Below are positions 1 to 64,000 of a stretch of 64,000 nucleotides of DNA, piece by piece; within the stretch, counting starts at the first letter, position 1, and each line of letters opens with the position of its first letter. The stretch spans positions 186,001 through 250,000 of the forward strand of contig NZ_JAKWJQ010000001.1 in the NCBI RefSeq assembly GCF_022761015.1, in the 5' to 3' direction. The DNA comes from Humibacter sp. RRB41. GTDB taxonomy: Bacteria; Actinomycetota; Actinomycetes; Actinomycetales; Microbacteriaceae. The position numbers and the translations under genes are program-made. The notes below the pieces were generated by a model. That model did no database searches. It saw only the letters and a program-made list of their open reading frames with translations, and was not told the DNA's origin.

Positions 1-207
1 CGTGACGTCGTACCCGGCCTGGGCGAGCGGGAATGACTGGTTGCCCGCACCGCCGCCGACATCGAGCAGTTTGGCCGGCGGCTTCGGCAGATGCTCTAAC
101 AGGTGGTGGTGCAGCACGTAGGTGCGCACGTATCCCTTCACAGAGGCATACGTCTCATCCACGAACAGATTCGCCAGGCTCGTGCTGGCCCAGGGGTCAT
201 CGCTCAC
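1..207 (-). CDS. SAM-dependent methyltransferase, truncated by window edge
   Basis: Only the first 69 codons are inside the window; the 3' part lies to the left of position 1. The visible part ends in a class I methyltransferase motif I (LLDVGGGAGNQ, about residues 50-60), which binds S-adenosylmethionine. The substrate cannot be told. The GTG at 207 is chosen because it gives a typical amino end (VSDDPWAST) and leaves 28 bases after the upstream reductase gene; no clear Shine-Dalgarno sequence is visible, so the start is uncertain. It probably shares a transcript with the reductase gene. Confidence 0.7.
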   Translation of the reverse strand, partial: MSDDPWASTSLANLFVDETYASVKGYVRTYVLHHHLLEHLPKPPAKLLDVGGGAGNQSFPLAQAGYDVT

Positions 208-235
208 GGCGACAAAGATAGCCCGGTCGAGGTAC

Positions 236-802
236 TCATGGCTCGTCGTGGGTCGCCGCTCTCGAATAGCTGAGAATGACGATGCCGGAGTCCAGGCGTG
301 TGGTGTCAGTGAGCTCGAAGGTGGCGGCGAGTGAGTCTCGGTAGATCAGTGAGTCAGTACCGCCGGTTCCGACGAAGAACGGGTGCAACCACAGCCGCAG
401 TTCGTCGATCAGTCCGGCGCGCAGCAACTCGCGCGAGACGTCGCCGAAGCCGTATTGGACGATATTGCCGGTTGTCTGACGTTTGAGCTCGGCCACCCGG
501 TCGACGAGGTCTCTCTCGATCACTGTCGTGTTGTTCCAGCTCGGGTTGGTGAGGGATCTGGAGGCGACATACTTCGGCATCGCGTTGATGCGGTCGCTGT
601 ACGGGTCGCCCGACATCGTGGGCCACACGGGAAGGAAGCCGTCGTACGTCCGTCGTCCCATGAGGACGGCGTCACTCGCGAGCAGCAACTCGGTCTGGAT
701 GCGATTCCCACTCTCGGAGAAGCTGCCGAGCGACGGCCAGTCCTGCGGATTCTCGATGACGCCGTCGAGCGTGATGTACGTGGAGTTGACGAATCGACCC
801 AT
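236..802 (-). CDS. RibD C-terminal/DHFR-like reductase family protein
   Basis: 188 residues with the dihydrofolate-reductase-like fold shared with the RibD C-terminal domain: start MGRFVNSTYITLDGVIE, the VLMGRRTYDGF segment at about 45-55, and a late GDVSRELLRAGLIDEL segment. Members are predicted NAD(P)H-dependent reductases of unknown substrate; some act in stress or antibiotic settings. The ATG at 802 is preferred over the longer reading from 850 because GGGAG lies ten bases upstream and the family begins here. An ArsR-type regulator is divergent, 155 bases away, and may control it. A second member of the family lies at 13054. Confidence 0.85.
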   Translation of the reverse strand: MGRFVNSTYITLDGVIENPQDWPSLGSFSESGNRIQTELLLASDAVLMGRRTYDGFLPVWPTMSGDPYSDRINAMPKYVASRSLTNPSWNNTTVIERDLVDRVAELKRQTTGNIVQYGFGDVSRELLRAGLIDELRLWLHPFFVGTGGTDSLIYRDSLAATFELTDTTRLDSGIVILSYSRAATHDEP

Positions 803-957
803 TGTTGATGCTCCCTGATCGGTCAGACTTGCGAGCTGAACACCCTCCAAGAGAACCAGTGGTCAGGCGGAGCCGCCAGTTGTTTCGGGCCAGGCCGAAT
901 GACATCCGATAACGGTCTCGCTAGGCTGCTCGTGATTCGTTAGCGATCGGACTTTCG

Positions 958-1944
958 ATGCTCAGAATCTTGTTCTCCTCTTCGGACCTGGATGCGATCC
1001 GCATCAGTGTCTCCCCTCTGTTCCAGACCATCACAGAGGCATTGGCGGCTGGGTCGAGCGAGCCGGCCGTGGTTCATGCCGAGCGGTCGCGGCTTGTACG
1101 GCGCGCGGGCAGACCGGGTGCGCCGTTGGCACGGCTGTTGGAACTCGACGGATTCCATGTGCCCGATTTCCTGACTCCGTCACCGATGAGCGACGACAAT
1201 TCCATCGGCGACGAGTTGGACCTGGCGATGTCCGCACCAGCCTGGCGCGTGGCTCGGGACTCGCGGCACCTCGAGCCGTTCGCCGGCCGCAGCGAGATCG
1301 TCGATGCGCTCGTCGCCGGGGACCGGCAAGTAGGTGCTCGCGTCATTCATGCTGTGTTGGCGTTCCATCGTGCCGCGTACGGCGATTCGTGGGGCGACGC
1401 GCACCGAAGGTTGCGCGCGGAGGCTGATCGCCGCCGCCAGGAGCTAGAAGATCACGGCCTCGATTACGTGCTGTCGACGATTCATCCTTCGGTCCACTGG
1501 CGACGGCCAGTGCTCACGATCAGCGGCAACAGCTACGACGGCGAGTATGAGCGACACGGCCAAGGGATCGTGCTGGTTCCCGGGATCGGGCGCATGCGCA
1601 CGGTGACCACGATGATCAATCCCTGGGAGCCGGTGACGATCGGATATCCGATCTGCGCAAGTCCTCCTCTCGACTCGTCGGACGCCGCCACAAGTCCACG
1701 ATTGGTGAGGTTGTTGGGCTGGACCAGGGCCCGCGTTCTCGTCGCGATCGGGTTCCGGCCGGATCTGACGACGACCGAGCTGGCTGCCAGCCTCGGCATA
1801 TCAGTGGCGTCAGCGAGTGAGCACGCCTCGACTCTGCGATCGGTCGGCCTGATCACCTCGACTCGCGACCGCAACGGCATGCGTCACAGTCTCTTGCCGC
1901 TGGGCTCAGGACTCGTACGGGCGGCGGGGTCCTCCGAACGCTGA
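958..1944 (+). CDS. ArsR-like winged-helix transcriptional regulator with long N-terminal domain
   Basis: 328 residues. The carboxyl part (about 225-320) is a winged helix-turn-helix: GFRPDLTTTELAASLGISVA followed by a recognition-helix region and LITSTRDRNG wing. The amino 200 residues match the kind of actinobacterial regulator that opens MLRILFSSSDLDAIRI (DUF5937-like) and has no assigned ligand. It is divergent from the RibD-like reductase. The region 908-942 holds TAACG and CGTTA half sites facing each other about 25 bases apart, a possible operator. Its 3' end overlaps the oppositely directed serine hydrolase gene by 39 bases. Confidence 0.8.
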   Translation: MLRILFSSSDLDAIRISVSPLFQTITEALAAGSSEPAVVHAERSRLVRRAGRPGAPLARLLELDGFHVPDFLTPSPMSDDNSIGDELDLAMSAPAWRVARDSRHLEPFAGRSEIVDALVAGDRQVGARVIHAVLAFHRAAYGDSWGDAHRRLRAEADRRRQELEDHGLDYVLSTIHPSVHWRRPVLTISGNSYDGEYERHGQGIVLVPGIGRMRTVTTMINPWEPVTIGYPICASPPLDSSDAATSPRLVRLLGWTRARVLVAIGFRPDLTTTELAASLGISVASASEHASTLRSVGLITSTRDRNGMRHSLLPLGSGLVRAAGSSER

Positions 1945-3420
1945 CGTGTATACCAACGTCGGCGGTTGCGGTCCGACCGCGCTGAGCTCGACGTCAGGTC
2001 GGGTCATCAGTGGTGAACGCAGGTGCACGAGAAGGTCGGGACCGGTGAGGGGGACCGTGGTCCAGGTCGCGACCGCAGTCTGCGCGTCGGCATCCAGTAC
2101 GAGCCGCACGTGGTGCGGGCTGGTGATGATGTAGAGGTCTGCGGCGAACACGTCCCCCCGCCAGCCGCCGCTCGCGCAGACCGGGCGGCTGAGAGGCGAG
2201 CTTTCCCTCCATCTCTCATGGCCGATCTCGACAGCGAAGAGGCCCTCGAAACGCAGCAGCCAGCCGCCGTCGATGTGCTCAAGCAGTACTGGGGTGCCAT
2301 CAGGCAGGGCGGAATCCTGGGCCGACGCGTCAAGCCTTGCGGCGAAGGATCGCAGCGGTCCAGCCGAGCCCTGCACCAGCGGCAGACACAGGCTGCGCAT
2401 CCGCACCGCCAGGGACCCGTCGTCGCGCGCACTGTCCGCGTGCTCGATGCCGGGAAGCAGGCACTCCCAGATGGCGTCGAGCACGTCCTGCGCCTGTCTA
2501 ACCTCGCGCTGGGCCGAGGTCACGACCACCACGAGATCATGGGTGGGGACGACCACGCAGTGCTGTCCGAACGCGCCACTGCCGTGGAAGCCGTGGCGCG
2601 ACATCCAGAACTGATAGCCGTAACCACAGAGGAAATCGGCACCGTCAGCACCTTCCGCATAGTGTCGGCTGTCGATTCGCTTGCTGGTCGCAAGCTCGAC
2701 CCAGTCACGCGGAACCAGCTGTTGGTCGCCCCAGCGACCGCCACGCAGCAGCAGTTCACCGAACGCGGCGACCGCCTCGGACCTGAGGTGCAGCCCGTGG
2801 AATCCGAACGCGGCACCGTTGCCCACTCGGTCCCATTCGGCATCCTCGATGCCCATGGGGTGGAAGAGCCGTTCGTCGAGGAACTCCGGAAGATTGCGGC
2901 CGGTGGCACGTTCCACCATCCGGGCCAGGATGAACGTCGTCGCGTTGTCGTAGGTGTGACGCGTTCCCTCTGCCGTGGCCACTGGCATCCGCAGGAAGCC
3001 CTTGACCAGGTCGTTCGGTTCCAGTTGCCAGGCCTCTTCGAGGCTGTCTGTCGGGTGCCCTGCCGTCATCGAGAGCAGATGGTGGACCGTGATGCGACGA
3101 CCCTGGTCCGACACGTCGCCGGGCACATGGTCCGGCAGCAGATCCACCACGCGGTCCTCGAGCGACAGCACGCCGTCGGCGACGGCCAGCCCGACAGCGA
3201 TCGACGTGAACGACTTCGTCAGCGAGTACAGCAGGTGGGGGCGTTCCGCCGAGTACGGCGCCCACCAGCCCTCGGCGATGACGCGTCCGCCGCGCACGAC
3301 CATGAGCGAGTGACACTCGATCGAGCGCTCGCCGAGCCTGTCCAGAAGTGCACCGATCGCACGAGAGGAGACTCCCACGGCGGCCGGCGATGATCGCGGC
3401 AGGAGGGTGCGGTGCGCCAT
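1906..3420 (-). CDS. Serine hydrolase, beta-lactamase class C fold
   Basis: 504 residues. The nucleophile motif S-x-x-K is visible as SLTK at about 66-69 (YSLTKSFTSIAVG) and the second motif Y-x-N as YDN about residue 160. This is the penicillin-binding-protein/class C beta-lactamase superfamily, whose environmental members are mostly esterases, D-aminopeptidases or of unknown use. No signal peptide is evident, so it is probably cytoplasmic. The carboxyl third (about 340-504) is an extra domain I do not recognise. It follows the MFS gene by nine bases on the same strand, suggesting an export-plus-hydrolysis pair. Confidence 0.85.
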   Translation of the reverse strand: MAHRTLLPRSSPAAVGVSSRAIGALLDRLGERSIECHSLMVVRGGRVIAEGWWAPYSAERPHLLYSLTKSFTSIAVGLAVADGVLSLEDRVVDLLPDHVPGDVSDQGRRITVHHLLSMTAGHPTDSLEEAWQLEPNDLVKGFLRMPVATAEGTRHTYDNATTFILARMVERATGRNLPEFLDERLFHPMGIEDAEWDRVGNGAAFGFHGLHLRSEAVAAFGELLLRGGRWGDQQLVPRDWVELATSKRIDSRHYAEGADGADFLCGYGYQFWMSRHGFHGSGAFGQHCVVVPTHDLVVVVTSAQREVRQAQDVLDAIWECLLPGIEHADSARDDGSLAVRMRSLCLPLVQGSAGPLRSFAARLDASAQDSALPDGTPVLLEHIDGGWLLRFEGLFAVEIGHERWRESSPLSRPVCASGGWRGDVFAADLYIITSPHHVRLVLDADAQTAVATWTTVPLTGPDLLVHLRSPLMTRPDVELSAVGPQPPTLVYTSAFGGPRRPYES

Positions 3421-3429
3421 CCGAAGACT

Positions 3430-4689
3430 CTAGCGACCGGGCTGTTCGCGCGTAGTCGGCGGTCGACTAGCCGGGCGTGCTTCGCGTAGTGGCGACAGCA
3501 CCGCGGTGAGCGCGGCGACCGCGAAGACGAGGATCATTCCGACGAGCGTGAGTCGGGGACCGATCAGCCCGACGAGGAAGCCACCGGCGAGGGCTCCGAT
3601 CGCAGCCAGGGTTCGATTGGCCGAGCGTCTGGTTGCGTTGGTGCGGCCGAGGAGTTCGTCTGGCGTGAGTGTCTGCCACAGAACCTGCTCGGGTGAGTTC
3701 TCTGTGCCCATGGCGAGCCCCTGGAGGGCCAGCGCGACGAACAGGAGGACCCCGCCGACGACCGTTGGAGGGGCTATCGCCACGAGAATCCAGACGATCG
3801 GGTAGGCCACGCGCGTGATGACTATCACGCGTCCCGGTCCGAGTCGCGCACCGAACCGTGGCGCGAGAGACGCACCGATCAGGCTGGTGATGCCGAAGAC
3901 CGTCAACAACAGTCCGAACGCGTAAGCCGAGAACCCGAGGGACCTGAGGGCGAGGAGCGACAGCACCGTCATCGCTGCGCCGTTGGCGATGAACCAGATG
4001 TGCGTCGACACCGCCAACGGGCCAAGCGTGCGGTGACGGTATGTCCACGCGAGACCCTCACGGATCTCTTTGCCGAGATTCCGAGTGCGGGAGGACGGTC
4101 GGTGCTCGTCCACACGGATGCCCGCATTGAGCACCGCGTCGACGAGGTAGCTGATCGAGTCGACGACGATCGCCACGGGCGCGCCGAGCAGGCCGACGAG
4201 CCCACCGCCGAGTGCCGGGCCGAGGGTTTGGGCGGCCGCGTCCGTTTGATCGAGGCGTGCGTTGGCCGACAGCAGCCGCGCACGCGGCACCAGGCGGGGA
4301 AGCAGCGATTGGGTCGCGGCGAACCCGAAGACGGAGAACGAACCGAACAGCAGAAGGGCGACGACCAGCATCCAGATCTGCAGGATGCCGAGCAGCCACA
4401 GAACCGTAATCGCACCCAGCGAAAGAGCACGCCCGACACTTGCCCACACGAGGATGGGCTTGCGACGCCACCGATCCGTGTACACGCCAGCGAGGAGCCC
4501 CAGCAGCGCATACGGTACGAACTGCGCCGCGTTCACAACGCCGACCTCGAACGGGGTCGCATCCAGCAGCTGTACGACCAGCACGGGCATCGCAACCGTT
4601 GTCACGGCCGTGCCGAAGGAACTGATCGTGGCAGCCGTCCAATAACGGGCGAATGACGAGCGACGGGCCTGACTGTGCGCCTCGCCCAT
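3430..4689 (-). CDS. MFS transporter, enterobactin-exporter/macrolide-efflux-like
   Basis: 419 residues with about twelve hydrophobic segments. The amino end (FARYWTAATISSFGTAVTTV) and the loop GVYTDRWRRKPILVW between helices 2 and 3 are typical of the MFS_3 group, which includes EntS and MefA-like drug pumps. It is predicted to be a proton-driven exporter in the cytoplasmic membrane; the substrate is unknown. GGGAG sits eight bases before the ATG. The downstream serine hydrolase is probably co-transcribed. Confidence 0.85.
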   Translation of the reverse strand: MGEAHSQARRSSFARYWTAATISSFGTAVTTVAMPVLVVQLLDATPFEVGVVNAAQFVPYALLGLLAGVYTDRWRRKPILVWASVGRALSLGAITVLWLLGILQIWMLVVALLLFGSFSVFGFAATQSLLPRLVPRARLLSANARLDQTDAAAQTLGPALGGGLVGLLGAPVAIVVDSISYLVDAVLNAGIRVDEHRPSSRTRNLGKEIREGLAWTYRHRTLGPLAVSTHIWFIANGAAMTVLSLLALRSLGFSAYAFGLLLTVFGITSLIGASLAPRFGARLGPGRVIVITRVAYPIVWILVAIAPPTVVGGVLLFVALALQGLAMGTENSPEQVLWQTLTPDELLGRTNATRRSANRTLAAIGALAGGFLVGLIGPRLTLVGMILVFAVAALTAVLSPLREARPASRPPTTREQPGR

Positions 4690-4927
4690 CAGTCCACTCC
4701 CTCACGCCTTCTGCGCTCGACAGTAGTCGGGCCCGGTCACCTTCAAGGGGTTGCGACGAGGGTTCGTGGGAGCCCGACCCAAGGGCGACATCGGTGTTCG
4801 TGGGCTGGTTGCGGGACGCGTATGCGGTCGGATGCGGCGCGCACATCGAGCGAGGCCGCTCTCGTCACGCGCGGGCGAGGCATCCTAAGCTCGCCCTTGT
4901 TCCATCGTGCGATCGAAAGGGGAACAC

Positions 4928-5788
4928 GTGGCCTCCGCTGAATCGGCTCTCGAGCGATTTTCGGCCGCCGTCGATTCTGAAGGGCTGGGCGTCTACGGCG
5001 TGCGCATCCGGATCGGCGACGAGTCGGTCTCGCGCCGATGGCGCAGTGACGATCGAGAGAACCTTTATTCGGTGTCGAAGGGTGTCAGCGCTATCGCGAC
5101 CGGGATCGCGATCGACGAGGGACTCATCTCGCTCGACCTGACAGTCGGAGAGGTCTTCACAGGCATCCCCCTCGGCGAAGGTGTCCCTGATGCGTCCTTG
5201 CGCGACTTTCTCACGATGAGCAGTGGCATCGACTTCCGATGGTTCGGTCACGAACCGGTGGTCTGGCCCGACCTCGCGGCCGAGATGCTGTCGCGCCCTT
5301 CGGTCCGTGGGCGATTCCAATACTCGGACGCGAGCACCTACGTGGCCATGCGGATGCTCGGATCGGTCGTGGGCGACGTGCGCGACTGGCTGCTCCCCCG
5401 GCTCTTCGATCCTCTCGAGATCGATAATCCGCAGTGGCATCGCTGTCCACTCGGCTGGATCATCGGCGGCACCGGTCTCGAGCTGCGCACCGATGAGCTG
5501 GCACGCATCGGAGACCTGCTCCTCGACCGCGGCACGTGGCACGGCCGCTGTCTTGTGAGCGCCGGATGGGTGGACGCGATGCACGCGTCCTTGGTCGAAA
5601 CCGGAAACCCGGCACCGATGGACCGCTACGGGATCGCCACCTGGGCCGGTCCGGGAGACGCCTGGCGCTTCGAAGGTCGGTACGGCCAGTTCGTCGTCAT
5701 CAACGGCGACGCCGTCGTCACGATCACGGGGCACGAGGAGGAACTCGAGGACCGGATCTCCGCGCTCGCCGTCGAGGTCACTTCCTGA
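4928..5788 (+). CDS. Serine hydrolase, class C beta-lactamase-like (short form)
   Basis: 286 residues. The S-x-x-K motif is SVSK in LYSVSKGVSAIATG (about 52). The position of the usual Y-x-N is YSD (FQYSDASTYVAMRML), so the Asn is replaced by Asp; this is seen in some non-lactamase members but makes true beta-lactamase activity less likely. The GTG at 4928 is chosen because GAAAGGGGA lies just upstream. No signal peptide is seen. It is convergent with the epoxide hydrolase gene 19 bases downstream and shares the 238-base upstream gap with the divergent MFS gene. Confidence 0.8.
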   Translation: MASAESALERFSAAVDSEGLGVYGVRIRIGDESVSRRWRSDDRENLYSVSKGVSAIATGIAIDEGLISLDLTVGEVFTGIPLGEGVPDASLRDFLTMSSGIDFRWFGHEPVVWPDLAAEMLSRPSVRGRFQYSDASTYVAMRMLGSVVGDVRDWLLPRLFDPLEIDNPQWHRCPLGWIIGGTGLELRTDELARIGDLLLDRGTWHGRCLVSAGWVDAMHASLVETGNPAPMDRYGIATWAGPGDAWRFEGRYGQFVVINGDAVVTITGHEEELEDRISALAVEVTS

Positions 5789-5807
5789 CCCTGCGGGTGT
5801 GAGTCCG

Positions 5808-7019
5808 TCAGCTGAGGGATGCGACGAACCCGCGGATGGCGTCGGCCGCTTCCTCCGGCCGCTCCAGCCCCAGGAAATGCCCTCCCGCCGGTGCTTCGAC
5901 GAACTCGCGCAGGTCGCGTGCGGCACGCTCGGCGAGGGATCGTGGGAATCCCTGCATCACGGGTTCCCGGTTCAAGTACACGCCGAGCGGTGCACGGATG
6001 GGCGGCCGCGGCGGGTTCGACTCGTAGTCGAAGTATTGGCGGAACGAGGTGCCGATCGATTCCGTGACCCAGTACAGCGTGGCGAGGGTGAGCAGAGCGT
6101 CACGCTCGATCACCTGATCGAGGTCGCCGTCCACCCAGTCGTGCCACTTGTCGACGATCCAGGCGAGCAGCCCGGCAGGCGAGTCGACGAGGGCCGCTGC
6201 GATCGTGTCAGGCCTGGTCGACATGATCTCGCTGTAGCCGCCGTCGCCGACGTCGTACGTGTCGACGGCATCCAGATAGGCCCGTTCCTCGGGAGTGACC
6301 GAAGATGTGTCAGACGGGAATGGGGCGTTCAGCAGCTGCACCCCGAGCATCCGGTCGGCATGGTCGACGCCGAGCCACGTTGCCGCGGCGCCGCCGATGT
6401 CTCCCCCGAATGCGGCGTAACGGTCGTAGCCGAGAACCGCGGTCATCAGCTCGTGCAGATCGTCGGCGATCGCCTGGCGGGTGAGCGGCGGATCGGGCAG
6501 CTCTGAGAAGACGAAGCCGGGCAACGACGGGATGATGACATCGAAGGCGATGTGCGAATCGGAACCGAACGCGGCCGGGTTCGCCAGCCGGTCGCCGAGC
6601 GGAAGATACTCGATGAAGGAGCTCGGCCATCCGTGCAGCAACAGGATGGGAACGCGCAACTCCGCAGAGCCCGCCGCGGCGATCTTGACGAAGTGGATGC
6701 TGTGCTCATTCACCTGCGCCACGAACTGGTCGTAGGAGTTCAGGTGGGCTTCCTGCGCCCGCCAGTCGAAGTCGTTGAGCCAGGCGCGGACGAGTTCGTG
6801 CAGCGTGCTCGAGTCGATGCCGGCCGACCAGCCGCCGCCGAGCGGAGCGGCGTAACGGGTGCGCGACAAGCGGTCGCGTAGGTCTGTGAGGACTTCGTCG
6901 GGCACGTCGATGCGGAACGGTTCGGCAATCATGACGCTCACGCTACTGGCCTGCGCAGTAGACGCATCCGGACCGATGTCGCCGTAGGAGAGCGAAGACG
7001 CAAAACGGGTGATGTTCAT
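5808..7019 (-). CDS. Epoxide hydrolase family protein (EHN type)
   Basis: 403 residues. The amino half carries the epoxide-hydrolase N-terminal domain (FRIDVPDEVLTDLRDRL) and then the alpha/beta hydrolase core: oxyanion motif HGWPSSF, nucleophile Asp in FGGDIGG, and catalytic His in GGHFLGLERPEE. The reaction is hydration of an epoxide to a diol; the natural substrate is unknown. The start at 7019 is chosen because GGGGAGG lies four bases upstream, although the conserved family start (MIAEPFRI) is 29 residues inside and lacks a ribosome-binding site. It is divergent from the amino-acid permease. Confidence 0.85.
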   Translation of the reverse strand: MNITRFASSLSYGDIGPDASTAQASSVSVMIAEPFRIDVPDEVLTDLRDRLSRTRYAAPLGGGWSAGIDSSTLHELVRAWLNDFDWRAQEAHLNSYDQFVAQVNEHSIHFVKIAAAGSAELRVPILLLHGWPSSFIEYLPLGDRLANPAAFGSDSHIAFDVIIPSLPGFVFSELPDPPLTRQAIADDLHELMTAVLGYDRYAAFGGDIGGAAATWLGVDHADRMLGVQLLNAPFPSDTSSVTPEERAYLDAVDTYDVGDGGYSEIMSTRPDTIAAALVDSPAGLLAWIVDKWHDWVDGDLDQVIERDALLTLATLYWVTESIGTSFRQYFDYESNPPRPPIRAPLGVYLNREPVMQGFPRSLAERAARDLREFVEAPAGGHFLGLERPEEAADAIRGFVASLS

Positions 7020-7111
7020 TTTTCCTCCCCAGTGGTGCGCGCGCCGGGGCCAGGATAAGGATGAAAAGCGACGATCACGGCTCCACCTAGCTTTGAGGGA
7101 GACTCCCACCG

Positions 7112-8632
7112 ATGTCGACGGAGACGGCCACAGTAACGAAGTCAAGCAAGCTGGGCCTTCCCGCCCTGACCGCCATGGTCGTGGGTTCGATGGTCGGTGC
7201 GGGGGTGTTCAACCTTCCGTCGAGATTCGCCCGGGAGACGGGTGTGGTCGGCGCGCTGGTCGCGTGGGCCGTCGCCGGCGTCGGCATGCTGATGCTGGCC
7301 CTGGTCTTCCAGAACCTCGCGAACCGCAAGCCGAAGCTCGACAACGGCGTCTACGTCTACGCGCGCGAGGGGTTCGGGGTGTATCCCGGGTTCCTGTCGG
7401 CGGTCGGCTACTGGGGGTCGGCGTGTGCCGGCAACGCCTTCTACTGGATCCTCATCATGACGACGGTCAGTCAGCTCTTCCCGGGACTGAAGCCGGTGCT
7501 CGGCGATGGCGACACGTGGCCGGCGTTCGCCATTTCGGCGGTCGCGGTGTGGGCGTTCTACCTCTTGATCGTTCGCGGCGTGAAGGAGGCCGCGGCGATC
7601 AACGCCATCGTCACGGTGGCGAAGCTCGTGCCGCTCGCCTTGTTCCTCGTCCTGGTGATCTTCTTCTTCCACCCCCAGGTGTTCGTCGACAACCTGACAG
7701 GCGGATACGACTTGCCGGGCGGTGACAGCCTCTTCAGCCAGGTTCAGGGCACCATGCTGATCACCGTCTTCGTCTTCCTGGGCGTCGAAGGTGCGAGCGT
7801 GTACTCTCGCCACGCGAAGAAGCGGTCGGATGTCGGTAAGGCGACGGTCATCGGGTTCTTGTCCGTGCTGGCGCTGTTCGCCTCGATCTCGATCCTGTCG
7901 TACGGCATCCTCCCGAAAGCCGAGATCGCTCAGCTGCCGCAGCCCTCAGTGGGAAGCGTGCTCGAAGCGGCCGTCGGCCCGTGGGGCGGCGCGTTCATTC
8001 GCGTGGGCCTCATCATCTCCGTTCTCGGCGCCTATCTCGCGTGGCAGCTGCTTGCCGCCGACGTGGTGTTCGCCGCAGCGAGCGACAAGGACATGCCGAA
8101 GTACTTCGGTCGGCTGAACAAACACGACGCGCCCGCGAACGCGGTGTTGTGGACGTCGATCCTGGTCACCATCATCCTGTTCGTCGTGCAGTTCCTGCAC
8201 AACGCCCTGGACTTCACGCTCGACCTCACGGCCGCGCTTTCCCTGGTGCCCTACGCGCTGGCGAGTGGATACGCGGTGAAGATCGCACTTCAGCGCGACG
8301 GATACGCGCGCGACAAACCCGGCCGCCGAGTCGGCGAGCTCGTGATCGCCATCATCTCGACCGTGTACACGCTGTTCCTGATGTGGGCGGCAGGGTACGT
8401 GTTCATGATCCTCTCGGGCATCCTGCTCGCGCCGGCGACGGTGCTGTACTACTTCGCCCGACGGGAGCGACAGGCGTCGGCGCTGCCCGGGGAGCGCGTG
8501 AGGATCTTCACGCGACCAGGCTGGGTCGTGTTCATCGTGCTCGTGGTGTTCGCGATCGTGGGCATCGTTCTGCTCGCGACAGGGGTCGTGGAGATCGCTC
8601 CGCCGGCGCCCGTCGACTACCTGGAGCACTGA
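7112..8632 (+). CDS. Basic amino-acid/polyamine antiporter, ArcD-like APC permease
   Basis: 506 residues, about twelve membrane segments. The first helix has the APC-family signature [19 protein letters not shown] and the next loop [21 protein letters not shown] is characteristic of arginine/ornithine exchangers. It is expected to import arginine in exchange for ornithine, citrulline or another amine. Arginine deiminase follows 85 bases downstream, which supports arginine as a substrate. GAGGGAG lies upstream of the ATG. Confidence 0.85.
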
Positions 8633-8717
8633 CCGACGCTGGACCACTGACGCGTGGCGCCCTCGCGGTGTACTTGACCAACCGACCGGAACCGAGACAG
8701 AGAACCGAGGATCCCCG

Positions 8718-9956
8718 ATGCCGAACCAGCCATACGGCGTGTACTCCGAAGTGGGCAAGCTCAACAAGGTGCTTGTGTGCCGCCCTGGGCTCGCCCACGA
8801 ACGCTTGACCCCGACGAACAATCACGACCTGCTGTTCGATGATCTGATGTGGGTGCAGAACGCGAAACGGGATCATGCCGATTTCGTGAGCAAGATGCAG
8901 GCCCGCGGTGTCGACGTCGTCGAGTTGCACGACCTGCTCGCGCAGACGCTCGGCGTGCCAGGAGCGAAGGAGTGGATCCTCGACCGCAAGGTGACCGCGA
9001 ACGAGGTCGGGCTCGGGCTTCTGGCCGATACTCGTTCTTTTCTCGAGTCGCTCGACAACGCCGTTCTGGCCGAATATCTCATCGGCGGACTCTCGACGCG
9101 TGAATTACCGGATGACTTCCGACCCGGTTATGTCGCTCTGGCCCGCGAGTCCACGGGCGTCAACGAATATCTGCTGCCGCCCTTGCCCAACACGCTGTAT
9201 ACCCGTGACACCACGTGCTGGATCTACGGCGGTCTCACGCTCAACCCGTTGTACTGGCCGGCACGACACGACGAGACGCTGCTGATGAAGGCCATCTACG
9301 ATTTCCACCCCGGCTACACCGGCAACACCGTGTGGTGGGGCGACCCGGAGCAGGACTGGGGTCAGGCCACCTTCGAGGGCGGCGACATCATGCCGGTCGG
9401 CAACGGCGCCGTGCTGATGGGCATGAGCGAACGCTCCTCCCGTCAGGCCATCACGCAGGTCGCTGCGAAGCTCTTCGAGTCGGGTACCGCCACGCGGGTG
9501 GTCGTCGCGGGCATGCCCAAGCTGCGTGCTGCGATGCACCTCGACACGGTGATGACCTTCGCCGACCGCGATCTCGTGACGTACTACCCCGACATCGTCG
9601 ACGGCATCCACGCGTTCTCGCTGCGCCCGGCGGACGACGGCACGGTTGAGGTCACCGACGAGAAGGACGCGTTCCTCGACGTCGTGAAGGATGCGCTCGG
9701 CCTGCCCGCCCTGCGCGCCATCGAGCCCGGCGGTGGCTGGTACTCCGGAGAACGTCAGCAGTGGGACAGCGGCAACAACGCCGTCGCGGTCGAACCGGGT
9801 GTCGTCTTCACCTATGACCGGAACACCCACATCAACACGGAACTTCGCAAAGCGGGCGTCGAGGTAATCACGATCGTCGGCGCTGAACTGGGACGCGGAC
9901 GCGGTGGCGGCCACTGCATGACGTGTCCGATCTCTCGTGATGCTGTGGACTTCTGA
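8718..9956 (+). CDS. arcA: Arginine deiminase
   Basis: 412 residues, the usual length. It hydrolyses arginine to citrulline and ammonia. Visible family features are the start [24 protein letters not shown] near 160, FEGGD at 219-223 and the catalytic cysteine near 400 in [13 protein letters not shown]. The adjacent permease makes an uptake-deimination pair. The ornithine carbamoyltransferase and carbamate kinase of the full pathway are not in this window, so ATP yield from citrulline cannot be assumed from this locus; ammonia release or citrulline exchange is the safer reading. Confidence 0.95.
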
Positions 9957-9964
9957 GACGACAG

Positions 9965-9992
9965 CTCACTCGGGGCCGGCGCCGGGCGTGAG
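9965..9992. terminator. Bidirectional hairpin between arcA and nhaC
   Basis: CTCAC (9965-9969) pairs with GTGAG (9988-9992), enclosing a GC-rich inner part (GGCCGGCGCC) that can also pair. It sits between the convergent ends of arcA (9956) and the antiporter gene (9993). No U-tract follows, as is common in high-GC actinobacteria. Confidence 0.45.
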
Positions 9993-11576
9993 TCAGACGG
10001 GAGGGTCGGCGTCGGCTGCTGTTGCGGCATCCGTCGCGGCCTCAGGCAGCTTCTCGATTCTGAAACCGGTCACGCCGTAGAGCACGCTGAGAATCGGACT
10101 CGCATAGTTGAAGATGGCGAACGGAAGGTAGAGCGGTGTCGCCACGCCGAGGACAGCGCTCATGAAGGCGCCGCACGAGTTCCACGGCACGAGCGGGGAC
10201 GTCACTGTACCGCTGTCGGCGGCCAGCCGGGAGAGGTTCGTCGGTGCGAGACCCCGTTGTTCGAACTCCATCCGGAAAATCCGCGCCGGCAGGACGAGGG
10301 CGATGTACTGGTCGCCGGCGACGAGGTTGAGACCCAATCCGGTGCCGAACACCGTGAGGTAGAGAGCGCCGCGAGACTTCGCCGCCGCGATGACCGGGTT
10401 GAGGATTCTGGAGATGAGTCCGAACTCCTCGAGCATCGCACCGAGCGTGACGGCGCCGATGATGAGCAGGATCGTGAGCAGCATGCTCTCCATGCCGCCC
10501 CGGCTCAGGAGCCGATTGATGTCCGCGAACGGCGTATCGATACGGAACCCGTTCGCCATCGCGAGCCAGATGCCCTTGATGGAACCGAGCACCGGGCCCT
10601 GCCCCGAGCCCGTGACGAAATCGTGCATAACCGACGGTTGGGTGAATGCGCCGAGGATGCCGGCGAAGACGGCGGATGTCATCAACGCGAGTTGTGCCGG
10701 CACCTTGCGCATCGAGAGCACGATCAACAGAAGGAGCGGCAGGAGGTTGAGCGGGGTGATCCAGTAGATGCCGTTCAGGCTGGCGAGCTCGACCTCTTCG
10801 GAGAGCGGTGCATGCACGGCAGGCGCTCCGGCGAATCCGATGACGAGAAGCGCGACGAACGCGATGGCGAAGGCGGGAATCGACGTCCATGCCTGGGCCC
10901 GGATGTGTTTGTAGATGTCGACCTTCACCATCTGAGCGGTGAGGATCGAGGTCTCCGACAGTGGAGACAGCTTGTCGCCGAGGTACGCGCCCGAGATCAC
11001 GGCGCCCGCGGTGATCGCGGTCGAGACGCCGAGCATCCCCGCGATGCCCACCATGCCGACGCCGATCGTGGCGGCCGTGGTCCACGAGCTGCCGATGCAC
11101 AGCGCGATGATTCCGCAGATCAGCGCGCATGCCGCGTAGTACCAGGAGGCCGACAGCACCTGAATGCCGTAGTACACGAGCGTCGGAATGGTGCCGGAGA
11201 GATTCCACGTGCCGATCAGGGCCCCGACTGCCAGCAGGATGAAGATCGCGCTCGTCAACGACGACAGCGCGGTTTGCCCGGCGTGCTCGACCCGGCTCCA
11301 CGAATGGCCGTTCTTGAGCGCGATCAGCGCTGTGATCATGACGCAGAGGATCAGGGCCACCTGGATTGGACCGTCCAACGCGTCGAGTCCGAAGAGCGCC
11401 AGGCTTCCGGCGATCAGGATCGCGAGACAGATCAGCGGGATCAGTGCGTCTGCGAGCGACGGGGGCCGGATGGCTCGGGGTGTTTTGGCTTTCTTGCCAC
11501 GATCAGGAGCCGGACCGTGCTGCGGCGAGTCCCCCGGCTCCGCCGTGCCCGATGCATCATCGCCCGCTTCCGCCAT
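9993..11576 (-). CDS. nhaC: Na+/H+ antiporter, NhaC family
   Basis: 527 residues with about eleven to twelve membrane helices and a charged amino tail of roughly 45 residues. The family signature is visible in GSSWTTAATIGVGMVGI and AGAVISGAYLGDKLSPLSETSILTAQM. Members exchange sodium for protons, or in some cases carry amino or carboxylic acids. It faces arcA, so a link to pH change from arginine-derived ammonia is possible but only inferred. AGGGGCG precedes the ATG. Confidence 0.85.
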   Translation of the reverse strand: MAEAGDDASGTAEPGDSPQHGPAPDRGKKAKTPRAIRPPSLADALIPLICLAILIAGSLALFGLDALDGPIQVALILCVMITALIALKNGHSWSRVEHAGQTALSSLTSAIFILLAVGALIGTWNLSGTIPTLVYYGIQVLSASWYYAACALICGIIALCIGSSWTTAATIGVGMVGIAGMLGVSTAITAGAVISGAYLGDKLSPLSETSILTAQMVKVDIYKHIRAQAWTSIPAFAIAFVALLVIGFAGAPAVHAPLSEEVELASLNGIYWITPLNLLPLLLLIVLSMRKVPAQLALMTSAVFAGILGAFTQPSVMHDFVTGSGQGPVLGSIKGIWLAMANGFRIDTPFADINRLLSRGGMESMLLTILLIIGAVTLGAMLEEFGLISRILNPVIAAAKSRGALYLTVFGTGLGLNLVAGDQYIALVLPARIFRMEFEQRGLAPTNLSRLAADSGTVTSPLVPWNSCGAFMSAVLGVATPLYLPFAIFNYASPILSVLYGVTGFRIEKLPEAATDAATAADADPPV

Positions 11577-11643
11577 GGTCGCCCCTGCCCCCGCGTCTAC
11601 GGTCAGAGTAGCGTTGCGCGACAGTTCGACCGCAAGAGAATCG

Positions 11644-12075
11644 CTAGACGGTGGTGCGACGCAACCGCTCGAGATTCGATGACAGGCGCTCGGCCTCGAC
11701 CTCGCCGATCACGGGGACCACCAGCTCGCGCATGACACCTTCGACGATCTCGTCGCCGGTAGCCGCGGCGGCGAGCCCCTCATCCGTGAGTTCGAGCAGC
11801 AGAGAGCGACGATCGGACGGATGTGCGACTCGCGTCAGCCATCCGCGCCGCTCGAGGCGGTCGGCCGACTTGCTCGCTCCCCCGACGCTCAGGCCGAGCC
11901 CTGCGGCGAGCTCCTGCACGCGGCATCCCGGTGTCGCGCGGACGATTCGAAGTGGAAGCAGGGTGACGAGCGGCATCCCGGCCTCCGCGCGCAGCCGGGT
12001 GTCGGCCGCGTCGAAGAGCTCGACCTGCACGGCGATGAGCCGCGAGAGCAGCAGCGGAAGATCCGCCGTACTCAA
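11644..12075 (-). CDS. MarR family transcriptional regulator
   Basis: 143 residues with the winged helix from about 45 to 110: ATPGCRVQELAAGLGLSVGGASKSADRLERRGW and the wing RVAHPSDRRSLLLELT with the conserved D-x-R. The start is a TTG at 12075 with AGGA nine bases upstream; no ATG or GTG is available early enough. It is divergent from an alpha/beta hydrolase across only 48 bases that contain a palindrome, so the pair is probably a self-controlled regulator and its target. Confidence 0.85.
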   Translation of the reverse strand: MSTADLPLLLSRLIAVQVELFDAADTRLRAEAGMPLVTLLPLRIVRATPGCRVQELAAGLGLSVGGASKSADRLERRGWLTRVAHPSDRRSLLLELTDEGLAAAATGDEIVEGVMRELVVPVIGEVEAERLSSNLERLRRTTV

Positions 12076-12080
12076 TTTAC

Positions 12081-12092
12081 ATTCCTGGGAAT
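12081..12092. promoter_or_regulatory. Candidate MarR operator palindrome
   Basis: ATTCC-TG-GGAAT is a perfect inverted repeat in the 48-base gap between the divergent MarR and hydrolase genes. A second, weaker pairing TACAT (12078-12082) with ATGTA (12109-12113) encloses it. Position and symmetry fit a shared operator; there is no direct evidence of binding. Confidence 0.45.
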
Positions 12093-12123
12093 AATAATCG
12101 CGGGAAACATGTAATCACGGTAC

Positions 12124-13044
12124 ATGACTACAGAACGCACCACCGCAGACGACACGAACACCGAGCCGTACGTCCAAAGCGAATCGCACGCCCGTCTCCT
12201 CGGGATCCGCGCAGCACTCGACGAAGTGATGGGGTCGCGACCCGTACCGGACGGGGTACGTCGATCGACCAGCCGGTTGGCGGGCGTCCCGGTGCTCGAC
12301 ATCACGATCGAGGGTGTCGAGCCTCGCGGGACTCTGCTTTGGTTCCACGGCGGCGGATTCGTCGCGGGGACGCCCGACGTCACGATCGGAAAGGCCGCGG
12401 CGACGGCACGTGCGACGAAGATGCGAGTACGGAGCGTGGAGTACCGGCTCGCCCCCGAGCATCCGTTCCCCGCGGCCCCCAACGACGCGCTCGCGGCCTA
12501 CCGCGCTGTGCTCGAGGAAGTGCCGGCCGATGAGCTGATCATCGGTGGCGAGTCCGCGGGCGCTGGACTCGCACTCGGCCTGGCACTCGCGGCACGTGAC
12601 GCAGGGCTGCCGCTTCCACGCGGCGTGGTGCTGTACTCGCCGCCGACCGACTTGGCGATGACGGGAGCGAGTCACCGTACGAAGGTCGATGTCGACGATG
12701 CCCTCACGCCGGCCCTTCTCTCCGAGGTGTTCGGTGCGTATGCCGATGGTGTGCCGCTCGATGACCCGCGAGTGAGCCCGCTCCACGCAGACCTGCGCGG
12801 GCTGCCGCCGCTGCTCGTCGTGGCGGGCACGCACGAGCTGTTGCTCGACGACGCTCTCGCTCTCGTGGCGCGTGCCGCGGCTGCCGATGTGGACGTGGAT
12901 CTCGTGGTCGGCGCCGGCATGCCGCACGTCTTCCCAGGCCGTAGTGGGCTCGCTCGTGCCTCGGAAGCGCTCGACGTGGTCGGGGCGTTCGCGCAGCGTC
13001 GGCTTGGTCTCCCCGTGAATCCGATCGTGCGGGATCGTCGATGA
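12124..13044 (+). CDS. Alpha/beta hydrolase, hormone-sensitive-lipase-like (HGGG type)
   Basis: 306 residues. The oxyanion-hole motif HGGGFVAGT lies near 78, the nucleophile serine in GGESAGAGLA near 142, an acid in VAGTHELLLDD and the catalytic His in GAGMPHVF near 268. It is a predicted carboxylesterase or lipase acting in the cytoplasm; the substrate is unknown. It is divergent from the MarR gene and is followed nine bases later by a RibD-type reductase, probably one transcript that also includes the P-loop protein. Confidence 0.85.
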   Translation: MTTERTTADDTNTEPYVQSESHARLLGIRAALDEVMGSRPVPDGVRRSTSRLAGVPVLDITIEGVEPRGTLLWFHGGGFVAGTPDVTIGKAAATARATKMRVRSVEYRLAPEHPFPAAPNDALAAYRAVLEEVPADELIIGGESAGAGLALGLALAARDAGLPLPRGVVLYSPPTDLAMTGASHRTKVDVDDALTPALLSEVFGAYADGVPLDDPRVSPLHADLRGLPPLLVVAGTHELLLDDALALVARAAAADVDVDLVVGAGMPHVFPGRSGLARASEALDVVGAFAQRRLGLPVNPIVRDRR

Positions 13045-13053
13045 AGGCGCAGC

Positions 13054-13626
13054 ATGAGTGGCATGGGAAAGATCGTCGTGTACGAGTTGATGTCCCTCGA
13101 CGGGGTCGCCGAAGATCCGGATGAGTTCGTCCTCGATTGGGACGACGCGATGGATGCCAACCTCGCCAGCGTGATCTCGTCGCAGGATGCCGTCATCCTC
13201 GGCCGCCGCAGCTACGACGAGTGGGCGCAGTACTGGCCGAGCAGCACGACCGAGCCCTTTGCGACATTCATCAACGGGGTCACGAAGCACGTCGTGACAT
13301 CCACACCGCTCGACCGGGAATGGGCAAGCGCGACCGCGATCAACGGGACGCTGGTCGACTTCGTTCGCGATCTCAAGAAGCAGAGTGGAGGCGACGTCGG
13401 CGTGCACGCGAGCATCTCGGTCTCCCAGGCGTTGCTCGCCGCCGATGTCGTCGACGAACTCAGGCTCGTGATCGCCCCGAGGATTGCGGGCAGTGGACGT
13501 CGGCTTCTCGACGGTCTTCCGTCGATCCGGCTCGAGCCGATCCGGAGCGAGCGCTCACCGGCCGGGTATCTGCTCGTCGACTATCGCGTCGTTCATCAGA
13601 GCCCGCCCGATGGCAGCGGTCGCTGA
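13054..13626 (+). CDS. RibD C-terminal/DHFR-like reductase family protein
   Basis: 190 residues. MGKIVVYELMSLDGVAE and AVILGRRSYDEWAQYWP are the nucleotide-fold landmarks, with ASISVSQALLAADVVDEL near 130. It is related to the protein encoded at 236-802 but clearly different in sequence. The start could be either ATG at 13054 or ATG at 13063 (MGKIVV); AAGG upstream fits the first. It lies in a short-spaced run with the hydrolase before it and the P-loop protein after it. Confidence 0.85.
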   Translation: MSGMGKIVVYELMSLDGVAEDPDEFVLDWDDAMDANLASVISSQDAVILGRRSYDEWAQYWPSSTTEPFATFINGVTKHVVTSTPLDREWASATAINGTLVDFVRDLKKQSGGDVGVHASISVSQALLAADVVDELRLVIAPRIAGSGRRLLDGLPSIRLEPIRSERSPAGYLLVDYRVVHQSPPDGSGR

Positions 13627-13641
13627 GAGGATGTCGACGCG

Positions 13642-14103
13642 ATGAGCAGAGTGGTGCTGATGTGCGGTCCGGCGGGCGCGGGCAAGTCCACGGTGGCCCG
13701 ACATCTGGAAGCGCAGGGCATGACGCGCCTCTCCTTCGATCAGGAAGCGTGGGAGCGCGGAATTCACGAGATGCCTCTGCCGCCGGAACTGCACCGCGAG
13801 ATCGAGGGTCACCTTCGTTCGAGGCTCTTCGATCTGGTGGCGGCCGGCGCCGATGTGGTGCTCGACTTCTCGTTCTGGTCGAAGCGCGCACGAACCGAAT
13901 ACCGCGAGCTGCTGCGCCCGCTGGGCGTCGAGCCCGAGACCGTCTATCTGGCGACGCCCCGCGACGTCGCGCTCGGCCGGGTGCACGCTCGTGCCGCGGC
14001 AGGCGGGGACGACTACCGGCTCGACGAAGAACTCGCCGCAGCGTACTTCGATCACTTCGAGCCGCCCACGGAGGACGAAGGGCCGCTCACGGTCATCAGC
14101 TGA
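13642..14103 (+). CDS. P-loop ATPase, small-molecule or zeta-toxin-like kinase
   Basis: 153 residues. The Walker A motif GPAGAGKST is at about 9-17, followed by the nucleic acid/sugar-kinase-like DFSFWSKRAR segment and an arginine-rich lid (ALGRVHARAAAG). Proteins of this kind phosphorylate small molecules, for example chloramphenicol or sugars, but nothing here identifies a substrate. It follows the reductase by 15 bases. Its end is convergent with a MarR gene. Confidence 0.75.
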   Translation: MSRVVLMCGPAGAGKSTVARHLEAQGMTRLSFDQEAWERGIHEMPLPPELHREIEGHLRSRLFDLVAAGADVVLDFSFWSKRARTEYRELLRPLGVEPETVYLATPRDVALGRVHARAAAGGDDYRLDEELAAAYFDHFEPPTEDEGPLTVIS

Positions 14104-14149
14104 GCGATTTCGCGTTGCAGGATGCCCGCGCCTGGGTGACGCGCAGCCG

Positions 14150-14608
14150 TCAGCCCGGGCCCGGAGCGGCATCCGACTCGAGAAGAGCTCGCAGCATGCG
14201 GCGGAACTGCGTGGCTTGTGTGCTGCTCAGAGGGGCGAGGAATTGTTCTTCCGCGGCGGTGTGAGCGACTTCAGCTTCACGGCATGTCGCTTGCCCCGCC
14301 GCGGTGAGCTCGATGAGGTTGCGTCGGCGATCGCCTGGATCGGGCCGGCGGGTGAGCATGCCCTTTGCCTCGAGCGCATCGATCAAGGCGACCATGGTCG
14401 TTGCGTCGACGCCGGCATTCGCTGCGATCCCCTGCTGCGACAGGGGCTCGCTTCGAGCGAGAACCCAGAGGACGCCGAATTCCGCGCGATCGATGCCGAG
14501 TGGTTCGAGCGCGGCGTCGGCCTGCGCGCTGAGGCGACGTTGCACGTGCTTGACGAGGTATCCGAGCATGTCGCCGGGATCGCGCGCCGGTCGGCTCTGA
14601 CTCACCAT
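14150..14608 (-). CDS. MarR family transcriptional regulator
   Basis: 152 residues. Winged helix at about 40-100: LSQQGIAANAGVDATTMVALIDALEAKG and wing LTRRPDPGDRRRNLIELT. The start at 14608 (MVSQSRPA) is preferred because no family-like sequence lies upstream, though a reading from 14641 is open. It is divergent from the isochorismatase gene; two TTG-N-CAA sites lie between them, suggesting local control. Confidence 0.85.
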   Translation of the reverse strand: MVSQSRPARDPGDMLGYLVKHVQRRLSAQADAALEPLGIDRAEFGVLWVLARSEPLSQQGIAANAGVDATTMVALIDALEAKGMLTRRPDPGDRRRNLIELTAAGQATCREAEVAHTAAEEQFLAPLSSTQATQFRRMLRALLESDAAPGPG

Positions 14609-14622
14609 GACGGAATCATACC

Positions 14623-14660
14623 TTGTGCAAATCATCGGCACTACCGACTATTGTGTCCAA
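14623..14660. promoter_or_regulatory. Candidate paired operator between MarR and isochorismatase genes
   Basis: Two short partial palindromes, TTGTGCAA at 14623-14630 and TTGTGTCCAA at 14651-14660, share TTG...CAA ends and lie 28 bases apart in the divergent promoter gap. The arrangement resembles MarR operators, but the sites are short and the call is tentative. Confidence 0.3.
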
Positions 14661-14705
14661 GAACGTTCCGGCATCACCGGCACGCGCCCCACGAAGGAGA
14701 ACAGC

Positions 14706-15272
14706 GTGAGCATCGAACTCGAACAGACCCCGGCACTCGTCGTGATCGACCTGCAGTCAGGCATCCTGGGCCATCCGACTGCACACCCGCTGGAGACCAT
14801 CATCGGCAATTCCGCGAAGCTCGCCGAGGCGTTCCGCGCCAAGGGTCTTCCCGTTGTTCTGGTGAATGTCGCCGGCACTGCGCCCGGCCGCACCGAGCGC
14901 GGAAAGGCCTCCGGACGGTCGGGGGCGCAGACGCTTCCGGCGGAGGCGACGGTGCTCGTGCCGGAGCTCAACCAGCAGCCGAGCGATATCACCGTCACGA
15001 AGCGAACCCTCGGTGCCTTCCTCTCGACCGATCTCGACGCGCAGCTGAAGGCGGTCGGCGCCACGCAGATCGTGCTGACCGGCGTCTCGACCACCTCGGG
15101 TGTCGAGTCGACCGCCCGTTCGGCGTACGAGCTCGGCTACCACGTGGCCTTCGTCACCGATGCGATGTCCGACAACGCCGAGGCGCACGAGGCGTCGATC
15201 GCACACCAGTTCCCGAAGCTGGGCGAGCTCGGCACGACGGCCGAGGTACTCGCGCTGCTCGCGGCGCGGTAG
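14706..15272 (+). CDS. Isochorismatase-fold hydrolase lacking the usual cysteine
   Basis: 188 residues. The catalytic Asp (LVVIDLQSG, near 13) and Lys (ITVTKRTLGAF, near 98) of the cysteine-hydrolase fold are present. The cysteine expected after the TGV motif is absent: the sequence is TGVSTTSGVESTAR, with Gly in that place. True isochorismatases such as EntB also lack this Cys, while nicotinamidases need it, so amidase activity is unlikely and enol-ether hydrolysis possible. The GTG at 14706 follows GAAGGAGAA by a good distance. Confidence 0.85.
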   Translation: MSIELEQTPALVVIDLQSGILGHPTAHPLETIIGNSAKLAEAFRAKGLPVVLVNVAGTAPGRTERGKASGRSGAQTLPAEATVLVPELNQQPSDITVTKRTLGAFLSTDLDAQLKAVGATQIVLTGVSTTSGVESTARSAYELGYHVAFVTDAMSDNAEAHEASIAHQFPKLGELGTTAEVLALLAAR

Positions 15273-15319
15273 CCGGCGCATCGCCCGGCTGTCGCGTACG
15301 CGGCCCGACGGAGTGTGGC

Positions 15320-15832
15320 ATGTTGGCGGGGATGATCGATATCAGGGCAGTCTCCGCGGACGACTGGATGGCGTGGCGAGCGCTTCGCCTGCGTGCGCTG
15401 CGGGAGGCATCCTTCGCCTTCGGCTCGACGTACGACGACTGGAGGGATGCGCCGGAATCGCGCTGGCGGCAGCGACTGCAGACCGCGCAGGCGCTGAACC
15501 TCATCGCCTACCTCGACGAATCACCGGTCGGCATGGCAAGCGGGATGCCCGGTGAACGCGCCGGGACGATCGAACTGATCTCGATGTGGGTGGATCCCTC
15601 GGCACGTGGTGCGGGCGTCGGGGACGGGCTCATCGATTCGATCGAGCGGTGGGCATCCGGTCGGGCTGATGAGCTGTGGCTGGCCGTCGTGCCGGCGAAC
15701 GATCGCGCCATCGGCCTGTACTCGCGTCACGGGTTCGAGCCGGTACCTGAACTCGGCGATCTGCTCCGCGACGGATCGGGGCGCGAGATTCTGATGCGCA
15801 AGATGCTCCGGGGACACTCGTCGCGTGCGTGA
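15320..15832 (+). CDS. GNAT family N-acetyltransferase
   Basis: 170 residues. The acetyl-CoA binding region is visible in ISMWVDPSARGAGVGDGLI (R-x-x-G-x-G type, near 95-110), followed by LAVVPANDRAIGLYSRHGF, the usual last strand and helix. The acceptor is unknown. ATG 15320 has GGAG seven bases upstream; ATG 15332 is possible but has its purine-rich stretch too close. It follows the isochorismatase gene by 47 bases. Confidence 0.85.
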   Translation: MLAGMIDIRAVSADDWMAWRALRLRALREASFAFGSTYDDWRDAPESRWRQRLQTAQALNLIAYLDESPVGMASGMPGERAGTIELISMWVDPSARGAGVGDGLIDSIERWASGRADELWLAVVPANDRAIGLYSRHGFEPVPELGDLLRDGSGREILMRKMLRGHSSRA

Positions 15833-15968
15833 AAAACGTACGCTGTAAAGATTTTCTTGGAGCTTGCTCCGCGCGGTGCCATGATTGACCAGTCAGCTCC
15901 TGCTCGAATCGATTCGACTCACCGTGGGCCAGCTGTCTTCCATTCTGTTCTCAGCGCCGAGGAGCCCG

Positions 15969-17231
15969 GTGCCCGCTGCCCCAACCACCCAGAAGAAGCA
16001 ATCGTCGTTCGTCACGACGATGTCGTCACCGATGTTCCGTGGGGCGACGATCGCGGTCTTCATCTCCAGCTTGGGCGTCTCTGCTGCCGCGCCGCAGATC
16101 GCGTCGTTCCTGGTCAACGATCTGCACGCATCCCTGACGGTGGCGGGCCTCTATTACCTGACCAACCTCACTGCACCGATCGCCGGCTATCTCGTCGGAT
16201 CGCGATCGGACCACACCGGCAAGCGACTGAATCTGTTCCGGCTCTGCGCCCTGGCGGGGTTCCTCGGCTGGATCGGCATCGCGTTCTCGACTCAGATCTG
16301 GATGCCGTTCGCGATCAGTGCCGTTGTGCTCGGTTTCGCCGGCGCTGCCGGGTCGCAGCTGTTCGCCGCCATTCACGACTATGCCAAGGGGCATCCGGAT
16401 GGCGAAGGCATCGTTGCGATCGTGCGGATGTCTGTCACGGCTGGGTGGGTGATCGGCCCGGTCGTCGGTTCCTTCTTGGCATCCGCATTCGGCTACCACG
16501 CGATGTTGTTCGTCATCGCGGCCTGCAATCTCGCGCAGATCATTCCGATCGGATTCCTGCGCGACGCGCCACCGGCAGCGGAGGGCACGGCGACGACTCC
16601 GACGACTCCGACGACTCCTGTCGTGGTCCACCAGCGTCCCGGATTGAAGGCGATGTGGCCATTGCTCGTGTTCACCGGGCTGTACATCCTGGTCTATGCC
16701 GGCGAACCCATCAAGTACGGCTACCTGCCCATCTACATGCGAGACGACATGCACCTTCCTGCGGTGGTCAGCGGAGCCGTGATCGGCATCCAGCCGCTCA
16801 TCGAACTGCTTCTCATGCCACTCAGCGTGATCGTGGCCCGCCGCACCGGCATGATGCGGCTGATGGTGGTCGGCGCCGTGTTCGGAGTCGGCGCCTACCT
16901 GTGCTTCGCGCTCACCGACAACGTCGTGGGGATGTTCGCGGGCCAGGTCCTCATGGGCGGCGTCTGGGGGATTTTCGCCGCGCTCGGCATCATCCTCGCG
17001 CAACGGCTCCTCTCGCAGGCGGTCGCCACCGCGTCGGCGATCTTCATGAGCTCCACCGCGATCGCCAGCGCTCTCGGCGGACTGACCGGCGGTCTCGGCG
17101 TCGGGGTGGTCGGCCTGCCACTCGTCTTCCTGATGCCCGCTCTCTACTGCCTGCTCGGTGCGATCGGGATCGCCGTGATGTCGCGCAAGCACAACAACGG
17201 GAACGAGGTCGGGCCCGAGCTCTCCATATGA
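15969..17231 (+). CDS. MFS transporter, sugar-efflux (SET)-like
   Basis: 420 residues, about twelve membrane helices. FVNDLH..TVAGLYYLTNLTAPIAGYLVGSRSDHTGKR early on, the lack of drug-pump motifs and the overall length suggest the sugar efflux transporter group. A central loop between helices 6 and 7 contains a threefold nine-base repeat near 16600 coding TTPTTPTTP. The GTG at 15969 has GAGGAG five bases before it; an internal ATG at 16021 is an alternative. Confidence 0.75.
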   Translation: MPAAPTTQKKQSSFVTTMSSPMFRGATIAVFISSLGVSAAAPQIASFLVNDLHASLTVAGLYYLTNLTAPIAGYLVGSRSDHTGKRLNLFRLCALAGFLGWIGIAFSTQIWMPFAISAVVLGFAGAAGSQLFAAIHDYAKGHPDGEGIVAIVRMSVTAGWVIGPVVGSFLASAFGYHAMLFVIAACNLAQIIPIGFLRDAPPAAEGTATTPTTPTTPVVVHQRPGLKAMWPLLVFTGLYILVYAGEPIKYGYLPIYMRDDMHLPAVVSGAVIGIQPLIELLLMPLSVIVARRTGMMRLMVVGAVFGVGAYLCFALTDNVVGMFAGQVLMGGVWGIFAALGIILAQRLLSQAVATASAIFMSSTAIASALGGLTGGLGVGVVGLPLVFLMPALYCLLGAIGIAVMSRKHNNGNEVGPELSI

Positions 17232-17317
17232 CGGGTCAGGTCGCGCCGCGGATGCTTGCAGCAGACCTCAGCCGTTCCGGCGTTCCTCGCACTGACGGAC
17301 CAGCTCTTCCACCGCGC

Positions 17318-17518
17318 TCAGGACGTGAGCGCAGGTGTGAAGAGGACTTCGATGGGCTTGTCGAAGAGGTGGGCGATGCGGAACGCGAGCGGGAGTGAGG
17401 GATCGTACTTTCCCGTCTCGAGGGCGACGACGGTCTGGCGCGACACCTGCAGATGCTCGGCGAGCACAGCCTGGGTCCACCCGCGCGCTTCGCGTTCAGA
17501 ACGGATCAGATTCTGCAT
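17318..17518 (-). CDS. Xre/Cro-like helix-turn-helix regulator (small)
   Basis: 66 residues that are almost entirely a Cro/C1 helix-turn-helix: MQNLIRSEREARGWTQ, LAEHLQVSRQTVVALE, GKYDPSLPLAFRIA. This short form is usually found next to a membrane protein, as here. Its ATG overlaps the TGA of the upstream membrane gene by one base (TGATG), so translation is probably coupled. The partner protein may modulate it, but this is inference. Confidence 0.85.
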   Translation of the reverse strand: MQNLIRSEREARGWTQAVLAEHLQVSRQTVVALETGKYDPSLPLAFRIAHLFDKPIEVLFTPALTS

Positions 17519-17934
17519 CAGGCTCTGGATGCCCCGGTCACGAGGTTGGTGAACTCCCAGGCCACGATCCCGATCAAGGCGACAGGCCAGCCCGCGTTCG
17601 GTACGTCGAAGCCGGCTCCGCTGAGGGTGCCCAAGGTCACGGCGGCGAACATCGCCACGGTGAAGCCGACCGCCAGCCCGGGGAAGAGCAATTTGACCTG
17701 GTACTCGTCCAGCCGGCGCACACGCAGCACGATGACGACGATCACCCAGACCATGAACAGCAGGGGCAGCACCGCCCAGACAACACGCCACGGGCTGGTC
17801 GCATGACCCCATTCGAAGAGCGCGAAGCTCGCGAGCAGATAGCAGGCGGTTCCCACCCAGAGCCGCACACGGAAGCTGCGCCGGCGCCGCCGTTCGGTCG
17901 GGGATTCTCCGCCGGAGTCAAGGTCGCTTGTCAT
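17518..17934 (-). CDS. Four-helix membrane protein partnered with Xre regulator
   Basis: 138 residues with a basic amino end (RRRRRSFRVR) and about four hydrophobic segments: near 27-45, 52-70, 83-102 and 112-132. It belongs to the small membrane proteins often encoded directly upstream of a short Xre regulator. The biochemical role is unknown. Its stop overlaps the regulator start. Confidence 0.7.
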   Translation of the reverse strand: MTSDLDSGGESPTERRRRRSFRVRLWVGTACYLLASFALFEWGHATSPWRVVWAVLPLLFMVWVIVVIVLRVRRLDEYQVKLLFPGLAVGFTVAMFAAVTLGTLSGAGFDVPNAGWPVALIGIVAWEFTNLVTGASRA

Positions 17935-18019
17935 GTCTCGATGGTACGAGCGGATGGCGGTCTAGTCAAGGAGACTTGTCATCTTCGAATCTCGCGTCAA
18001 TGCCAGGCCCGGCGGCACG

Positions 18020-18130
18020 GGTCGTTTGGTTGGCACGGTCGTTTGGTTGGCGCGGGTCGTTTGGTTGGCTCCGGTAGCTCCGGCGGCTCGGGTGCTCAGC
18101 TGGCTCGGGTGCTCAGCTGGCTCAGGTGGT
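18020..18130. repeat. Two adjoining 17-18-base tandem repeat tracts
   Basis: GGTCGTTTGGTTGGC occurs at 18020-18034, 18037-18051 and 18055-18069. Directly after comes a different unit, GGCTCGGGTGCTCAGCT, at 18085-18101 and 18102-18118, with a decayed third copy to about 18130. The tract fills most of the gap upstream of the PPOX gene at 18143. Both units have a 17-18-base period. Confidence 0.8.
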
Positions 18131-18142
18131 TAGGTTGGCGTC

Positions 18143-18568
18143 ATGGCACTCGACCCTCAGTCACCACGCGAGATCGCGCAGTTCATCCGGGAGTGCGGGC
18201 GCGGCGTGGTGGCGACCGTGTCGCCGGAGGGGCATCCCGAAGCTGCACTCGTCGGCCTGGCGGCGCTCGACGACGGATCCATCCTCTTCAACAGTTTCAG
18301 CAGCACCCGCAAGATGGCCAATCTGCTGGCGCACCCGCGCATTGCTCTGGTCGTCGGAGTCGACGGCGCCGTCACAGTGCAGCTCGAAGGCGACGCGACC
18401 GTCACGCAGGGCGAATCGCGCGCTCGGTTCGCAGCGGAGTACGAGCGCCAGTCGCCCGGCTCGCGCGCGGCATCCGACACCATGTCGCTCGTCGTGGTGC
18501 GACCGAGGTGGGTCCGCGTGTACGACACGAGCCAGGAACGGCCGGTGGTGACCGAAGCGCCCTGGTGA
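18143..18568 (+). CDS. Pyridoxamine 5'-phosphate oxidase-like flavin-binding protein
   Basis: 141 residues of the PPOX fold: GVVATVSPEGHPEAALVG at about 21-38 and FNSFSSTRKMANLLAHPRIALVVG at about 50-73. Members bind FMN, F420 or haem and act as oxidoreductases or small-molecule binders. The cofactor cannot be told from sequence alone. It is followed by vanR after 57 bases but shows no functional link to the van genes. Confidence 0.8.
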   Translation: MALDPQSPREIAQFIRECGRGVVATVSPEGHPEAALVGLAALDDGSILFNSFSSTRKMANLLAHPRIALVVGVDGAVTVQLEGDATVTQGESRARFAAEYERQSPGSRAASDTMSLVVVRPRWVRVYDTSQERPVVTEAPW

Positions 18569-18585
18569 CGGCGACGGCGCCGACT

Positions 18586-18609
18586 GCGGTTTTCGATAGG
18601 CCGACGATA
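18586..18609 (+). promoter_or_regulatory. Candidate VanR operator upstream of vanR
   Basis: GCGGTTTTCGATA (18586-18598) continues to a second CGATA at 18605-18609. The two CGATA units are 11 bases apart, the spacing typical of OmpR/PhoB-family direct-repeat sites. The same 13 bases and the same spacing recur at 23227-23250 upstream of vanH. It ends 16 bases before the vanR ATG. Confidence 0.7.
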
Positions 18610-18625
18610 TGTGCCGGCTCCTAGC

Positions 18626-19330
18626 ATGGGGAGGGTGCGTGTCTTGGTGGTCGAGGACGAGCCTTATATGGCGGAGGCGATCCGCGACGGGCTGCGTCTG
18701 GAGGCGATCGCAGCCGACATCGCGGGCGACGGCGACACGGCTCTGGAGCTGCTGAGCATCAACGCCTATGACATCGCGGTTCTCGATCGCGACATCCCTG
18801 GGCCCTCCGGCGACGAGGTCGCCGAGAGCATCGTGGCCTCAGACAGCGGCATGCCGATTCTGATGCTGACGGCGGCGGATCGCATCGACGACAAGGCATC
18901 CGGATTCGAGCTCGGCGCCGACGACTACCTGACCAAGCCGTTCGAGCTGCGGGAGCTCGTACTGAGACTCAGAGCGCTCGACCGCAGGCGCGTGCACAAA
19001 CGGCCGCCCGTGCTCGAGATCGCCGGCTTGCGCGTGGACCCGTTCCGCCGCGAGGTCTACCGGGACGGCAGGTACGTCGCGCTCACCAGAAAGCAGTTCG
19101 CGGTGCTCGAGGTGCTCGCATCCGCCGGTGGTGGCGTCGTCAGCGCGGAGGAGCTGCTTGAACGGGCCTGGGATGAGAACGCCGATCCGTTCACGAATGC
19201 GGTGCGCATCACAGTCTCGGCACTGCGCAAGCGGCTCGGCGAACCATGGCTGATCGCCACGGTGCCGGGTGTCGGGTACCGCATCGACGTGCGACCGGCA
19301 TCCGCTGGCGAGGGAGCCGAGCATGACTAG
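18626..19330 (+). CDS. vanR: VanR-type response regulator, OmpR family
   Basis: 234 residues. The receiver domain (about 4-118) has the acidic pair E10/D11, the phospho-acceptor D54 in AVLDRDIPGP and the Lys of TKPF near 104. The carboxyl winged helix includes LTRKQFAVLEVLASAGGGVVS and VRITVSALRKRLGEP. The sequence is very like the actinomycete (Streptomyces-type) VanR rather than the enterococcal one, from memory of that family. ATG 18626 is chosen because a GTG at 18635 would abut its own purine tract. It overlaps vanS by eight bases. Confidence 0.9.
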   Translation: MGRVRVLVVEDEPYMAEAIRDGLRLEAIAADIAGDGDTALELLSINAYDIAVLDRDIPGPSGDEVAESIVASDSGMPILMLTAADRIDDKASGFELGADDYLTKPFELRELVLRLRALDRRRVHKRPPVLEIAGLRVDPFRREVYRDGRYVALTRKQFAVLEVLASAGGGVVSAEELLERAWDENADPFTNAVRITVSALRKRLGEPWLIATVPGVGYRIDVRPASAGEGAEHD

Positions 19331-20402
19331 GAAGCCCGGCGTGAGCGTTCGTCTGAAACTCACCCTCAGCTACGCGGTGCTCCTCATCGTCGCGGGTGCC
19401 CTGCTGCTCGCAGTGGTGTGGGTGTTCATCCTGCGCTACGTACCAGTGAACGCGATCAGCATTCCCGGATTCTTCATGCCGGGCCGCTACGACCTCTGGC
19501 GGGCATTCGCTCCTCCGGCCGCGGGGGCTCTGGTCTTTTTGCTGCTCTTCGGTCTGCTGGGCGGGTGGGTGCTCGCAGGCCGTATGCTCGCGCCGCTGAC
19601 CAGAATCACGGATGCCACGCGCAAGGCTGCCAACGGATCCCTTTCGCATCGCATCGAACTGGAGGGCCGGGCGGACGAGTTCCGCGAGCTCGCCGACAGC
19701 TTCGACGCCATGCTCGCTCGAATCGAGGCGCACGACGCCGAGCAGCGCCGGTTTGCGGCGAACGCGTCCCACGAGCTGCGCACGCCCCTGGCGGTCACGC
19801 AGACCCTGCTCGATGTCGCGAGAAGCGATCCGAACCGCGACACCGCCGAGCTCCTCGAGCGACTTCGGAACGTCAACGTCAGGGCGATCGAACTCACAGA
19901 GGCCTTGCTCCTGCTCAGCCGCGCCGAGCAGCGCTCCTTCGCCCGCGGCAAGGTCGACCTGTCGCTCGTCGCGGAAGACGCGTCGGAAGCCCTGTTTCCC
20001 CTCGCGGAGAAGAACGGCATCGCCATCGACACGTCAGGAGAAGCGGCGTTCGCCCTCGGCTCCTACTCGCTCGTGCTGCAGCTGACCACGAACCTCGTGC
20101 ACAACGCCATCGTCCACAACGTTCCGGAGCACGGCACTGTTCAGGTCCAGACGGCCACCGACGCCGGGTCGGCAGTGCTCACGGTCGAGAACACCGGGGA
20201 AATGCTCTCGCCGCAATTGGTGGCGACACTCACGGAACCGTTCCAGCGCGGCAGCGGACGCATCCGCAGCGACCATGCGGGCGTCGGCCTCGGACTGGCG
20301 ATCGCCAAGAGCATCGCCGAAGCGCACGACGGAACACTGACCCTCTCGCCGGTGGAGACCGGCGGTCTGCGCGTCACCGTGGAACTGCCGGCCGCTCCCT
20401 GA
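19323..20402 (+). CDS. vanS: VanS-type sensor histidine kinase
   Basis: 359 residues. Two membrane helices (about 13-35 and 64-84) flank a short outside loop of about 27 residues. A HAMP region follows, then the phospho-accepting His150 in ANASHELRTPLAV, the N box LTTNLVHNAIVHN and the G box GVGLGLAIAKS. The short external loop is a feature of Streptomyces-type VanS, proposed to respond to glycopeptide directly. It is translationally coupled to vanR and faces vanX, the last gene of the effector operon. Confidence 0.9.
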   Translation: MTRKPGVSVRLKLTLSYAVLLIVAGALLLAVVWVFILRYVPVNAISIPGFFMPGRYDLWRAFAPPAAGALVFLLLFGLLGGWVLAGRMLAPLTRITDATRKAANGSLSHRIELEGRADEFRELADSFDAMLARIEAHDAEQRRFAANASHELRTPLAVTQTLLDVARSDPNRDTAELLERLRNVNVRAIELTEALLLLSRAEQRSFARGKVDLSLVAEDASEALFPLAEKNGIAIDTSGEAAFALGSYSLVLQLTTNLVHNAIVHNVPEHGTVQVQTATDAGSAVLTVENTGEMLSPQLVATLTEPFQRGSGRIRSDHAGVGLGLAIAKSIAEAHDGTLTLSPVETGGLRVTVELPAAP

Positions 20403-20416
20403 GCGCCGGCCGCTCG

Positions 20417-20469
20417 CTCGGTGCCCACCGCTTCCTCGGTGCCCACCGCTTCCTCGGTGCCACCGCTTC
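20417..20469. repeat. 18-base tandem repeat between vanS and vanX
   Basis: CTCGGTGCCCACCGCTTC at 20417-20434 and 20435-20452, and a copy lacking one C at 20453-20469. Each unit contains CGGTG...CACCG and can form a small hairpin. The tract fills the gap between the convergent vanS and vanX stops and touches the vanX TAG, so it may also serve as a terminator. Confidence 0.8.
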
Positions 20470-21078
20470 CTAGGTGATCGGAAAGTCGAAGTAGGTATCG
20501 GGATGCGGCTCGTTCCGCAGCGTGTAATGCCACCACTCCGCCGGATACGAACGGAATCCGCTCTCCTCCATGATCGAGCGAAGCCGCAGCCGGTTCTGAG
20601 CCTCGACCTGCGGGATGCCGTCGGCGCCGTGATGCGACACCGAATCCATCAGGTCGTGGTCGCCGCCCATCGCCGCCAACTCGCCGGTCGCCTTGCGATA
20701 GAGCGTCAGGTCGACGGTGCCGCCTCGGCTGTGCCCGGACTTCGCTGCCACGTATCCGAGGTCGAACATCTGGGCCCGTTCGATGTTCGGATAGTGCCGC
20801 GGCTTGGTGCGGCCGTCCTCCGGCTGCCTCGACCACAGCACGAAGTCGTCGACGGCGCGTTGCGGGCGATAGGCATCCCAGATCAGAAGCCCGAAGCCGT
20901 GCGACGCGGCTTCGTCGCGTGCACGCTCGAGGGCTTCACCCAGCGCCCTGGTGCCGACGATCCGGTTGGCCAGGTACCCGTCGACGGGCCGGCCGGTGAA
21001 GTTGTCCCAGGTGGCGTACTTCGCATCCCAGCGGATGCCAGGGAGCTGCTCGTCCAGATACACGAATTCGTTGTTCAT
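20470..21078 (-). CDS. vanX: D-Ala-D-Ala dipeptidase VanX
   Basis: 202 residues, the same length as characterised VanX. It removes D-Ala-D-Ala so that only D-Ala-D-Lac enters the cell wall. The zinc ligands H116, D123 and H184, the general base E181 and R71 all fall at the canonical VanX positions: SGHSRGGTVDL, EWWH and DAYRP. No signal peptide is present, which fits the cytoplasmic VanX rather than VanY. Its ATG overlaps the vanA stop (ATGA). Confidence 0.97.
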   Translation of the reverse strand: MNNEFVYLDEQLPGIRWDAKYATWDNFTGRPVDGYLANRIVGTRALGEALERARDEAASHGFGLLIWDAYRPQRAVDDFVLWSRQPEDGRTKPRHYPNIERAQMFDLGYVAAKSGHSRGGTVDLTLYRKATGELAAMGGDHDLMDSVSHHGADGIPQVEAQNRLRLRSIMEESGFRSYPAEWWHYTLRNEPHPDTYFDFPIT

Positions 21079-22115
21079 CGGCCCCGCTCCCGGGTGGCGA
21101 AGGAGATCAGCCGGTCGAGGATCTCTGCCAGCGGGATGCCGGCAGCGGCCATCATGCGCGGGTAGCGGCTGTACGACGTCATGCCGGGAAAGGTGTTGAC
21201 CTCGTTCAGCACGACGTCTCCGTCTGCCTTCAGAAACATGTCGACGCGCGCCAGCCCGCGGCATCCGAGCGCCCGATAGACGGTCCGTGCCGTCTGCTGC
21301 ACGAGGAGACGAGCCTCCGTGGAGATCTCGGCGGGAACGACGATCATCGAGTTCTCGGAGCGGACTTCCGGCTCGTCCTCCTGATGGATGCGGAAGAAGC
21401 CGTGCGACAAGCGGATCTGGTCCACCTCGCCGACGATCAGTTCGGTGTCGCCTTCGAGCACGGCGCACCCGACCTCGCTGCCGACGACCGCCTCCTCGAT
21501 CAGGATCTTGGAGTCGAACCGGCTGGCGGCATCCACCGCGCGAGGCAGGTCTTGTTTGGCGTCGACGCGACTCACGCCGAACGAGGACCCGGAGCGCGCC
21601 GGCTTGACGAAGACGGGATAGGACATGCGGACCGCGTCGACGTGGCCGTCGGCGGTGATGGTCCAGAAGTTCGGGGTGGCGATGCCAGCGCTTCTCGCGA
21701 CGAGATAGGTGAGCGACTTGTCCATGGACAGGGCGGAGCTTTGGATGTCGCAGCCGACGTAGGGGATCCCGGCGAGTTCCAGCAGTCCTTGGATTGCGCC
21801 GTCTTCGCCGAACCTGCCATGCAGGACGGGGAGCACCACGTCGAGACGGATGATCGCGGTGCGGTCGCCCTCGTCGACCAGCAGACCGTGCACGGCTCGG
21901 TCGGGCGACAGCGTCACCGGACGGCATCCGCTGCTCTCCCAGTCGGGACCTGGACTCTCGCAGAGCTTCCACTCACCGTGCGTCGTGATCCCGACATAGA
22001 ACGGTTCGTACTTCGCGAGATTCAGATTGCGTGCAACCTCGTGCGCTGACTTTACGGAGACGGGGTGCTCTTCGGATGCGCCGCCGAAGACGATCGCGAC
22101 CTTCGCTTTAGGCAT
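21075..22115 (-). CDS. vanA: D-alanine--D-lactate ligase VanA type
   Basis: 346 residues. ATP-grasp ligase that makes D-Ala-D-Lac. VanA-type marks are the opening VAIVFGGASEEHPVSVKSAHE, VGCDIQSSALSMDKSLTYLVA, FVKPARSGSSFGV, VVGEVDQIRLSHGFFRIHQE and NEVNTFPGMTSYSRYPRM. The omega-loop region (VGEVDQIRLSHG) matches D-Lac ligases, not housekeeping Ddl, where a Tyr-containing motif is expected. It overlaps vanH by eight bases and vanX by four. Confidence 0.97.
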   Translation of the reverse strand: MPKAKVAIVFGGASEEHPVSVKSAHEVARNLNLAKYEPFYVGITTHGEWKLCESPGPDWESSGCRPVTLSPDRAVHGLLVDEGDRTAIIRLDVVLPVLHGRFGEDGAIQGLLELAGIPYVGCDIQSSALSMDKSLTYLVARSAGIATPNFWTITADGHVDAVRMSYPVFVKPARSGSSFGVSRVDAKQDLPRAVDAASRFDSKILIEEAVVGSEVGCAVLEGDTELIVGEVDQIRLSHGFFRIHQEDEPEVRSENSMIVVPAEISTEARLLVQQTARTVYRALGCRGLARVDMFLKADGDVVLNEVNTFPGMTSYSRYPRMMAAAGIPLAEILDRLISFATRERGR

Positions 22116-23187
22116 TCGGAGTTCCTTCGAATTCGAGGCAGTTGAGGAGGGTGTTCTGCACGATGTCGCTCAGGGCGTGATCCGTGTAGTACGCGGTGTG
22201 CGGGGTGATCATCACGTTCGGGAGTCGCTGAAGGCGCAGGAACAGTTCGCTGTCGATCGGGTCGTGGCTGTGGTCGGTGTAGAAGATGCCTTCCTCGTCC
22301 TCGACGACATCCAGCGCGGCGCCTCCCAACCTGCCGCTCTCCAACTCCGACACCAGCGCCTCGGTGTCGATGAGGGGCCCCCGCCCCGTGTTGATGACGA
22401 ACGCTCCGGGCTTCAGGAGCCCGAGCCGCGTGCGGTTCAGCAGATGTTTCGTCTCGTCGTTGAGCGGCGTGTGCAGGGTCAGGATGTCGCTCTGCCGCAA
22501 CAGCTCGTCGAGCTCGCCGTAGTCCGCTGAGACCTTGGAAGGTCGGTCGAAGGCCAGCACGCGGCATCCGAAACCCTGCAGTCTGTCGATGACCGCCGAG
22601 CCGATGCGTCCCGTTCCGATGACTCCGACGGTCAGGTCGCGGAGCTCCCTGCCGCGAACCGGCTGCAGTCTGAAGTCGTGGGCCTCGGCGCTGGTGACGG
22701 TCGATCGCGCGTTCCGCACGGCCATCAGCATGAGCATCAGCGTGTAGTCGGCGACGCTGTCGGGCGAGTATGCGACGCCCTCGACCGCGACGCCGAGGCT
22801 GCGCGCGAAGTCGACGTCGATGTGATTGTACCCGGTGCTTCGGGTCGAGATGTATGAGACGCCCACGTCACTGAGCGCGCGAAGCGCGGGATTCGTGATG
22901 CGGGTCTTGTGGCCGACGCTGATGCATCGGTTCCCGGTCGCGAACTCGGCGGTGGACTCGGATGCCGCCGCCTCGGTGATACTGAGCTCGACGCCGAAGC
23001 GGGGCGCGACCTCACGAAACAGGGCGGCCTCGTCCGGCTCGCATCCGTACAGGGATATCCCGACGCGTCGCGCGAGCGCTTGCGTCGTGCCCCGGGCGTC
23101 GCTGTGGCTCCATTCAGGTACGGCGGACCGTGGTGGCGACGTGCGGACGTGCCATGAGGTTGTTCGTGGTTGCTTGCTGCCGGCCAT
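22108..23187 (-). CDS. vanH: D-lactate dehydrogenase VanH
   Basis: D-2-hydroxyacid dehydrogenase that reduces pyruvate to D-lactate for VanA. The core shows SLYGCEPDEAALF, SVGHKTRI, YISTRSTGYNHID, the NAD motif GVIGTGRIGSAVI, FVINTGRGPLIDTEAL and the catalytic His in TPHTAYYTD. No ATG, GTG or TTG lies in frame near the conserved start, so the reading begins at ATG 23187 and gives a 42-residue leader (359 residues in all) with no signal-like character. First gene of the vanHAX operon. Confidence 0.92.
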   Translation of the reverse strand: MAGSKQPRTTSWHVRTSPPRSAVPEWSHSDARGTTQALARRVGISLYGCEPDEAALFREVAPRFGVELSITEAAASESTAEFATGNRCISVGHKTRITNPALRALSDVGVSYISTRSTGYNHIDVDFARSLGVAVEGVAYSPDSVADYTLMLMLMAVRNARSTVTSAEAHDFRLQPVRGRELRDLTVGVIGTGRIGSAVIDRLQGFGCRVLAFDRPSKVSADYGELDELLRQSDILTLHTPLNDETKHLLNRTRLGLLKPGAFVINTGRGPLIDTEALVSELESGRLGGAALDVVEDEEGIFYTDHSHDPIDSELFLRLQRLPNVMITPHTAYYTDHALSDIVQNTLLNCLEFEGTPNA

Positions 23188-23226
23188 GCGATCCAGTCAA
23201 GACAGCGGGGTGTTGCGACGAGGTAT

Positions 23227-23250
23227 GCGGTTTTCGATATGGCGGCGATA
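23227..23250 (+). promoter_or_regulatory. Candidate VanR operator in vanH/phosphotransferase promoter gap
   Basis: GCGGTTTTCGATA (23227-23239) followed by CGATA at 23246-23250, again with 11-base spacing. Read on the minus strand it is TATCG-N6-TATCGAAAACCGC ending about 40 bases before the vanH ATG, with CATACC just downstream as a possible -10. It also lies 60 bases before the plus-strand phosphotransferase gene. Confidence 0.7.
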
Positions 23251-23310
23251 CACCTTCAGCGGCTCTGCTCAGTCGCAGGAGCGGGAGTGGCAGCGCGATA
23301 CCGTCGAGAG

Positions 23311-24258
23311 GTGGAACCCCGGGAGCGCGCGGAAGCGATAGCGAACACCCTGGATATCGTCGCCACTCGCATAGCCGAGCTGCCGGGCGGCAACCAGAAC
23401 CATGTCATTCGTGTGATCGGCGAAGGTCGCGACGTGGTCGTGCGATTCGCGAAGGCCCCGGAACGTACGGGCGATCCGTTCGACGTCGAGGAGTGGTGCC
23501 TGAAGGCGGTGGCGCAGGTGGGCATCCGCAGCTCCAGGGTCGTTTCGCGCGGGTGGCTGGCAGAGGTCTCGTACCTTGCTGTCGAATACGTCGACGGCGT
23601 CACCGCATCACCGGACGACCCGGAGGCCTGGCGCGCGCTTGGTCGATTCGCGACCGCGCTCGCACGAGTGGACGTCTCGAACGCACCCGATGCGCTGTTC
23701 CCCCGGTTCGGTCGCGATCTCGACGCAGCGTGGCGGGCCCACCTCGATTACAACCGGGCGGCGCTCGCCGACGGCGATCCGCTCATCGACCTCGGTGTCT
23801 ACGAACGTGATCGACAGGACCGATTGCAAGCCATGCTCGCCTCGCTCCAGCGGCGGACTCTTGTGCAAGGCCTCGTGCACGGTGACATGTCGACGCGAAA
23901 TCTTGTCGCGGATCGTGACTACACCCTGATCGATTGGGGATCGGCTCACGTCGGGCCGACTCCTTGGAGCGACCTCGAGCAGATTCATCGTTGGAAGCTG
24001 CTCGACGACCAGGAATCGCCGGTCAGCGACAGGGCATGGCGCGAGGTGCTCGCGGGGGCGGGCGTGGCTGAGGCCGAGGCCGAAGCCGAAGCCGAGGCCG
24101 AAGCCGAGGCCGAAGCCGAGGCCGAAGCGATGCTCAACGAGCTTGCCGTTCTGAATGCGCTGGATGTCGTCAGATGGGCCATCGACGTTCGGCCGGATCG
24201 CCTTCAGGAGATCGTCGGCCGCTCGGCGCGTGTGTTGTGGCGCGTGCTTCACGGGTAG
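23311..24258 (+). CDS. Aminoglycoside-phosphotransferase-like kinase with Glu-Ala repeat
   Basis: 315 residues. The kinase-like fold is shown by GGNQNHVIRV (nucleotide loop), VVVRFAK (Lys), the catalytic loop VHGDMSTRNLV near 193 and the metal-binding Asp in LIDWGSAH. Such proteins phosphorylate antibiotics, choline, sugars or other small molecules; the substrate is unknown. Residues about 253-273 are roughly ten Glu-Ala repeats, inserted before the last helices. The GTG at 23311 is uncertain; ATG 23239 is also open but lies inside the operator. Divergent from vanH. Confidence 0.75.
   Translation: MEPRERAEAIANTLDIVATRIAELPGGNQNHVIRVIGEGRDVVVRFAKAPERTGDPFDVEEWCLKAVAQVGIRSSRVVSRGWLAEVSYLAVEYVDGVTASPDDPEAWRALGRFATALARVDVSNAPDALFPRFGRDLDAAWRAHLDYNRAALADGDPLIDLGVYERDRQDRLQAMLASLQRRTLVQGLVHGDMSTRNLVADRDYTLIDWGSAHVGPTPWSDLEQIHRWKLLDDQESPVSDRAWREVLAGAGVAEAEAEAEAEAEAEAEAEAEAMLNELAVLNALDVVRWAIDVRPDRLQEIVGRSARVLWRVLHG
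24068..24127 (+). repeat. Six-base coding microsatellite (Glu-Ala)
   Basis: About ten copies of GARGCC, mixing GAG and GAA for Glu and always GCC for Ala, inside the phosphotransferase gene. The unit length keeps the reading frame, so copy changes would lengthen or shorten the helix without breaking the protein. Confidence 0.9.
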
Positions 24259-24459
24259 TGCGAGGGATGCCTCGCCGGTGTGCGACGCCACGGTTCTGGC
24301 ACCTGCACATCACGGAGGGCGTGGCGCCGGTCGGAACGCACGACGGCCGGGTCGTCCGTGCCGCGTGGCGGGACGGTGTACTCCCCTCCTGGCGAGCACT
24401 TGCACTGCGCCACCGCGGAGAACTCCATAGAGCATTGCAGCGTAGGCCGGGTCGGGGCT

Positions 24460-26142
24460 TCAGCTTCGCAGGATGATGTCGAGTGCCCGATCGAGCCGGG
24501 TCAGCGATGCGGCACCGTACCCGAGCACGAGACCGTTGAGCGCTGTGGCGGGAGAGACCGCGTAGTTCGCGAGCTCCTCGACGAGGATGCCATCGCGCGC
24601 CAGTCGCGTGCGCATGCTCGCGGCATCCGGCAGCGGAGTGGGTATCGGCGCGGCCGTGTCGTCGGGCCGCGGCACGGAGACGTCGCCTGGCAGCGGCCAC
24701 ATCAGCACGGCGTGCAGTCCGCCGGCAAGGGCGCGTACTTGGAGTCCCGGGATCGCAGCGTCGGCGAGCCGCGTCGCGATCCGATCGCGCCGGTGCACGT
24801 AGTCGCGGCGCACCCGGCCGAGGTGGCGGCGGAGTGCGCCCGTGCGCATCAGGTGAGCGAGCGCCTGCTGCGCGACCTCGGACACTACGGGGCCGCGGGC
24901 GGCGCGGGCCCGCGTGAGGGCATCCGCGAACCGCGCGCCGATGTGCTCGCCGCCCCTGCGCTCGCCGCGTTCGTCCTTCTGGCCGCTGGTGTCGGGCGGT
25001 CCACTGGTGTCGGGCGGTCCGCTGGAGCCCGGCATCGCGGCGGCGGGCAGCACCATGTAGGCGCACCGGAGTCGCGGGTCGAGGATCTTCGAGAAGCCGC
25101 CGAGGTGCAGCACCACGCCCTCCATGTCGAGGGATGCCAGTGCCGGCATCGGAACACCGCGGTGACGGAACTCGGAGTCGTAGTCGTCCTCGATGACGAC
25201 GACCTGGTTCGCACCCGCCCACTCCAGCAGTCGTCGGCGGTGGGAGACCGGCATCACGGAGCCGAGCGGATACTGGTGCGTCGGCGTCACCATCACCGCG
25301 TCGGGGAGGCCGCGCTCGCGGGAGACGGCTTCGAGGCGATCCAGATCGAGACCCTCGTCGGTGACGGGGATGCCGACCAGCTCGCCGCCGGAGCCGAGAA
25401 TCGCGCGGCGGCCGGAGCGGTAGCCGGGGTCCTCGACCGCGAAGCGCGGGGTGCGTTGGTGAAGTGTGCGAAGGGCATCTGTCACCAGCGACAGCGCCTC
25501 GGACGTGCCGGCGGTCACGATCACCCGCGACGGGTCAGGGACGAACCCTCGCGTGAGGCCGAGCGCGGCGACCTGCTCGCGTAGCAGGGCCGTACCGAAC
25601 GGGTCGCTCAGCGCGTTGGTCAGCGGGAGTTCGGCAGCGGCGCGCCAGGCCGCGCGCCAGTCGCGGGCTGGGAAGGCCGTGACCGCTGGGATACCGGGGC
25701 GCAGGTCGATGGGCGGGCTCATGGGCGGGCTTGTGGTCGGGCTCGTGGTCGTGGTCGTGCTCGTGCTCGGGCTCGTGCTTGTGCTTGTGCTTGTGCTTGT
25801 GCTTGTGCTCGACCTTGCACTTGTGCTCGTGTCAGTGGGTGGTGGAATGGTCCTCGGCGCTCGAGGTGCTCCGCCCTGGGTTGCGTTCGATCCGGCGTGC
25901 GCCGCGACACCGATGGAGACGTCCGACACCACTCGCGCAACGGCGCCCTGGCGGGTGCGGATGTACCCCTCGCCGTCGAGTTGTTCGTAGGCGGCGACCA
26001 CGGTTCCCCGCGCGACACCGAGTTGTACGGCGAGCGAGCGCGTCGAGGGCAGTGCGTCCCCGGCATGCAGCGTGCCGGAATGCACCATCTCGCGGACGCG
26101 ACTTGCAACATCAGCGACTTTTCCGGACTGGTCCACTCGCAT
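24460..26142 (-). CDS. MocR/PdxR-like regulator (GntR HTH plus aminotransferase domain)
   Basis: 560 residues. A GntR winged helix (about 5-72: LHAGDALPSTRSLAVQLGVARGTVVAAYEQL) is joined by a Thr/Ser/Pro-rich linker (about 100-145) to a fold-type I aminotransferase domain with the PLP-binding Lys in HLGGFSKILDPRLR. MocR regulators sense pyridoxal phosphate or amines. The start at 26142 is chosen over an open extension to 27084 because the HTH begins here and TGGTCCA boxes surround it. The divergent PPOX-like gene is its likely target. Confidence 0.88.
   Translation of the reverse strand: MRVDQSGKVADVASRVREMVHSGTLHAGDALPSTRSLAVQLGVARGTVVAAYEQLDGEGYIRTRQGAVARVVSDVSIGVAAHAGSNATQGGAPRAPRTIPPPTDTSTSARSSTSTSTSTSTSTSPSTSTTTTTSPTTSPPMSPPIDLRPGIPAVTAFPARDWRAAWRAAAELPLTNALSDPFGTALLREQVAALGLTRGFVPDPSRVIVTAGTSEALSLVTDALRTLHQRTPRFAVEDPGYRSGRRAILGSGGELVGIPVTDEGLDLDRLEAVSRERGLPDAVMVTPTHQYPLGSVMPVSHRRRLLEWAGANQVVVIEDDYDSEFRHRGVPMPALASLDMEGVVLHLGGFSKILDPRLRCAYMVLPAAAMPGSSGPPDTSGPPDTSGQKDERGERRGGEHIGARFADALTRARAARGPVVSEVAQQALAHLMRTGALRRHLGRVRRDYVHRRDRIATRLADAAIPGLQVRALAGGLHAVLMWPLPGDVSVPRPDDTAAPIPTPLPDAASMRTRLARDGILVEELANYAVSPATALNGLVLGYGAASLTRLDRALDIILRS
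25778..25807. repeat. Hexamer repeat encoding Ser-Thr linker of MocR
   Basis: Five copies of CTTGTG on the plus strand, within a longer CTCGTG/GTCGTG-like tract from about 25743, code the alternating Ser-Thr stretch of the linker. Changes in copy number would alter linker length between DNA-binding and PLP domains without a frameshift. Confidence 0.85.
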
Positions 26143-26172
26143 AGCCCCTATCTGGACCAAGTGAGTGGTCCA
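26129..26172. promoter_or_regulatory. Candidate MocR operator: three TGGTCCA boxes
   Basis: TGGTCCA at 26129-26135, its inverse TGGACCA at 26153-26159, and TGGTCCA again at 26166-26172. They span the start of the MocR gene and the promoter gap to the divergent PPOX gene. Direct plus inverted boxes are the known design of PdxR/MocR sites. A lone extra box is at 27033-27039. Confidence 0.6.
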
Positions 26173-26193
26173 GCTGCACCATATCGTGATGGC

Positions 26194-26946
26194 ATGAGTG
26201 TGATTCCCGAGACCTCGGATGCCGCCCGTGACGAGGCATCCCGAACCCCTTCCATGACCGTGCGCCGCAAGCGTGAACGCCAGTCGCATGACCCCGAGCA
26301 GCTGGACGAGATTCTTCAGGAGGGCTACTTCGCCCACGTCGGTATGGTGCGCGACGGACTGCCCGTTGTGCTCCCCTATCTCTACGCGGTCGGGGACCTT
26401 GGTGAAGGTCCGCGCCTGCTGTTGCACGGGTCGACCGGTGGCGGAGCCTTCATCCAAGCCGGCAGCCGAGGGATGCCCGTGGCCGTCACGATCACGCATC
26501 TCGACGGCCTCGTATACGCGCGTTCCACCAATGACAGTTCGGCGAACTATCGCAGCGCGATGGTGTTCGGGCGGGCGACCGTCGTTCCGGCCGAGCAACG
26601 GGCCGAGGCGCTCTGGCAGATCGCGGATCACCTCATGCCCGGGCGTCGCGCCGAGGTTCGCGAGATGACCGACAAGGAGATCGCCGCGACGCAGGTGCTC
26701 CAGCTTCCGCTCGACACGGTGAGCGTCAAGGTGCGGTTCGCGGGTGTCGGAGAGGCCGCCGACGACGGCGAGGACCACGGGGTGTGGGCCGGGGTGCTGC
26801 CGCTCGCGGTGCATGCGGGGGTGCCGCAAGCATCCGCCTTGACTGAGGCAGCGGATGTCTCGCCGTCGATCCTCGCGGCCGCGGAAGCGCTCGATGCGCG
26901 GGCTCGTGATCGTGACGCCCGGCTCGCGGCGATGGGATCGGTCTAG
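26194..26946 (+). CDS. PPOX-family flavin-binding protein, NimA-like
   Basis: 250 residues. PEQLDEILQEGYFAHVGMVRDGLPVVLPYLYAV and LLLHGSTGGGAFIQAG are landmarks of the pyridoxamine 5'-phosphate-oxidase-like group that includes NimA nitroimidazole reductases. The carboxyl part has the usual TVSVKVRFAGVGEAADDGED region. The divergent MocR regulator suggests control by pyridoxal phosphate, but a true PdxH role is not supported because the length and motifs differ. Confidence 0.8.
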   Translation: MSVIPETSDAARDEASRTPSMTVRRKRERQSHDPEQLDEILQEGYFAHVGMVRDGLPVVLPYLYAVGDLGEGPRLLLHGSTGGGAFIQAGSRGMPVAVTITHLDGLVYARSTNDSSANYRSAMVFGRATVVPAEQRAEALWQIADHLMPGRRAEVREMTDKEIAATQVLQLPLDTVSVKVRFAGVGEAADDGEDHGVWAGVLPLAVHAGVPQASALTEAADVSPSILAAAEALDARARDRDARLAAMGSV

Positions 26947-27056
26947 GCGAGGGGGAACGTCTCGGACGGCTAGGAGGCGGGCACTGGCCTGCATCGTGGC
27001 AAAGACCGTGGACGCGGGCTTGCACGAGTGAGTGGTCCATCGCGAACCTCGCCCGT

Positions 27057-28598
27057 TCATGCGCTGCTTCTCACGCGTTCCCACGTGGTCGACTTCGGTC
27101 GAAGCGGAATCGGTCGGCGAACGGCGCCCGGTACTGGCGGCGGGACGAGCTCATATTCCGTGCCCCTGCGCCTGATTCGCCAGCGATTGTTGTGGAGGTT
27201 CAGGTGATGGAACTTGCAGAGCAGCACGCCGTCGGCGATGTCAGTTCGTCCGTGATCGGCTTCCCACTCGTTATTGTGATGGGCTTCGGTCTGCCAAGCC
27301 GGAATCTCGCAGCCGGGCCAGAGGCATCCGCCGTCGCGTGCGGCGAGCACAACCCGTTGCGCTGCCGAGAACGTGCGTTGTGTGCGGCCCAGGTTCAAAG
27401 CGCGGCCACTGCGATCTACGGTGATCGGCACGATTCCGCAGTCGCATGCCGTTGCTTGAATGAAAGCCGCGGGGACAGCGTCTGCTGAGCCCTCGAGCAC
27501 TCCGTCGTGCTCGTCGTCGTGGACGCCGTCGACGCCCACTGTGTCGACGACCGTGATCACGCGTACACCGGGGCGCTTGCCGCGGAAGACCGAACTCTCG
27601 TCGCAACCAGCGCCGTCACGTACGACCTGAATGAACGTGTCGAACATCAGCTGGGTGTTGCTGCGGGGATCTTCGGATAGAGCGTTCTCCCACGCTCTGT
27701 CTTCGCTCGACATGAATCGCGGGCCTCCGCGCCGGGGGCTCAGCGCAAGGTCGAACAGTTGGGTGAGGAAGACACCGGACTCGTCGTCGGCGACTGCGAG
27801 CAGATTCAACGAGCCGTCGGCGTCCCGCCAGGTCTTGAGCGAGCGCTTCTGGTACCGGCGTTCGAACCTGTCGGCAACGCCGTGGGCGTCGATGCGGTCG
27901 CGCACCAGTCGAGCGCGTCGCTGCAGATCATCGCGAGGCATTCCTGCGACCGTGTCAGTTGCGTTCCCCGAACCGGGCTCTCGCGTGGCGTACTCGACCA
28001 ATTCGCTCGCGGCGGCCCGACGATCCTCGACCGGGCACGACTCCGATACGTCGTCCAGCGTTCGCACGATCAGGTGACCGAGTTCTGGCGAGATTTCGCC
28101 GGAGTTGATGGCTGTGGTCACGGGGTGTTGCCAAGGCAACACCGGAGCATCGCGAAGGGGCGTCGACGATTCGGATGCCGGAGGCACTGCGTCAGCTTCG
28201 CCGAGCAGTTCTCCGATGCGCACTTGGCGACGGGCTTCAGTGGGGGACTCGCCGGTCAGAACCTGCACGAGTCGGGTCGCGGACGGATGGCCGGCGCGCT
28301 GGGCCAGCCCGGAATGGCCGAGCTCGCGACGTGAACGCTTGGCGATCTCGCCGGCAGCGATGGAGATCACCCGATCGAGCTCGGCGCGACCCGAACCGGC
28401 CTCGGAAAGCAACATTTGCAGGTGGTCGTCGGAGAGCATCCGAATCGACTCGACCAAAGACTCTGCCGCCGCTGCTCGCTGAGGGCGCACAACACCGGGT
28501 GTCGAGTGGATGACGGTGAGCTCGCCGTCATCCATCTCGTTGACCAGAGCACACACGTGGCCGACCACGGCGGTGAGGCGACTCAGGTTGGATGACAT
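27057..28598 (-). CDS. DUF222 / HNH endonuclease domain protein
   Basis: 513 residues. The long amino part is the DUF222 (13E12-repeat-like) domain common and multi-copy in actinobacteria. The carboxyl end is an HNH nuclease with CLWPGCEIPAWQTEAHHNNEW and a second metal/histidine part LLCKFHHLNLHNNRW. These proteins are thought to be mobile or selfish, but no phage or homing partner is seen here. The upstream 373 bases are non-coding and more AT-rich near 28605-28640, a likely promoter. Confidence 0.9.
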   Translation of the reverse strand: MSSNLSRLTAVVGHVCALVNEMDDGELTVIHSTPGVVRPQRAAAAESLVESIRMLSDDHLQMLLSEAGSGRAELDRVISIAAGEIAKRSRRELGHSGLAQRAGHPSATRLVQVLTGESPTEARRQVRIGELLGEADAVPPASESSTPLRDAPVLPWQHPVTTAINSGEISPELGHLIVRTLDDVSESCPVEDRRAAASELVEYATREPGSGNATDTVAGMPRDDLQRRARLVRDRIDAHGVADRFERRYQKRSLKTWRDADGSLNLLAVADDESGVFLTQLFDLALSPRRGGPRFMSSEDRAWENALSEDPRSNTQLMFDTFIQVVRDGAGCDESSVFRGKRPGVRVITVVDTVGVDGVHDDEHDGVLEGSADAVPAAFIQATACDCGIVPITVDRSGRALNLGRTQRTFSAAQRVVLAARDGGCLWPGCEIPAWQTEAHHNNEWEADHGRTDIADGVLLCKFHHLNLHNNRWRIRRRGTEYELVPPPVPGAVRRPIPLRPKSTTWERVRSSA

Positions 28599-28971
28599 GC
28601 TTCTATCGTAGCCGTGAGATTAGTAGATAGCTGCGAACTGTGGACAAGTTATTCCCTTGTTAACGGGGACGGAAAGTTTGTGACTGTTCGAACCAGCTCG
28701 GCATAAATAGAAGATACGTTCTCTCCAAATCGACGCGAGAGTGGCCCGTCCCTGGCAGATTTCCGGCTCGCCCACGCGCTGGGTGGCCGGATCGTCTGAC
28801 GAGCCGCCAGCCAGCCGCGAACCCGGTGGGTCAGCGGGTCCCTCCGTCTGCCAACGAGGAGGGCAACCGGCCGGCGTCTTCGACGGGCACCAGCATTCGA
28901 CAGGCGAGCATCAAGCGTCCGCAGGACTCGCGACATCCGCTCGGCCGACGTAAGTTGTGGTTGTCGGCCAA
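28599..28971. other. Intergenic region without supported gene
   Basis: No recognised gene. The part from 28605 to about 28710 is AT-richer than its surroundings (TTAGTAGATAGC, TTATTCCCTTGTTAACG) and probably contains the promoter of the HNH gene. An open frame at 28649-28936 on the minus strand has a very Arg-rich product and no ribosome-binding site and is not accepted. Confidence 0.6.
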
Positions 28972-29376
28972 CTAGCGAACGGCGGCGACCGCCTCGATCT
29001 CGACGAGCTGGTCGTCGTAGCCCAGAACCGTGACGCCCAGCAGCGTGCTCGGAACGTCGTGCTCGCCGAACGTGTCATGCACGACGGCCCAGGCGGCCCC
29101 GAGATCCTCCTGCTTCGACGACGCGACCAGCACGCGGGTGCTGATGACGTCGTCGAGGGATGCTCCGGCGGCTTTCAGCGCGAGGGTCAAGTTCTCGAGA
29201 CACTTCTTCGTCTGCCCGGCGTAATCGCCGACTGCGGCGGTGCTGCCGTCTTGATTGAGGGGGCACGAGCCGGCGAGGAAGATGAGCCGAGCATCCGACG
29301 GCGCCGTCGCGGCGTAGGCGTACGGCGCTCCGGGATAGAGCTCGGCGGAGCGGATCAGGGTGACGGCAGTAGGCAC
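28972..29376 (-). CDS. RidA family protein
   Basis: 134 residues of the YjgF/YER057c/UK114 fold: PYAYAATAPSDARLIFLAGSC, GDYAGQTKKCLENLTLALKAAG and the conserved Arg in VISTRVLVAS. RidA hydrolyses reactive enamine or imine intermediates made by PLP enzymes; Rid subgroups without that activity also exist. The GTG start has AAAGGA about eleven bases upstream. No operon partner is evident. Confidence 0.88.
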   Translation of the reverse strand: MPTAVTLIRSAELYPGAPYAYAATAPSDARLIFLAGSCPLNQDGSTAAVGDYAGQTKKCLENLTLALKAAGASLDDVISTRVLVASSKQEDLGAAWAVVHDTFGEHDVPSTLLGVTVLGYDDQLVEIEAVAAVR

Positions 29377-29521
29377 CGGGGTGGGTCCTTTCGAGCGGTA
29401 GGCGCCTTTTTGAGTCTCGCATCAGCGCTTCCGCCCACTAAGTTCGAGCTGATGTCCGGCCAGCGCGCGCCACTGCGCGCACGGCAGTCCGCGACGTTTC
29501 GCCGACCAAGAAAGACGCGTG

Positions 29522-30013
29522 ATGCACATGGATGCAACGGCAATCGCGACCTGGGTACTGGCCGCCGTCACGCTGTTCAGCGCCGGCTTCGTGGTGTGGC
29601 AGCTCGTCGACGGCACACGGGCGCGCAAGGCGCAGACGACCTTCCTTCGGCGCCAAGAGACTCTGCGGTTGTACTCGGCCACCCAAGACAGCCGACGGAC
29701 CTCGAACGTCGGGCTTCCCCGTGACAGCGATGCCGACGGTATTGCGGCGTTCGTTGCGACCGCGATGACGGATGAGACGCATCGCCTCGCAATACGCGAT
29801 TACCTCAACTACTGGGAGACGATCGCCACAGGCGTGCGGTTCGGCGTTCTCGACGCGGACGTCTTGCACGCCCTGGTCGGACCGCGCCTCGTCTCGGTCT
29901 TCGACAACTACCGATCGCACATCGACTGGATCCGCTCGAGCGGAAATCCGTCGAACTTCATGGTGGAACTCGAGCGTCTCGTCGCGGACTGGAGACGGAC
30001 GTCGGAGCGCTGA
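29522..30013 (+). CDS. Membrane-anchored protein, DUF4760-like
   Basis: 163 residues. One amino-terminal membrane helix (about 6-28: IATWVLAAVTLFSAGFVVWQL) is followed by a cytoplasmic helical domain with YLNYWETIATGVRFGVLDADVL near 98-118. That YWE-x-I-A-x-G segment is typical of DUF4760 proteins, whose role is unknown. Overlapping GTG/ATG starts at 29519, 29522 and 29528 make the exact first residue uncertain. Confidence 0.65.
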   Translation: MHMDATAIATWVLAAVTLFSAGFVVWQLVDGTRARKAQTTFLRRQETLRLYSATQDSRRTSNVGLPRDSDADGIAAFVATAMTDETHRLAIRDYLNYWETIATGVRFGVLDADVLHALVGPRLVSVFDNYRSHIDWIRSSGNPSNFMVELERLVADWRRTSER

Positions 30014-30115
30014 TCGACGCCTACCCGGGCATCCGTACCAACGAATCCCTGGTCTCGGCGGCGTGCAGGTGCTACCGTCGTCGAGTTCGTGACACGACTT
30101 TCGGAGGTGAGACCC

Positions 30116-30169
30116 ATGAACTGCGTATCCCTGTGGGTGCTCCCCTCGAGTTCACGATCGCGCGACTGA
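30116..30169 (+). CDS. Short leader-peptide-like frame with strong ribosome-binding site
   Basis: Seventeen codons (MNCVSLWVLPSSSRSRD) preceded by CGGAGGTGAG at seven bases. It ends 51 bases before the alpha/beta hydrolase start. The strong initiation signal without a longer gene is the pattern of a leader peptide, for example one sensing cysteine or arginine codons, but no attenuator hairpin is clear. It may also be a chance frame. Confidence 0.35.
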   Translation: MNCVSLWVLPSSSRSRD

Positions 30170-30220
30170 CTTCGGTGTCGCCGGGAGTGCCTCATAACGG
30201 CAATTCCGAAAGGCAACACC

Positions 30221-30985
30221 ATGAATCAACTTCAGTTCTCTGCGCGCACGACGCTTGACGGCGTCCTCGAGCGCGACTTCGCCATCGGCGATGTTCCGGG
30301 CGTTCTCTGGTCGCCACCGTCCTTTTCACCCGGCACTCCGCTGATCCTCATGGGGCACGGCGGCGGTCTTCACAAGCGAGCGCCGGGGCTCGTAGCGCGT
30401 GCCCGCGCCGCCGTGGTCGACGACGGCTACGTCGTCGCCTCCATCGACGCTCCGGGCCACGGAGCCCGGCCCCGCTCCGACGAAGACCAGCGCTGGGTCG
30501 ACGCGATGATGGATGCCCGCAAAGCGGGCGAGCCGATCGGCGCTATCGTCGCGGAGTTCAACACGTCACTCGCACGGCGCGCAGTGCCCGAATGGCAGGC
30601 GACGATCGACCGACTGCAAGCCCTTCCGGAGATCACGCAGGATGCCCCGATCGGCTACACCGGCATGACCCTGGCGAGCACGATCGGCATTGCGCTCGCC
30701 GCGGTGGAGCCGCGCATCCGAGCGGCGATCTTCGGAGGCGTTCTCGCCTACGAGTCCCTTCTCGAGGATGCGCGACGGATCACGATCCCTGTCGAGTTCC
30801 TGCTGCCGCTCGACGACGCCGAGCTCCCCCGTGAAGACGGTCTCGCGGTCTTCGACGCGTTCGGCTCACAGGAGAAGACGTTGCACGCGTTCCCGGGCGG
30901 CCACTTCCGGGTGCCGACGGAGCGCTTCGACACGAGATTCTTCCCTCGGCACCTCGTGCCAAGCGTCGCCGGCGTCGTGGGCTGA
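30221..30985 (+). CDS. Alpha/beta hydrolase-fold protein with altered nucleophile elbow
   Basis: 254 residues. The fold is clear from LILMGHGGGLHK (oxyanion region), VASIDAPGHGARP and the late His in FPGGHFRVP. The nucleophile elbow, normally G-x-S-x-G, reads GYTGMTLAST, so Ser is replaced by Thr and Gly by Ala. Either Thr serves as nucleophile or the protein has lost hydrolase activity. It starts at ATG 30221 after AAAGGCAA. A short leader-like frame lies just upstream. Confidence 0.8.
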   Translation: MNQLQFSARTTLDGVLERDFAIGDVPGVLWSPPSFSPGTPLILMGHGGGLHKRAPGLVARARAAVVDDGYVVASIDAPGHGARPRSDEDQRWVDAMMDARKAGEPIGAIVAEFNTSLARRAVPEWQATIDRLQALPEITQDAPIGYTGMTLASTIGIALAAVEPRIRAAIFGGVLAYESLLEDARRITIPVEFLLPLDDAELPREDGLAVFDAFGSQEKTLHAFPGGHFRVPTERFDTRFFPRHLVPSVAGVVG

Positions 30986-31119
30986 CGGAGTCGGCCCCTC
31001 GGATGCCACGCCGGCCCGTCACATGAAGGGAGGTTCCAGGGGTACCGGAGACGGGCGGCTCGGCTGCCTGCCACGTTGACGTCGCCATTGCGTGGCGGTC
31101 ACCGAGTAGTGTCCGAACG

Positions 31120-31950
31120 ATGGGTGCGCTGCTCGGACTGATCGCCGCGATCGCGTACGGCGCTTCCGACTTCGTCGCCGGACTCGCCAGCCGCCGTTCG
31201 ACGGCCACCAACGTGACGGCCATCGCACTGATCGTCGAGCTGTTGGCATCGATCGTGGCAACAGCCATCTTTCCGGGCTCCGGACCCACCTCGCAGGCCT
31301 TGATCTGGGGCGCGGTGAGCGGCATCGGCAGCGCGGTCGGCACACTGGCGCTGTACCAGGGATTCGCCGTCGGCCGCATGAGCATCGTCGCGACACTCGC
31401 GGGTGTGCTGACCGTGGTGGTGCCGGCCGTAGTGGGCATCCTGCTCGGCAACAGGGTCTCGGTGCTCATGGCGATCGGTCTGATCGTTGCCGTCGTTGCC
31501 GTCGGCTTCACCTCATGGACGCCGCGCGCGTCGGGCGCAGGACGGAGCGGTGCCCTCTACGGCGTCATCGCCGGTGCCGCGTTCGCGTTGCTGTTCATCG
31601 CACTCGATCAGGCGGGAACGGCATCTGGGGCGTGGCCGTTGACGGCTGGCCAACTCGTCGCGTGCCTGCTCGTGGCGCCGCTCGTGCTCCGCGGCCTGCG
31701 TTCGAGCCCGCCGTCCAGACCCGCGGTCTGGCTCGCGGTCGTCGCTGGGCTCACGGGCGGCCTCGCGGGTCTCGTCTACCTGATCGCGACCGGACTCGGA
31801 GAGCTGGTGGTCGTCGCGGTGATCACCGCCATGTATCCCGCCGCGACGGTGCTTCTGGCGCGATTCGTGCTGCATGAGCACTGGACCAGGATGCACGTTG
31901 CCGGCCTCATGCTGTCGGTGGTCGCCGTGCTCGCGGTCGCGCTCGGCTAG
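31120..31950 (+). CDS. EamA family transporter (DMT superfamily)
   Basis: 276 residues with ten membrane helices in two five-helix halves, the RhaT/EamA layout. The amino half begins MGALLGLIAAIAYGASDFVAGLAS and the second half ends LARFVLHEHWTRMHVAGLMLSVVAV. Members export or import amino acids, nucleotides or sugars; the substrate is unknown. Its TAG and the TAG of the oppositely directed next gene overlap within GCTAGC. Confidence 0.85.
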   Translation: MGALLGLIAAIAYGASDFVAGLASRRSTATNVTAIALIVELLASIVATAIFPGSGPTSQALIWGAVSGIGSAVGTLALYQGFAVGRMSIVATLAGVLTVVVPAVVGILLGNRVSVLMAIGLIVAVVAVGFTSWTPRASGAGRSGALYGVIAGAAFALLFIALDQAGTASGAWPLTAGQLVACLLVAPLVLRGLRSSPPSRPAVWLAVVAGLTGGLAGLVYLIATGLGELVVVAVITAMYPAATVLLARFVLHEHWTRMHVAGLMLSVVAVLAVALG

Positions 31951-32975
31951 CCGACGAGTCTGCGCCGCGCCGCGGCATCCGTCAGCAACGCGACGTTGTC
32001 GGTGCGCTGCTCCGCGCTGCCGACACCCACGGGGAGCGCCCGGATGCCCGGATCGGTCACCCCGTCCATCAGCTGGGGGATGATGCGCGGGTCGGGGTGC
32101 ACGTACGGGCGGTCCCAGAACGGAACCGTCGCCTCGGCCACGGAGCTCAGGCCGAGCCCGTTCTGCGCGTCGAGGAGCACCTGGAGTGCGAATGCCAAGT
32201 GCTCCTGCCGCTGCTGCCAGGTCTCGTCGTTCGCTGCGCCCGCAAGCCGATCGGCGGTGCTGGTCGCAAGGGAGAGCTGACCGAAGAGCGTGCCGAACCA
32301 CTTCGAGTACGGCGCCCAGCGGCGCTCGAGCAGGAATGCGAGGTGCATGGCGACGTGCACCAGCCGTGCGGCGATCACGCGCGAGCCGAGCTCGTCTCCC
32401 GCGTCGGCGGCGCGGGCCATCAGCGGGAGTTCCTGCTCCAGACGCGACCAGTCGCTCGCGAGCACGTAGCACCAGACGTCGTCGGGGTACCACTCGATCA
32501 CGCGGCGCACTTCGGCGACCGCGCCCGTCTCATCCGCGAAGACGGGACCTGCCGTGACCTCGAGCACGGCCTGACCCGTGACAGACAGCCAGTCGGATGT
32601 CGACATCCCCGCTCGCGGATCGAAGCCCAGCCGGTCGCGCAGGAGCCCCGAGAGCGTGCCGACGTCGACGTGATGCCGCTCATCGACCTGTCCGCTGAAA
32701 GCGAATCGCGTCGGCAGCTCGCTGAACGAGGGCGGCAGCGTGCGTGCGAGTTCCGCATCCACAGCCGGAACCATGGCGGGCGGAACGAAGAGGCTCAGTC
32801 GCAGACCCCAATCGTGGTCGCGGGACATCGCGTCGTCGAGGCCGAGCACGTCGGAACCGGAACCGAAGCGGCCGGCGGCGTGCGGCATCCCCGGGAACGC
32901 GGATGCCAGCAGCGGCCCGACCACCTCGACGTAGTAGGCGCGGGCGAGTTCGATGCCGGTCGGCACGTTCAGCAC
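31947..32975 (-). CDS. DUF4037 protein, nucleotidyltransferase-like
   Basis: 342 residues. GRFGSGSDVLGLDDAMSRDHDWGLRL near 30-55 has the G-S-D...D-x-D pattern of minimal nucleotidyltransferases, and the rest matches the DUF4037 layout (IEWYPDDVWCYVLASDW). The target of any transfer is unknown. The GTG at 32975 gives the typical family start (VLNVPTGIELARAYY); a longer reading to 33179 would run into the divergent membrane gene. Confidence 0.75.
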   Translation of the reverse strand: MLNVPTGIELARAYYVEVVGPLLASAFPGMPHAAGRFGSGSDVLGLDDAMSRDHDWGLRLSLFVPPAMVPAVDAELARTLPPSFSELPTRFAFSGQVDERHHVDVGTLSGLLRDRLGFDPRAGMSTSDWLSVTGQAVLEVTAGPVFADETGAVAEVRRVIEWYPDDVWCYVLASDWSRLEQELPLMARAADAGDELGSRVIAARLVHVAMHLAFLLERRWAPYSKWFGTLFGQLSLATSTADRLAGAANDETWQQRQEHLAFALQVLLDAQNGLGLSSVAEATVPFWDRPYVHPDPRIIPQLMDGVTDPGIRALPVGVGSAEQRTDNVALLTDAAARRRLVG

Positions 32976-33105
32976 GGGCTCGATGCTAGCCGTCCAGTCT
33001 GAGACGCCTTGACCGGCGGCGCGATCGTCGAGCCCCGCGGATGCCTGTCCGCCGAAACGTCTGTCGGTGACCGTGGTGCCGTCGCTCGCGCTTGATAATG
33101 AGCCC

Positions 33106-33792
33106 GTGGCCGACAGCGACGAGCACTCCGAGCATCCGCGGCGGCACCTCCGGCAGGGCAAAGGCCGGATGGAGGCCATCAGCGACGGAGTCTTCGCTGT
33201 GGCGATGACCTTGCTCGTGCTCGACCTGGCGATTCCGTTCGCGAGCGGCTCTCGCGATCTGATCGGCGCTCTCGCCGACGAGTGGCCCGGCTACCTCGGT
33301 TTCCTGGTCAGCTTCGCGACGATCGGCGCGATCTGGCTCGGTCACAACACGATGACCGAGTACCTGGACCACGTCGATCCCGCGATACTGCGACTCAACC
33401 TGCTTCTGCTCTTCTTCGTCTGCCTGCTCCCGTTCGCGACCGGCCTGCTCGCCGAGTTCTTCAAGACCGACGGCGCCGAGCGCGTTGCGTCGGTCACCTA
33501 CGGCATCATGCTGCTGCTGTGCTCCGTGCTGCTCTCCGCGGTATGGCGATACGCCGTGGGTGCCAAGCTCGTCTCGCCCGATCTCGATGACGACGAGATC
33601 AGCCTGCTGACCACACGGCTCACCCCTGGGCTCGGTGGATACGCCCTGCTCATCGTGCTCGGCGCGTTCTTCCCGAAGGTCTCGATCTTCGGCTATCTGG
33701 CCGTTGCGGTCTTCCTGCTGCTGCCGTTCCGGCCGACGCTGAGCCGTCGTGCCGTCCGCGAGCGTCGTTCGCGTCGCCGCAGTGCGGGATGA
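33106..33792 (+). CDS. TMEM175-like (DUF1211) membrane protein
   Basis: 228 residues with about six helices. The signature RMEAISDGVFAVAMTLLVLDLAIP near 24-46 is the F-S-D-type first helix of the TMEM175 family, which forms potassium-selective channels lacking the TVGYG filter. The second repeat is less clear, so the channel may be a homotetramer as in known bacterial forms. The start may be GTG 33106 or GTG 33067. Confidence 0.8.
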   Translation: MADSDEHSEHPRRHLRQGKGRMEAISDGVFAVAMTLLVLDLAIPFASGSRDLIGALADEWPGYLGFLVSFATIGAIWLGHNTMTEYLDHVDPAILRLNLLLLFFVCLLPFATGLLAEFFKTDGAERVASVTYGIMLLLCSVLLSAVWRYAVGAKLVSPDLDDDEISLLTTRLTPGLGGYALLIVLGAFFPKVSIFGYLAVAVFLLLPFRPTLSRRAVRERRSRRRSAG

Positions 33793-33844
33793 CCGGGGAC
33801 GGATGCGACGCCACCACTAGCACCGCCCGCACTACCCTTGTCGC

Positions 33845-34723
33845 GTGGCGATCGAGGACCGGAGCAGGGCTGAACTCGGCGCATTCCTTCGTGCCCGGCG
33901 TGAAAGCCTGTCGCGCTCGGATGCCGGGCTTCCGACGATCGGGCGGGCACGCACATCCGGACTGCGACGTGAAGAGGTCTCGTACCTCAGCGGCGTCAGC
34001 GTCACCTGGTACACCTGGCTCGAGCAGGGGCGGGACATCCACCCGTCCCGACAGGTGCTCGACGCGCTCGCCCGCACCCTTCGTCTCACCGTCACGGAGC
34101 ACGCCTACGCGCTCTCACTCGCCGGCTACTCCCCCGCCGTCACCTCTGCGACACCGCCGGTCGCGATCGCGCCGCCGCAGGTGCAACGCCTGATGGATGC
34201 CCTCGCCGGCTCCCCCTCTTATACGGTGACGGCCGACTGGCGCATCGCCGGCTGGAACGCCGCGTACGCCGCGCTCTACCCGGGCGTCGCCACCGCCCGC
34301 GGCGAGGATCGCAATCTGCTCTGGCTGGTCTTCACCGATCCCTACGTGCGCGAGCTGCTGCCCGACTGGGAGCTGACGAGCCGGCGCTTCGTGGCCGAGT
34401 TCCGAGCGGATGCCGGCCCTCGCCTCGGCGATCCCGCCTACCTCGATCTCGTCGCGCGCCTCGAGCAGGCGAGCCCCGAGTTCCGTGCAGCATGGGCCGC
34501 GCACGACATCGAGGGATTCGCGTCGCGCGAGCGGTTGTTCCGGCATCCGACCGCGGGCCTGCTGACGCTCGAGCACCACCAGCTCTCGCCGTCCGACCAC
34601 CCCGACCTGCACATCGTCATCTACACCCCCGTACCCGGAACGGATGCCGCAGAGCGGCTATCCCAGCTCCTCACGCTCCAGTCCCCTGAGCGAACGGCGC
34701 GAGTCGAAGAGCCGCCCGCATGA
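33845..34723 (+). CDS. Xre-type regulator with MmyB-like ligand domain
   Basis: 292 residues. Helix-turn-helix at about 10-75 (ELGAFLRARRESLS, GLRREEVSYLSGVSVTWYTWLEQGRDI), then a PAS-like MmyB domain with VTADWRIAGWNAAYAALYPG and a late HPTAGLLTLEHHQL. MmyB domains bind fatty acids or similar hydrophobic ligands in related proteins. It overlaps the next gene by four bases (ATGA), which hints at a joint transcript with the methyltransferase. Confidence 0.85.
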   Translation: MAIEDRSRAELGAFLRARRESLSRSDAGLPTIGRARTSGLRREEVSYLSGVSVTWYTWLEQGRDIHPSRQVLDALARTLRLTVTEHAYALSLAGYSPAVTSATPPVAIAPPQVQRLMDALAGSPSYTVTADWRIAGWNAAYAALYPGVATARGEDRNLLWLVFTDPYVRELLPDWELTSRRFVAEFRADAGPRLGDPAYLDLVARLEQASPEFRAAWAAHDIEGFASRERLFRHPTAGLLTLEHHQLSPSDHPDLHIVIYTPVPGTDAAERLSQLLTLQSPERTARVEEPPA

Positions 34724-35601
34724 GCCCCTCCCCACCAGCCCTCACCCCCGCAGCGATCACCACCCGCCTCCGAGCCGCAGGTTGCGTCTTCGCCGAAGAC
34801 GAGGCAACGGTCCTTCTCGCGGATGCCGCCACCCCCGCCGAACTCGAGTCCCGCGTCGCACGCCGCGTCGCGGGCGAACCGCTGGAGTACATCGTCGGCT
34901 GGGCCGAGTTCTGCGGTCTTCGCGTCAGCGTCGCGCCCGGAGTCTTCGTTCCGAGGCAGCGCACCACTCTCCTTGTGCGCGAGGCGCTGCGGGTCGCGCC
35001 GCGACGTCCCGTCGTGCTCGACCTCTGCTGTGGAGCAGGCGCGATCGGCGCCGCGATCCTCGCCGCTCGATCGGATGCCTCGGTCTACGCCGCCGACATC
35101 GACCCCGCGGCGACGGACTGCGCACGCCGAACCCTCGCCGCCCAGCACAGGTCGAGTAGTGCCGCCGGAGGTGACGCTCACCGCTGGTCGAGTAGCGCCG
35201 CCGAACGCGACGCGTATCGAGACCCCACACCCCCGTATGTCTACACCGGCGACCTCTACTCCCCGCTTCCCGCCTCCCTGAAGGGCACCGTCGACGTCCT
35301 GGCGGTGAACGCTCCGTACGTGCCGACGGACGAGATCGCCTTCATGCCGTCGGAGGCACGAGATCACGAGGCACGTGCGGCACTCGACGGCGGTGCGGAC
35401 GGACTGGCGCTCCACCGGCGGGTGGCGGACGGAGCGCGAGAATGGCTCACGCTCGGCGGTCACCTCCTCATCGAGACGAGCGAGAGGCAGGCATCCGCGA
35501 CGGCGGGCATCCTCGAGCACGCCGGCCTGTCGGTGGCGATCGTGCGCGACGACGAGGTGGACGGCACGGCGGTGATCGGCCGCCTCGGCCCGGCCGGCTG
35601 A
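34720..35601 (+). CDS. PrmC/HemK-like methyltransferase with in-frame repeat insertion
   Basis: 293 residues. SAM motif I is VLDLCCGAGAIGAAIL (about 103-118), the acidic loop is AADIDPAATDCA and the catalytic N-P-P-Y-type motif is NAPYVPT near 195, with Ala in place of the first Pro. It is annotated in related genomes as a putative protein N5-glutamine methyltransferase; a different substrate from release factors is possible given NAPY. Residues about 143-169 (HRSSSAAGGDAHRWSSSAA...) are encoded by two copies of a dispersed palindromic repeat and lie between the SAM-binding part and the catalytic motif. Confidence 0.8.
   Translation: MSPSPPALTPAAITTRLRAAGCVFAEDEATVLLADAATPAELESRVARRVAGEPLEYIVGWAEFCGLRVSVAPGVFVPRQRTTLLVREALRVAPRRPVVLDLCCGAGAIGAAILAARSDASVYAADIDPAATDCARRTLAAQHRSSSAAGGDAHRWSSSAAERDAYRDPTPPYVYTGDLYSPLPASLKGTVDVLAVNAPYVPTDEIAFMPSEARDHEARAALDGGADGLALHRRVADGAREWLTLGGHLLIETSERQASATAGILEHAGLSVAIVRDDEVDGTAVIGRLGPAG
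35150..35224. repeat. Dispersed GGTCGAGTAG repeat inside a gene
   Basis: GGTCGAGTAGTGCCGCCGG at 35150-35168 and GGTCGAGTAGCGCCGCCGA at 35186-35204, the latter running on to GCGTATCGAGACC at 35212-35224. The second copy matches the left arm of the intergenic palindrome at 36668 nearly base for base. It is translated in frame within the PrmC-like gene. Confidence 0.9.
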
Positions 35602-35739
35602 TGCGCGGCGAGTCGGGCAGGGCATGCGGCAGCGCCGACTCCTGGAAAACCGCTCAGACGCGACGGATACAATCGAACCCGGGCATCCGCCGATCCCAGC
35701 GAGCCGGAATGCCGCCATCACCCGCACGAAAGAAGTCAC

Positions 35740-36330
35740 GTGAGCACAGCCGCGTCTCCGCGCGTCAGCCCGGACCGTTTTTGGATCGTCGCCCTCGTGC
35801 GCGCGATCGTCGCTCTCGTCGCCGGCGGCTTCATCACGTTCGACCCCGAGCACTCGGCGCGAGTCGGACTGATCGTGTTCGGGTCCTACGCGCTGGTGGA
35901 GGGCATCGTCGTCGGTCTCGGCGCGCTCCTGCTGAAGGATGCCGTCACCAAGTGGCTGTTCGTGGCGCAGGGAATCCTCGGCGTGATCGTGGGCATCGCG
36001 GCGCTGTCGCTGAACGGCGCCGGCCTCGGCGTGCTGCTCTACGGCGTCAGCGTGTGGGCGCTGCTCACGGGCTTCGCAGAGCTGTACTGCGGCATCCGTA
36101 CTCGCGGTCGATCCGAATCGGCACGCGACTGGATGGTCATCGGCGTGCTCACCGTAGTGCTCGCCCTCGTCTACCTGTTCATCCCGCCCGACGCTCTGCT
36201 CGCCGTCGGACTTTTCGGCGCCTACGCAGTGATCGTCGGCGTCTACGTGGGAATCGGAGCCTTCACCCTCAAGTTCGGCCTCGCACACGCGAACACCGAC
36301 GACGAGAACGCATCGGAGAAACACGCGTGA
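35740..36330 (+). CDS. HdeD/DUF308-like membrane protein
   Basis: 196 residues with six short hydrophobic segments and repeated G-x-x-x-G patterns, the layout of HdeD-like DUF308 proteins linked to acid or general stress in enterobacteria. The role here is unknown. The GTG has GAAG about five bases upstream. TACAAT at 35669-35674 may be a -10 element. The stop overlaps the next gene start (GTGA). Confidence 0.8.
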   Translation: MSTAASPRVSPDRFWIVALVRAIVALVAGGFITFDPEHSARVGLIVFGSYALVEGIVVGLGALLLKDAVTKWLFVAQGILGVIVGIAALSLNGAGLGVLLYGVSVWALLTGFAELYCGIRTRGRSESARDWMVIGVLTVVLALVYLFIPPDALLAVGLFGAYAVIVGVYVGIGAFTLKFGLAHANTDDENASEKHA

Positions 36331-36659
36331 CCGACGACAACAAGACGCCAGAAGGGCGCAAGCCGAGCCTGCGCGACAGGATGCGTCCGGTCGAGTTCCT
36401 CGGCATCGCCGGCGTGCTCTCGATCTTCGTCTTCCTGATCGTGCTGATGGCGAGCCGCGAGCCGATCCTCGCCCTGATCTTCTTCGGAATCGCATTCATC
36501 GTGACGCTCGTCGTCATCGCCCTTTTCGTGCTCGGACTCAAGCCCGACGACGAGGAGCGACGCGATCTCGCGGAGCAGAACCACGAGCATCCCGAGCTTC
36601 CCGGCGGCACGGACGGCACGGATGCCGGCCCGAAAGCCCCGCGCAACCCGCACGGCTGA
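36327..36659 (+). CDS. Small two-helix membrane protein
   Basis: 110 residues. Charged ends surround two hydrophobic helices at about 22-42 (VEFLGIAGVLSIFVFLIVLM) and 47-70. I do not recognise a named family. The GTG start overlaps the previous stop by four bases, so it is probably translated together with the DUF308 protein. Confidence 0.65.
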   Translation: MTDDNKTPEGRKPSLRDRMRPVEFLGIAGVLSIFVFLIVLMASREPILALIFFGIAFIVTLVVIALFVLGLKPDDEERRDLAEQNHEHPELPGGTDGTDAGPKAPRNPHG

Positions 36660-36667
36660 GCCGCTCC

Positions 36668-36766
36668 CCGCTGGTCGAGTAGCGCCGCCGAAGGCGTCGC
36701 GTATCGAGACCTCTCGAGGGAAGGTCTCGATACGTGTCCGCTTCGCGGGCACTACTCGACCAGCGG
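36668..36766. repeat. 99-base palindromic repeat element
   Basis: The left arm 36668-36711 contains CCGCTGGTCGAGTAG and ends GTATCGAGACC; the right arm 36723-36766 begins GGTCTCGATAC and ends CTACTCGACCAGCGG. The outer 15 and inner 11 bases pair perfectly, with mismatches between. It lies between the convergent small membrane gene and purB, where it could stop transcription from both sides. Same family as 35150 and 47066. Confidence 0.9.
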
Positions 36767-36784
36767 CGGGCGATGCCGCGGCGC

Positions 36785-38176
36785 TTACTCCGCCGGCGGA
36801 AGGTAGTCGACGAGCTGTGACGCGAGCCCGATGTAACCGGCGGGGGTCAGCGCGAGCAGTCGTGCCTTCGCATCCGCCCCGATGTCGAGCGTCTCGACGA
36901 AGACGGCGAGACCCTCCCGGTCCACTCGCTTGCCGCGCGTCAGTTCCTTCAACAGTGCGTACGGGTCGCTGATCGACGAACGTCCAGCGACGACCTCTGC
37001 GCGGATCACGGTCTGGATCGCCTCGGCGAGCACCTCCCAGTTGGCGTCGAGATCGGCGGCGAGGGCATCCTCGTTGATCGCGATCTCGTCGAGTCCGCGA
37101 CGGATGTTGTCGAGCGCCAGCAACGAATGCCCGAGGCCGACGCCGATGTTGCGCTGGGTCGTCGAGTCGGTGAGATCGCGCTGCAGACGGCTGGTGACGA
37201 GCGTGGATGCCAGCGAGTCCAGCACCGCGCTGGAGAGTTCGAAGTTCGCCTCGGCGTTCTCGAAGCGGATCGGGTTGATCTTGTGCGGCATTGTCGACGA
37301 CCCTGTTGCACCGGCCTGCGGAATCTGCCTGAAGTAGCCGAGCGAGATGTAGGTCCAGACATCCGTCGCCAGGTTGTGCAGAATGCGGTTCGCGTGCGCA
37401 ACGCGGCCGTAGAGCTCGGCCTGCCAGTCGTGCGATTCGATCTGCGTGGTGAGCGGGTTCCAGGTGAGGCCGAGCGAGGAGACGAACTCCTGCGAGATCG
37501 CCGGCCAGTCGGCGCTCGGGTCGGCGGCGAGATGCGCCGAGAACGTGCCGGTGGCGCCGCTGAACTTGCCCAGATACTCGCTCGCATCGACCAGGGACGC
37601 CACCCGCTCCAGCCGGTACACGAACACCGCGAGCTCCCTGCCCATGGTGGTCGGCGTCGCCGGTTGGCCGTGCGTGTGGGCGAGCATCGGAACATCCCGC
37701 AGCTCGACCGCGAGATCGCGCAGCGCATCGATCACCGTGCGCAGCTTCGGCAGCCACACCTCGGTCATGGCCTGCTTCACGGTCAGCGCGTACGAGAGGT
37801 TGTTGATGTCTTCGCTCGTGGCGGCGAAGTGGGTCAGCTCGGCGATGGAGTCGAGACCGAGCTCGTGCAGCTTCTCGCGCACCAGGTACTCGACGGCCTT
37901 CACGTCGTGCCGGGTCGTCGCCTCGAGTGTGGCGAGGCGGTCGATCTCGCTCTGACCGAAGTCGGTGACGAGCGCATGCAGAGCGGATGCCTGTGCCTGC
38001 GTGAGCGGCTCGCTCCCGAACATCCTGTGCGACGTCAGGTACAGCAGCCACTCGACCTCGACCTGTACGCGAGCCCTGTTGAGCCCGGCCTCGGAGAGGA
38101 AGTCGCCGAGCTCGACGACGGCGGCCTTGTAGCGGCCGTCGAGCGGGCTGATCGGCTGGGGAGGAAGGGAGGTCAT
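36785..38176 (-). CDS. purB: Adenylosuccinate lyase
   Basis: 463 residues. It splits SAICAR and adenylosuccinate in purine synthesis. Visible marks are ISPLDGRYK at the start, ATTRHDVKAVEYLV, FAATSEDINNLSYAL, AHTHGQPATPTTMG and the flexible signature loop GATGSSTMPHKINPIRFENAE. The length and start agree with the E. coli-like PurB form. AAGGGAGG precedes the ATG, and the start overlaps the phosphatase stop (ATGA). Confidence 0.97.
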   Translation of the reverse strand: MTSLPPQPISPLDGRYKAAVVELGDFLSEAGLNRARVQVEVEWLLYLTSHRMFGSEPLTQAQASALHALVTDFGQSEIDRLATLEATTRHDVKAVEYLVREKLHELGLDSIAELTHFAATSEDINNLSYALTVKQAMTEVWLPKLRTVIDALRDLAVELRDVPMLAHTHGQPATPTTMGRELAVFVYRLERVASLVDASEYLGKFSGATGTFSAHLAADPSADWPAISQEFVSSLGLTWNPLTTQIESHDWQAELYGRVAHANRILHNLATDVWTYISLGYFRQIPQAGATGSSTMPHKINPIRFENAEANFELSSAVLDSLASTLVTSRLQRDLTDSTTQRNIGVGLGHSLLALDNIRRGLDEIAINEDALAADLDANWEVLAEAIQTVIRAEVVAGRSSISDPYALLKELTRGKRVDREGLAVFVETLDIGADAKARLLALTPAGYIGLASQLVDYLPPAE

Positions 38177-38733
38177 GGTCGTCCTTGTTCTTGGGGTGGC
38201 AGGCGCAGGGCCGGTGCCAACTGGGCGAGCAGGGCGCGGTTCGCGCGCTCGATCATGCCGAGCACGGCCGCGAACATCGTGTGGTCCGAGTAATAAGGGT
38301 CTGGCACATCCAGTGAATCGGAGCGCGGCGACTCGAAGCTGCGCAGAAGCTGCACCTTGCTGCGGTCGATGTCGTTCGTCGCCCATGCCTTCAGAATGCG
38401 TTCGTGGCTGCGATCCAATGCGACCACGAGGTCGAGGCGGTCGAACCAGCCGGAGTCGAACTGCCGTGCGCGGTGAGTCGACCCGTCGTATCCGTGGGCG
38501 TGCAGCACTTCCAGCGCGCGCGGGTCGGCCTGCTCGCCGACGTGCCAGTCGCCGGTTCCCGCGGAGGAGACCTGCACACGGTCGCCGAGTCCGGCATCCT
38601 CGGCCAGCTGCCGGAACACCACCTCGGCGATGGGCGAGCGGCAGATGTTGCCGCTGCAGACGAAGCAGATTCGGAATCGCGACGGCTCGCGAAGGGAATC
38701 CTGCGCCTCCAGCGAATCGGGCGCGAAGGTCAT
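38173..38733 (-). CDS. Low-molecular-weight protein-tyrosine phosphatase
   Basis: 186 residues. The P-loop C-x5-R is CSGNICRS at about 25-32 (ICFVCSGNICRSPIAE) and the general acid is in VPDPYYSD (D-P-Y-Y, near 145). Such enzymes remove phosphate from tyrosines, often in capsule or exopolysaccharide control. It is encoded directly upstream of purB with overlap, probably only a shared transcript. Confidence 0.92.
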   Translation of the reverse strand: MTFAPDSLEAQDSLREPSRFRICFVCSGNICRSPIAEVVFRQLAEDAGLGDRVQVSSAGTGDWHVGEQADPRALEVLHAHGYDGSTHRARQFDSGWFDRLDLVVALDRSHERILKAWATNDIDRSKVQLLRSFESPRSDSLDVPDPYYSDHTMFAAVLGMIERANRALLAQLAPALRLPPQEQGRP

Positions 38734-38860
38734 GACTCCATTCTGCTGCAGTGCGGTGCCCCGCGACTCCCCTCCACAGGCGACGGATCCGGTGAATTGT
38801 GCGCAAACGACCCGATCTCATGCCCACGACCTCACGATCGTCGCCAAGCTGATGCCGTCG

Positions 38861-38872
38861 AAGGAGGTGATC
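38861..38872 (+). promoter_or_regulatory. Perfect extended Shine-Dalgarno sequence before a CTG codon
   Basis: AAGGAGGTGATC is fully complementary to the 3' end of 16S rRNA. The only codon in the downstream reading frame at the right distance (seven bases from GGAGG) is CTG at 38875; no ATG, GTG or TTG is placed to use it. This decides the start of the following gene. Confidence 0.65.
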
Positions 38873-38874
38873 GT

Positions 38875-39183
38875 CTGCACCAGACGACCTTGCACACGGC
38901 CCAAGCGGCGGTGCGATACGTGCGTTCGGAGCTCACCGCGGCAACCGCTCAGATTCCGGATGCCTCGCAGCTCGGCTGGCGATCCAGCGCGGAGCGGCTC
39001 TTCGAAACGAGACTCGACGAGCTGTCCGGCCTGCTGAAAGACGCGATCGCTGCGTTGGATCTTGCTGACCAGGACCTGAGCGCTCAGCTCGTTCGGGTCC
39101 AGAACGATCAGAACCAGCAGAACGAGCGCGAGGCGATGCACAGACAGAACGAACCAGCGGAGGCGAGTGCACGTGTCCGATGA
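38875..39183 (+). CDS. WXG100-like small helical protein, probable CTG start
   Basis: About 102 residues, all predicted helical. The turn LGWRSSAERLFETRLDEL (about 33-50) resembles the W-x-G type bend of ESAT-6-like proteins, with W-R-S in place of W-x-G and the usual A-x-x-F after it. The tail is rich in Gln and Asn. It overlaps the next gene by eleven bases, so the two are coupled. GTG 38911 is the conventional alternative start but has no ribosome-binding site. Likely a secretion or chaperone partner of the next protein. Confidence 0.55.
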   Translation: MHQTTLHTAQAAVRYVRSELTAATAQIPDASQLGWRSSAERLFETRLDELSGLLKDAIAALDLADQDLSAQLVRVQNDQNQQNEREAMHRQNEPAEASARVR

Positions 39184-40564
39184 CATCGTCATCTCGGGTG
39201 GTGGCAGCACCGAGGTGGCCCCGGATGCGCTGTTGACGGCCGAGCGCACGCTCGCAGCCCTCGCAGGCATCCTGGCCGACCTCATCGGGGAGCTGTCTCC
39301 TGCGCAGGGGCTGGTCGTCGCACCCGACACCGCGCGACTGGTGGGTGCCGCCGCGTCGCGCATCGGGTCCGCGTCCGCCCAGTCGCGAGAGTTGTCTCGC
39401 AGCCTGAACGATGCCGCGGAGCGCTACGGCGCGGCCGAGCGTGGGGCGAACTCGTTCCTCACCGGCCTGAGCGAGGTGGCGGGGTGGGCGCTCGGCGGCC
39501 TTGCGCCGCTCGCCGCACTGGCGGCGCTGGCGGCGTTGCCGGGCATCCTGACCGCCGCGGCCGCGACGCTCGGCGTCGGGTCGATCGCGACGGGGTCCCC
39601 GCAGGCGTTCCTACGGGATGTCGGCGGGCTGCTGAAGAGCAAGGCCGGCATCCTGCGCGATCCCCGCATGGTCTCGCTGATCCGGCTTGCGGTGTCGGCC
39701 GCGGACGACACGATGCTCGGTGCGGCAGGCATCCCGTTGCCGGTGGCGCGACTGCTCGACGATCGGCGCACGGGGGTCTTCGGACTGCACGGCGCGACGA
39801 CGGCTGTGGTCGGGGGCGCTTCCCTCTTCGGTGCGTTCGAAGACACGCCAGTGCACGTCGAGCAGTCGGGCACCGTTCAGACGGCCCCGCCTGCCGGCTA
39901 CGAGGAGATCGCCCAGCGCATCCCGCCGTCCCGCACCGACGCGCCGCAGATACGCGTCGAGCACTACGACGGCGCGGACGGCAAGCCCGTCTACATGGTT
40001 TACGTCGGCGGAACAGTAGATACGAGTGCGGTCGCCGGCGACGAGCCGTTCGATCTCACGAGCGATCTGACCGGTGTGGCAGGGCTCGGCCCCGCCTCGC
40101 TGCGCGCGACGGAACTCGCCATGCAGCAGGCGGGCGTGCAGCAAGGCGACACGGTGATCCCGGTCGGGTACTCGCAGGGCGGCATCGTGGCCACGAGCAT
40201 CGCGACGTCGGGGCAGTACCACGTGCCGACTCTCGTCACCTTCGGTTCGCCGACCGCGGGCATCGACGTGCCGTCGTCGACCGTCGACGTCGCTGTCGAG
40301 CACACCGACGACCTCGTGCCTGCGCTCGGCGGCGAGCCGCGAGAGTTCGACAACGGCGGAGGCGACCGTATCGTGGTCAGCAGGCAGACCTTCAGCGGCG
40401 AGATCCCTGAGGGGTCGTCGCCGATCGACGCTCATCTCATGAGCGAATACACGATCACCGCGCACCGCATGGATGCGTCGACCGACCCGCGACTGGCTTC
40501 CGCGCTCGCCGCACTTCCGGCCGGCGGCGGAGACGCGAACCTGTATAGGGGCATCCGTGACTGA
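39173..40564 (+). CDS. Large protein with ESX-like helical N-terminus and alpha/beta hydrolase domain
   Basis: 463 residues. The first 110 are helical and Ala-rich, like the amino domains of type VII secretion substrates. A hydrophobic stretch (about 102-135) follows. The carboxyl half is an alpha/beta hydrolase: GGTVDTSA, nucleophile serine in VGYSQGGIVATS, FGSPTAGID, acid in EHTDDLVP and His in DAHLMSEY. A secreted or surface lipase/esterase is possible. GTG 39173 is used because GGAGG is nine bases upstream. No T7SS core genes are in the window. Confidence 0.7.
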   Translation: MSDDIVISGGGSTEVAPDALLTAERTLAALAGILADLIGELSPAQGLVVAPDTARLVGAAASRIGSASAQSRELSRSLNDAAERYGAAERGANSFLTGLSEVAGWALGGLAPLAALAALAALPGILTAAAATLGVGSIATGSPQAFLRDVGGLLKSKAGILRDPRMVSLIRLAVSAADDTMLGAAGIPLPVARLLDDRRTGVFGLHGATTAVVGGASLFGAFEDTPVHVEQSGTVQTAPPAGYEEIAQRIPPSRTDAPQIRVEHYDGADGKPVYMVYVGGTVDTSAVAGDEPFDLTSDLTGVAGLGPASLRATELAMQQAGVQQGDTVIPVGYSQGGIVATSIATSGQYHVPTLVTFGSPTAGIDVPSSTVDVAVEHTDDLVPALGGEPREFDNGGGDRIVVSRQTFSGEIPEGSSPIDAHLMSEYTITAHRMDASTDPRLASALAALPAGGGDANLYRGIRD

Positions 40565-40588
40565 GCGGGTGTCTGCCTTTGACCTGCC

Positions 40589-40981
40589 TCAGTGGCGCAG
40601 AACGGGCCGGAAGATCAAGCCGAGGATCCAGCTGATGATCGCCAAGATCAGGGCCGCCCAGACGCCGTCCCAGAATCCGTCGACGTGCAGGCCGAAGCCC
40701 ATCGCGTCGCTGATCCACGACACGATCAGCAGCAGGAGCGCATTGACGACCAGGGAGATGAGGCCGAGCGTCAGCACGTAAAGCGGGAACGCCACGATGC
40801 GGATGACAGTGCCCACGATGCCGTTCACCACACCGAAGATCAGCGCGATCAGCAGGTAGGTGAGGAGCAGCGGGAATTCGCCGCCGCTCGGGTCGTACGA
40901 CTTCACGGTCACGCCACTGACGATCAGCGTCGTGAGCCACAGCGCGAACGCGTTGATGATCAGCTTCAGCAGAAACCTCAT
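40589..40981 (-). CDS. Phage-holin-4-like membrane protein (YvlD type)
   Basis: 130 residues, four helices: about 3-22, 37-60, 63-85 and 100-125. MRFLLKLIINAFALWL and the IFGVVNGIVGTVIRIVAFPLYVLTLGL segment are hallmarks of the family. These are chromosomal proteins, not proof of a prophage; the role is unknown, with links to envelope stress in Bacillus. Convergent with the preceding hydrolase gene. Confidence 0.85.
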   Translation of the reverse strand: MRFLLKLIINAFALWLTTLIVSGVTVKSYDPSGGEFPLLLTYLLIALIFGVVNGIVGTVIRIVAFPLYVLTLGLISLVVNALLLLIVSWISDAMGFGLHVDGFWDGVWAALILAIISWILGLIFRPVLRH

Positions 40982-41091
40982 GGGAACAGTGTCTCAGGCG
41001 CCCGGGGCTGTGCCTAGCGTCGGCGGCGCGCGCCGTCCCACTCTGGCCGCACACTCTGCTCGCGGCATATGGAGGCGCGTAAGTTAGCGGT

Positions 41092-42198
41092 GTGGATCTC
41101 CAGAACGTCGACCGGGTACTTCTGCGCCCGGAGATCGCCGCCCTCAACGCTTACGCGCAGGGCCGCACTCCGAGCGACGACGGCTTCAAACTCTCCAGCA
41201 ACGAGAATCCGTTCAATCCGCTTCCCGGAGTACTGGATGCCGTCGCCGCCACCAACGCGCTGAACCGCTACCCCGATGGCGCTGCTCTCGCCCTCCGCGA
41301 TCGTCTCGCCGACCGCTTCGGCGTCGGCACCGCTGAGGTCCACCTCGGCGCGGGGTCGGTCGCCCTGCTCTCCCAGTTCATCAACGCCGCCGCCGGGCCA
41401 GGCGATGAGGTGCTCTACGCGTGGCGGTCGTTCGAGGCGTATCCGGGGCTCGTCGTCGTGTCAGGGGCATCGAGCGTCACGGTGCCGCTGCTGCCCGACG
41501 CACGTCACGACCTCGACGCGATGGCGGCGGCGATCACGGACCGTACGCGCGTCATCATCGTGTGCACACCGAACAACCCGACGGGGCCGATCGTGACGGC
41601 GGCGGAGTTCGAGCGATTCATGGCATCCGTTCCGTCGGACCGGCTCGTGCTGCTCGACGAGGCGTACAGCGAGTTCGTCACCGATCCCGACCGCGTCGAC
41701 GGCCGCACGTTGATCGGGCGCTACCCGAACCTCGTCGTGCTGCGCACGTTCTCGAAGGCGTACGGCCTGGCAGGCCTGCGCATCGGCTACGCGGTCGGAC
41801 CCGAGCGCCTGCTGAATGCAGCGAGGGCGGCAGCGATCCCGATGAGTGTGACCGATAACGCGCAGGCGGCGGCGCTGGCGTCCCTCGAGCGGGAGGATGA
41901 ACTGCTCGCACGTGTTGCCGAGATCGGCGCGCGCCGCGATGCCCTCCGCGACGAGCTCATCGACCAGGGTTGGAACATTCCGACAGCACAGGGCAACTTT
42001 CTCTGGCTCCCGACCGGGGAGAACACGGCCGCCGCGGCAGACGCGTTCTTCGATGCAGGGCTCGCGGTTCGCGCGTTCGCGCCCGACGGCATCCGTATCA
42101 GTGTCGGAGAGCCCGAATCTGTCGAGTCGGTGCTAAAGATCACGAAAGAGCTTGTCGGCACCCTACGGAAGAACCCCCGAACCGGGCAGTTAGGTTAG
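41092..42198 (+). CDS. hisC: Histidinol-phosphate/aromatic aminotransferase
   Basis: 368 residues, PLP fold type [35 protein letters not shown] and the PLP Lys in [16 protein letters not shown] are present. HisC makes histidinol phosphate; close actinobacterial relatives act on aromatic amino acids, and no his genes are nearby. The dehydrogenase complex genes start six bases downstream, which favours a role in amino-acid breakdown, but this is inference. GTG start. Confidence 0.85.
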
Positions 42199-42203
42199 TT
42201 GGG

Positions 42204-43397
42204 ATGTCTGCCACGAACGACCGATTCGCCACGTCCGCTGGACTCTCCGCTGCGACGGTGCAAGTGCTCACCGAAGACGGACGCTTCGAGCCGACGGATG
42301 CCGCGGCCGAGTACCTGCCGTACCTCGATTCGCTGACGGACGACGACTTCCGCCGCTTCTACCGCGACATGGTCGTGGTGCGCGGGTTCGACACCGAGGC
42401 AACCAACCTGCAGCGCCAGGGGCAACTCGCCCTCTGGCCGCCGAGCAGCGGTCAGGAGGCCGCGCAGGTCGGATCTGCGTACGCGGCCAAGCCCCAAGAC
42501 ACGATCTTCCCGTCGTATCGCGAACACGTCGTCGCGACGATCCGCGGTGTCGACCCGCTCGACATCATCCGGGTGATGCGCGGCGTGACCAACAGCGGTT
42601 GGGACCCAACCGACCCCAAGAACGGCAACGTGCGCGTCTACACGCTCGTGCTCGGCACGCAGGCGCTGCACGCGACCGGCTACGCCATGGGTGTGAAGTT
42701 CGACGGCAAGGCCGGGACCGGAAGCGCGCAGTCCGACGAAGCGGTGATCGTCTACTTCGGCGACGGCGCGAGTTCGGAAGGCGACGTCAGCGAGGCGTTC
42801 GTCTTCGCCGGCAGCTATCAGACGCCGCAGGTCTTCTTTCTGCAGAACAACCAGTGGGCCATTTCGGTGCCGGTGAAGACTCAGTCGCGCACTCCTCTCT
42901 ATCTGCGCTCCAGCGGTTTCGGCATTCCGGGAGTGCAGGTCGACGGCAACGACGTGCTGGCCAGCTACGCGGTCACCGCCAAGCAGCTCGACGAAGCGCG
43001 CGCAGGCCACGGCCCGAGCCTGATCGAGGCTGTCACGTACCGCATGGGTGCGCACACCACGAGCGACGATCCGACACGGTACCGCACGTCGGACGAGGAT
43101 GAGCACTGGCGCGGCCGCGACCCGATCGCGCGCATGCGCGCGTTCCTCACCGGTCGCGGTGTCGGCGGTGAATGGTTCGACGCCATCGACGAGGAGGCCG
43201 CCGACTACTCGGCGGACATCCGCCGGCGCACGCTCGAGCTGGTCGCACCGGCGGCCGAGCTCATCTTCGACCACGTCTACTCCGAGCCGCACGCCGGCAT
43301 GGCGGAGCAGCGCGCATGGCTGGAGCGTTACGAGCGCTCCTTCGAAGCGGATGTCCCGGCCGGCTCGACGACTTCGACGCAGGGAGGAGCGGCATGA
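42204..43397 (+). CDS. 2-oxoacid dehydrogenase E1 alpha subunit
   Basis: 397 residues. Thiamine diphosphate-dependent E1 alpha of the branched-chain 2-oxoacid or pyruvate dehydrogenase complex. The TPP/Mg site is GDGASSEGDVSEAFVFAGSY ending in LQNNQWAIS (GDG...NN), and the phosphorylation-loop-like YRMGAHTTSDDPTRYR is present. It is the first of E1 alpha, E1 beta, E2 in one operon; E3 is not in the window. The upstream aminotransferase favours branched-chain substrates. Confidence 0.93.
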   Translation: MSATNDRFATSAGLSAATVQVLTEDGRFEPTDAAAEYLPYLDSLTDDDFRRFYRDMVVVRGFDTEATNLQRQGQLALWPPSSGQEAAQVGSAYAAKPQDTIFPSYREHVVATIRGVDPLDIIRVMRGVTNSGWDPTDPKNGNVRVYTLVLGTQALHATGYAMGVKFDGKAGTGSAQSDEAVIVYFGDGASSEGDVSEAFVFAGSYQTPQVFFLQNNQWAISVPVKTQSRTPLYLRSSGFGIPGVQVDGNDVLASYAVTAKQLDEARAGHGPSLIEAVTYRMGAHTTSDDPTRYRTSDEDEHWRGRDPIARMRAFLTGRGVGGEWFDAIDEEAADYSADIRRRTLELVAPAAELIFDHVYSEPHAGMAEQRAWLERYERSFEADVPAGSTTSTQGGAA

Positions 43398-44443
43398 CCG
43401 ACGTGACGACCGCGCAGCACGTTGCACAGGCATCCGATATTCCGCAGCGCACGCCGTTCCGCACCGGCGTCGAGAGCCTGCCGATGGCCAAGGCACTGAA
43501 CGCGGGGCTTCGCCAGGCGCTCGCCGACGACGACCACGTCATGCTCATGGGCGAGGACATCGGGCCGCTCGGCGGCGTCTTCCGCATCACGGAGGGGCTT
43601 CAGGCAGAGTTCGGCGACCAGCGAGTGATCGACACCCCGCTCGCCGAAGCCGGCATCGTCGGCACCGCGATCGGATTGGCCATGCGCGGCTACCGGCCGG
43701 TGTGCGAGATCCAATTCGACGGGTTCGTGTTCCCGGCCTTCGACCAGATCACGACGCAGCTCGCCAAGATCACAGCCAGGCACGAGGGCGCGCTGCGGAT
43801 GCCCGTGGTCATCCGCATTCCCTACGGCGGTCACATCGGCGCCGTCGAGCACCACCAGGAGAGCCCGGAGGCTTACTTCGCGCACACCCCAGGTCTGCGC
43901 GTCGTGAGTCCGTCGACCCCGAACGATGCCTACTGGATGATCCAGGAGTCGATCGCGTCCGACGACCCGGTGGTGTTCCTGGAGCCCAAGAGCCGCTACT
44001 GGCCGAAGGGCGAGGTGAACTTCGAGGGGAGCGCAGCGCCGCTGCACGCCAGCCGCGTCGTGCGCACCGGAACGGATGCCACGCTGGTCGGCCACGGAGC
44101 GATGGTGAGCGTGCTGCTGCGCGCGGCCGAGATCGCGCAGGAGGAGGGCACCAGCCTCGAGGTCGTCGACCTGCGGTCGCTGTCCCCGATCGACTTCGGC
44201 CCGCTGCTGGAGTCGGTGCGCAAGACCGGGCGTCTGGTGGTCGCTCAGGAGGCGCAGGGCTTCGCAAGCCTCGGAAGCGAGATCGCGGCGACGATAGCAG
44301 AGAAGGCGTTCTACTCGCTTCAGGCGCCGGTGCTGCGCGTGGCAGGGTTCGACACCCCGTTCCCGCCCGCCAAGCTCGAGGACCTCTACCTGCCCGACGC
44401 CGACCGGGTGCTCGAAGCCGTCGACCGCGCACTGGCGTATTGA
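43394..44443 (+). CDS. 2-oxoacid dehydrogenase E1 beta subunit
   Basis: 349 residues. E1 beta pairs with E1 alpha to form the decarboxylase. [64 protein letters not shown] and EPKSRYW are conserved. Its ATG overlaps the alpha-subunit stop (ATGA), typical for equal expression. An amino extension of about 25 residues precedes the conserved start. Confidence 0.95.
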
Positions 44444-44501
44444 CGTACATCCGCATCGACCCAACAGCTGGTTGAAGTTTCCACAGGCCGCGAGGAGTGC
44501 C

Positions 44502-45926
44502 ATGAGTGAGTCCGAGTTTCTGCTGCCGGACGTCGGCGAGGGCCTGACCGAGGCTGAGATCGTCTCGTGGAAGGTCGGACCGGGCGACCCCGTGCACCTC
44601 AACGACGTGCTCTGCGAGATCGAGACCGCCAAGTCGCTGGTCGAGCTGCCGTCGCCGTTCGAGGGCGTCGTCGACCGGCTTCTGGTGAACGAGGGTGACA
44701 CGGTCGAGGTCGGCACGCCGATCATCATTGTCGGCGCGGGCGCGTCAGGCGGCCTTCCGACCGGCGGCGAGGGCTTCGACAACGTGATCGATGTCGACGA
44801 GGCGCCCGACGGTGCGGCCGACGCCGGTGTCGACGACGGCGGTGCTGGGGAGCGCGCGGCGCAGGATGCCGCGGCCGAGCAGTTCGCGAACGCGACGGCA
44901 TCCGCTCTGGTCGAGCGCGAGGGCGACGACCCCAAGCCGGGCGCCGTGCTCGTCGGCTACGGTTCAGCGGGACACGGTGCGAGCAGGCGGCAGGGTCGCG
45001 GCAGGGTCGATCCTGCCGGGAGGCATGTGCCGTCCACCGCCGATCTGGTACCGGCGGCGAAGGCGTCTCCCGTGATCGCGAAGCCGCCCATCCGCAAGCT
45101 CGCGAAAGATCTCGGTGTCGACCTCGACCTTGTCGCGGGCACCGGTCTGGCCGGCGAGATCACGCGTGACGACGTCGTGCGCCAGGCCAGCCAGGCGAGC
45201 GTGTTCCGCAACATCGAGACGCCGGCGTGGGCGGACGAGCGCGAGGAGCGCATCCCGGTGAAGGGGGTGCGCAAAGCGATCGCCACCGCGATGAGCACGA
45301 GTGCGTTCAGTGCGCCGCACGTGAGTCTGTTCGTCGACGTCGACGCGACGCGCACCATGGAGTACGTGAAGCGGCTGAAGGCATCCACCGACTTCGCCGG
45401 AATCAAGGTGTCGCCGCTGCTCATCATGGCGAAGGCGATGATCTGGGCGGTGCGCCGCAATCCAACCGTGAACTCGACGTGGACAGACGACGAGATCATC
45501 GTGCGGCATTACGTGAACCTCGGTGTTGCAGCGGCGACCCCGCGCGGACTCATCGTGCCGAACGTCAAGGAGGCGCAGTCGATGAGCATGCTTGAGCTCG
45601 CCCGGTCGCTCGAGCAGCTGACCATCACGGCTCGTGACGGCAAGACGCCGCCCTCCGACATGGCCGGTGGCACGATCACCGTGACGAACATCGGCGTCTT
45701 CGGCATGGACACCGGCACGCCGATCCTCAATCCGGGCGAGGTGGGCATCGTGGCACTCGGCACGATCAAGCAGAAGCCGTGGGTCGTGGACGGCGAGGTG
45801 CGACCGCGCTTCGTCACGACGCTCGGGGCATCCTTCGATCACCGCGTCGTCGATGGGGATGTCGCCAGCCGCTTCCTCGCCGACGTCGCCGCGATCATCG
45901 AGGAGCCGGCGCTGCTGCTGGATTAG
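44502..45926 (+). CDS. Dihydrolipoamide acyltransferase (E2)
   Basis: 474 residues. One lipoyl domain at the amino end with the lipoylated Lys in [12 protein letters not shown] (about 43), an acidic linker, an E3-binding domain (about 190-225: [21 protein letters not shown]) and the catalytic domain ending in [15 protein letters not shown] with the H-x-x-x-D-G active site. It carries acyl groups from E1 to CoA. GAGGAG is eight bases before the ATG. A nested hairpin follows the gene. Confidence 0.95.
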
Positions 45927-45960
45927 CGCGCCGGTTCCTGCCCGGCGCGCCCCCTCTTGA

Positions 45961-46039
45961 CGCGAAAACAGGCTGGTAAGCGCATTCCTCGCGAGAACAG
46001 GCAGATTTGGCCTGTTCTCGCGTGATTTGCCTGTTTTCG
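45961..46039. repeat. Nested inverted repeat between convergent genes
   Basis: The inner stem CGCGAGAACAGGC (45990-46002) pairs with GCCTGTTCTCGCG (46010-46022), loop of seven. The outer stem CGAAAACAGGC (45963-45973) pairs with GCCTGTTTTCG (46029-46039). The core AACAGGC thus appears four times, twice in each direction. Position fits a two-way terminator, but the double nesting is unusual. Confidence 0.85.
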
Positions 46040-46053
46040 GGAGGTGGGAGCGC

Positions 46054-46085
46054 GACCTACTGACCTACTGACCTACTGCCCTACT
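46054..46085. repeat. Octamer tandem repeat overlapping a stop codon
   Basis: GACCTACT at 46054-46061, 46062-46069 and 46070-46077, plus a decayed copy GCCCTACT at 46078-46085. The stop codon of the exonuclease gene (46073-46075, minus strand) lies within the third copy, so loss or gain of units would change the protein end. Confidence 0.85.
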
Positions 46086-47041
46086 GCGCGGAGCGGAGTC
46101 AGCGCCTTCAGGGCGCGGTCGAGCGCTCCGCCCAGGCCGTAGCGCTCGCCGATCGAGCGCACGGATGCCTGCGCCGCGGCGTCCAGCGGCGCAACCGTCG
46201 CGTCCACCTCGGGCAGCTCCACCCGCTCGCCCACCGCGATGACGGGCACCGCGCGCTCCAGGTAGTCGGACGCCGCGGCCAGCTTCGCACGGATACCCGC
46301 CGCCATCGGCGTGCTCGGGTCCGCTGCCGCCGCGAGGATGCCGTCGAGGTCGCCGAACTCCCGCAGCAGTCCGGCCGCCGACTTCTCGCCGATGCCCGCG
46401 ACGCCGGGAAGCCCGTCTGACGGGTCCCCGCGCAGCGCCGCGAAGGCTGCGTACTGCTGCGGCGAGATCCCGTACTTCGCCTCGACGACCGCGTCCGTCA
46501 CGAGCTCGAGCTTGCTCATGCCCCGTGCCGTGTAGATGATGCGGATGCCCGCCGCGTCGTCGACGAGCTGGAACAGGTCGCGGTCGCCCGTGACGACATC
46601 GACCGCGGGCGCTTCGTGCGAGACGGATGTGACGTGCGCGGCGCGGCGGGCCAGGCATCCGATGACGTCGTCGGCCTCGGCCTGCACCGCGCCGACGACG
46701 GCGATGCCGAGTGCTCCCAGCAGCTCGCGGATCACCGGGATCTGCGGCACGAGCCCGGCCGGCGTCTCTTCGACGTCGACGCCACCGGGCACCGCCCGCT
46801 CGACGCGGTGCTGCTTGTACGACGGGATCTTCTCGACGCGCCACGCCGGTCGCCAGTCATCGTCCCAGCACGCGACGAGCTCGGTCGGCTCGAACTGGGT
46901 CACGAGCTTCGCGATGATGTCGAGGAGTCCGCGGATGCCGTTGACCGGCATCCCGTCCGGGGACTTCACCCCCTCTGGCACGCCGTAGAACGCGCGAAAG
47001 TACAGAGAAGCGGTGTCGAGCAGCATCAATCGGCCGGCCAT
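46073..47041 (-). CDS. 5'-3' exonuclease (Pol I small-fragment-like)
   Basis: 322 residues. FEN-type nuclease like the amino domain of DNA polymerase I, without a polymerase part. The metal-binding acids are visible in LLDTASLYFRAF, ACWDDDWRPAWR, AEADDVIGCLA and VTGDRDLFQLV, and the helix-hairpin-helix is GLPGVAGIGEKSAAGLLREFG. Stand-alone forms are common in actinobacteria and may remove RNA primers. The carboxyl end runs into the octamer repeat. Confidence 0.9.
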   Translation of the reverse strand: MAGRLMLLDTASLYFRAFYGVPEGVKSPDGMPVNGIRGLLDIIAKLVTQFEPTELVACWDDDWRPAWRVEKIPSYKQHRVERAVPGGVDVEETPAGLVPQIPVIRELLGALGIAVVGAVQAEADDVIGCLARRAAHVTSVSHEAPAVDVVTGDRDLFQLVDDAAGIRIIYTARGMSKLELVTDAVVEAKYGISPQQYAAFAALRGDPSDGLPGVAGIGEKSAAGLLREFGDLDGILAAAADPSTPMAAGIRAKLAAASDYLERAVPVIAVGERVELPEVDATVAPLDAAAQASVRSIGERYGLGGALDRALKALTPLRAVGQ

Positions 47042-47065
47042 GCCCCCGATCCTCCCACTAGCCCT

Positions 47066-47102
47066 GCCGGTCGAGTAGCGCCGCCTCCGCTACTCGACCG
47101 GC
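47066..47102. repeat. Short GGTCGAGTAG-family hairpin
   Basis: GCCGGTCGAGTAGCG (47066-47080) pairs perfectly with CGCTACTCGACCGGC (47088-47102), leaving a seven-base loop. It is a minimal form of the element at 36668, here between the divergent exonuclease and znuA genes, upstream of the Zur-like box. Confidence 0.9.
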
Positions 47103-47129
47103 GAAAGGTGCGCACACGCCTTGCTGCTT

Positions 47130-47149
47130 TTGAGTATCATTATCAATAA
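47130..47149 (+). promoter_or_regulatory. Zur/Fur-type operator upstream of znuA
   Basis: TTGAGTATCATTATCAATAA is an AT-rich imperfect palindrome (TTGA...TCAA) in GC-rich surroundings and contains ATCATTATCA, the core of Fur/Zur boxes. It lies 105 bases before znuA, the first gene of an operon that ends with a Fur-family gene. Repression by zinc-loaded Zur is the expected effect. Confidence 0.75.
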
Positions 47150-47254
47150 GCGCCGACAGGATGCCGGCGCCCGCGGCCCGCCCATCGGGGTCAGGCCGTG
47201 TTCAGCAGTTCGCATCTCCGACGCTCTTTACGAGTTAGACAGGCACACCCCCCG

Positions 47255-48181
47255 ATGAAGCGTTCCGTCTTCGCCCTTCCCGTCGTCATCGCGGCAACCG
47301 CACTCCTCCTCACCGCATGCTCAGCAGCCGGCGCCGATCCAGCCTCGTCGGGCGCGGCATCCGGCCCGATCAAGGTCGTCGCCTCCACCAATGTGTGGGG
47401 CGACATCGCCGGTGTGATCGGCGGCGACCACGTCTCGGTCACGTCGATCATCGACGACCCGAACCAAGACCCGCACGACTACCAGGCCAGCGCCCGCAAC
47501 CAGCTCGCCATCTCACAGGCGAAGATCGTCATCACCAACGGGGGCGGATACGACGACTTCGTCACCACCATGGTGAAGGCCGCGAACACGTCGCCGACCG
47601 AGCTGAACGCGGCGACCATCTCCGGGTACGACCAGCATCCGTCCGACGGCGACTTCAACGAGCACCTCTGGTACGACTTCCCCACCGTCGACAAGGTCGC
47701 CTCGAAGATCGCGGCGGCCTACGCGAAGGCCAGGCCGGCCGATGCGGCGACGTTCGCTGCGAACGAGAAGAAGTTCGAGGCATCCGTCGCGAAGCTCACC
47801 GCGACAGAGGCCCAGTTGAAGCAGACGTACGCAGGCAAGGGGGCGGCCATCACCGAGCCCGTTCCGCTTTACATGCTGAACGCCATCGGACTCGTCGACA
47901 AGACGCCGCAGAAGTTCAGCGAGGCGATCGAGAACGACACGGATGTCGCCCCCTCCGTTCTCGAGCAGACCCTCGCGCTGTTCTCGTCCCGCTCCGTCGC
48001 CCTGCTCGCCTACAACGAGCAGACGACCGGCGCGCAGACCCAGCAGGTGCTCAGCGCGGCCAAATCGAACGACGTGCCCGTCGTGCCCGTCACAGAGACG
48101 CTGCCAGACGGCAAGACCTATCTCACCTGGATGCGCAGCAATCTCGACAACATCGGCGCCGCGCTGAAGAAGTCGCGATGA
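47255..48181 (+). CDS. znuA: Zinc ABC transporter substrate-binding lipoprotein
   Basis: 308 residues. A lipoprotein signal peptide ends in the lipobox LLTAC. The cluster A-I fold follows with VVASTNVWGDIAGVIGG, the metal His in DPHDYQAS, the second His region EHLWYDFPTVDKVA, and a late Glu/Asp near YNEQTTG. It binds zinc (or manganese) outside the membrane and hands it to the permease. The His-rich loop common in ZnuA is short here. First gene after the Zur-like box. Confidence 0.9.
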   Translation: MKRSVFALPVVIAATALLLTACSAAGADPASSGAASGPIKVVASTNVWGDIAGVIGGDHVSVTSIIDDPNQDPHDYQASARNQLAISQAKIVITNGGGYDDFVTTMVKAANTSPTELNAATISGYDQHPSDGDFNEHLWYDFPTVDKVASKIAAAYAKARPADAATFAANEKKFEASVAKLTATEAQLKQTYAGKGAAITEPVPLYMLNAIGLVDKTPQKFSEAIENDTDVAPSVLEQTLALFSSRSVALLAYNEQTTGAQTQQVLSAAKSNDVPVVPVTETLPDGKTYLTWMRSNLDNIGAALKKSR

Positions 48182-48194
48182 TCCGAGCACTGCG

Positions 48195-49274
48195 ATGAGC
48201 GTGACAGGAACGCGTGGAGACGAACGTGGCGTAGTGTCCGGATTCGTGACCACCGAAGCCGGGCCGACGACAGAGGCACAGCCTGCCGGCGCCATGGACT
48301 CCACGGATGTGACGGCTCGCGCTTCGGCGGCGCCGCAGGCGGCATCCCTCGAATCGGTCCTCAGCCTGCGCGACGCGACGCTGGGCTTCGCGGACCGCCC
48401 GTTGTGGTCCGGCCTCGACCTCGACGTGCACGCCGGCGAGTTCATCGCGGTGCTCGGCGCGAACGGGTCGGGCAAGACCAGCCTGCTCAAGGTCATCCTC
48501 GGCCAGCAGAAGCTGCAGTCGGGCTCGGTGGATTTCGGCGGTGAGCCGGTGACGCGTGGCAATCGCCGCATCGGATACATCCCTCAGCAGAAGCTCGCCG
48601 ATGAGGGCACGCCGCTGCGCGCACGTGACCTGGTCGGGCTCGGTGTCGATGGGCACCGCTGGGGTGTTCCGTGGCCGTCGAAGAAGCGCAAACAGCGCAT
48701 CGACGAGTTGCTGGATGCCGTCGGCGCGGCCTCGTACGCGAAGGTCCCGATCTCGACGCTGTCCGGCGGCGAGCAGCAGAGGCTGCGTGTCGGGCAGGCG
48801 CTCGCCGGCGACCCGCGGCTGCTGCTCTGCGACGAGCCTCTGCTCTCGCTCGACCTCGCGCACCAGCGTGCGGTCAGCGAGTTGATCGACCGGCACCGGC
48901 GTGAGCGTCAGCTCGGCGTGCTCTTCGTCACGCACGACGTGAACCCGGTGCTCGACCTCGTCGACCGGGTGCTCTACCTCGCGGGCGGACGCTTCCGCAT
49001 CGGCACACCCGACCAGGTGCTGCGCAGCGAGGTGCTCAGCGAGCTGTACGGGTCGCCAGTGGACGTCATCCGCACCCGCGGCCGCATCGTCGTCGTCGGC
49101 ACGTCGGATGCCCCCGGCGCGCACCCCGACGGATCTCACGCCCACCACGACGAGCAGCACGACCCGGCGCACGACGCCGAGGCAACAGCGCCATTTGCGC
49201 TTAACAGCGCCACTTCGACTGGCGCGGTTAAGCGCAAATGGCGCAGTAGTGACGACGGGACGGAGGAACCGTGA
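48195..49274 (+). CDS. znuC: Zinc ABC transporter ATP-binding protein
   Basis: 359 residues, longer than usual at both ends. Walker A is VLGANGSGKTS (about 88), the signature is LSGGEQQRLRVGQAL, Walker B is LLLCDEPLLSLD and the switch His is in FVTHDVNP. About 50 low-complexity residues precede the domain. The tail is His/Asp-rich (HAHHDEQHDPAHD), a possible zinc buffer, and its last 25 residues are encoded by a near-perfect hairpin. The stop overlaps the permease start. Confidence 0.9.
   Translation: MSVTGTRGDERGVVSGFVTTEAGPTTEAQPAGAMDSTDVTARASAAPQAASLESVLSLRDATLGFADRPLWSGLDLDVHAGEFIAVLGANGSGKTSLLKVILGQQKLQSGSVDFGGEPVTRGNRRIGYIPQQKLADEGTPLRARDLVGLGVDGHRWGVPWPSKKRKQRIDELLDAVGAASYAKVPISTLSGGEQQRLRVGQALAGDPRLLLCDEPLLSLDLAHQRAVSELIDRHRRERQLGVLFVTHDVNPVLDLVDRVLYLAGGRFRIGTPDQVLRSEVLSELYGSPVDVIRTRGRIVVVGTSDAPGAHPDGSHAHHDEQHDPAHDAEATAPFALNSATSTGAVKRKWRSSDDGTEEP
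49188..49244. repeat. 24-base-pair hairpin inside the 3' end of znuC
   Basis: GCGCCATTTGCGCTTAAC (49188-49205) pairs with its exact complement at 49227-49244; after one mismatch GCGCCA (49207-49212) pairs with TGGCGC (49220-49225), loop of seven. It is translated as part of ZnuC and ends 27 bases before the znuB start codon. Confidence 0.92.
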
Positions 49275-50191
49275 CGGATGCCGTCGACTGGTGGTCGCAG
49301 ATCTTCAACTTCACCGACTATGGCCAGCTGCTCGTTCTGCTGCGCAACTCGATCCTGGCCGGCGCTGTGCTCGGCGTCGTCGGCGGTCTCATCGGCGTCT
49401 TCGTGATGTCGCGCGACATGGCATTCGCCGTGCACGGCATCAGCGAGCTGTCGTTCGCCGGGGCATCCGCCGGCCTGCTGTTCGGGGTGGGCGTCGTGCA
49501 GGGGTCGATCGTGGGGTCGCTGATCGCGGCGCTTCTGATCGGGCTGCTGGGTTCGCGGGCGAGAGAACGCAACTCGATCACGGCGGTGCTCATGCCGTTC
49601 GGGCTCGGGTTGGGCATCCTGTGCCTGGCCCTCTACCCTGGCCGATCGGCGAACAAGTTCGGGCTGCTCACAGGGCAGATCGTCGCCATCGACAACCCGC
49701 AGATCGGTGCGCTGCTGATCATCTCGATCGTCGTGGTGCTCGGTCTGGCCGTCGTGTGGCGCCCGCTCATGTTCGCGAGCGTGGATGCCGATGTCGCGGC
49801 CGCCCGCGGCGTTCCGACCCGCGCCCTGTCGATCGTGTTCATGCTGCTGCTCGGCCTTGCGGTGGCCGTATCGGTGCAGATCGTCGGTGCGCTGCTCGTG
49901 CTCTCGATCCTCGTCACGCCGGCCGCCGCCGCGCTCAAGGTGACGTCGTCCCCGCTCTGGGTCCCGGTGCTCAGCGTGGTGTTCGGGGTCGTGTCGATGG
50001 TCGGCGGCATCATGCTGGCGCTCGGCGGGAGCGTGCCGATCAGCCCGTACGTCACGACGATCTCGTTCCTCATCTACGTGGTGTGTCGCGTGATCGCGTG
50101 GGCTCGCAAACGCCGAGGCATCAGCGGTCGACGGATGCCCGTTCCCGCCCTCGCCCCGCGGCGCACCCCCGCGCCGGTGGAGGCGCCATGA
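49271..50191 (+). CDS. znuB: Zinc ABC transporter permease
   Basis: 306 residues with eight to nine membrane helices of the ABC-3 family: GVVGGLIGVFVMSRDMAFAVHGISELSFAGASAG, RNSITAVLMPFGLGLGILCL and VSVQIVGALLVLSILVTPAAAA. It forms the channel with the ZnuC ATPase. The GTG start overlaps the znuC stop and the stop overlaps the zur ATG, so all four genes are coupled. Confidence 0.92.
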   Translation: MTDAVDWWSQIFNFTDYGQLLVLLRNSILAGAVLGVVGGLIGVFVMSRDMAFAVHGISELSFAGASAGLLFGVGVVQGSIVGSLIAALLIGLLGSRARERNSITAVLMPFGLGLGILCLALYPGRSANKFGLLTGQIVAIDNPQIGALLIISIVVVLGLAVVWRPLMFASVDADVAAARGVPTRALSIVFMLLLGLAVAVSVQIVGALLVLSILVTPAAAALKVTSSPLWVPVLSVVFGVVSMVGGIMLALGGSVPISPYVTTISFLIYVVCRVIAWARKRRGISGRRMPVPALAPRRTPAPVEAP

Positions 50192-50604
50192 AGCGCAATA
50201 CGTGGCAGCGCGAGGCCGTGCGCGAGGCGCTGACCTCCAACGACGGGTTCGTGAGTGCGCAGAGCCTGCACACAGGGCTCCGCGAGCACGGATCGCCGAT
50301 CGGGCTCGCGACCGTCTACCGTGCCCTCGCCGATCTGGCGTCGGAGGGCGAGGCCGACTCCCTGCAGTCTCCAGAGGGCGAGGCCCTGTACCGCGCGTGC
50401 TCGACCAGCGGTCACCACCATCACCTGATCTGCCGCAGGTGCGGCACGACGGTGGAGATCGCGGCGGACGACGTGGAGCAGTGGGCGCAACGAGTGGCAT
50501 CCGAGCATGGCTTCACGGATGCCCGCCATGTCGTCGACGTCTTCGGCCTCTGCGCGACCTGCACGGCGCTCGAAGCGGCATCCGCTTCAGCACCGCCGAT
50601 TTGA
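50188..50604 (+). CDS. zur: Fur-family zinc uptake regulator
   Basis: 138 residues. Winged helix: TWQREAVREALTSNDGFVSAQSLHTGL and SPIGLATVYRALADLASEG. The metal sites are visible in TSGHHHHLICRRCGTTVE and FGLCATC, giving a four-cysteine structural zinc site plus the regulatory histidines. Context with znuACB identifies it as Zur rather than Fur. A promoter for the next operon overlaps its stop codon. Confidence 0.92.
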   Translation: MKRNTWQREAVREALTSNDGFVSAQSLHTGLREHGSPIGLATVYRALADLASEGEADSLQSPEGEALYRACSTSGHHHHLICRRCGTTVEIAADDVEQWAQRVASEHGFTDARHVVDVFGLCATCTALEAASASAPPI

Positions 50605-50629
50605 GCAGACCGGCCCGGTCGCGTAGACT
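50601..50629 (+). promoter_or_regulatory. Sigma-70-like promoter of the rpmB operon
   Basis: TTGAGC (50601-50606) and TAGACT (50624-50629) are separated by exactly 17 bases. The -35 includes the zur stop codon. Transcription would begin near 50636, leaving a leader of about 130 bases before rpmB. Confidence 0.7.
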
Positions 50630-50641
50630 AACCGTTTGTCT

Positions 50642-50745
50642 GTGCAGACTCCTCTGCACGGTTCGCCCACACAATCCCCTTCTCGCGAAAGCGATGAGCG
50701 ATTGTGTGTGCCGACAAGAGATCTTGGGAGAGGCATCCGCCTCTC
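50642..50745 (+). promoter_or_regulatory. Structured 5' leader of rpmB-rpmG-rpsN
   Basis: Three hairpins in a row: GTGCAG/CTGCAC at 50642-50659; a nine-base stem CACACAATC (50668-50676)/GATTGTGTG (50700-50708) holding an inner CGC-GAAA-GCG stem with a GNRA tetraloop (50684-50693); and GAGAGGC/GCCTCTC with a four-base loop at 50728-50745. The last ends ten bases before the Shine-Dalgarno GGAGGA. The layout suggests a ribosomal-protein leader for feedback control. Confidence 0.65.
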
Positions 50746-50764
50746 GGTACTGATGGAGGATCCA

Positions 50765-51001
50765 ATGGCAGCAGTCTGCCAGGTGACGGGAGCCGTACCC
50801 GGTTTCGGTCACAGCATCTCGCACTCGCACCGGCGCACCAAGCGCCGCTTCGACCCGAACGTTCAGAGGAAGACGTATTACGTGCCGTCCCTGCGCCGTA
50901 ACGTCACGCTGAACGTGAGCGCCAAGGGCATCAAGGTGATCGACGCCCGCGGCATCGAGTCAGTGGTCAAGGACATCCTTGCCCGTGGGGAGAAGATCTG
51001 A
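50765..51001 (+). CDS. rpmB: Ribosomal protein L28, zinc-free form
   Basis: 78 residues. [34 protein letters not shown] is the L28 start. Only one cysteine is present, so it is the form lacking the zinc ribbon. Such forms replace zinc-binding copies during zinc lack in some actinobacteria, but may also be the only copy. It follows zur and a long structured leader. Stop and rpmG start overlap. Confidence 0.95.
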
Positions 51002-51168
51002 TGGCCAAGCAGCAGGACATCCGCCCGATCATCAAGCTTCGTTCGACGGCCGGCACCGGTTACACCTACGTGACCAAGAAGAACCGTCGCAACGATCCCG
51101 ACCGCCTCGTGCTCAAGAAGTACGACCCCATTGTGCGTAAGCACGTCGAATTCCGCGAGGAGCGGTAA
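51001..51168 (+). CDS. rpmG: Ribosomal protein L33, zinc-free form
   Basis: 55 residues. [37 protein letters not shown] is L33 of the large subunit. The C-x-x-C pairs of the zinc type are missing. Its ATG overlaps the rpmB stop by one base, so it is coupled. Confidence 0.95.
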
Positions 51169-51170
51169 GT

Positions 51171-51476
51171 ATGGCCAAGAAGAGCAAGATCGCGCGCAAC
51201 AAGCAGCGCCAGGACGTCGTCGACCGCTATGCCGCTAGGCGCATGGAGTTGAAGAAGGCCCTGATCAACCCGAATTCCAGCGACGAAGAGCGCGAAGCCG
51301 CTCGCGTCGGCCTGCAGAAGCTGCCGCGCAACGCGTCGCCTGTGCGTCTGCGCAGCCGCGACGCTGTCGACGGCCGTCCGCGTGGAATGCTGACGAAGTT
51401 CGGCATCTCCCGTGTTCGCTTCCGTGACATGGCGCACCGTGGCGAGCTGCCCGGCATCACCAAGTCGAGCTGGTAA
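51171..51476 (+). CDS. rpsN: Ribosomal protein S14, long zinc-free form
   Basis: 101 residues. The long S14 type (about 100 residues against 61 in the zinc type) without cysteines; the conserved end is [33 protein letters not shown]. It follows rpmG by two bases. All three ribosomal proteins here are zinc-independent, and lie right after the zinc uptake operon. A hairpin terminator follows. Confidence 0.95.
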
Positions 51477-51490
51477 GCAGCAAGCACCTT

Positions 51491-51527
51491 CGAAAGGGGC
51501 GTCGTCCTTCGGGTCGGCGCCCCTTCG
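51491..51527 (+). terminator. Terminator after rpsN
   Basis: AAGGGGCG (51494-51501) pairs with CGCCCCTT (51518-51525), with TCG/CGG pairing possible inside, 17 bases after the rpsN stop. No T-run follows apart from TTC. Confidence 0.6.
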
Positions 51528-51579
51528 TGCGCCAGCGGTCAGCGCTGTCGGAGCGGTCAGCCCTGCCGCCGCGGCCGAT

Positions 51580-51665
51580 CCCATCACCGAGACTTCGCTT
51601 TCGTGCTGAGGCTTCCGCTGTCAAGCCCAGCCTCGGCAAAAACCGAGTCTCGCTGGGGTGATGGG
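51580..51665. repeat. Imperfect palindromic element between rpsN and hup
   Basis: CCCATCACC (51580-51588) pairs with GGTGATGGG (51657-51665); GAGAC (51589-51593) with GTCTC (51647-51651); inner CTGAGGCT and GCCTCGG also pair. The total is about 86 bases with bulges. It is not the GGTCGAGTAG family. The rest of the gap to hup (51666-51950) shows no gene. Confidence 0.7.
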
Positions 51666-51953
51666 AGGGCGCGTGAGGGCCACGAAGAGGTGGGTAGGCA
51701 CGTCGGCGAGGGCGGCTGTGTCCTGGGGATAACTGGCTGATGCCTGTGCATAACCCCGCCGAGAAGGCGTTTCGGCCCCATGATCGGGTGAAGATCCGGT
51801 CGGAAAGCCCGGAAATCCGCGGAATTATGGGGCCGAATGGTACTTTGAGGGCGGTTTGCGGGGCACTCCCGCTCACCGAATCCATGCGGCTCATAGCCGT
51901 GAACTTCAACACCAATCGCTGCTCAGCAGCAGGACGTCCGAGGAGGACACTCA

Positions 51954-52241
51954 ATGGCTGACAAGTCGCTGAACAAGACCGAGCTCGTTGCGGCAGTCGC
52001 CGCGTCGACCGGTCAGAGCCAGGCTGCCGTGGGGGCTGTGGTCGACGCTTTCTTCGCGACCATCGCCGAGACCGTCGCAGGCGGGGGCAAGGTCACAATC
52101 CCGGGCTGGCTCGCTGCCGAGCGTACGTCGACGGCTGCGCGCACCGGACGCAATCCGCAGACCGGCGCCGAGATCAAGATCCCGGCCGGCCACCGCGTCA
52201 AGTTGACCGCGGGCAGCAAGCTCAAGGCTTCCGTCAAGTAG
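51954..52241 (+). CDS. hup: HU-family DNA-binding protein
   Basis: 95 residues. NKTELVAAVAASTGQSQAAVGAVVDAFFATI forms the helical base and RTGRNPQTGAEIKIPAGHRVKLTAGSKLK the DNA-binding arm and last strand with the G-R-N-P tip. It lacks the long Lys/Ala tail of mycobacterial HupB. GAGGAGG is seven bases upstream. It compacts the nucleoid. Confidence 0.93.
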   Translation: MADKSLNKTELVAAVAASTGQSQAAVGAVVDAFFATIAETVAGGGKVTIPGWLAAERTSTAARTGRNPQTGAEIKIPAGHRVKLTAGSKLKASVK

Positions 52242-52260
52242 TCTCAGCGCCTCACGCAAG

Positions 52261-52293
52261 GAGGGGATGCCGGTTCGCCGGCATTCCCTCTTT
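52261..52293 (+). terminator. Terminator after hup
   Basis: GAGGGGATGCCGG (52261-52273), a TTCG tetraloop, and CCGGCATTCCCTC (52278-52290) form a 13-base-pair stem with one G-U pair, followed by TTT. It starts 20 bases after the hup stop. Confidence 0.85.
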
Positions 52294-52413
52294 CGCATCT
52301 GCGCCCGTTGTGCCGGCGCCCTCACCGCGTCCACAGCTGACGTCGGCGGCGGAGCCTGCCACAGGCATCCTCGTCTCGCCGGATGTCAAGGATCGCGCGA
52401 CTACTCTTGATGG

Positions 52414-54438
52414 GTGAGCAGAGTGCAGCGCGTCGCGGGTCCCGTCGCGCTCGTGGTCTTCGGACTCATCGCAATTCTCGTCGCACTCGGGTACGGCGGC
52501 GGTGCGTCCGCTCCTGCCCTGCTCGACCCGGGGCCGATCGTGCGCTGGGGTCTGCCGATCGCCAACCTCTTCGTCAATCTCAGCGCCGCGGGCATGATCG
52601 GCGCCCTCGTGCTGGCGTGTTTCGCGCTCAGCCCGAAGGAGCCCGAATACGACAGGGCGTTGGATGTCGCGGCCGGCTCCGCCGCGGTCATGACGATCGT
52701 CAGCGCCATCACCGGGGTGCTCACCTACCTGGACGTCACGGGGTCGCCACTCTCGTTCGATCAGTCGTTCAGCGACGGCATCAGCCAGTTCGCCACGCAG
52801 ATCTCCATCGGGCAGGTCTGGCTGGCGATCACGCTGATCGCGGCGGTCTCCACCGTGCTGTGCTTCGCCGTGCGCAACCAGACCGCCCTCGTCTTCGTCA
52901 CGATCCTCGCGTTCTTCACTCTGCTGCCGATGGCGCTGAGCGGCCATGCAGCCGGAACGGCAGGACACGACCAGGCGATCACGTCGCTCGGGCTGCACAT
53001 CGCGTTCGCCGCGATCTGGCTCGGCGGCCTGCTCACGATGGTGCTCATCCGCAAGACCCTGCACGGTGAGCGGCTCGTCACCGTGCTCGAGCGCTACTCG
53101 ACCCTCGCAATCATCTCGTTCGTCGTCGTCGCGTTCTCGGGCATCATCAACGCCGACCTGCGCATCGGAACGCTGCAGAACCTGCTCACCTCCTACGGCG
53201 TGCTCGTGCTGGTCAAGACCCTTGCGCTCGTCGCCCTCGGCCTGTTCGGAATGTTCCAGCGGCGCTATCTGATCGGCCGACTCAAGCGCACCGGCGGCCG
53301 CAAGCTCTTCTGGTGGCTGGTCTCCGCAGAGCTTGCTTTCATGGGGATCGCCGAAGGCGTTGCCGCAGCCCTGGCGCGCACCGCCACGCCGGTCGCCGAC
53401 GTCCCGGTGTCCGCCCCGACACCCGCAGAGGTGCTCACCGGCGAACCACTACCCGCCCCACTCACGCTCGCCCGCTATGTCTTCGGCGTGAACGTCGATC
53501 CGCTCTGGCTGATCGGATGCTGCTTCGCGCTCTTCTTCTACATCGCCGCCGTCGTGCGGCTGCATCGACGTGGCGACAAGTGGCCGGTCGGGCGGACGAT
53601 CGCATGGATCGCGGGCATCCTGCTGCTGCTCTGGGTCACCAACGGCGGCATCAACGTGTACGAGAAGTACCTCTTCTCGAGCCACATGCTCGCGCACATG
53701 CTGCTCACGATGGCGGTGCCCCTGCTCCTCGTTCCCGGCGCGCCGGTCACGCTCGCGCTCAGGACGATCAAGAAACGCAGCGACGGATCCCGCGGTGCGC
53801 GTGAGTGGATCCTGCTCGTCGTTCATTCGAGGGTGGCGACGGTACTGACGCATCCGCTCACGGCCGCCGTGCTGTTCGCAGGCTCCCTCTGGGTCTTCTA
53901 CTACTCACCGCTGTTCAGTTGGGCGACCACCGATCACATCGGACACGAGTGGATGATCTTCCACTTCTTGATCGTCGGCTATCTGTTCGTTCAATCCTTG
54001 ATCGGCATCGACCCGGTGCACTACCGATTCCCGTATCCGCTGCGGCTCGTGCTGCTCCTGGCCACGATGGCGTTCCACGCGTTCTTCGGTCTGTCGATCC
54101 TCACCACGAACGGCCTGTTCCTCGCCGATTGGTTCGGGGCTATGGGCCGAACGTGGGGCTCGACGCCGCTCGGCGACCAGCAGCTCGCCGGTGGCATCGC
54201 CTGGAGCATCGGCGAGATCCCGACCCTCGTGCTGGCCATCGTCGTGGCCGTGCAGTGGAGCGGCAGCGATGCGAAGGAGAGCAAGCGCAGCGATCGTAAA
54301 GCCGATCGCGACGGCGACGCCGATCTCGTCGCCTACAACGCGATGCTGCAGCGCATGGCATCCACCGACCCCGATGGTGGAGGCGAGGGCACCGGGACCA
54401 ACGCCCCGTCGGATGTCGCGAAGGAGCCCCAGCGTTGA
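52414..54438 (+). CDS. CopD-CtaG fusion membrane protein
   Basis: 674 residues with about 15-16 membrane helices. The amino half (to about 330) is a CopD-type copper-resistance domain (HIAFAAIWLGGLL, SGIINADLRIGTL). The carboxyl half is the caa3-type cytochrome oxidase assembly protein CtaG (SSHMLAHMLLTMAVPLLLVPGAP, DHIGHEWMIFHFLIVGYLF, MAFHAFFGLSIL) rich in His. The fusion is common in actinobacteria and probably moves copper for oxidase assembly. The tail of about 60 residues is charged and disordered. Confidence 0.9.
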   Translation: MSRVQRVAGPVALVVFGLIAILVALGYGGGASAPALLDPGPIVRWGLPIANLFVNLSAAGMIGALVLACFALSPKEPEYDRALDVAAGSAAVMTIVSAITGVLTYLDVTGSPLSFDQSFSDGISQFATQISIGQVWLAITLIAAVSTVLCFAVRNQTALVFVTILAFFTLLPMALSGHAAGTAGHDQAITSLGLHIAFAAIWLGGLLTMVLIRKTLHGERLVTVLERYSTLAIISFVVVAFSGIINADLRIGTLQNLLTSYGVLVLVKTLALVALGLFGMFQRRYLIGRLKRTGGRKLFWWLVSAELAFMGIAEGVAAALARTATPVADVPVSAPTPAEVLTGEPLPAPLTLARYVFGVNVDPLWLIGCCFALFFYIAAVVRLHRRGDKWPVGRTIAWIAGILLLLWVTNGGINVYEKYLFSSHMLAHMLLTMAVPLLLVPGAPVTLALRTIKKRSDGSRGAREWILLVVHSRVATVLTHPLTAAVLFAGSLWVFYYSPLFSWATTDHIGHEWMIFHFLIVGYLFVQSLIGIDPVHYRFPYPLRLVLLLATMAFHAFFGLSILTTNGLFLADWFGAMGRTWGSTPLGDQQLAGGIAWSIGEIPTLVLAIVVAVQWSGSDAKESKRSDRKADRDGDADLVAYNAMLQRMASTDPDGGGEGTGTNAPSDVAKEPQR

Positions 54439-55718
54439 GCGCGGTGAACCTCACTGCCGAGCAGTCCGCCGTGTACGACGCCATCGAGCACACGCGCGAC
54501 CACGTGTTCGTCACCGGGCGTGCGGGTACCGGAAAGTCGACGCTTCTGAATCACCTCAGTTGGAACACCGACAAGCAGCTCGTGATCAGCGCACCGACCG
54601 GAGTGGCGGCGCTCAACGTCGGCGGCCAGACCATCCATTCTCTGCTGCGCCTGCCGATCGGCGTCATCGCCGACCACGATCTCGACCAGCCCCGCGAGCT
54701 CGTCAAGCTGCTGAACACCATCGACACGCTCGTGATCGACGAGGTCTCGATGGTGAACGCAGACCTGATGGATGCCATCGACCGCGCCCTGCGCCAGGCC
54801 AGACAGCGCAAACTCGAACCCTTCGGCGGCGTGCAGATCGTGCTCTTCGGCGATCCCTACCAGCTCGCTCCCGTACCGGGCGACTCGGAGGAGCGGGCCT
54901 ACTTCGCCGACCATTACCGGTCGATGTGGTTCTTCGACGCGAAGGTGTGGCAGGAGACGACGCTGCACCGCTTCGAGCTCGGCGAGATCCACCGGCAGCA
55001 CGAGCTCGATTTCAAGCTCATGCTCAACGCCGTGCGCCACGGGCGGGTCACGAAGGAGATCGCAGACCGGCTGAACGACATGGGAGCGCGCCCGGCGCCC
55101 GATGACGGAACGATCACGCTCGCGACGCGCAACGATTCCGTGAACCGCATCAACGCATCCGCTCTGGCGAAGCTGCCAGGGCGAGCACTCACTGCCAAGG
55201 CCGAGGTCTCAGGTGATTTCGGCACACGTAACTTTCCTGCAGACGAGACGCTCGAGCTGAAGGTGGGCGCGCAGGTGATGTTCCTGCGCAACGACAGCGG
55301 TCAGGGCGGCGACTGGCCGCGCTGGGTGAATGGAACCATCGGAACCGTGGTGCGTATCGACTCGACCGTGTTCGTCGATGTCGACGGCGATGTGCACGAT
55401 GTCGAACCCGCCGTGTGGGAGCGATTCAAGTACACCTACAATCCGCTGACCAAGAAGCTCACGAAAGACATCGCCGCCGAGTTCACGCAGTTTCCGCTGC
55501 GGCTGGCATGGGCGGTCACGATCCACAAGTCGCAGGGGAAGACCTACGACAGTGCGATCGTCGACCTCGGCGCACGGGCGTTCAGCCCGGGACAGACCTA
55601 TGTCGCGCTCAGCAGGCTGACCTCGCTCGAGGGCCTCTACCTGACCCGGCCGCTCAGGCCGAGCGACGTGCTCGTCGACCGTGACGTCGACCGTTTCATG
55701 AGCAATCGCGAGGACTGA
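54435..55718 (+). CDS. ATP-dependent helicase, PIF1/RecD-like
   Basis: 427 residues, superfamily 1B. Walker A is TGRAGTGKST (about 27-36), Walker B is TLVIDEVSMVNADL, and motif III is VLFGDPYQLAPV. The carboxyl UvrD/RecD-like part shows WAVTIHKSQGKTYD and YVALSRLTSLEGLYL. It likely unwinds DNA 5'-3'. The TTG start has AAGGAG eight bases upstream and overlaps the CopD-CtaG stop by four bases. Confidence 0.9.
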   Translation: MSAVNLTAEQSAVYDAIEHTRDHVFVTGRAGTGKSTLLNHLSWNTDKQLVISAPTGVAALNVGGQTIHSLLRLPIGVIADHDLDQPRELVKLLNTIDTLVIDEVSMVNADLMDAIDRALRQARQRKLEPFGGVQIVLFGDPYQLAPVPGDSEERAYFADHYRSMWFFDAKVWQETTLHRFELGEIHRQHELDFKLMLNAVRHGRVTKEIADRLNDMGARPAPDDGTITLATRNDSVNRINASALAKLPGRALTAKAEVSGDFGTRNFPADETLELKVGAQVMFLRNDSGQGGDWPRWVNGTIGTVVRIDSTVFVDVDGDVHDVEPAVWERFKYTYNPLTKKLTKDIAAEFTQFPLRLAWAVTIHKSQGKTYDSAIVDLGARAFSPGQTYVALSRLTSLEGLYLTRPLRPSDVLVDRDVDRFMSNRED

Positions 55719-55783
55719 ACCGTCGCTGCCGGAACGTAGCCCGGCCGCGGGGTGGACGTCGGCGCAGACCCATCAGTCCACGC

Positions 55784-55827
55784 CTGTGGTCAGACCACAG
55801 TCGGGCGAGAGTCATCCGAACGGATGA
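55784..55827. promoter_or_regulatory. Two adjacent perfect palindromes
   Basis: CTGTGGTC-A-GACCACAG at 55784-55800 and TCATCCG-AA-CGGATGA at 55812-55827 (the last base pairs with 55812). They lie 65 bases after the helicase stop and about 100 before the lipoprotein gene. One may end transcription and the other may be an operator. The rest of the 211-base gap shows nothing. Confidence 0.5.
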
Positions 55828-55929
55828 TTTCCGGTCGGAAGTTGCCGTCTCGTTACCGTTGACTCCCGGTGAACGGCGGAAGCACGCATAGGCTGAAGAA
55901 CAGGATCCGGGGGGACCGCGGGGGGATGT

Positions 55930-57288
55930 ATGTCACGGCCAAGGGGGCGCAGCCGTCGGCTGACGCTGATCGCGGGAGCGCTGAGCACAGTGCTCGCGAC
56001 CTCGCTCGCCCTCGCGGGGTGTACGCAGGAGGTGGGCGGAACGCCCGAGCCGTCGCAGGCATCCGTGACGCTTCCGTCGAGTGAGTCCAACTCGATCAAG
56101 ACCGCAGTGACGGATGCCATGAAGCTCGTCGGGACGCCGGGCGCGATCGTCGGCGTGTGGGCTCCGTGGGCCGGCAGCTACGAAGCGGGCATCGGCACGA
56201 CGACCGTCAAGGGCAAGGTGCCCGTCGGCGTGAACATGCCGTGGCGGGTCGGCTCCGTCACCAAGTCGATGACCTGCACCGTGCTGCTCTCGCTCGCGCA
56301 GAAGGGCACGGTCTCGCTCGACGACCCCGTTTCGAAGTACCTGCCTCGCGTCGTGGGCATCGACGGGCTGAAGCTCGGGCAGCTGTGCCAGAACACGTCG
56401 GGGCTCGGCGACTATATGAGCGCTCTCGGGCCGCAGTTCGTCGACAACCCGCTGCGCACGTATGTTCCGATGGAGTTGCTCTCGGACGGCATGGGTCAAC
56501 CCCGCGCCGGAACGCCCGGTCAGCGCTGGTCGTATTCGAACGCGGGCTACGTCCTGCTCGGCATGGCGCTGCAAGCGGCGACCGGAAAGGACTGGCAGTC
56601 GCTGTACAGCAGCGAGGTGTTCGGCCCGCTCGGCATGACGTCGTCCATGCTGCCGAGCGGCACGGACATACCGGGGTCGAAACTGCACGGCTACGCCACC
56701 TCGCTGGATGCCATCACGGGCGATCCGAAGTGCGGAACGGTGATGGATGACACGCGGCTCGCGCCGAGCTCGGCGTGGACCGCATCGGGCGTCGTCTCGA
56801 ACCTGTCGGACCTGAAGACGTTCGCGCAGTCGTTCGCCACGACATCACTGCTGAAGGGCGACGAGAAGAAGGCCGCGTGGCAGACGGTGCCGCTCGGAGC
56901 GAATGTCGCCGCGTGGCAGGCCTACGGGATGGGCGGTATCCAGCTCGGCCCGATGCGCGGGCACGACGGGTCGGTCCCCGGATTCATCACGTCGATGCTC
57001 AGCGATCCCAGCTCGGGACTCACTGTCGTGGTGATGCTCAACGACTCGACGTCGGGCGCCGCCTACGCCCAGGCGCTCGCCATGCGGCTCGCGGCGATCG
57101 CCGCCGCCTTCACACCGGCGGCCGGCCACAAGGCGCCGAGCATCAAACTGCCGTGGACGGCGGATGCCGCTGCCGCCTCGATCAACCAGCTCGCGGTGTG
57201 CCGAGCACCTGGTTCGCCACCTGCACCGAAGCCGGCACCCGTGCCGAAGCCTGCGCCGGCCGTCTACCAGCCGCTTCCTTCGAACTGA
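55930..57288 (+). CDS. Lipoprotein serine hydrolase, class C beta-lactamase fold
   Basis: 452 residues. Lipoprotein signal with lipobox LALAGC (about 26-31), so it is anchored outside the membrane. The S-x-x-K motif is SVTK in RVGSVTKSMTCTV, the Y-x-N motif is YSN in WSYSNAGYVLLG and the third motif region is HDGSVPGF. It may act on peptidoglycan peptides or on beta-lactams. The end is a Pro/Lys-rich tail (PPAPKPAPVPKPAP). GGGGG precedes the ATG. Confidence 0.88.
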   Translation: MSRPRGRSRRLTLIAGALSTVLATSLALAGCTQEVGGTPEPSQASVTLPSSESNSIKTAVTDAMKLVGTPGAIVGVWAPWAGSYEAGIGTTTVKGKVPVGVNMPWRVGSVTKSMTCTVLLSLAQKGTVSLDDPVSKYLPRVVGIDGLKLGQLCQNTSGLGDYMSALGPQFVDNPLRTYVPMELLSDGMGQPRAGTPGQRWSYSNAGYVLLGMALQAATGKDWQSLYSSEVFGPLGMTSSMLPSGTDIPGSKLHGYATSLDAITGDPKCGTVMDDTRLAPSSAWTASGVVSNLSDLKTFAQSFATTSLLKGDEKKAAWQTVPLGANVAAWQAYGMGGIQLGPMRGHDGSVPGFITSMLSDPSSGLTVVVMLNDSTSGAAYAQALAMRLAAIAAAFTPAAGHKAPSIKLPWTADAAAASINQLAVCRAPGSPPAPKPAPVPKPAPAVYQPLPSN

Positions 57289-57363
57289 GCGCCTCCATCG
57301 ATCTGAGCGCCTCCTTCGAACCGGGCTCGGCCGTCGAGCCGTCTTCGGCTCTAGGCTCTACGC

Positions 57364-57882
57364 ATGCCTATCGTGCCGGACACCAAGAATTGGACGTGGG
57401 TGCTCGAACGCCCCTGCCCCGACTGCGGGTTCGACGCCGGGCTGATCGCGTTCGCCGACGTGCCGAGGATCACGCGTGACAACGTCACGGCCTGGATTCC
57501 AGTGCTCGAGCGCGCGGACGTGCGGGTGCGACCCGACGAGAGCACATGGTCTCCGCTGGAGTACTCGGCGCACGTTCGCGACGTGTTCCGCGTCTTCGCC
57601 GGAAGGTTGCGGCTCATGCTCGATGAAGACGACCCCGAATTCGAGAACTGGGACCAGGACGCCACGGCGATCGCCGAACGGTACGCCGAGCAGAACCCGG
57701 CAGAGGTCGCGTTCGACCTGCGTAACGCCGGACTTGCACTGGCGGATGCCTTCGAGCGCGTTCCGCAGGCCGCCCTCGGTCGTACCGGCCGCCGCAGCGA
57801 CGGCTCGGTGTTCACGGTCGAGACGCTGGCGCTGTACTACATCCACGACCCGTTGCATCACCTCTGGGACGTCTCGCACTGA
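57364..57882 (+). CDS. DinB-family protein
   Basis: 172 residues. A four-helix bundle with the metal-binding histidines visible in EYSAHVRDVF (about 69) and YYIHDPLHHLWDVSH at the end. DinB/MDMPI proteins are often thiol-dependent transferases using mycothiol in actinobacteria; the substrate is unknown. The opening WTWVLERPCPDCGFDA with C-x-x-C is characteristic of one DinB subgroup. Convergent with the OmpA-like gene. Confidence 0.82.
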   Translation: MPIVPDTKNWTWVLERPCPDCGFDAGLIAFADVPRITRDNVTAWIPVLERADVRVRPDESTWSPLEYSAHVRDVFRVFAGRLRLMLDEDDPEFENWDQDATAIAERYAEQNPAEVAFDLRNAGLALADAFERVPQAALGRTGRRSDGSVFTVETLALYYIHDPLHHLWDVSH

Positions 57883-57959
57883 GGTGTACAGCTCCCTGGG
57901 CGAGCGCGACCGCGTCGAAGGCGGCCTTCTACTCGGCTCTCGATCGCCTGGGTGTGGAG

Positions 57960-59141
57960 CTATCCGCAGAGGGCCACGCCCGGCGAGGTGAGGATGACGG
58001 TGCGGTTCTGTTCGGCGAGGGCGTCGGAGTACGTGCCCGAGGCATCCGTCTCGGTCTTGAACCCGCACCACTCGTGACCGACGCCGGCTGTGGTGAGCAG
58101 TGACGCGGAGACGCCGAGGGCGACGAGGGCCTGCTTGACGGCATCCGCTCGTTGTTTCGACAGAGTGAGGTCTGCCGTGTTGCTCGTCGCCTGATCCTTC
58201 GAAGCGGTGCCCGTGATCGTGATCACCTGCCCGTTCTGCTCGATGGAGGGCACGAGTCCGGCGAGAACCTTCTGCGCGGTCGACGAATCGGAGAACGTCG
58301 CGGTGTCCTTGACGAACAGCAGGTCGCCGTCGCGCACCACGATCGGCTGCGTCCAGTTCGTGTTGGTCGCCGTCGCGGGAACGGGCACAGCTGTCACGGC
58401 AGGCAGACCGCTGGCGGCCGAGCCGGATGCCGTCTCCGACAGCACCGAGAGCGTGCCGCCCGCCGCCTTGATGATCGCGCTCCAGATCGCTTGGAGGTTG
58501 CTGCGCGCGGTGATGGTCAGCGGTTGCTGGTCACCGGCAACGTCGCCCAGGCCGGACCAGTACACGGTGATGCCGGAGAGATCAGTCGGCAGCTCGCCCT
58601 TCGACTTCAGGTCGGCGACCACCGTCGACGGGTCGGCCGTGAGCAACCCGCTCACGGCGAAGTTCAGAGGGTCGACGGTCTGCAGCCCGCTTCCCACGAC
58701 GACGACGCCCATCGAGTTCTTGCCGAGTCCGCGCGCAGCCTGGTCGATGGAGTCGAGAAAGTCGACCTCGCCGGTGGATGCCTTGAGCCCGTTGATGTAG
58801 CCCGTCACCTGGGTGAGCTTGTTGCTCTGGTCACTGCGGCAGACGATCGCGTCGTTCGCGGTCGACCCGAGCAGCGTGGTTCCCATGGCCTGCGGCTTGC
58901 CCGACGGGACGACGATGGTGACGCTGCCGTTGGTCTGCCCTGCTGCCTTCAGCTGGGCGGTGGCGGATGTCGACAGCCGGGTCGCCGGCTCGTTGGCCGT
59001 GCTCCCGGCGACGACGCCGATGTTGCGCTTGTTCGTCTGGCTGCACGTGCCTGCGCCAGATGATGAGGAGCACGCGGTGAGTGCGACGGCGACGAGGCCG
59101 GCAGCGACGATCGGCCCGATGATGCGGAGTGGAAAGCGCAC
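57960..59141 (-). CDS. OmpA-domain lipoprotein, last gene of envelope cluster
   Basis: 393 residues. Lipoprotein signal with lipobox ALTAC. The middle (about 45-270) is a domain I do not recognise, with a GVVVVGSGLQTVDPLNF segment like a Rossmann or VWA strand. The carboxyl OmpA domain (about 280-385) has VITITGTASKDQATSN and LSKQRADAVKQALVALGV, which bind peptidoglycan in other proteins. The GTG start has GAGAGGA five bases upstream. Fourth gene of a run starting at 61287. Confidence 0.8.
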   Translation of the reverse strand: MRFPLRIIGPIVAAGLVAVALTACSSSSGAGTCSQTNKRNIGVVAGSTANEPATRLSTSATAQLKAAGQTNGSVTIVVPSGKPQAMGTTLLGSTANDAIVCRSDQSNKLTQVTGYINGLKASTGEVDFLDSIDQAARGLGKNSMGVVVVGSGLQTVDPLNFAVSGLLTADPSTVVADLKSKGELPTDLSGITVYWSGLGDVAGDQQPLTITARSNLQAIWSAIIKAAGGTLSVLSETASGSAASGLPAVTAVPVPATATNTNWTQPIVVRDGDLLFVKDTATFSDSSTAQKVLAGLVPSIEQNGQVITITGTASKDQATSNTADLTLSKQRADAVKQALVALGVSASLLTTAGVGHEWCGFKTETDASGTYSDALAEQNRTVILTSPGVALCG

Positions 59142-59191
59142 GGGAATCCTCTCGATGGTGGGGAGGTGGAGGAGCTGAGCGGCGACGGAGC

Positions 59192-60040
59192 TCAGTCGGC
59201 GGGAGCCGGCTGAGGGTTCGGTTCCGGTTCGCGGCGGAGCTGCAGCTCGTGGATGATCTGGCTCGTGCCCTGCGGGTCGCGTTGCCGCTCTGCGAGCTGC
59301 ATCGCGAGCCGGGCGCGCAGTTGCTCCAACCGGGAGCGGAGCACGTCCTGGGCGATGTCGTAGCGCGCGAGGTCTGACGCGTCTTGCGCGGCCTGCTGAG
59401 CGATGGCATCCGCTGCCTTGAGCTGCTCGGCGAGCAGTCGGTCGCGGTACCGACGCAACTTGGCGACCCGGTGCCATCCGCGCTCGACGGCGGTCACCAG
59501 GGGGCGGGTCGTGAGCCAGGCGGTGACGAAGCTCAGGGCGCCGGAGGTCACGAGCACGCCGAGCATGAGGAACGCCATGAGCGTGTCCGGCGCGGTCCAG
59601 GAGAAGCCCGTGGTGGCCGTCGACGTCGCACCGACGAGACCGGAAAGACCACCTGCGGTCTGCGCGTCGAGTCCGGCCTTGACCCGGGCGAGAGTGATGA
59701 CCACGAGGATCGCCGCCCACAGGATGCCGAGTCCGATCGCTACGGCTACCCAGCCGCGCGTGCTGATTCCGCTCTCGATGCGGCGCACGAGCACCGCGAT
59801 GATGTGCGGAATCGTCACGATCGCGGCGGAGATTCCGGCCGTGATGATGTACATCAATGCGCCGATCGACCCGTACTGGCTGTCGTTGCGCAACAGCAGC
59901 GTCAGCGTCTGCGACAGCAGGTAGTAGTCGACGGCGATCATGCCGATCAGCAGCACGTAGACCAGTACGTGCGTCACGGGCGCGAGCCGGCCGAGCCGGG
60001 GTCCGCCGCTCGGCGGTCTCATGACGATGTCGCGTGCCAT
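59192..60040 (-). CDS. Four-helix membrane protein with cytoplasmic coiled coil
   Basis: 282 residues. Membrane segments at about 22-45, 58-85, 97-120 and 151-177, then a long coiled coil (about 185-265: YRDRLLAEQLKAADAIAQQAAQDASDLARY) and a Pro-rich end. I do not recognise the family. It lies between the OmpA-like lipoprotein gene (50 bases) and a small coiled-coil gene (9 bases), so it may anchor the complex in the membrane. Confidence 0.65.
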   Translation of the reverse strand: MARDIVMRPPSGGPRLGRLAPVTHVLVYVLLIGMIAVDYYLLSQTLTLLLRNDSQYGSIGALMYIITAGISAAIVTIPHIIAVLVRRIESGISTRGWVAVAIGLGILWAAILVVITLARVKAGLDAQTAGGLSGLVGATSTATTGFSWTAPDTLMAFLMLGVLVTSGALSFVTAWLTTRPLVTAVERGWHRVAKLRRYRDRLLAEQLKAADAIAQQAAQDASDLARYDIAQDVLRSRLEQLRARLAMQLAERQRDPQGTSQIIHELQLRREPEPNPQPAPAD

Positions 60041-60049
60041 GGCTCCCCC

Positions 60050-60454
60050 TTACGCGTAACTGTGGAACTGCGGATCACGGTCGGCCAGTTTGCGCTCGAG
60101 CATCGCAGCGTCGGCCTCCGCCTTGGCGAGGTCGGCGTATGCGCCTTTCAGCGCGCCGTTCACGAGCTCGACCCTGGACTTCGCGATGGTCTGCAGCGCC
60201 TCGATCGTCGCCTCGTGCCGCGTGCGTTGCCGGGCGAGATCGGAGAGCCCCACGTTCTCGAATGCCGAGATCTCGTGCTCGAAGACGTCGAGGGTTTCGA
60301 CGTCGAGCGACCTCCTCATACGCCAGAGCCGCCAGCTCAGCCGGCGATACAGCCGTCGAACCTTGGGCAACGTGTACTCAACGGTTTCGAGGCCGAACGC
60401 GTCGTGCGTGTCGACCATGCCGACCACGGCGCCCTGCCGATTGCGTGCTGCCAT
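60050..60454 (-). CDS. Small coiled-coil protein of envelope cluster
   Basis: 134 residues, mostly charged helix: LYRRLSWRLWRMRRSL basic part, then LARQRTRHEATIEALQTIAKSRVELVNGALKGAYADLAKAEADAAML. No membrane helix and no known domain. AGGAGGGGAAC precedes the ATG. Encoded between the membrane protein and the larger coiled-coil protein, so likely a cytoplasmic partner. Confidence 0.6.
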   Translation of the reverse strand: MAARNRQGAVVGMVDTHDAFGLETVEYTLPKVRRLYRRLSWRLWRMRRSLDVETLDVFEHEISAFENVGLSDLARQRTRHEATIEALQTIAKSRVELVNGALKGAYADLAKAEADAAMLERKLADRDPQFHSYA

Positions 60455-60585
60455 GTTCCCCTCCTGCTTCCGATCGGATGTTCCGACCCGGCCCCCTGCC
60501 GCGTGGTGCGCACCTTCGGCGCACGACGGTGCAACAAGCTTGCGTGCCCCGCCCTGCCGTTTGCTGAACGGTCGGTGGACCTTTG

Positions 60586-61287
60586 CTATGTCTGCTGCGG
60601 AGGCAGGCCGGCCTGCGGCCCCACCTCGACCGCGCCGCTGAAGATGGTGCTGCCGTTCCAGAGGTCGAGGGCGCGGTAATTGTCATCGACCGTCAGCCAC
60701 GATGGGCGCTCCAGTGCCGGCGGACGATCGCTGATGTTCTCGGCTGCCGGATGCCTGCGACGCAATGTGCCCCAGTACAGCGCCACTTTCTCATCGGAGT
60801 AGTCGAAGTAACGCCTGGCCCGCAAGCGCGCGACCGTGAACCGCGTGTGGATGATCGCCTTCAGATGGGCTGAACGGCGCAGGTCGCGCTGGATGCGGCG
60901 CTCGAGGCGGCGGAGGTCTTCGTTTGCCGGGCTGGTGGCATCCTGAACCGCGGTCGCTGCGGCACGTTCCAGCGCACTGGTGCGCTCGGCGAACTCGTGC
61001 TGCTCCCGCACGATCGTCTCGGAGAGCGCCTCGTGCTCCACCCACTGGGTGCGCACATCGGTGAGGAAGCGCTGAGCCTCGCGCTGCGTGTAGGTCGCGG
61101 CGTGGGCCTGCAGCACCTGCACGGTAGGGGTCGGCTCGCCGACCGGCTCGGCTTCGTAGGCGGCGCGCGGGACACCGGCGCGGGCATCCCGCTTCGCAAG
61201 ACGGTTCAAGTGTGCGCGGGTGAACACGCCGACGCGGAGCGGCGAGCGCGGGGAGCGCGGTGGGCGCAGAGCGCGAGCATCGGACAC
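60586..61287 (-). CDS. Coiled-coil protein, first gene of envelope cluster
   Basis: 233 residues. A basic amino end, then a long coiled coil (about 65-165: HEALSETIVREQHEFAERTSALERAAATA and NEDLRRLERRIQRDLRRS), then a conserved-looking end LDLWNGSTIFSGAVEVGPQAG. Family unknown. The GTG at 61287 has GGAGGAGG eight bases before it, so the open extension to 61440 is not used. Confidence 0.6.
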   Translation of the reverse strand: MSDARALRPPRSPRSPLRVGVFTRAHLNRLAKRDARAGVPRAAYEAEPVGEPTPTVQVLQAHAATYTQREAQRFLTDVRTQWVEHEALSETIVREQHEFAERTSALERAAATAVQDATSPANEDLRRLERRIQRDLRRSAHLKAIIHTRFTVARLRARRYFDYSDEKVALYWGTLRRRHPAAENISDRPPALERPSWLTVDDNYRALDLWNGSTIFSGAVEVGPQAGLPPQQT

Positions 61288-61914
61288 GGTGGTCCTCCTC
61301 CTGATCGTGGTCGGCCCTGGCGGGTCGAGGAGTCCCACCGTAGGTTGGCCAGCCGACAGTCCGCCATGAACGCGATGTGGGGCGACCGGTCGTCTCCTGC
61401 AGCCTTGCCTCGGGCCGTATTTCCGTAGGAATACCGGCACTACACGGTCGTGAGTCGCATCGATCGCCGAGTCGTACGAGGTGGTGTGCCTCTAACTGGG
61501 GCGGGCAGGTTGGGCCGTTGGTCGCAGACAGGGCTGTTTCTGCTCTACCCAGTGACGCGCAACGGGTGCAAGATGATCGCATGAGTCACATGCGCGGAGG
61601 CCGTAAAGCCGGGGGGCTTGCCCCAGCGCAGGGTTCATGTGGGGATGCCATGGGCGCGGATGCCGCGGGGGCCGCAACCGCGCCCAATGGCCCCCCTTCC
61701 TTTGTCTTCTGTGCGCGGTCAGCCACGTCGGCGGGCGGCGCGTCCTGGACCCCTCCCGACTCTTGACGGGGCCCGCCCGTCGTGGTTCATCCGCGACGGT
61801 CTCGGCCGGCACGCCGCCCATTCGGCCGAATACACGGTGTGCCGGCCTACATCGCGCCTCTCCCATTGGCGTGCAGTCTCGCCGATGGGGTCGGGCGGCT
61901 CCTAGGGTGTGACC
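61288..61914. other. Long intergenic region without supported gene
   Basis: About 620 bases between the divergent coiled-coil and membrane genes. Several short open frames exist on both strands, but their products are Arg/Pro-rich and lack ribosome-binding sites or known features. It must contain the promoters of both flanking genes; TTCCGTAGGAA near 61420 is a small palindrome. I see nothing else. Confidence 0.5.
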
Positions 61915-62376
61915 ATGACCACGGGAACTCCAGCGAACCCGCACCGTCGGCACAAGCCCCCTGCCGAGCTCATCCTGATCGTGGTGCTGACCTACGTGGC
62001 CGGATTCCTCTCCATCGGGGTGGGCATCCTGTTCATCCTGCTGCGCTATGTCGCTGACATCGCCACGCTCGGCGGTCAGTTCGGGGTGACGCTGATCGGG
62101 GCGGGCGTCATCTTGTTCGGGCTGTTCATCATCGCTCTCGCGTCGGCCCTGAGCCGCGGCAAGCACTACGCCCGGGTAGGGCTCACGATCGCCCTCGGCG
62201 TGGAGACGGCCCTGGCCGTGATCTCGCTCATCGTCGACGCAGACTCGGTGTGGTTCGAGGTACTGCTGATCGTGGTGAGCGTGCTGATCGTGCTCGCGCT
62301 CTGGGTCGGGCGTCCTCGGGCGTACTTCGCGCACGTCAGTGAACGGGATGCCGCGGCCCGCAGGACCGGCATGTGA
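61915..62376 (+). CDS. Four-helix membrane protein of unknown role
   Basis: 153 residues. Helices at about 18-42 (ELILIVVLTYVAGFLSIGVGIL), 57-80, 88-107 and 112-132. No named family is recognised. ATG 61915 or GTG 61909 may start it. It is convergent with the P-type ATPase gene seven bases downstream. Confidence 0.65.
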   Translation: MTTGTPANPHRRHKPPAELILIVVLTYVAGFLSIGVGILFILLRYVADIATLGGQFGVTLIGAGVILFGLFIIALASALSRGKHYARVGLTIALGVETALAVISLIVDADSVWFEVLLIVVSVLIVLALWVGRPRAYFAHVSERDAAARRTGM

Positions 62377-62383
62377 CGCACGC

Positions 62384-64000
62384 TCAGTAGTCGCCGGTGG
62401 CTCCGTGCCTGCGCACGTAACGGCGGTGGATGAAGCGCACCACCTCGATGCCCACGATCGCCACGATCGAGATGCCGATCACGAGAAGCGTGTCGATCAG
62501 CGTCGGGTCGACCAGGTTGAGGAAGGTGCGGGCGATCGGCACCGCGTAGACCAGCACGAGGCCGATCATCATGGCCCCGATGATGACGATCTTCCAGCCA
62601 TCGATCGGGCGGGAGAGCACGACGAGCACCCACAGCCCGACGATCGTCAGGATGAGCGTCGCACCGGTGCGCAGTTCGGCCTGCGGAACACCCGCACCGG
62701 CCGCCGCGGCCGCGTACCACCACAGCACCAGGCCGACGATCACGCCGGCGGGAATGGCGAAGGTGAGCGCTCGGCGCAGGAAGCCCGGAATGTAGCGGCG
62801 CGGGTTCGGCATCAGCGCGAGGAAGAACGCCGGAATGCCGATGGTGAGCCCGTCGATCACCGAAAGCTGTCTCGGCAGGAACGGGAACTGCATGATCGTG
62901 ATGCCGAAGACGATCGCGAGCACCGTCGCGTACGCGGTCTTCGTGAGGAACAGCATCGAGACGCGCTCGATGTTCGCGATCACCTGACGTCCCTCGGCGA
63001 CCACGCCGGGAAGGTGCTCGAACTTGCCGTCGAGCAGAACGATGCGGGCGACGGCCTTGGTCGCCGCCGATCCGGATTCCATCGCGATGCCGATGTCGGC
63101 CTCTTTGATGGCCAGTGCGTCGTTCACGCCGTCGCCGGTCATCGCAACGGTGTGCCCGCGCGACTTCAGTGCCTGCACGATCGCCTTCTTCTGGTCGGGG
63201 GTGACCCGCCCGAACACGGTGTGCTGCTCCAGGGCCTCAGCGAGGGCATCCGTCTCGTCGGGCAGCTCGCGAGCGTCGAAGCCCGTCGGGGCATCCAGCC
63301 CCACCTCGCGCGCGATCGCCGCAACGGTCTGCGGGTTGTCGCCGGAGATGACCTTGACGTCGACGCCCTGTGACGCGAAGTAGCCGAGCGTCTCGCGTGC
63401 ATCGGAGCGCACCTGCTCACGGAACGTGAGCAGCGTTGCTGCCTCGAGCCCTGCGGGCAGCCGCTCCCCATCGATCTCGCTCTCGGTGAGCGTGAGTGGC
63501 GAATGCGCGAGCACCAGAGTCCGGCGACCGGATGCCGCCAGCTCGGCCGATCGCGCCCGCAGGTCCTCGTGATCCGCACCAGGGAACACCATCTCGGGTC
63601 CGCCGAGGACCCAGGTGCCCCGTGCGGCATCCGCGAACGAGACTGCGCTCCACTTGCGAGCCGAGGAGAACGGGATGCGTCCCTGCGGCTCGAGCCCGCC
63701 GTCCACCGAATAGGCGAGCCTGAGACAGCGCGCCGTCGCGTTCGCATCCGGTTCGGCGCCGTACCAGGCGAGCGCGTCGCGCCAGCCTGAAGGAGAGGCA
63801 TCCGTCACAGGATGCGCCTCGTCGAACACGATCTCGCCCTCGGTGAGCGTGCCGGTCTTGTCGAGGCAGATGACGTCGACGCGTGCGAGGCCCTCGACGG
63901 CCGGCAGCTCCTGCACGAGAACCTGGCGGGAAGCGAGCCTTACGGCACCGACCGCGAAGGCGATGCTCGTCATCAGCACGAGGCCGAGCGGGATCATCGC
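62384..64000 (-). CDS. Cation-transporting P-type ATPase, amino end beyond window
   Basis: 539 codons of the carboxyl part. The phosphorylated Asp is in ICLDKTGTLT; the nucleotide site is GRIPFSSARKWSAV; the hinge is VAMTGDGVNDALAIKEADIGIAM; about six membrane helices follow. The layout resembles CtpE-type ATPases, for which calcium has been proposed, but the ion cannot be set from this part. The amino domains lie to the right of 64000. Confidence 0.85.
   Translation of the reverse strand, partial: AMIPLGLVLMTSIAFAVGAVRLASRQVLVQELPAVEGLARVDVICLDKTGTLTEGEIVFDEAHPVTDASPSGWRDALAWYGAEPDANATARCLRLAYSVDGGLEPQGRIPFSSARKWSAVSFADAARGTWVLGGPEMVFPGADHEDLRARSAELAASGRRTLVLAHSPLTLTESEIDGERLPAGLEAATLLTFREQVRSDARETLGYFASQGVDVKVISGDNPQTVAAIAREVGLDAPTGFDARELPDETDALAEALEQHTVFGRVTPDQKKAIVQALKSRGHTVAMTGDGVNDALAIKEADIGIAMESGSAATKAVARIVLLDGKFEHLPGVVAEGRQVIANIERVSMLFLTKTAYATVLAIVFGITIMQFPFLPRQLSVIDGLTIGIPAFFLALMPNPRRYIPGFLRRALTFAIPAGVIVGLVLWWYAAAAAGAGVPQAELRTGATLILTIVGLWVLVVLSRPIDGWKIVIIGAMMIGLVLVYAVPIARTFLNLVDPTLIDTLLVIGISIVAIVGIEVVRFIHRRYVRRHGATGDY

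Follow-up and report, generated by a model that had tools for sequence, protein, structure and literature searches.

Operators of the OmpR/PhoB family have an 11-bp repeat period, with tandem pairs near the -35 position. The closest described van systems are the VanRS-controlled vanSRJKHAX cluster of S. coelicolor, where the available portions of two papers describe VanRS control of the van genes (PMC6001138, PMC7947799) and a divergent vanR-vanJ promoter region (PMC6001138), and the enterococcal VanA and VanB types, in which VanR recognises two promoters, one for vanRS (PR) and one for vanHAX (PH), according to the accessible part of PMC8541618. Here we describe two repeats in a window (the whole stretch of 64,000 nucleotides analysed) that are very probably the VanR docking sites of an actinobacterial vancomycin-resistance cluster, and whose comparison across relatives suggests that one asymmetric site serves different genes from its two ends.

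The genes lie as the first-pass annotation had described them, with vanR and vanS on one strand, vanX, vanA and vanH on the other, and an APH-type phosphotransferase gene beyond vanH (Table 1). VanX, a D-Ala-D-Lac ligase and VanH occur together, marking a D-Ala-D-Lac (vanHAX) resistance cluster in which VanX and the ligase score above their cut-offs and the best VanH model below its own. Among the NCBIfam models, VanR is matched best by NF033118 (449 bits, cut-off 505) and VanS by NF033094 (495 bits, cut-off 720), and the solved structure nearest to VanR is that of S. coelicolor VanR (7lz9/7lza), in an almost full-length alignment.

Table 1. Genes, putative operator parts and predicted promoter boxes in the window.
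Feature	Position	Strand	Remarks
Decayed second half-site pair (site B) at vanR, GCGAC-N6-GACTG	18571..18586	+	5/10 matches to GTTGC-N6-GTATG
Putative VanR operator core (site A) at vanR, TTTTCGATA-N6-CGATA	18590..18609	+	31.1 bits, window outside matrix; covers -35 position of predicted vanR promoter
Predicted -10 box of vanR, TAGCAT	18622..18627	+	12 nt beyond operator, 7 nt before GTG
vanR, OmpR-family response regulator	18635..19330	+	VanR-O model best
vanS, sensor kinase	19323..20402	+	family-model match
vanX, D-Ala-D-Ala dipeptidase	20470..21078	-	374 bits, cut-off 320
vanA-type D-Ala-D-Lac ligase	21075..22115	-	NF000206, 575.5 bits, cut-off 550
vanH, D-lactate dehydrogenase	22108..23187	-	vanH_gen, 498.6 bits, below cut-off 540
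Predicted -10 box of vanH, TTGACT	23195..23200	-	7 nt before ATG
Second half-site pair (site B) at vanH, CATAC-N6-GCAAC	23212..23227	-	conserved columns in relatives; covers -35 position of predicted vanH promoter
Putative VanR operator core (site A) at vanH	23231..23250	-	33.1 bits, window outside matrix; TTTTCGATA-N6-CGATA on + strand, TATCG-N6-TATCG in vanH direction
Possible own -10 box of phosphotransferase gene, TACCGT	23299..23304	+	6 nt before GTG 23311; by eye only
APH-type phosphotransferase gene	23311..24258	+	candidate member of van regulon at most

The repeat that had drawn attention to the locus is borne out by the sequence: GCGGTTTTCGATA is the same at 18586-18598 and 23227-23239, and in both copies a second CGATA begins 11 bases after the first (18594/18605 and 23235/23246). 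One copy lies upstream of vanR and the other upstream of vanH, in the divergent gap between vanH and the phosphotransferase gene. Its two half-sites, directly oriented and 11 bp apart, have the OmpR/PhoB-type direct repeat arrangement and fit a regulator of that type. Within the window the 13-mer GCGGTTTTCGATA with up to two mismatches has three matches against 0.72 expected by chance, a count reached in 5 of 100 shuffles, and CGATA-N6-CGATA with one mismatch allowed has two, both exact, against 1.75 expected at that looseness. A search of the genome's own assembly (3.89 Mb, 14 contigs), which the first-pass annotation had named as a check, found exact CGATA-N6-CGATA at two places, both of them these van copies; the reversed control occurred once. 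With up to three mismatches, GGTTTTCGATA-N6-CGATA was found at 12 places (reversed control, two), the van copies having no mismatch and the other ten all having three. Exact and near-exact forms are rare or absent elsewhere in this assembly. As a family-wide marker, TTTTCGATA-N6-CGATA with up to two mismatches proved useless: it was found in 243 of 299 Microbacteriaceae genomes, whereas VanX (at E 1e-60) was found in 12 of the 299, so that the loose form alone is uninformative.

When van loci of relatives were compared, as had also been proposed, the element turned out to be conserved at both the vanR and the vanH promoters where VanR is similar. Sites were scored with a matrix built from 62 sites of other genomes, the window excluded. 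Against the scores of the two copies given in Table 1, the next-best place in the window reaches 4.4 bits, and the best score in 60 random 64-kb sequences was 14.1 bits. Fifty-two van loci, the window included, were kept by requiring VanX and VanH matches above 150 bits; L108 and L114, which lie on the same contigs as L029 and L061, were left out of the counts of 50 loci, and L109, whose VanH is cut by the contig end or missing, was left out although a site there scores 29.1 bits. At least one site of at least 18 bits is present in 42 of the 50 distinct loci, and the matrix scan found none in the remaining eight; L115 and L116 (VanR 74% identical) have no recognisable site at vanR. Spacing to start codons is rigid: an ATG or GTG lies 62/63 nt away in the vanH direction for 75 of the 84 sites (background 5.7%) and 44-46 nt away in the vanR direction for 36 of the 84 (background 8.1%), and only two sites have a start codon at neither distance. 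The element is oriented like vanR at every one of the 25 assigned vanR sites and opposite to vanH at every one of the 37 assigned vanH sites, counts that include the window (as do those of the 50 loci and 84 sites) and whose distance rule missed the vanH sites of L051, L063 and L113 and the vanR site of L112, 127 nt upstream, all entered as none. It recurs at vanR, vanH, vanK-like and murF-like genes; in S. tendae, which is close to S. coelicolor, it stands at vanR, at a vanK-like gene and at vanH.

The two ends of the element are unlike. In full it consists of two half-site pairs, TATCG-N6-TATCG and CATAC-N6-GCAAC, of which the vanR copy in the window retains the first (site A) only, while the vanH copy is complete. 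At vanH the ATAC and CAAC columns of site B are at least 90% conserved, with an 11-bp period, in 55 promoters of relatives (window not counted); these promoters were picked by site A score, so that the conservation of site A among them is partly selection and that of site B is not. At the other end, TAGCAT with five or six matches accompanies 22 of 25 vanR operators (window included) and 3 of 59 others. Relatives also appear to use one operator from both ends: vanR and vanH diverge around a single operator in L051, and in L048 the vanR operator also faces a 97-codon frame followed by vanH. Where vanR has site B, a divergent -10-like box is present in 17 of 19 cases, as against 2 of 11 without site B (window included; Fisher p 0.00018, with thresholds set after the data had been seen). 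At both vanR and vanH in the window the predicted -10 box stands about 7 nt before the start codon, the sequence arrangement of leaderless actinobacterial genes, and from this spacing both messages are probably leaderless. The usual -10 box is TANNNT, and the TTGACT of vanH departs from that pattern.

We infer from these patterns that VanR is the binding protein, that the -10 boxes are correctly assigned and that activation is the effect. Phosphorylated VanR, probably dimerised head to tail like other regulators of the OmpR/PhoB family, would bind the 11-bp repeat TTTTCGATA-N6-CGATA. At the vanR end site A itself would occupy the -35 position, 12 nt from TAGCAT, and at the vanH end site B would do so, 11 nt from TTGACT, with site A just upstream. 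With only site A at vanR and the complete element at vanH, autoactivation of vanRS would go through one dimer site, whereas vanHAX would have two to activate it. That VanR binds site B is a guess, because site B is not closely similar to site A. The explanation as a whole, with VanR operators at both copies, unlike ends using different -35 pairs and leaderless vanR and vanH, seems to us highly probable.

In the literature searched, as far as its available text extends, neither a footprint nor a gel shift of VanR on this element was found. The accessible part of one study reports that a vanH promoter fragment of S. coelicolor was induced about 20-fold in liquid culture, compared with about 40-fold for vanJp, and was much less responsive than vanJp on plates (PMC9779433). 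Placed on the S. tendae locus with three mismatches, the reverse primer given there seems to end within GCAAC, omitting TTGACT; as the fragment was still induced, an intact site B and TTGACT may be non-essential, or the -10 box may have been supplied by the vector. This led us to consider CATACG as the vanH -10 box, which is less likely as it lacks the final T and is also disfavoured by the retention of GTTGACTGG before the ATG even in L061, whose operator is unrecognisable. Leaderless transcripts are reported to be under-represented in the glycopeptide-responsive set of S. coelicolor genes taken together, the van genes not being singled out in the portion of the paper available (PMC7947799).

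Could the conserved block instead belong to the van promoters proper, as a core promoter or sigma-factor element, with VanR binding elsewhere? Rigid spacing to start codons would be equally expected of a core promoter, and part of the block does cover the -35 position, but site A lies 12 nt from one predicted -10 box and 34 nt from the other, in opposite orientations, which is hardly possible for a -35 element, and the rest of the assembly has no exact copy; we regard this reading as quite improbable. Slightly less probable still is binding by some other regulator, perhaps one of cell-wall stress or a further member of the OmpR family. The room for it comes from VanR binding being deduced rather than observed, yet in this assembly the exact copies all lie at van genes, the recurrences in relatives are at van-type genes, and VanR is the regulator encoded beside the element. 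Chance or a functionless local duplication of recent date would account for 13 bases common to two copies 4.6 kb apart, but van loci across many actinobacterial genera carry this element at the corresponding place, and the matrix scores and start-codon spacing across those loci already contradict it, leaving it with next to no probability.

The alternative with most room, though itself unlikely, is that here the site at 23231-23250 is truly bidirectional, driving the phosphotransferase gene as well, as the first-pass annotation had proposed from the shared strand of the two copies. Use from both ends seems real elsewhere, as in L051, in L048 and where vanR faces a divergent gene in other relatives, and a leaderless-type arrangement (TACCGT-6-GTG, a TANNNT box) can be seen by eye before the phosphotransferase gene, 48 nt beyond the repeat. 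That side, however, agrees with TAGCAT in 2 of 6 positions where the conserved box would lie, and it lacks a start codon at the conserved distance; among the 52 van loci, the window alone has a match to this gene above 60 bits, and its homologues in seven other genomes have no site of at least 10 bits in the stretches fetched. The copies share a strand because vanR and vanH read away from opposite ends of the element, and opposition to vanH is the rule, so by this comparison the shared strand does not point to control of the phosphotransferase gene. The earlier interpretation stands in part: a VanR operator at both van promoters is strongly supported by the conservation of position, orientation and spacing and by restriction to van promoters in the assembly, and phosphotransferase control from strand orientation is not. 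Synteny with the same-genus genome G057 was also tried; in the two stretches fetched only the phosphotransferase gene itself matches the window, which does not show the state of the place before the van cluster.

A broader reading may be offered, to which we give a little less than an even chance. The actinobacterial VanR operator may be a portable promoter cassette with two ends, built of four half-sites, in which the -35 element is replaced by whichever pair adjoins the -10 box. One end would make vanR promoters and the other vanH, vanK-like, murF-like and vanJ-like promoters; the cassette would be partly copied together with the start codon and first codons, and would lose the end where no gene lies, as at vanR in the window. 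From the element comes a sequence rule, open to testing, for the targets of VanR in actinobacteria, and with it a genome could be read for how far the VanR regulon extends (vanK-like, murF-like and other genes). The natural series of full, half and shared divergent operators bears on the way in which an OmpR-family activator acts from either end of an asymmetric site, and also on how leaderless resistance genes are switched on.

Relative to the known systems, VanR of the window is very similar in sequence to that of S. coelicolor, but here vanRS and vanHAX are transcribed towards each other, only site A is left of the vanR operator, and the eight frames scanned in the window gave no vanJ- or vanK-type family match. 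VanR-O and VanS-O are the best-matching NCBIfam models for VanR and VanS, which fall below the curated cut-offs and are related to VanO-type proteins rather than members. With the enterococcal types the likeness is in the two promoters, one for vanRS and one for vanHAX, and the enterococcal-type model gives a weak match to VanR of the window (113 bits, cut-off 350). In 1994 Holman reportedly saw a larger protected region at enterococcal PH than at PR. The 11-bp period and the tandem pairs near -35 are common to OmpR/PhoB direct-repeat operators and the element of the window, but the latter is asymmetric and appears to be read from either end, each with a core promoter of its own.

The element shared by the two van promoters is very probably a genuine operator, of a kind already known. 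The first-pass annotation had proposed it as a VanR operator from a 13-base identity and an 11-base repeat, and both were confirmed, the identity at 18586-18598 and 23227-23239 and the repeat at 18594/18605 and 23235/23246; the genome check that it had suggested returned exact CGATA-N6-CGATA at two places in the 3.89-Mb assembly, namely the window copies. When a longer form was searched in the same assembly with up to three mismatches, these two had none and ten other loci had three each, one of the ten (L012, 11.1 bits) reaching at least 10 bits by matrix. Scored with a 20-column matrix from 23 vanR and 39 vanH sites of relatives, which excludes the window sites and whose members were chosen by similarity to a consensus drawn after viewing all sequences, the window's included, the copies reach 33.07 and 31.09, against 4.35 for the next place in the window and 14.05 for the best among 60 random 64-kb sequences.

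Relatives were drawn from a VanX search across the family (299 genomes, of which 12 matched at E 1e-60, own included) and a ligase search of one bacterial genome collection, from which the best 80 loci of 354 relatives were taken. Longer stretches were then retrieved; fifty-two loci with VanX and VanH were kept, window included, and removal of two duplicates left 50. In the comparison with other van loci, the element recurs upstream of vanR and vanH in most relatives, with 84 sites of at least 18 bits in 42/50 loci. By elimination, no site of that score occurs at L040, L043, L058, L060, L061, L062, L115 and L116, of which L043, L060 and L062 are non-actinobacteria by title. At the L061 (Galbitalea) vanH promoter GTTGACTGG is kept before the ATG, though the operator is not recognisable there.

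Probable operator copies, window genes and further copies before vanK-like (FemX-type)/murF-like genes
Feature	Locus	Position	Strand
Operator core (site A), vanR copy	window	18590..18609	+
Operator core (site A), vanH copy (listed on the strand of vanH)	window	23231..23250	-
Second half-site pair (site B), vanH copy	window	23212..23227	-
vanR	window	18635-19330	+
vanS	window	19323-20402	+
vanX/vanA/vanH	window	20470-23187	-
Phosphotransferase gene	window	23311-24258	+
Neighbouring frame	window	24460-27084	-
Further copy	L030 (S. tendae)	4510	
Further copy	L031	3197	
Further copies	L032	3229, 5894	
Further copy	L037	3169	
Further copy	L049	5909	
Further copy	L053	5845	
Further copies	L063	8779, 11415	
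Further copy	L064	5862	
Further copy	L065	5885	

In the vanH direction the order is TATCG-N6-TATCG, CATAC-N6-GCAAC, TTGACT and ATG. Across 55 promoters of relatives with a start at offset 62, conservation of the TATCG, TATCG, ATAC and CAAC columns is 90% or higher, the TATCG value being partly selection since the set was chosen by site A score. In the vanR direction the window reads TTTTCGATA-N6-CGATA, 12 nt, TAGCAT, 7 nt and a start codon, a spacing nearly matched in most relatives, and TAGCAT is matched in at least five of six bases at 22/25 vanR operators versus 3/59 others. In the window, whichever direction is taken, the spacing between the -10 box and the nearest half-site pair is 11-12 nt, which puts the pair at the -35 position; the transcription starts of the van promoters we infer. 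Towards vanH, ATG or GTG stands 62/63 nt away at 75/84 sites (random expectation 5.7%), and towards vanR 44-46 nt away at 36/84 (8.1%), with start codons in both directions at 29 sites and in neither at two. The architecture is very probably two-ended, and unusually clearly so. Site B also lies upstream of vanR in 19/30 vanR loci, and by thresholds fixed after the fact a -10-like box for a divergent gene accompanies 17 of these 19 versus 2/11 without site B, the window among the 11. A single operator separates divergent vanR and vanH at L051, and at L048 a 97-codon frame followed by vanH lies across the operator from vanR. Such arrangements are consistent with an element that has two ends; its window vanR copy, with site B decayed, would retain one end only.

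That both window copies lie on the same strand had been taken as a hint of phosphotransferase control. All 25 assigned vanR sites of at least 16 bits, window included, share the orientation of vanR (5/30 vanR loci have no assigned site by the rule), and all 37 assigned vanH sites oppose vanH (the rule assigns none at 13/50, three of which carry a site all the same). With vanR on + and vanH on -, both window operators read +; the shared strand follows the orientation rule and a second gene is not needed as an explanation. TAGCAT matches on the phosphotransferase side of the window vanH operator number two of six; a phosphotransferase match above 60 bits occurs in the window only, among 52 van loci. 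Homologues at E up to 1e-30 occur in 8/199 genomes, own included, and no site of at least 10 bits lies in the sequence retrieved around the other seven. By eye, TACCGT-6-GTG suggests a promoter of the gene's own. The phosphotransferase frame carries an Ala-Glu repeat run and the neighbouring minus-strand frame a Ser-Thr one.

The further copies are followed by a start codon at offset 62, the vanK-like and murF-like names coming from short motifs and visual inspection. Genes that follow the operator, though unrelated to one another, often have first codons in common, ATG-ACC/TCC-TAC-AGC-GAA-CCA (M[TS]YSEP), which the four murF-like genes (L049, L053, L064, L065) do not share. Identity of vanK-like genes to vanH over nt 4-21 is 52% (null 28%, with a maximum of 39% in 1000 draws), in a comparison of just six vanK-like genes with two of six same-genome pairs at only 22%, and drops to 36% over nt 22-39. 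At about 3197 in L031 a vanR-type promoter with perfect TAGCAT leads directly to vanS; no vanR match was found in that locus.

In PMC9779433, an S. coelicolor vanHp fragment is induced ~20-fold in liquid versus ~40-fold for vanJp, and is much less responsive on plates. With S. tendae (L030) as a proxy for S. coelicolor, its forward primer is exact at 5403 and its reverse primer has 3 mismatches at 5917, other reverse matches lying upstream of the forward primer (4527, 3 mismatches; 3261, 4); the implied 533-nt product is near the reported 539 bp. The fragment appears to end within GCAAC and to leave out TTGACT, and its induction weakens a claimed need for site B and TTGACT. Leaderless transcripts are under-represented among S. 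coelicolor glycopeptide-responsive genes as a whole (PMC7947799, in part), which does not favour leaderless van genes but is compatible with them.

The operator is not given in the accessible passages of PMC8329863, PMC9739842, PMC7852140, PMC7947799, PMC6767563, PMC7148328, PMC8541618 and PMC6001138; six promoter-related and other terms are absent from PMC8698665. No paper pointing to it was found by title or abstract start, key papers lying outside that scope, and we do not claim its first description. Those passages do describe separate vanRS and vanHAX promoters recognised by VanR in several enterococcal types (PMC8541618) and a divergent vanSR-vanJ promoter region (PMC6001138). By Pfam/NCBIfam the window genes encode VanR, VanS, VanX, a D-Ala-D-Lac ligase, VanH and an APH-type phosphotransferase, and a PPOX-type gene precedes vanR; VanO-type models fit VanR and VanS best, yet under their cut-offs. 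VanR is presumably the binding protein of the operator. Over residues 1-228, C-terminal helices included, the window VanR closely resembles the S. coelicolor VanR of solved structure.
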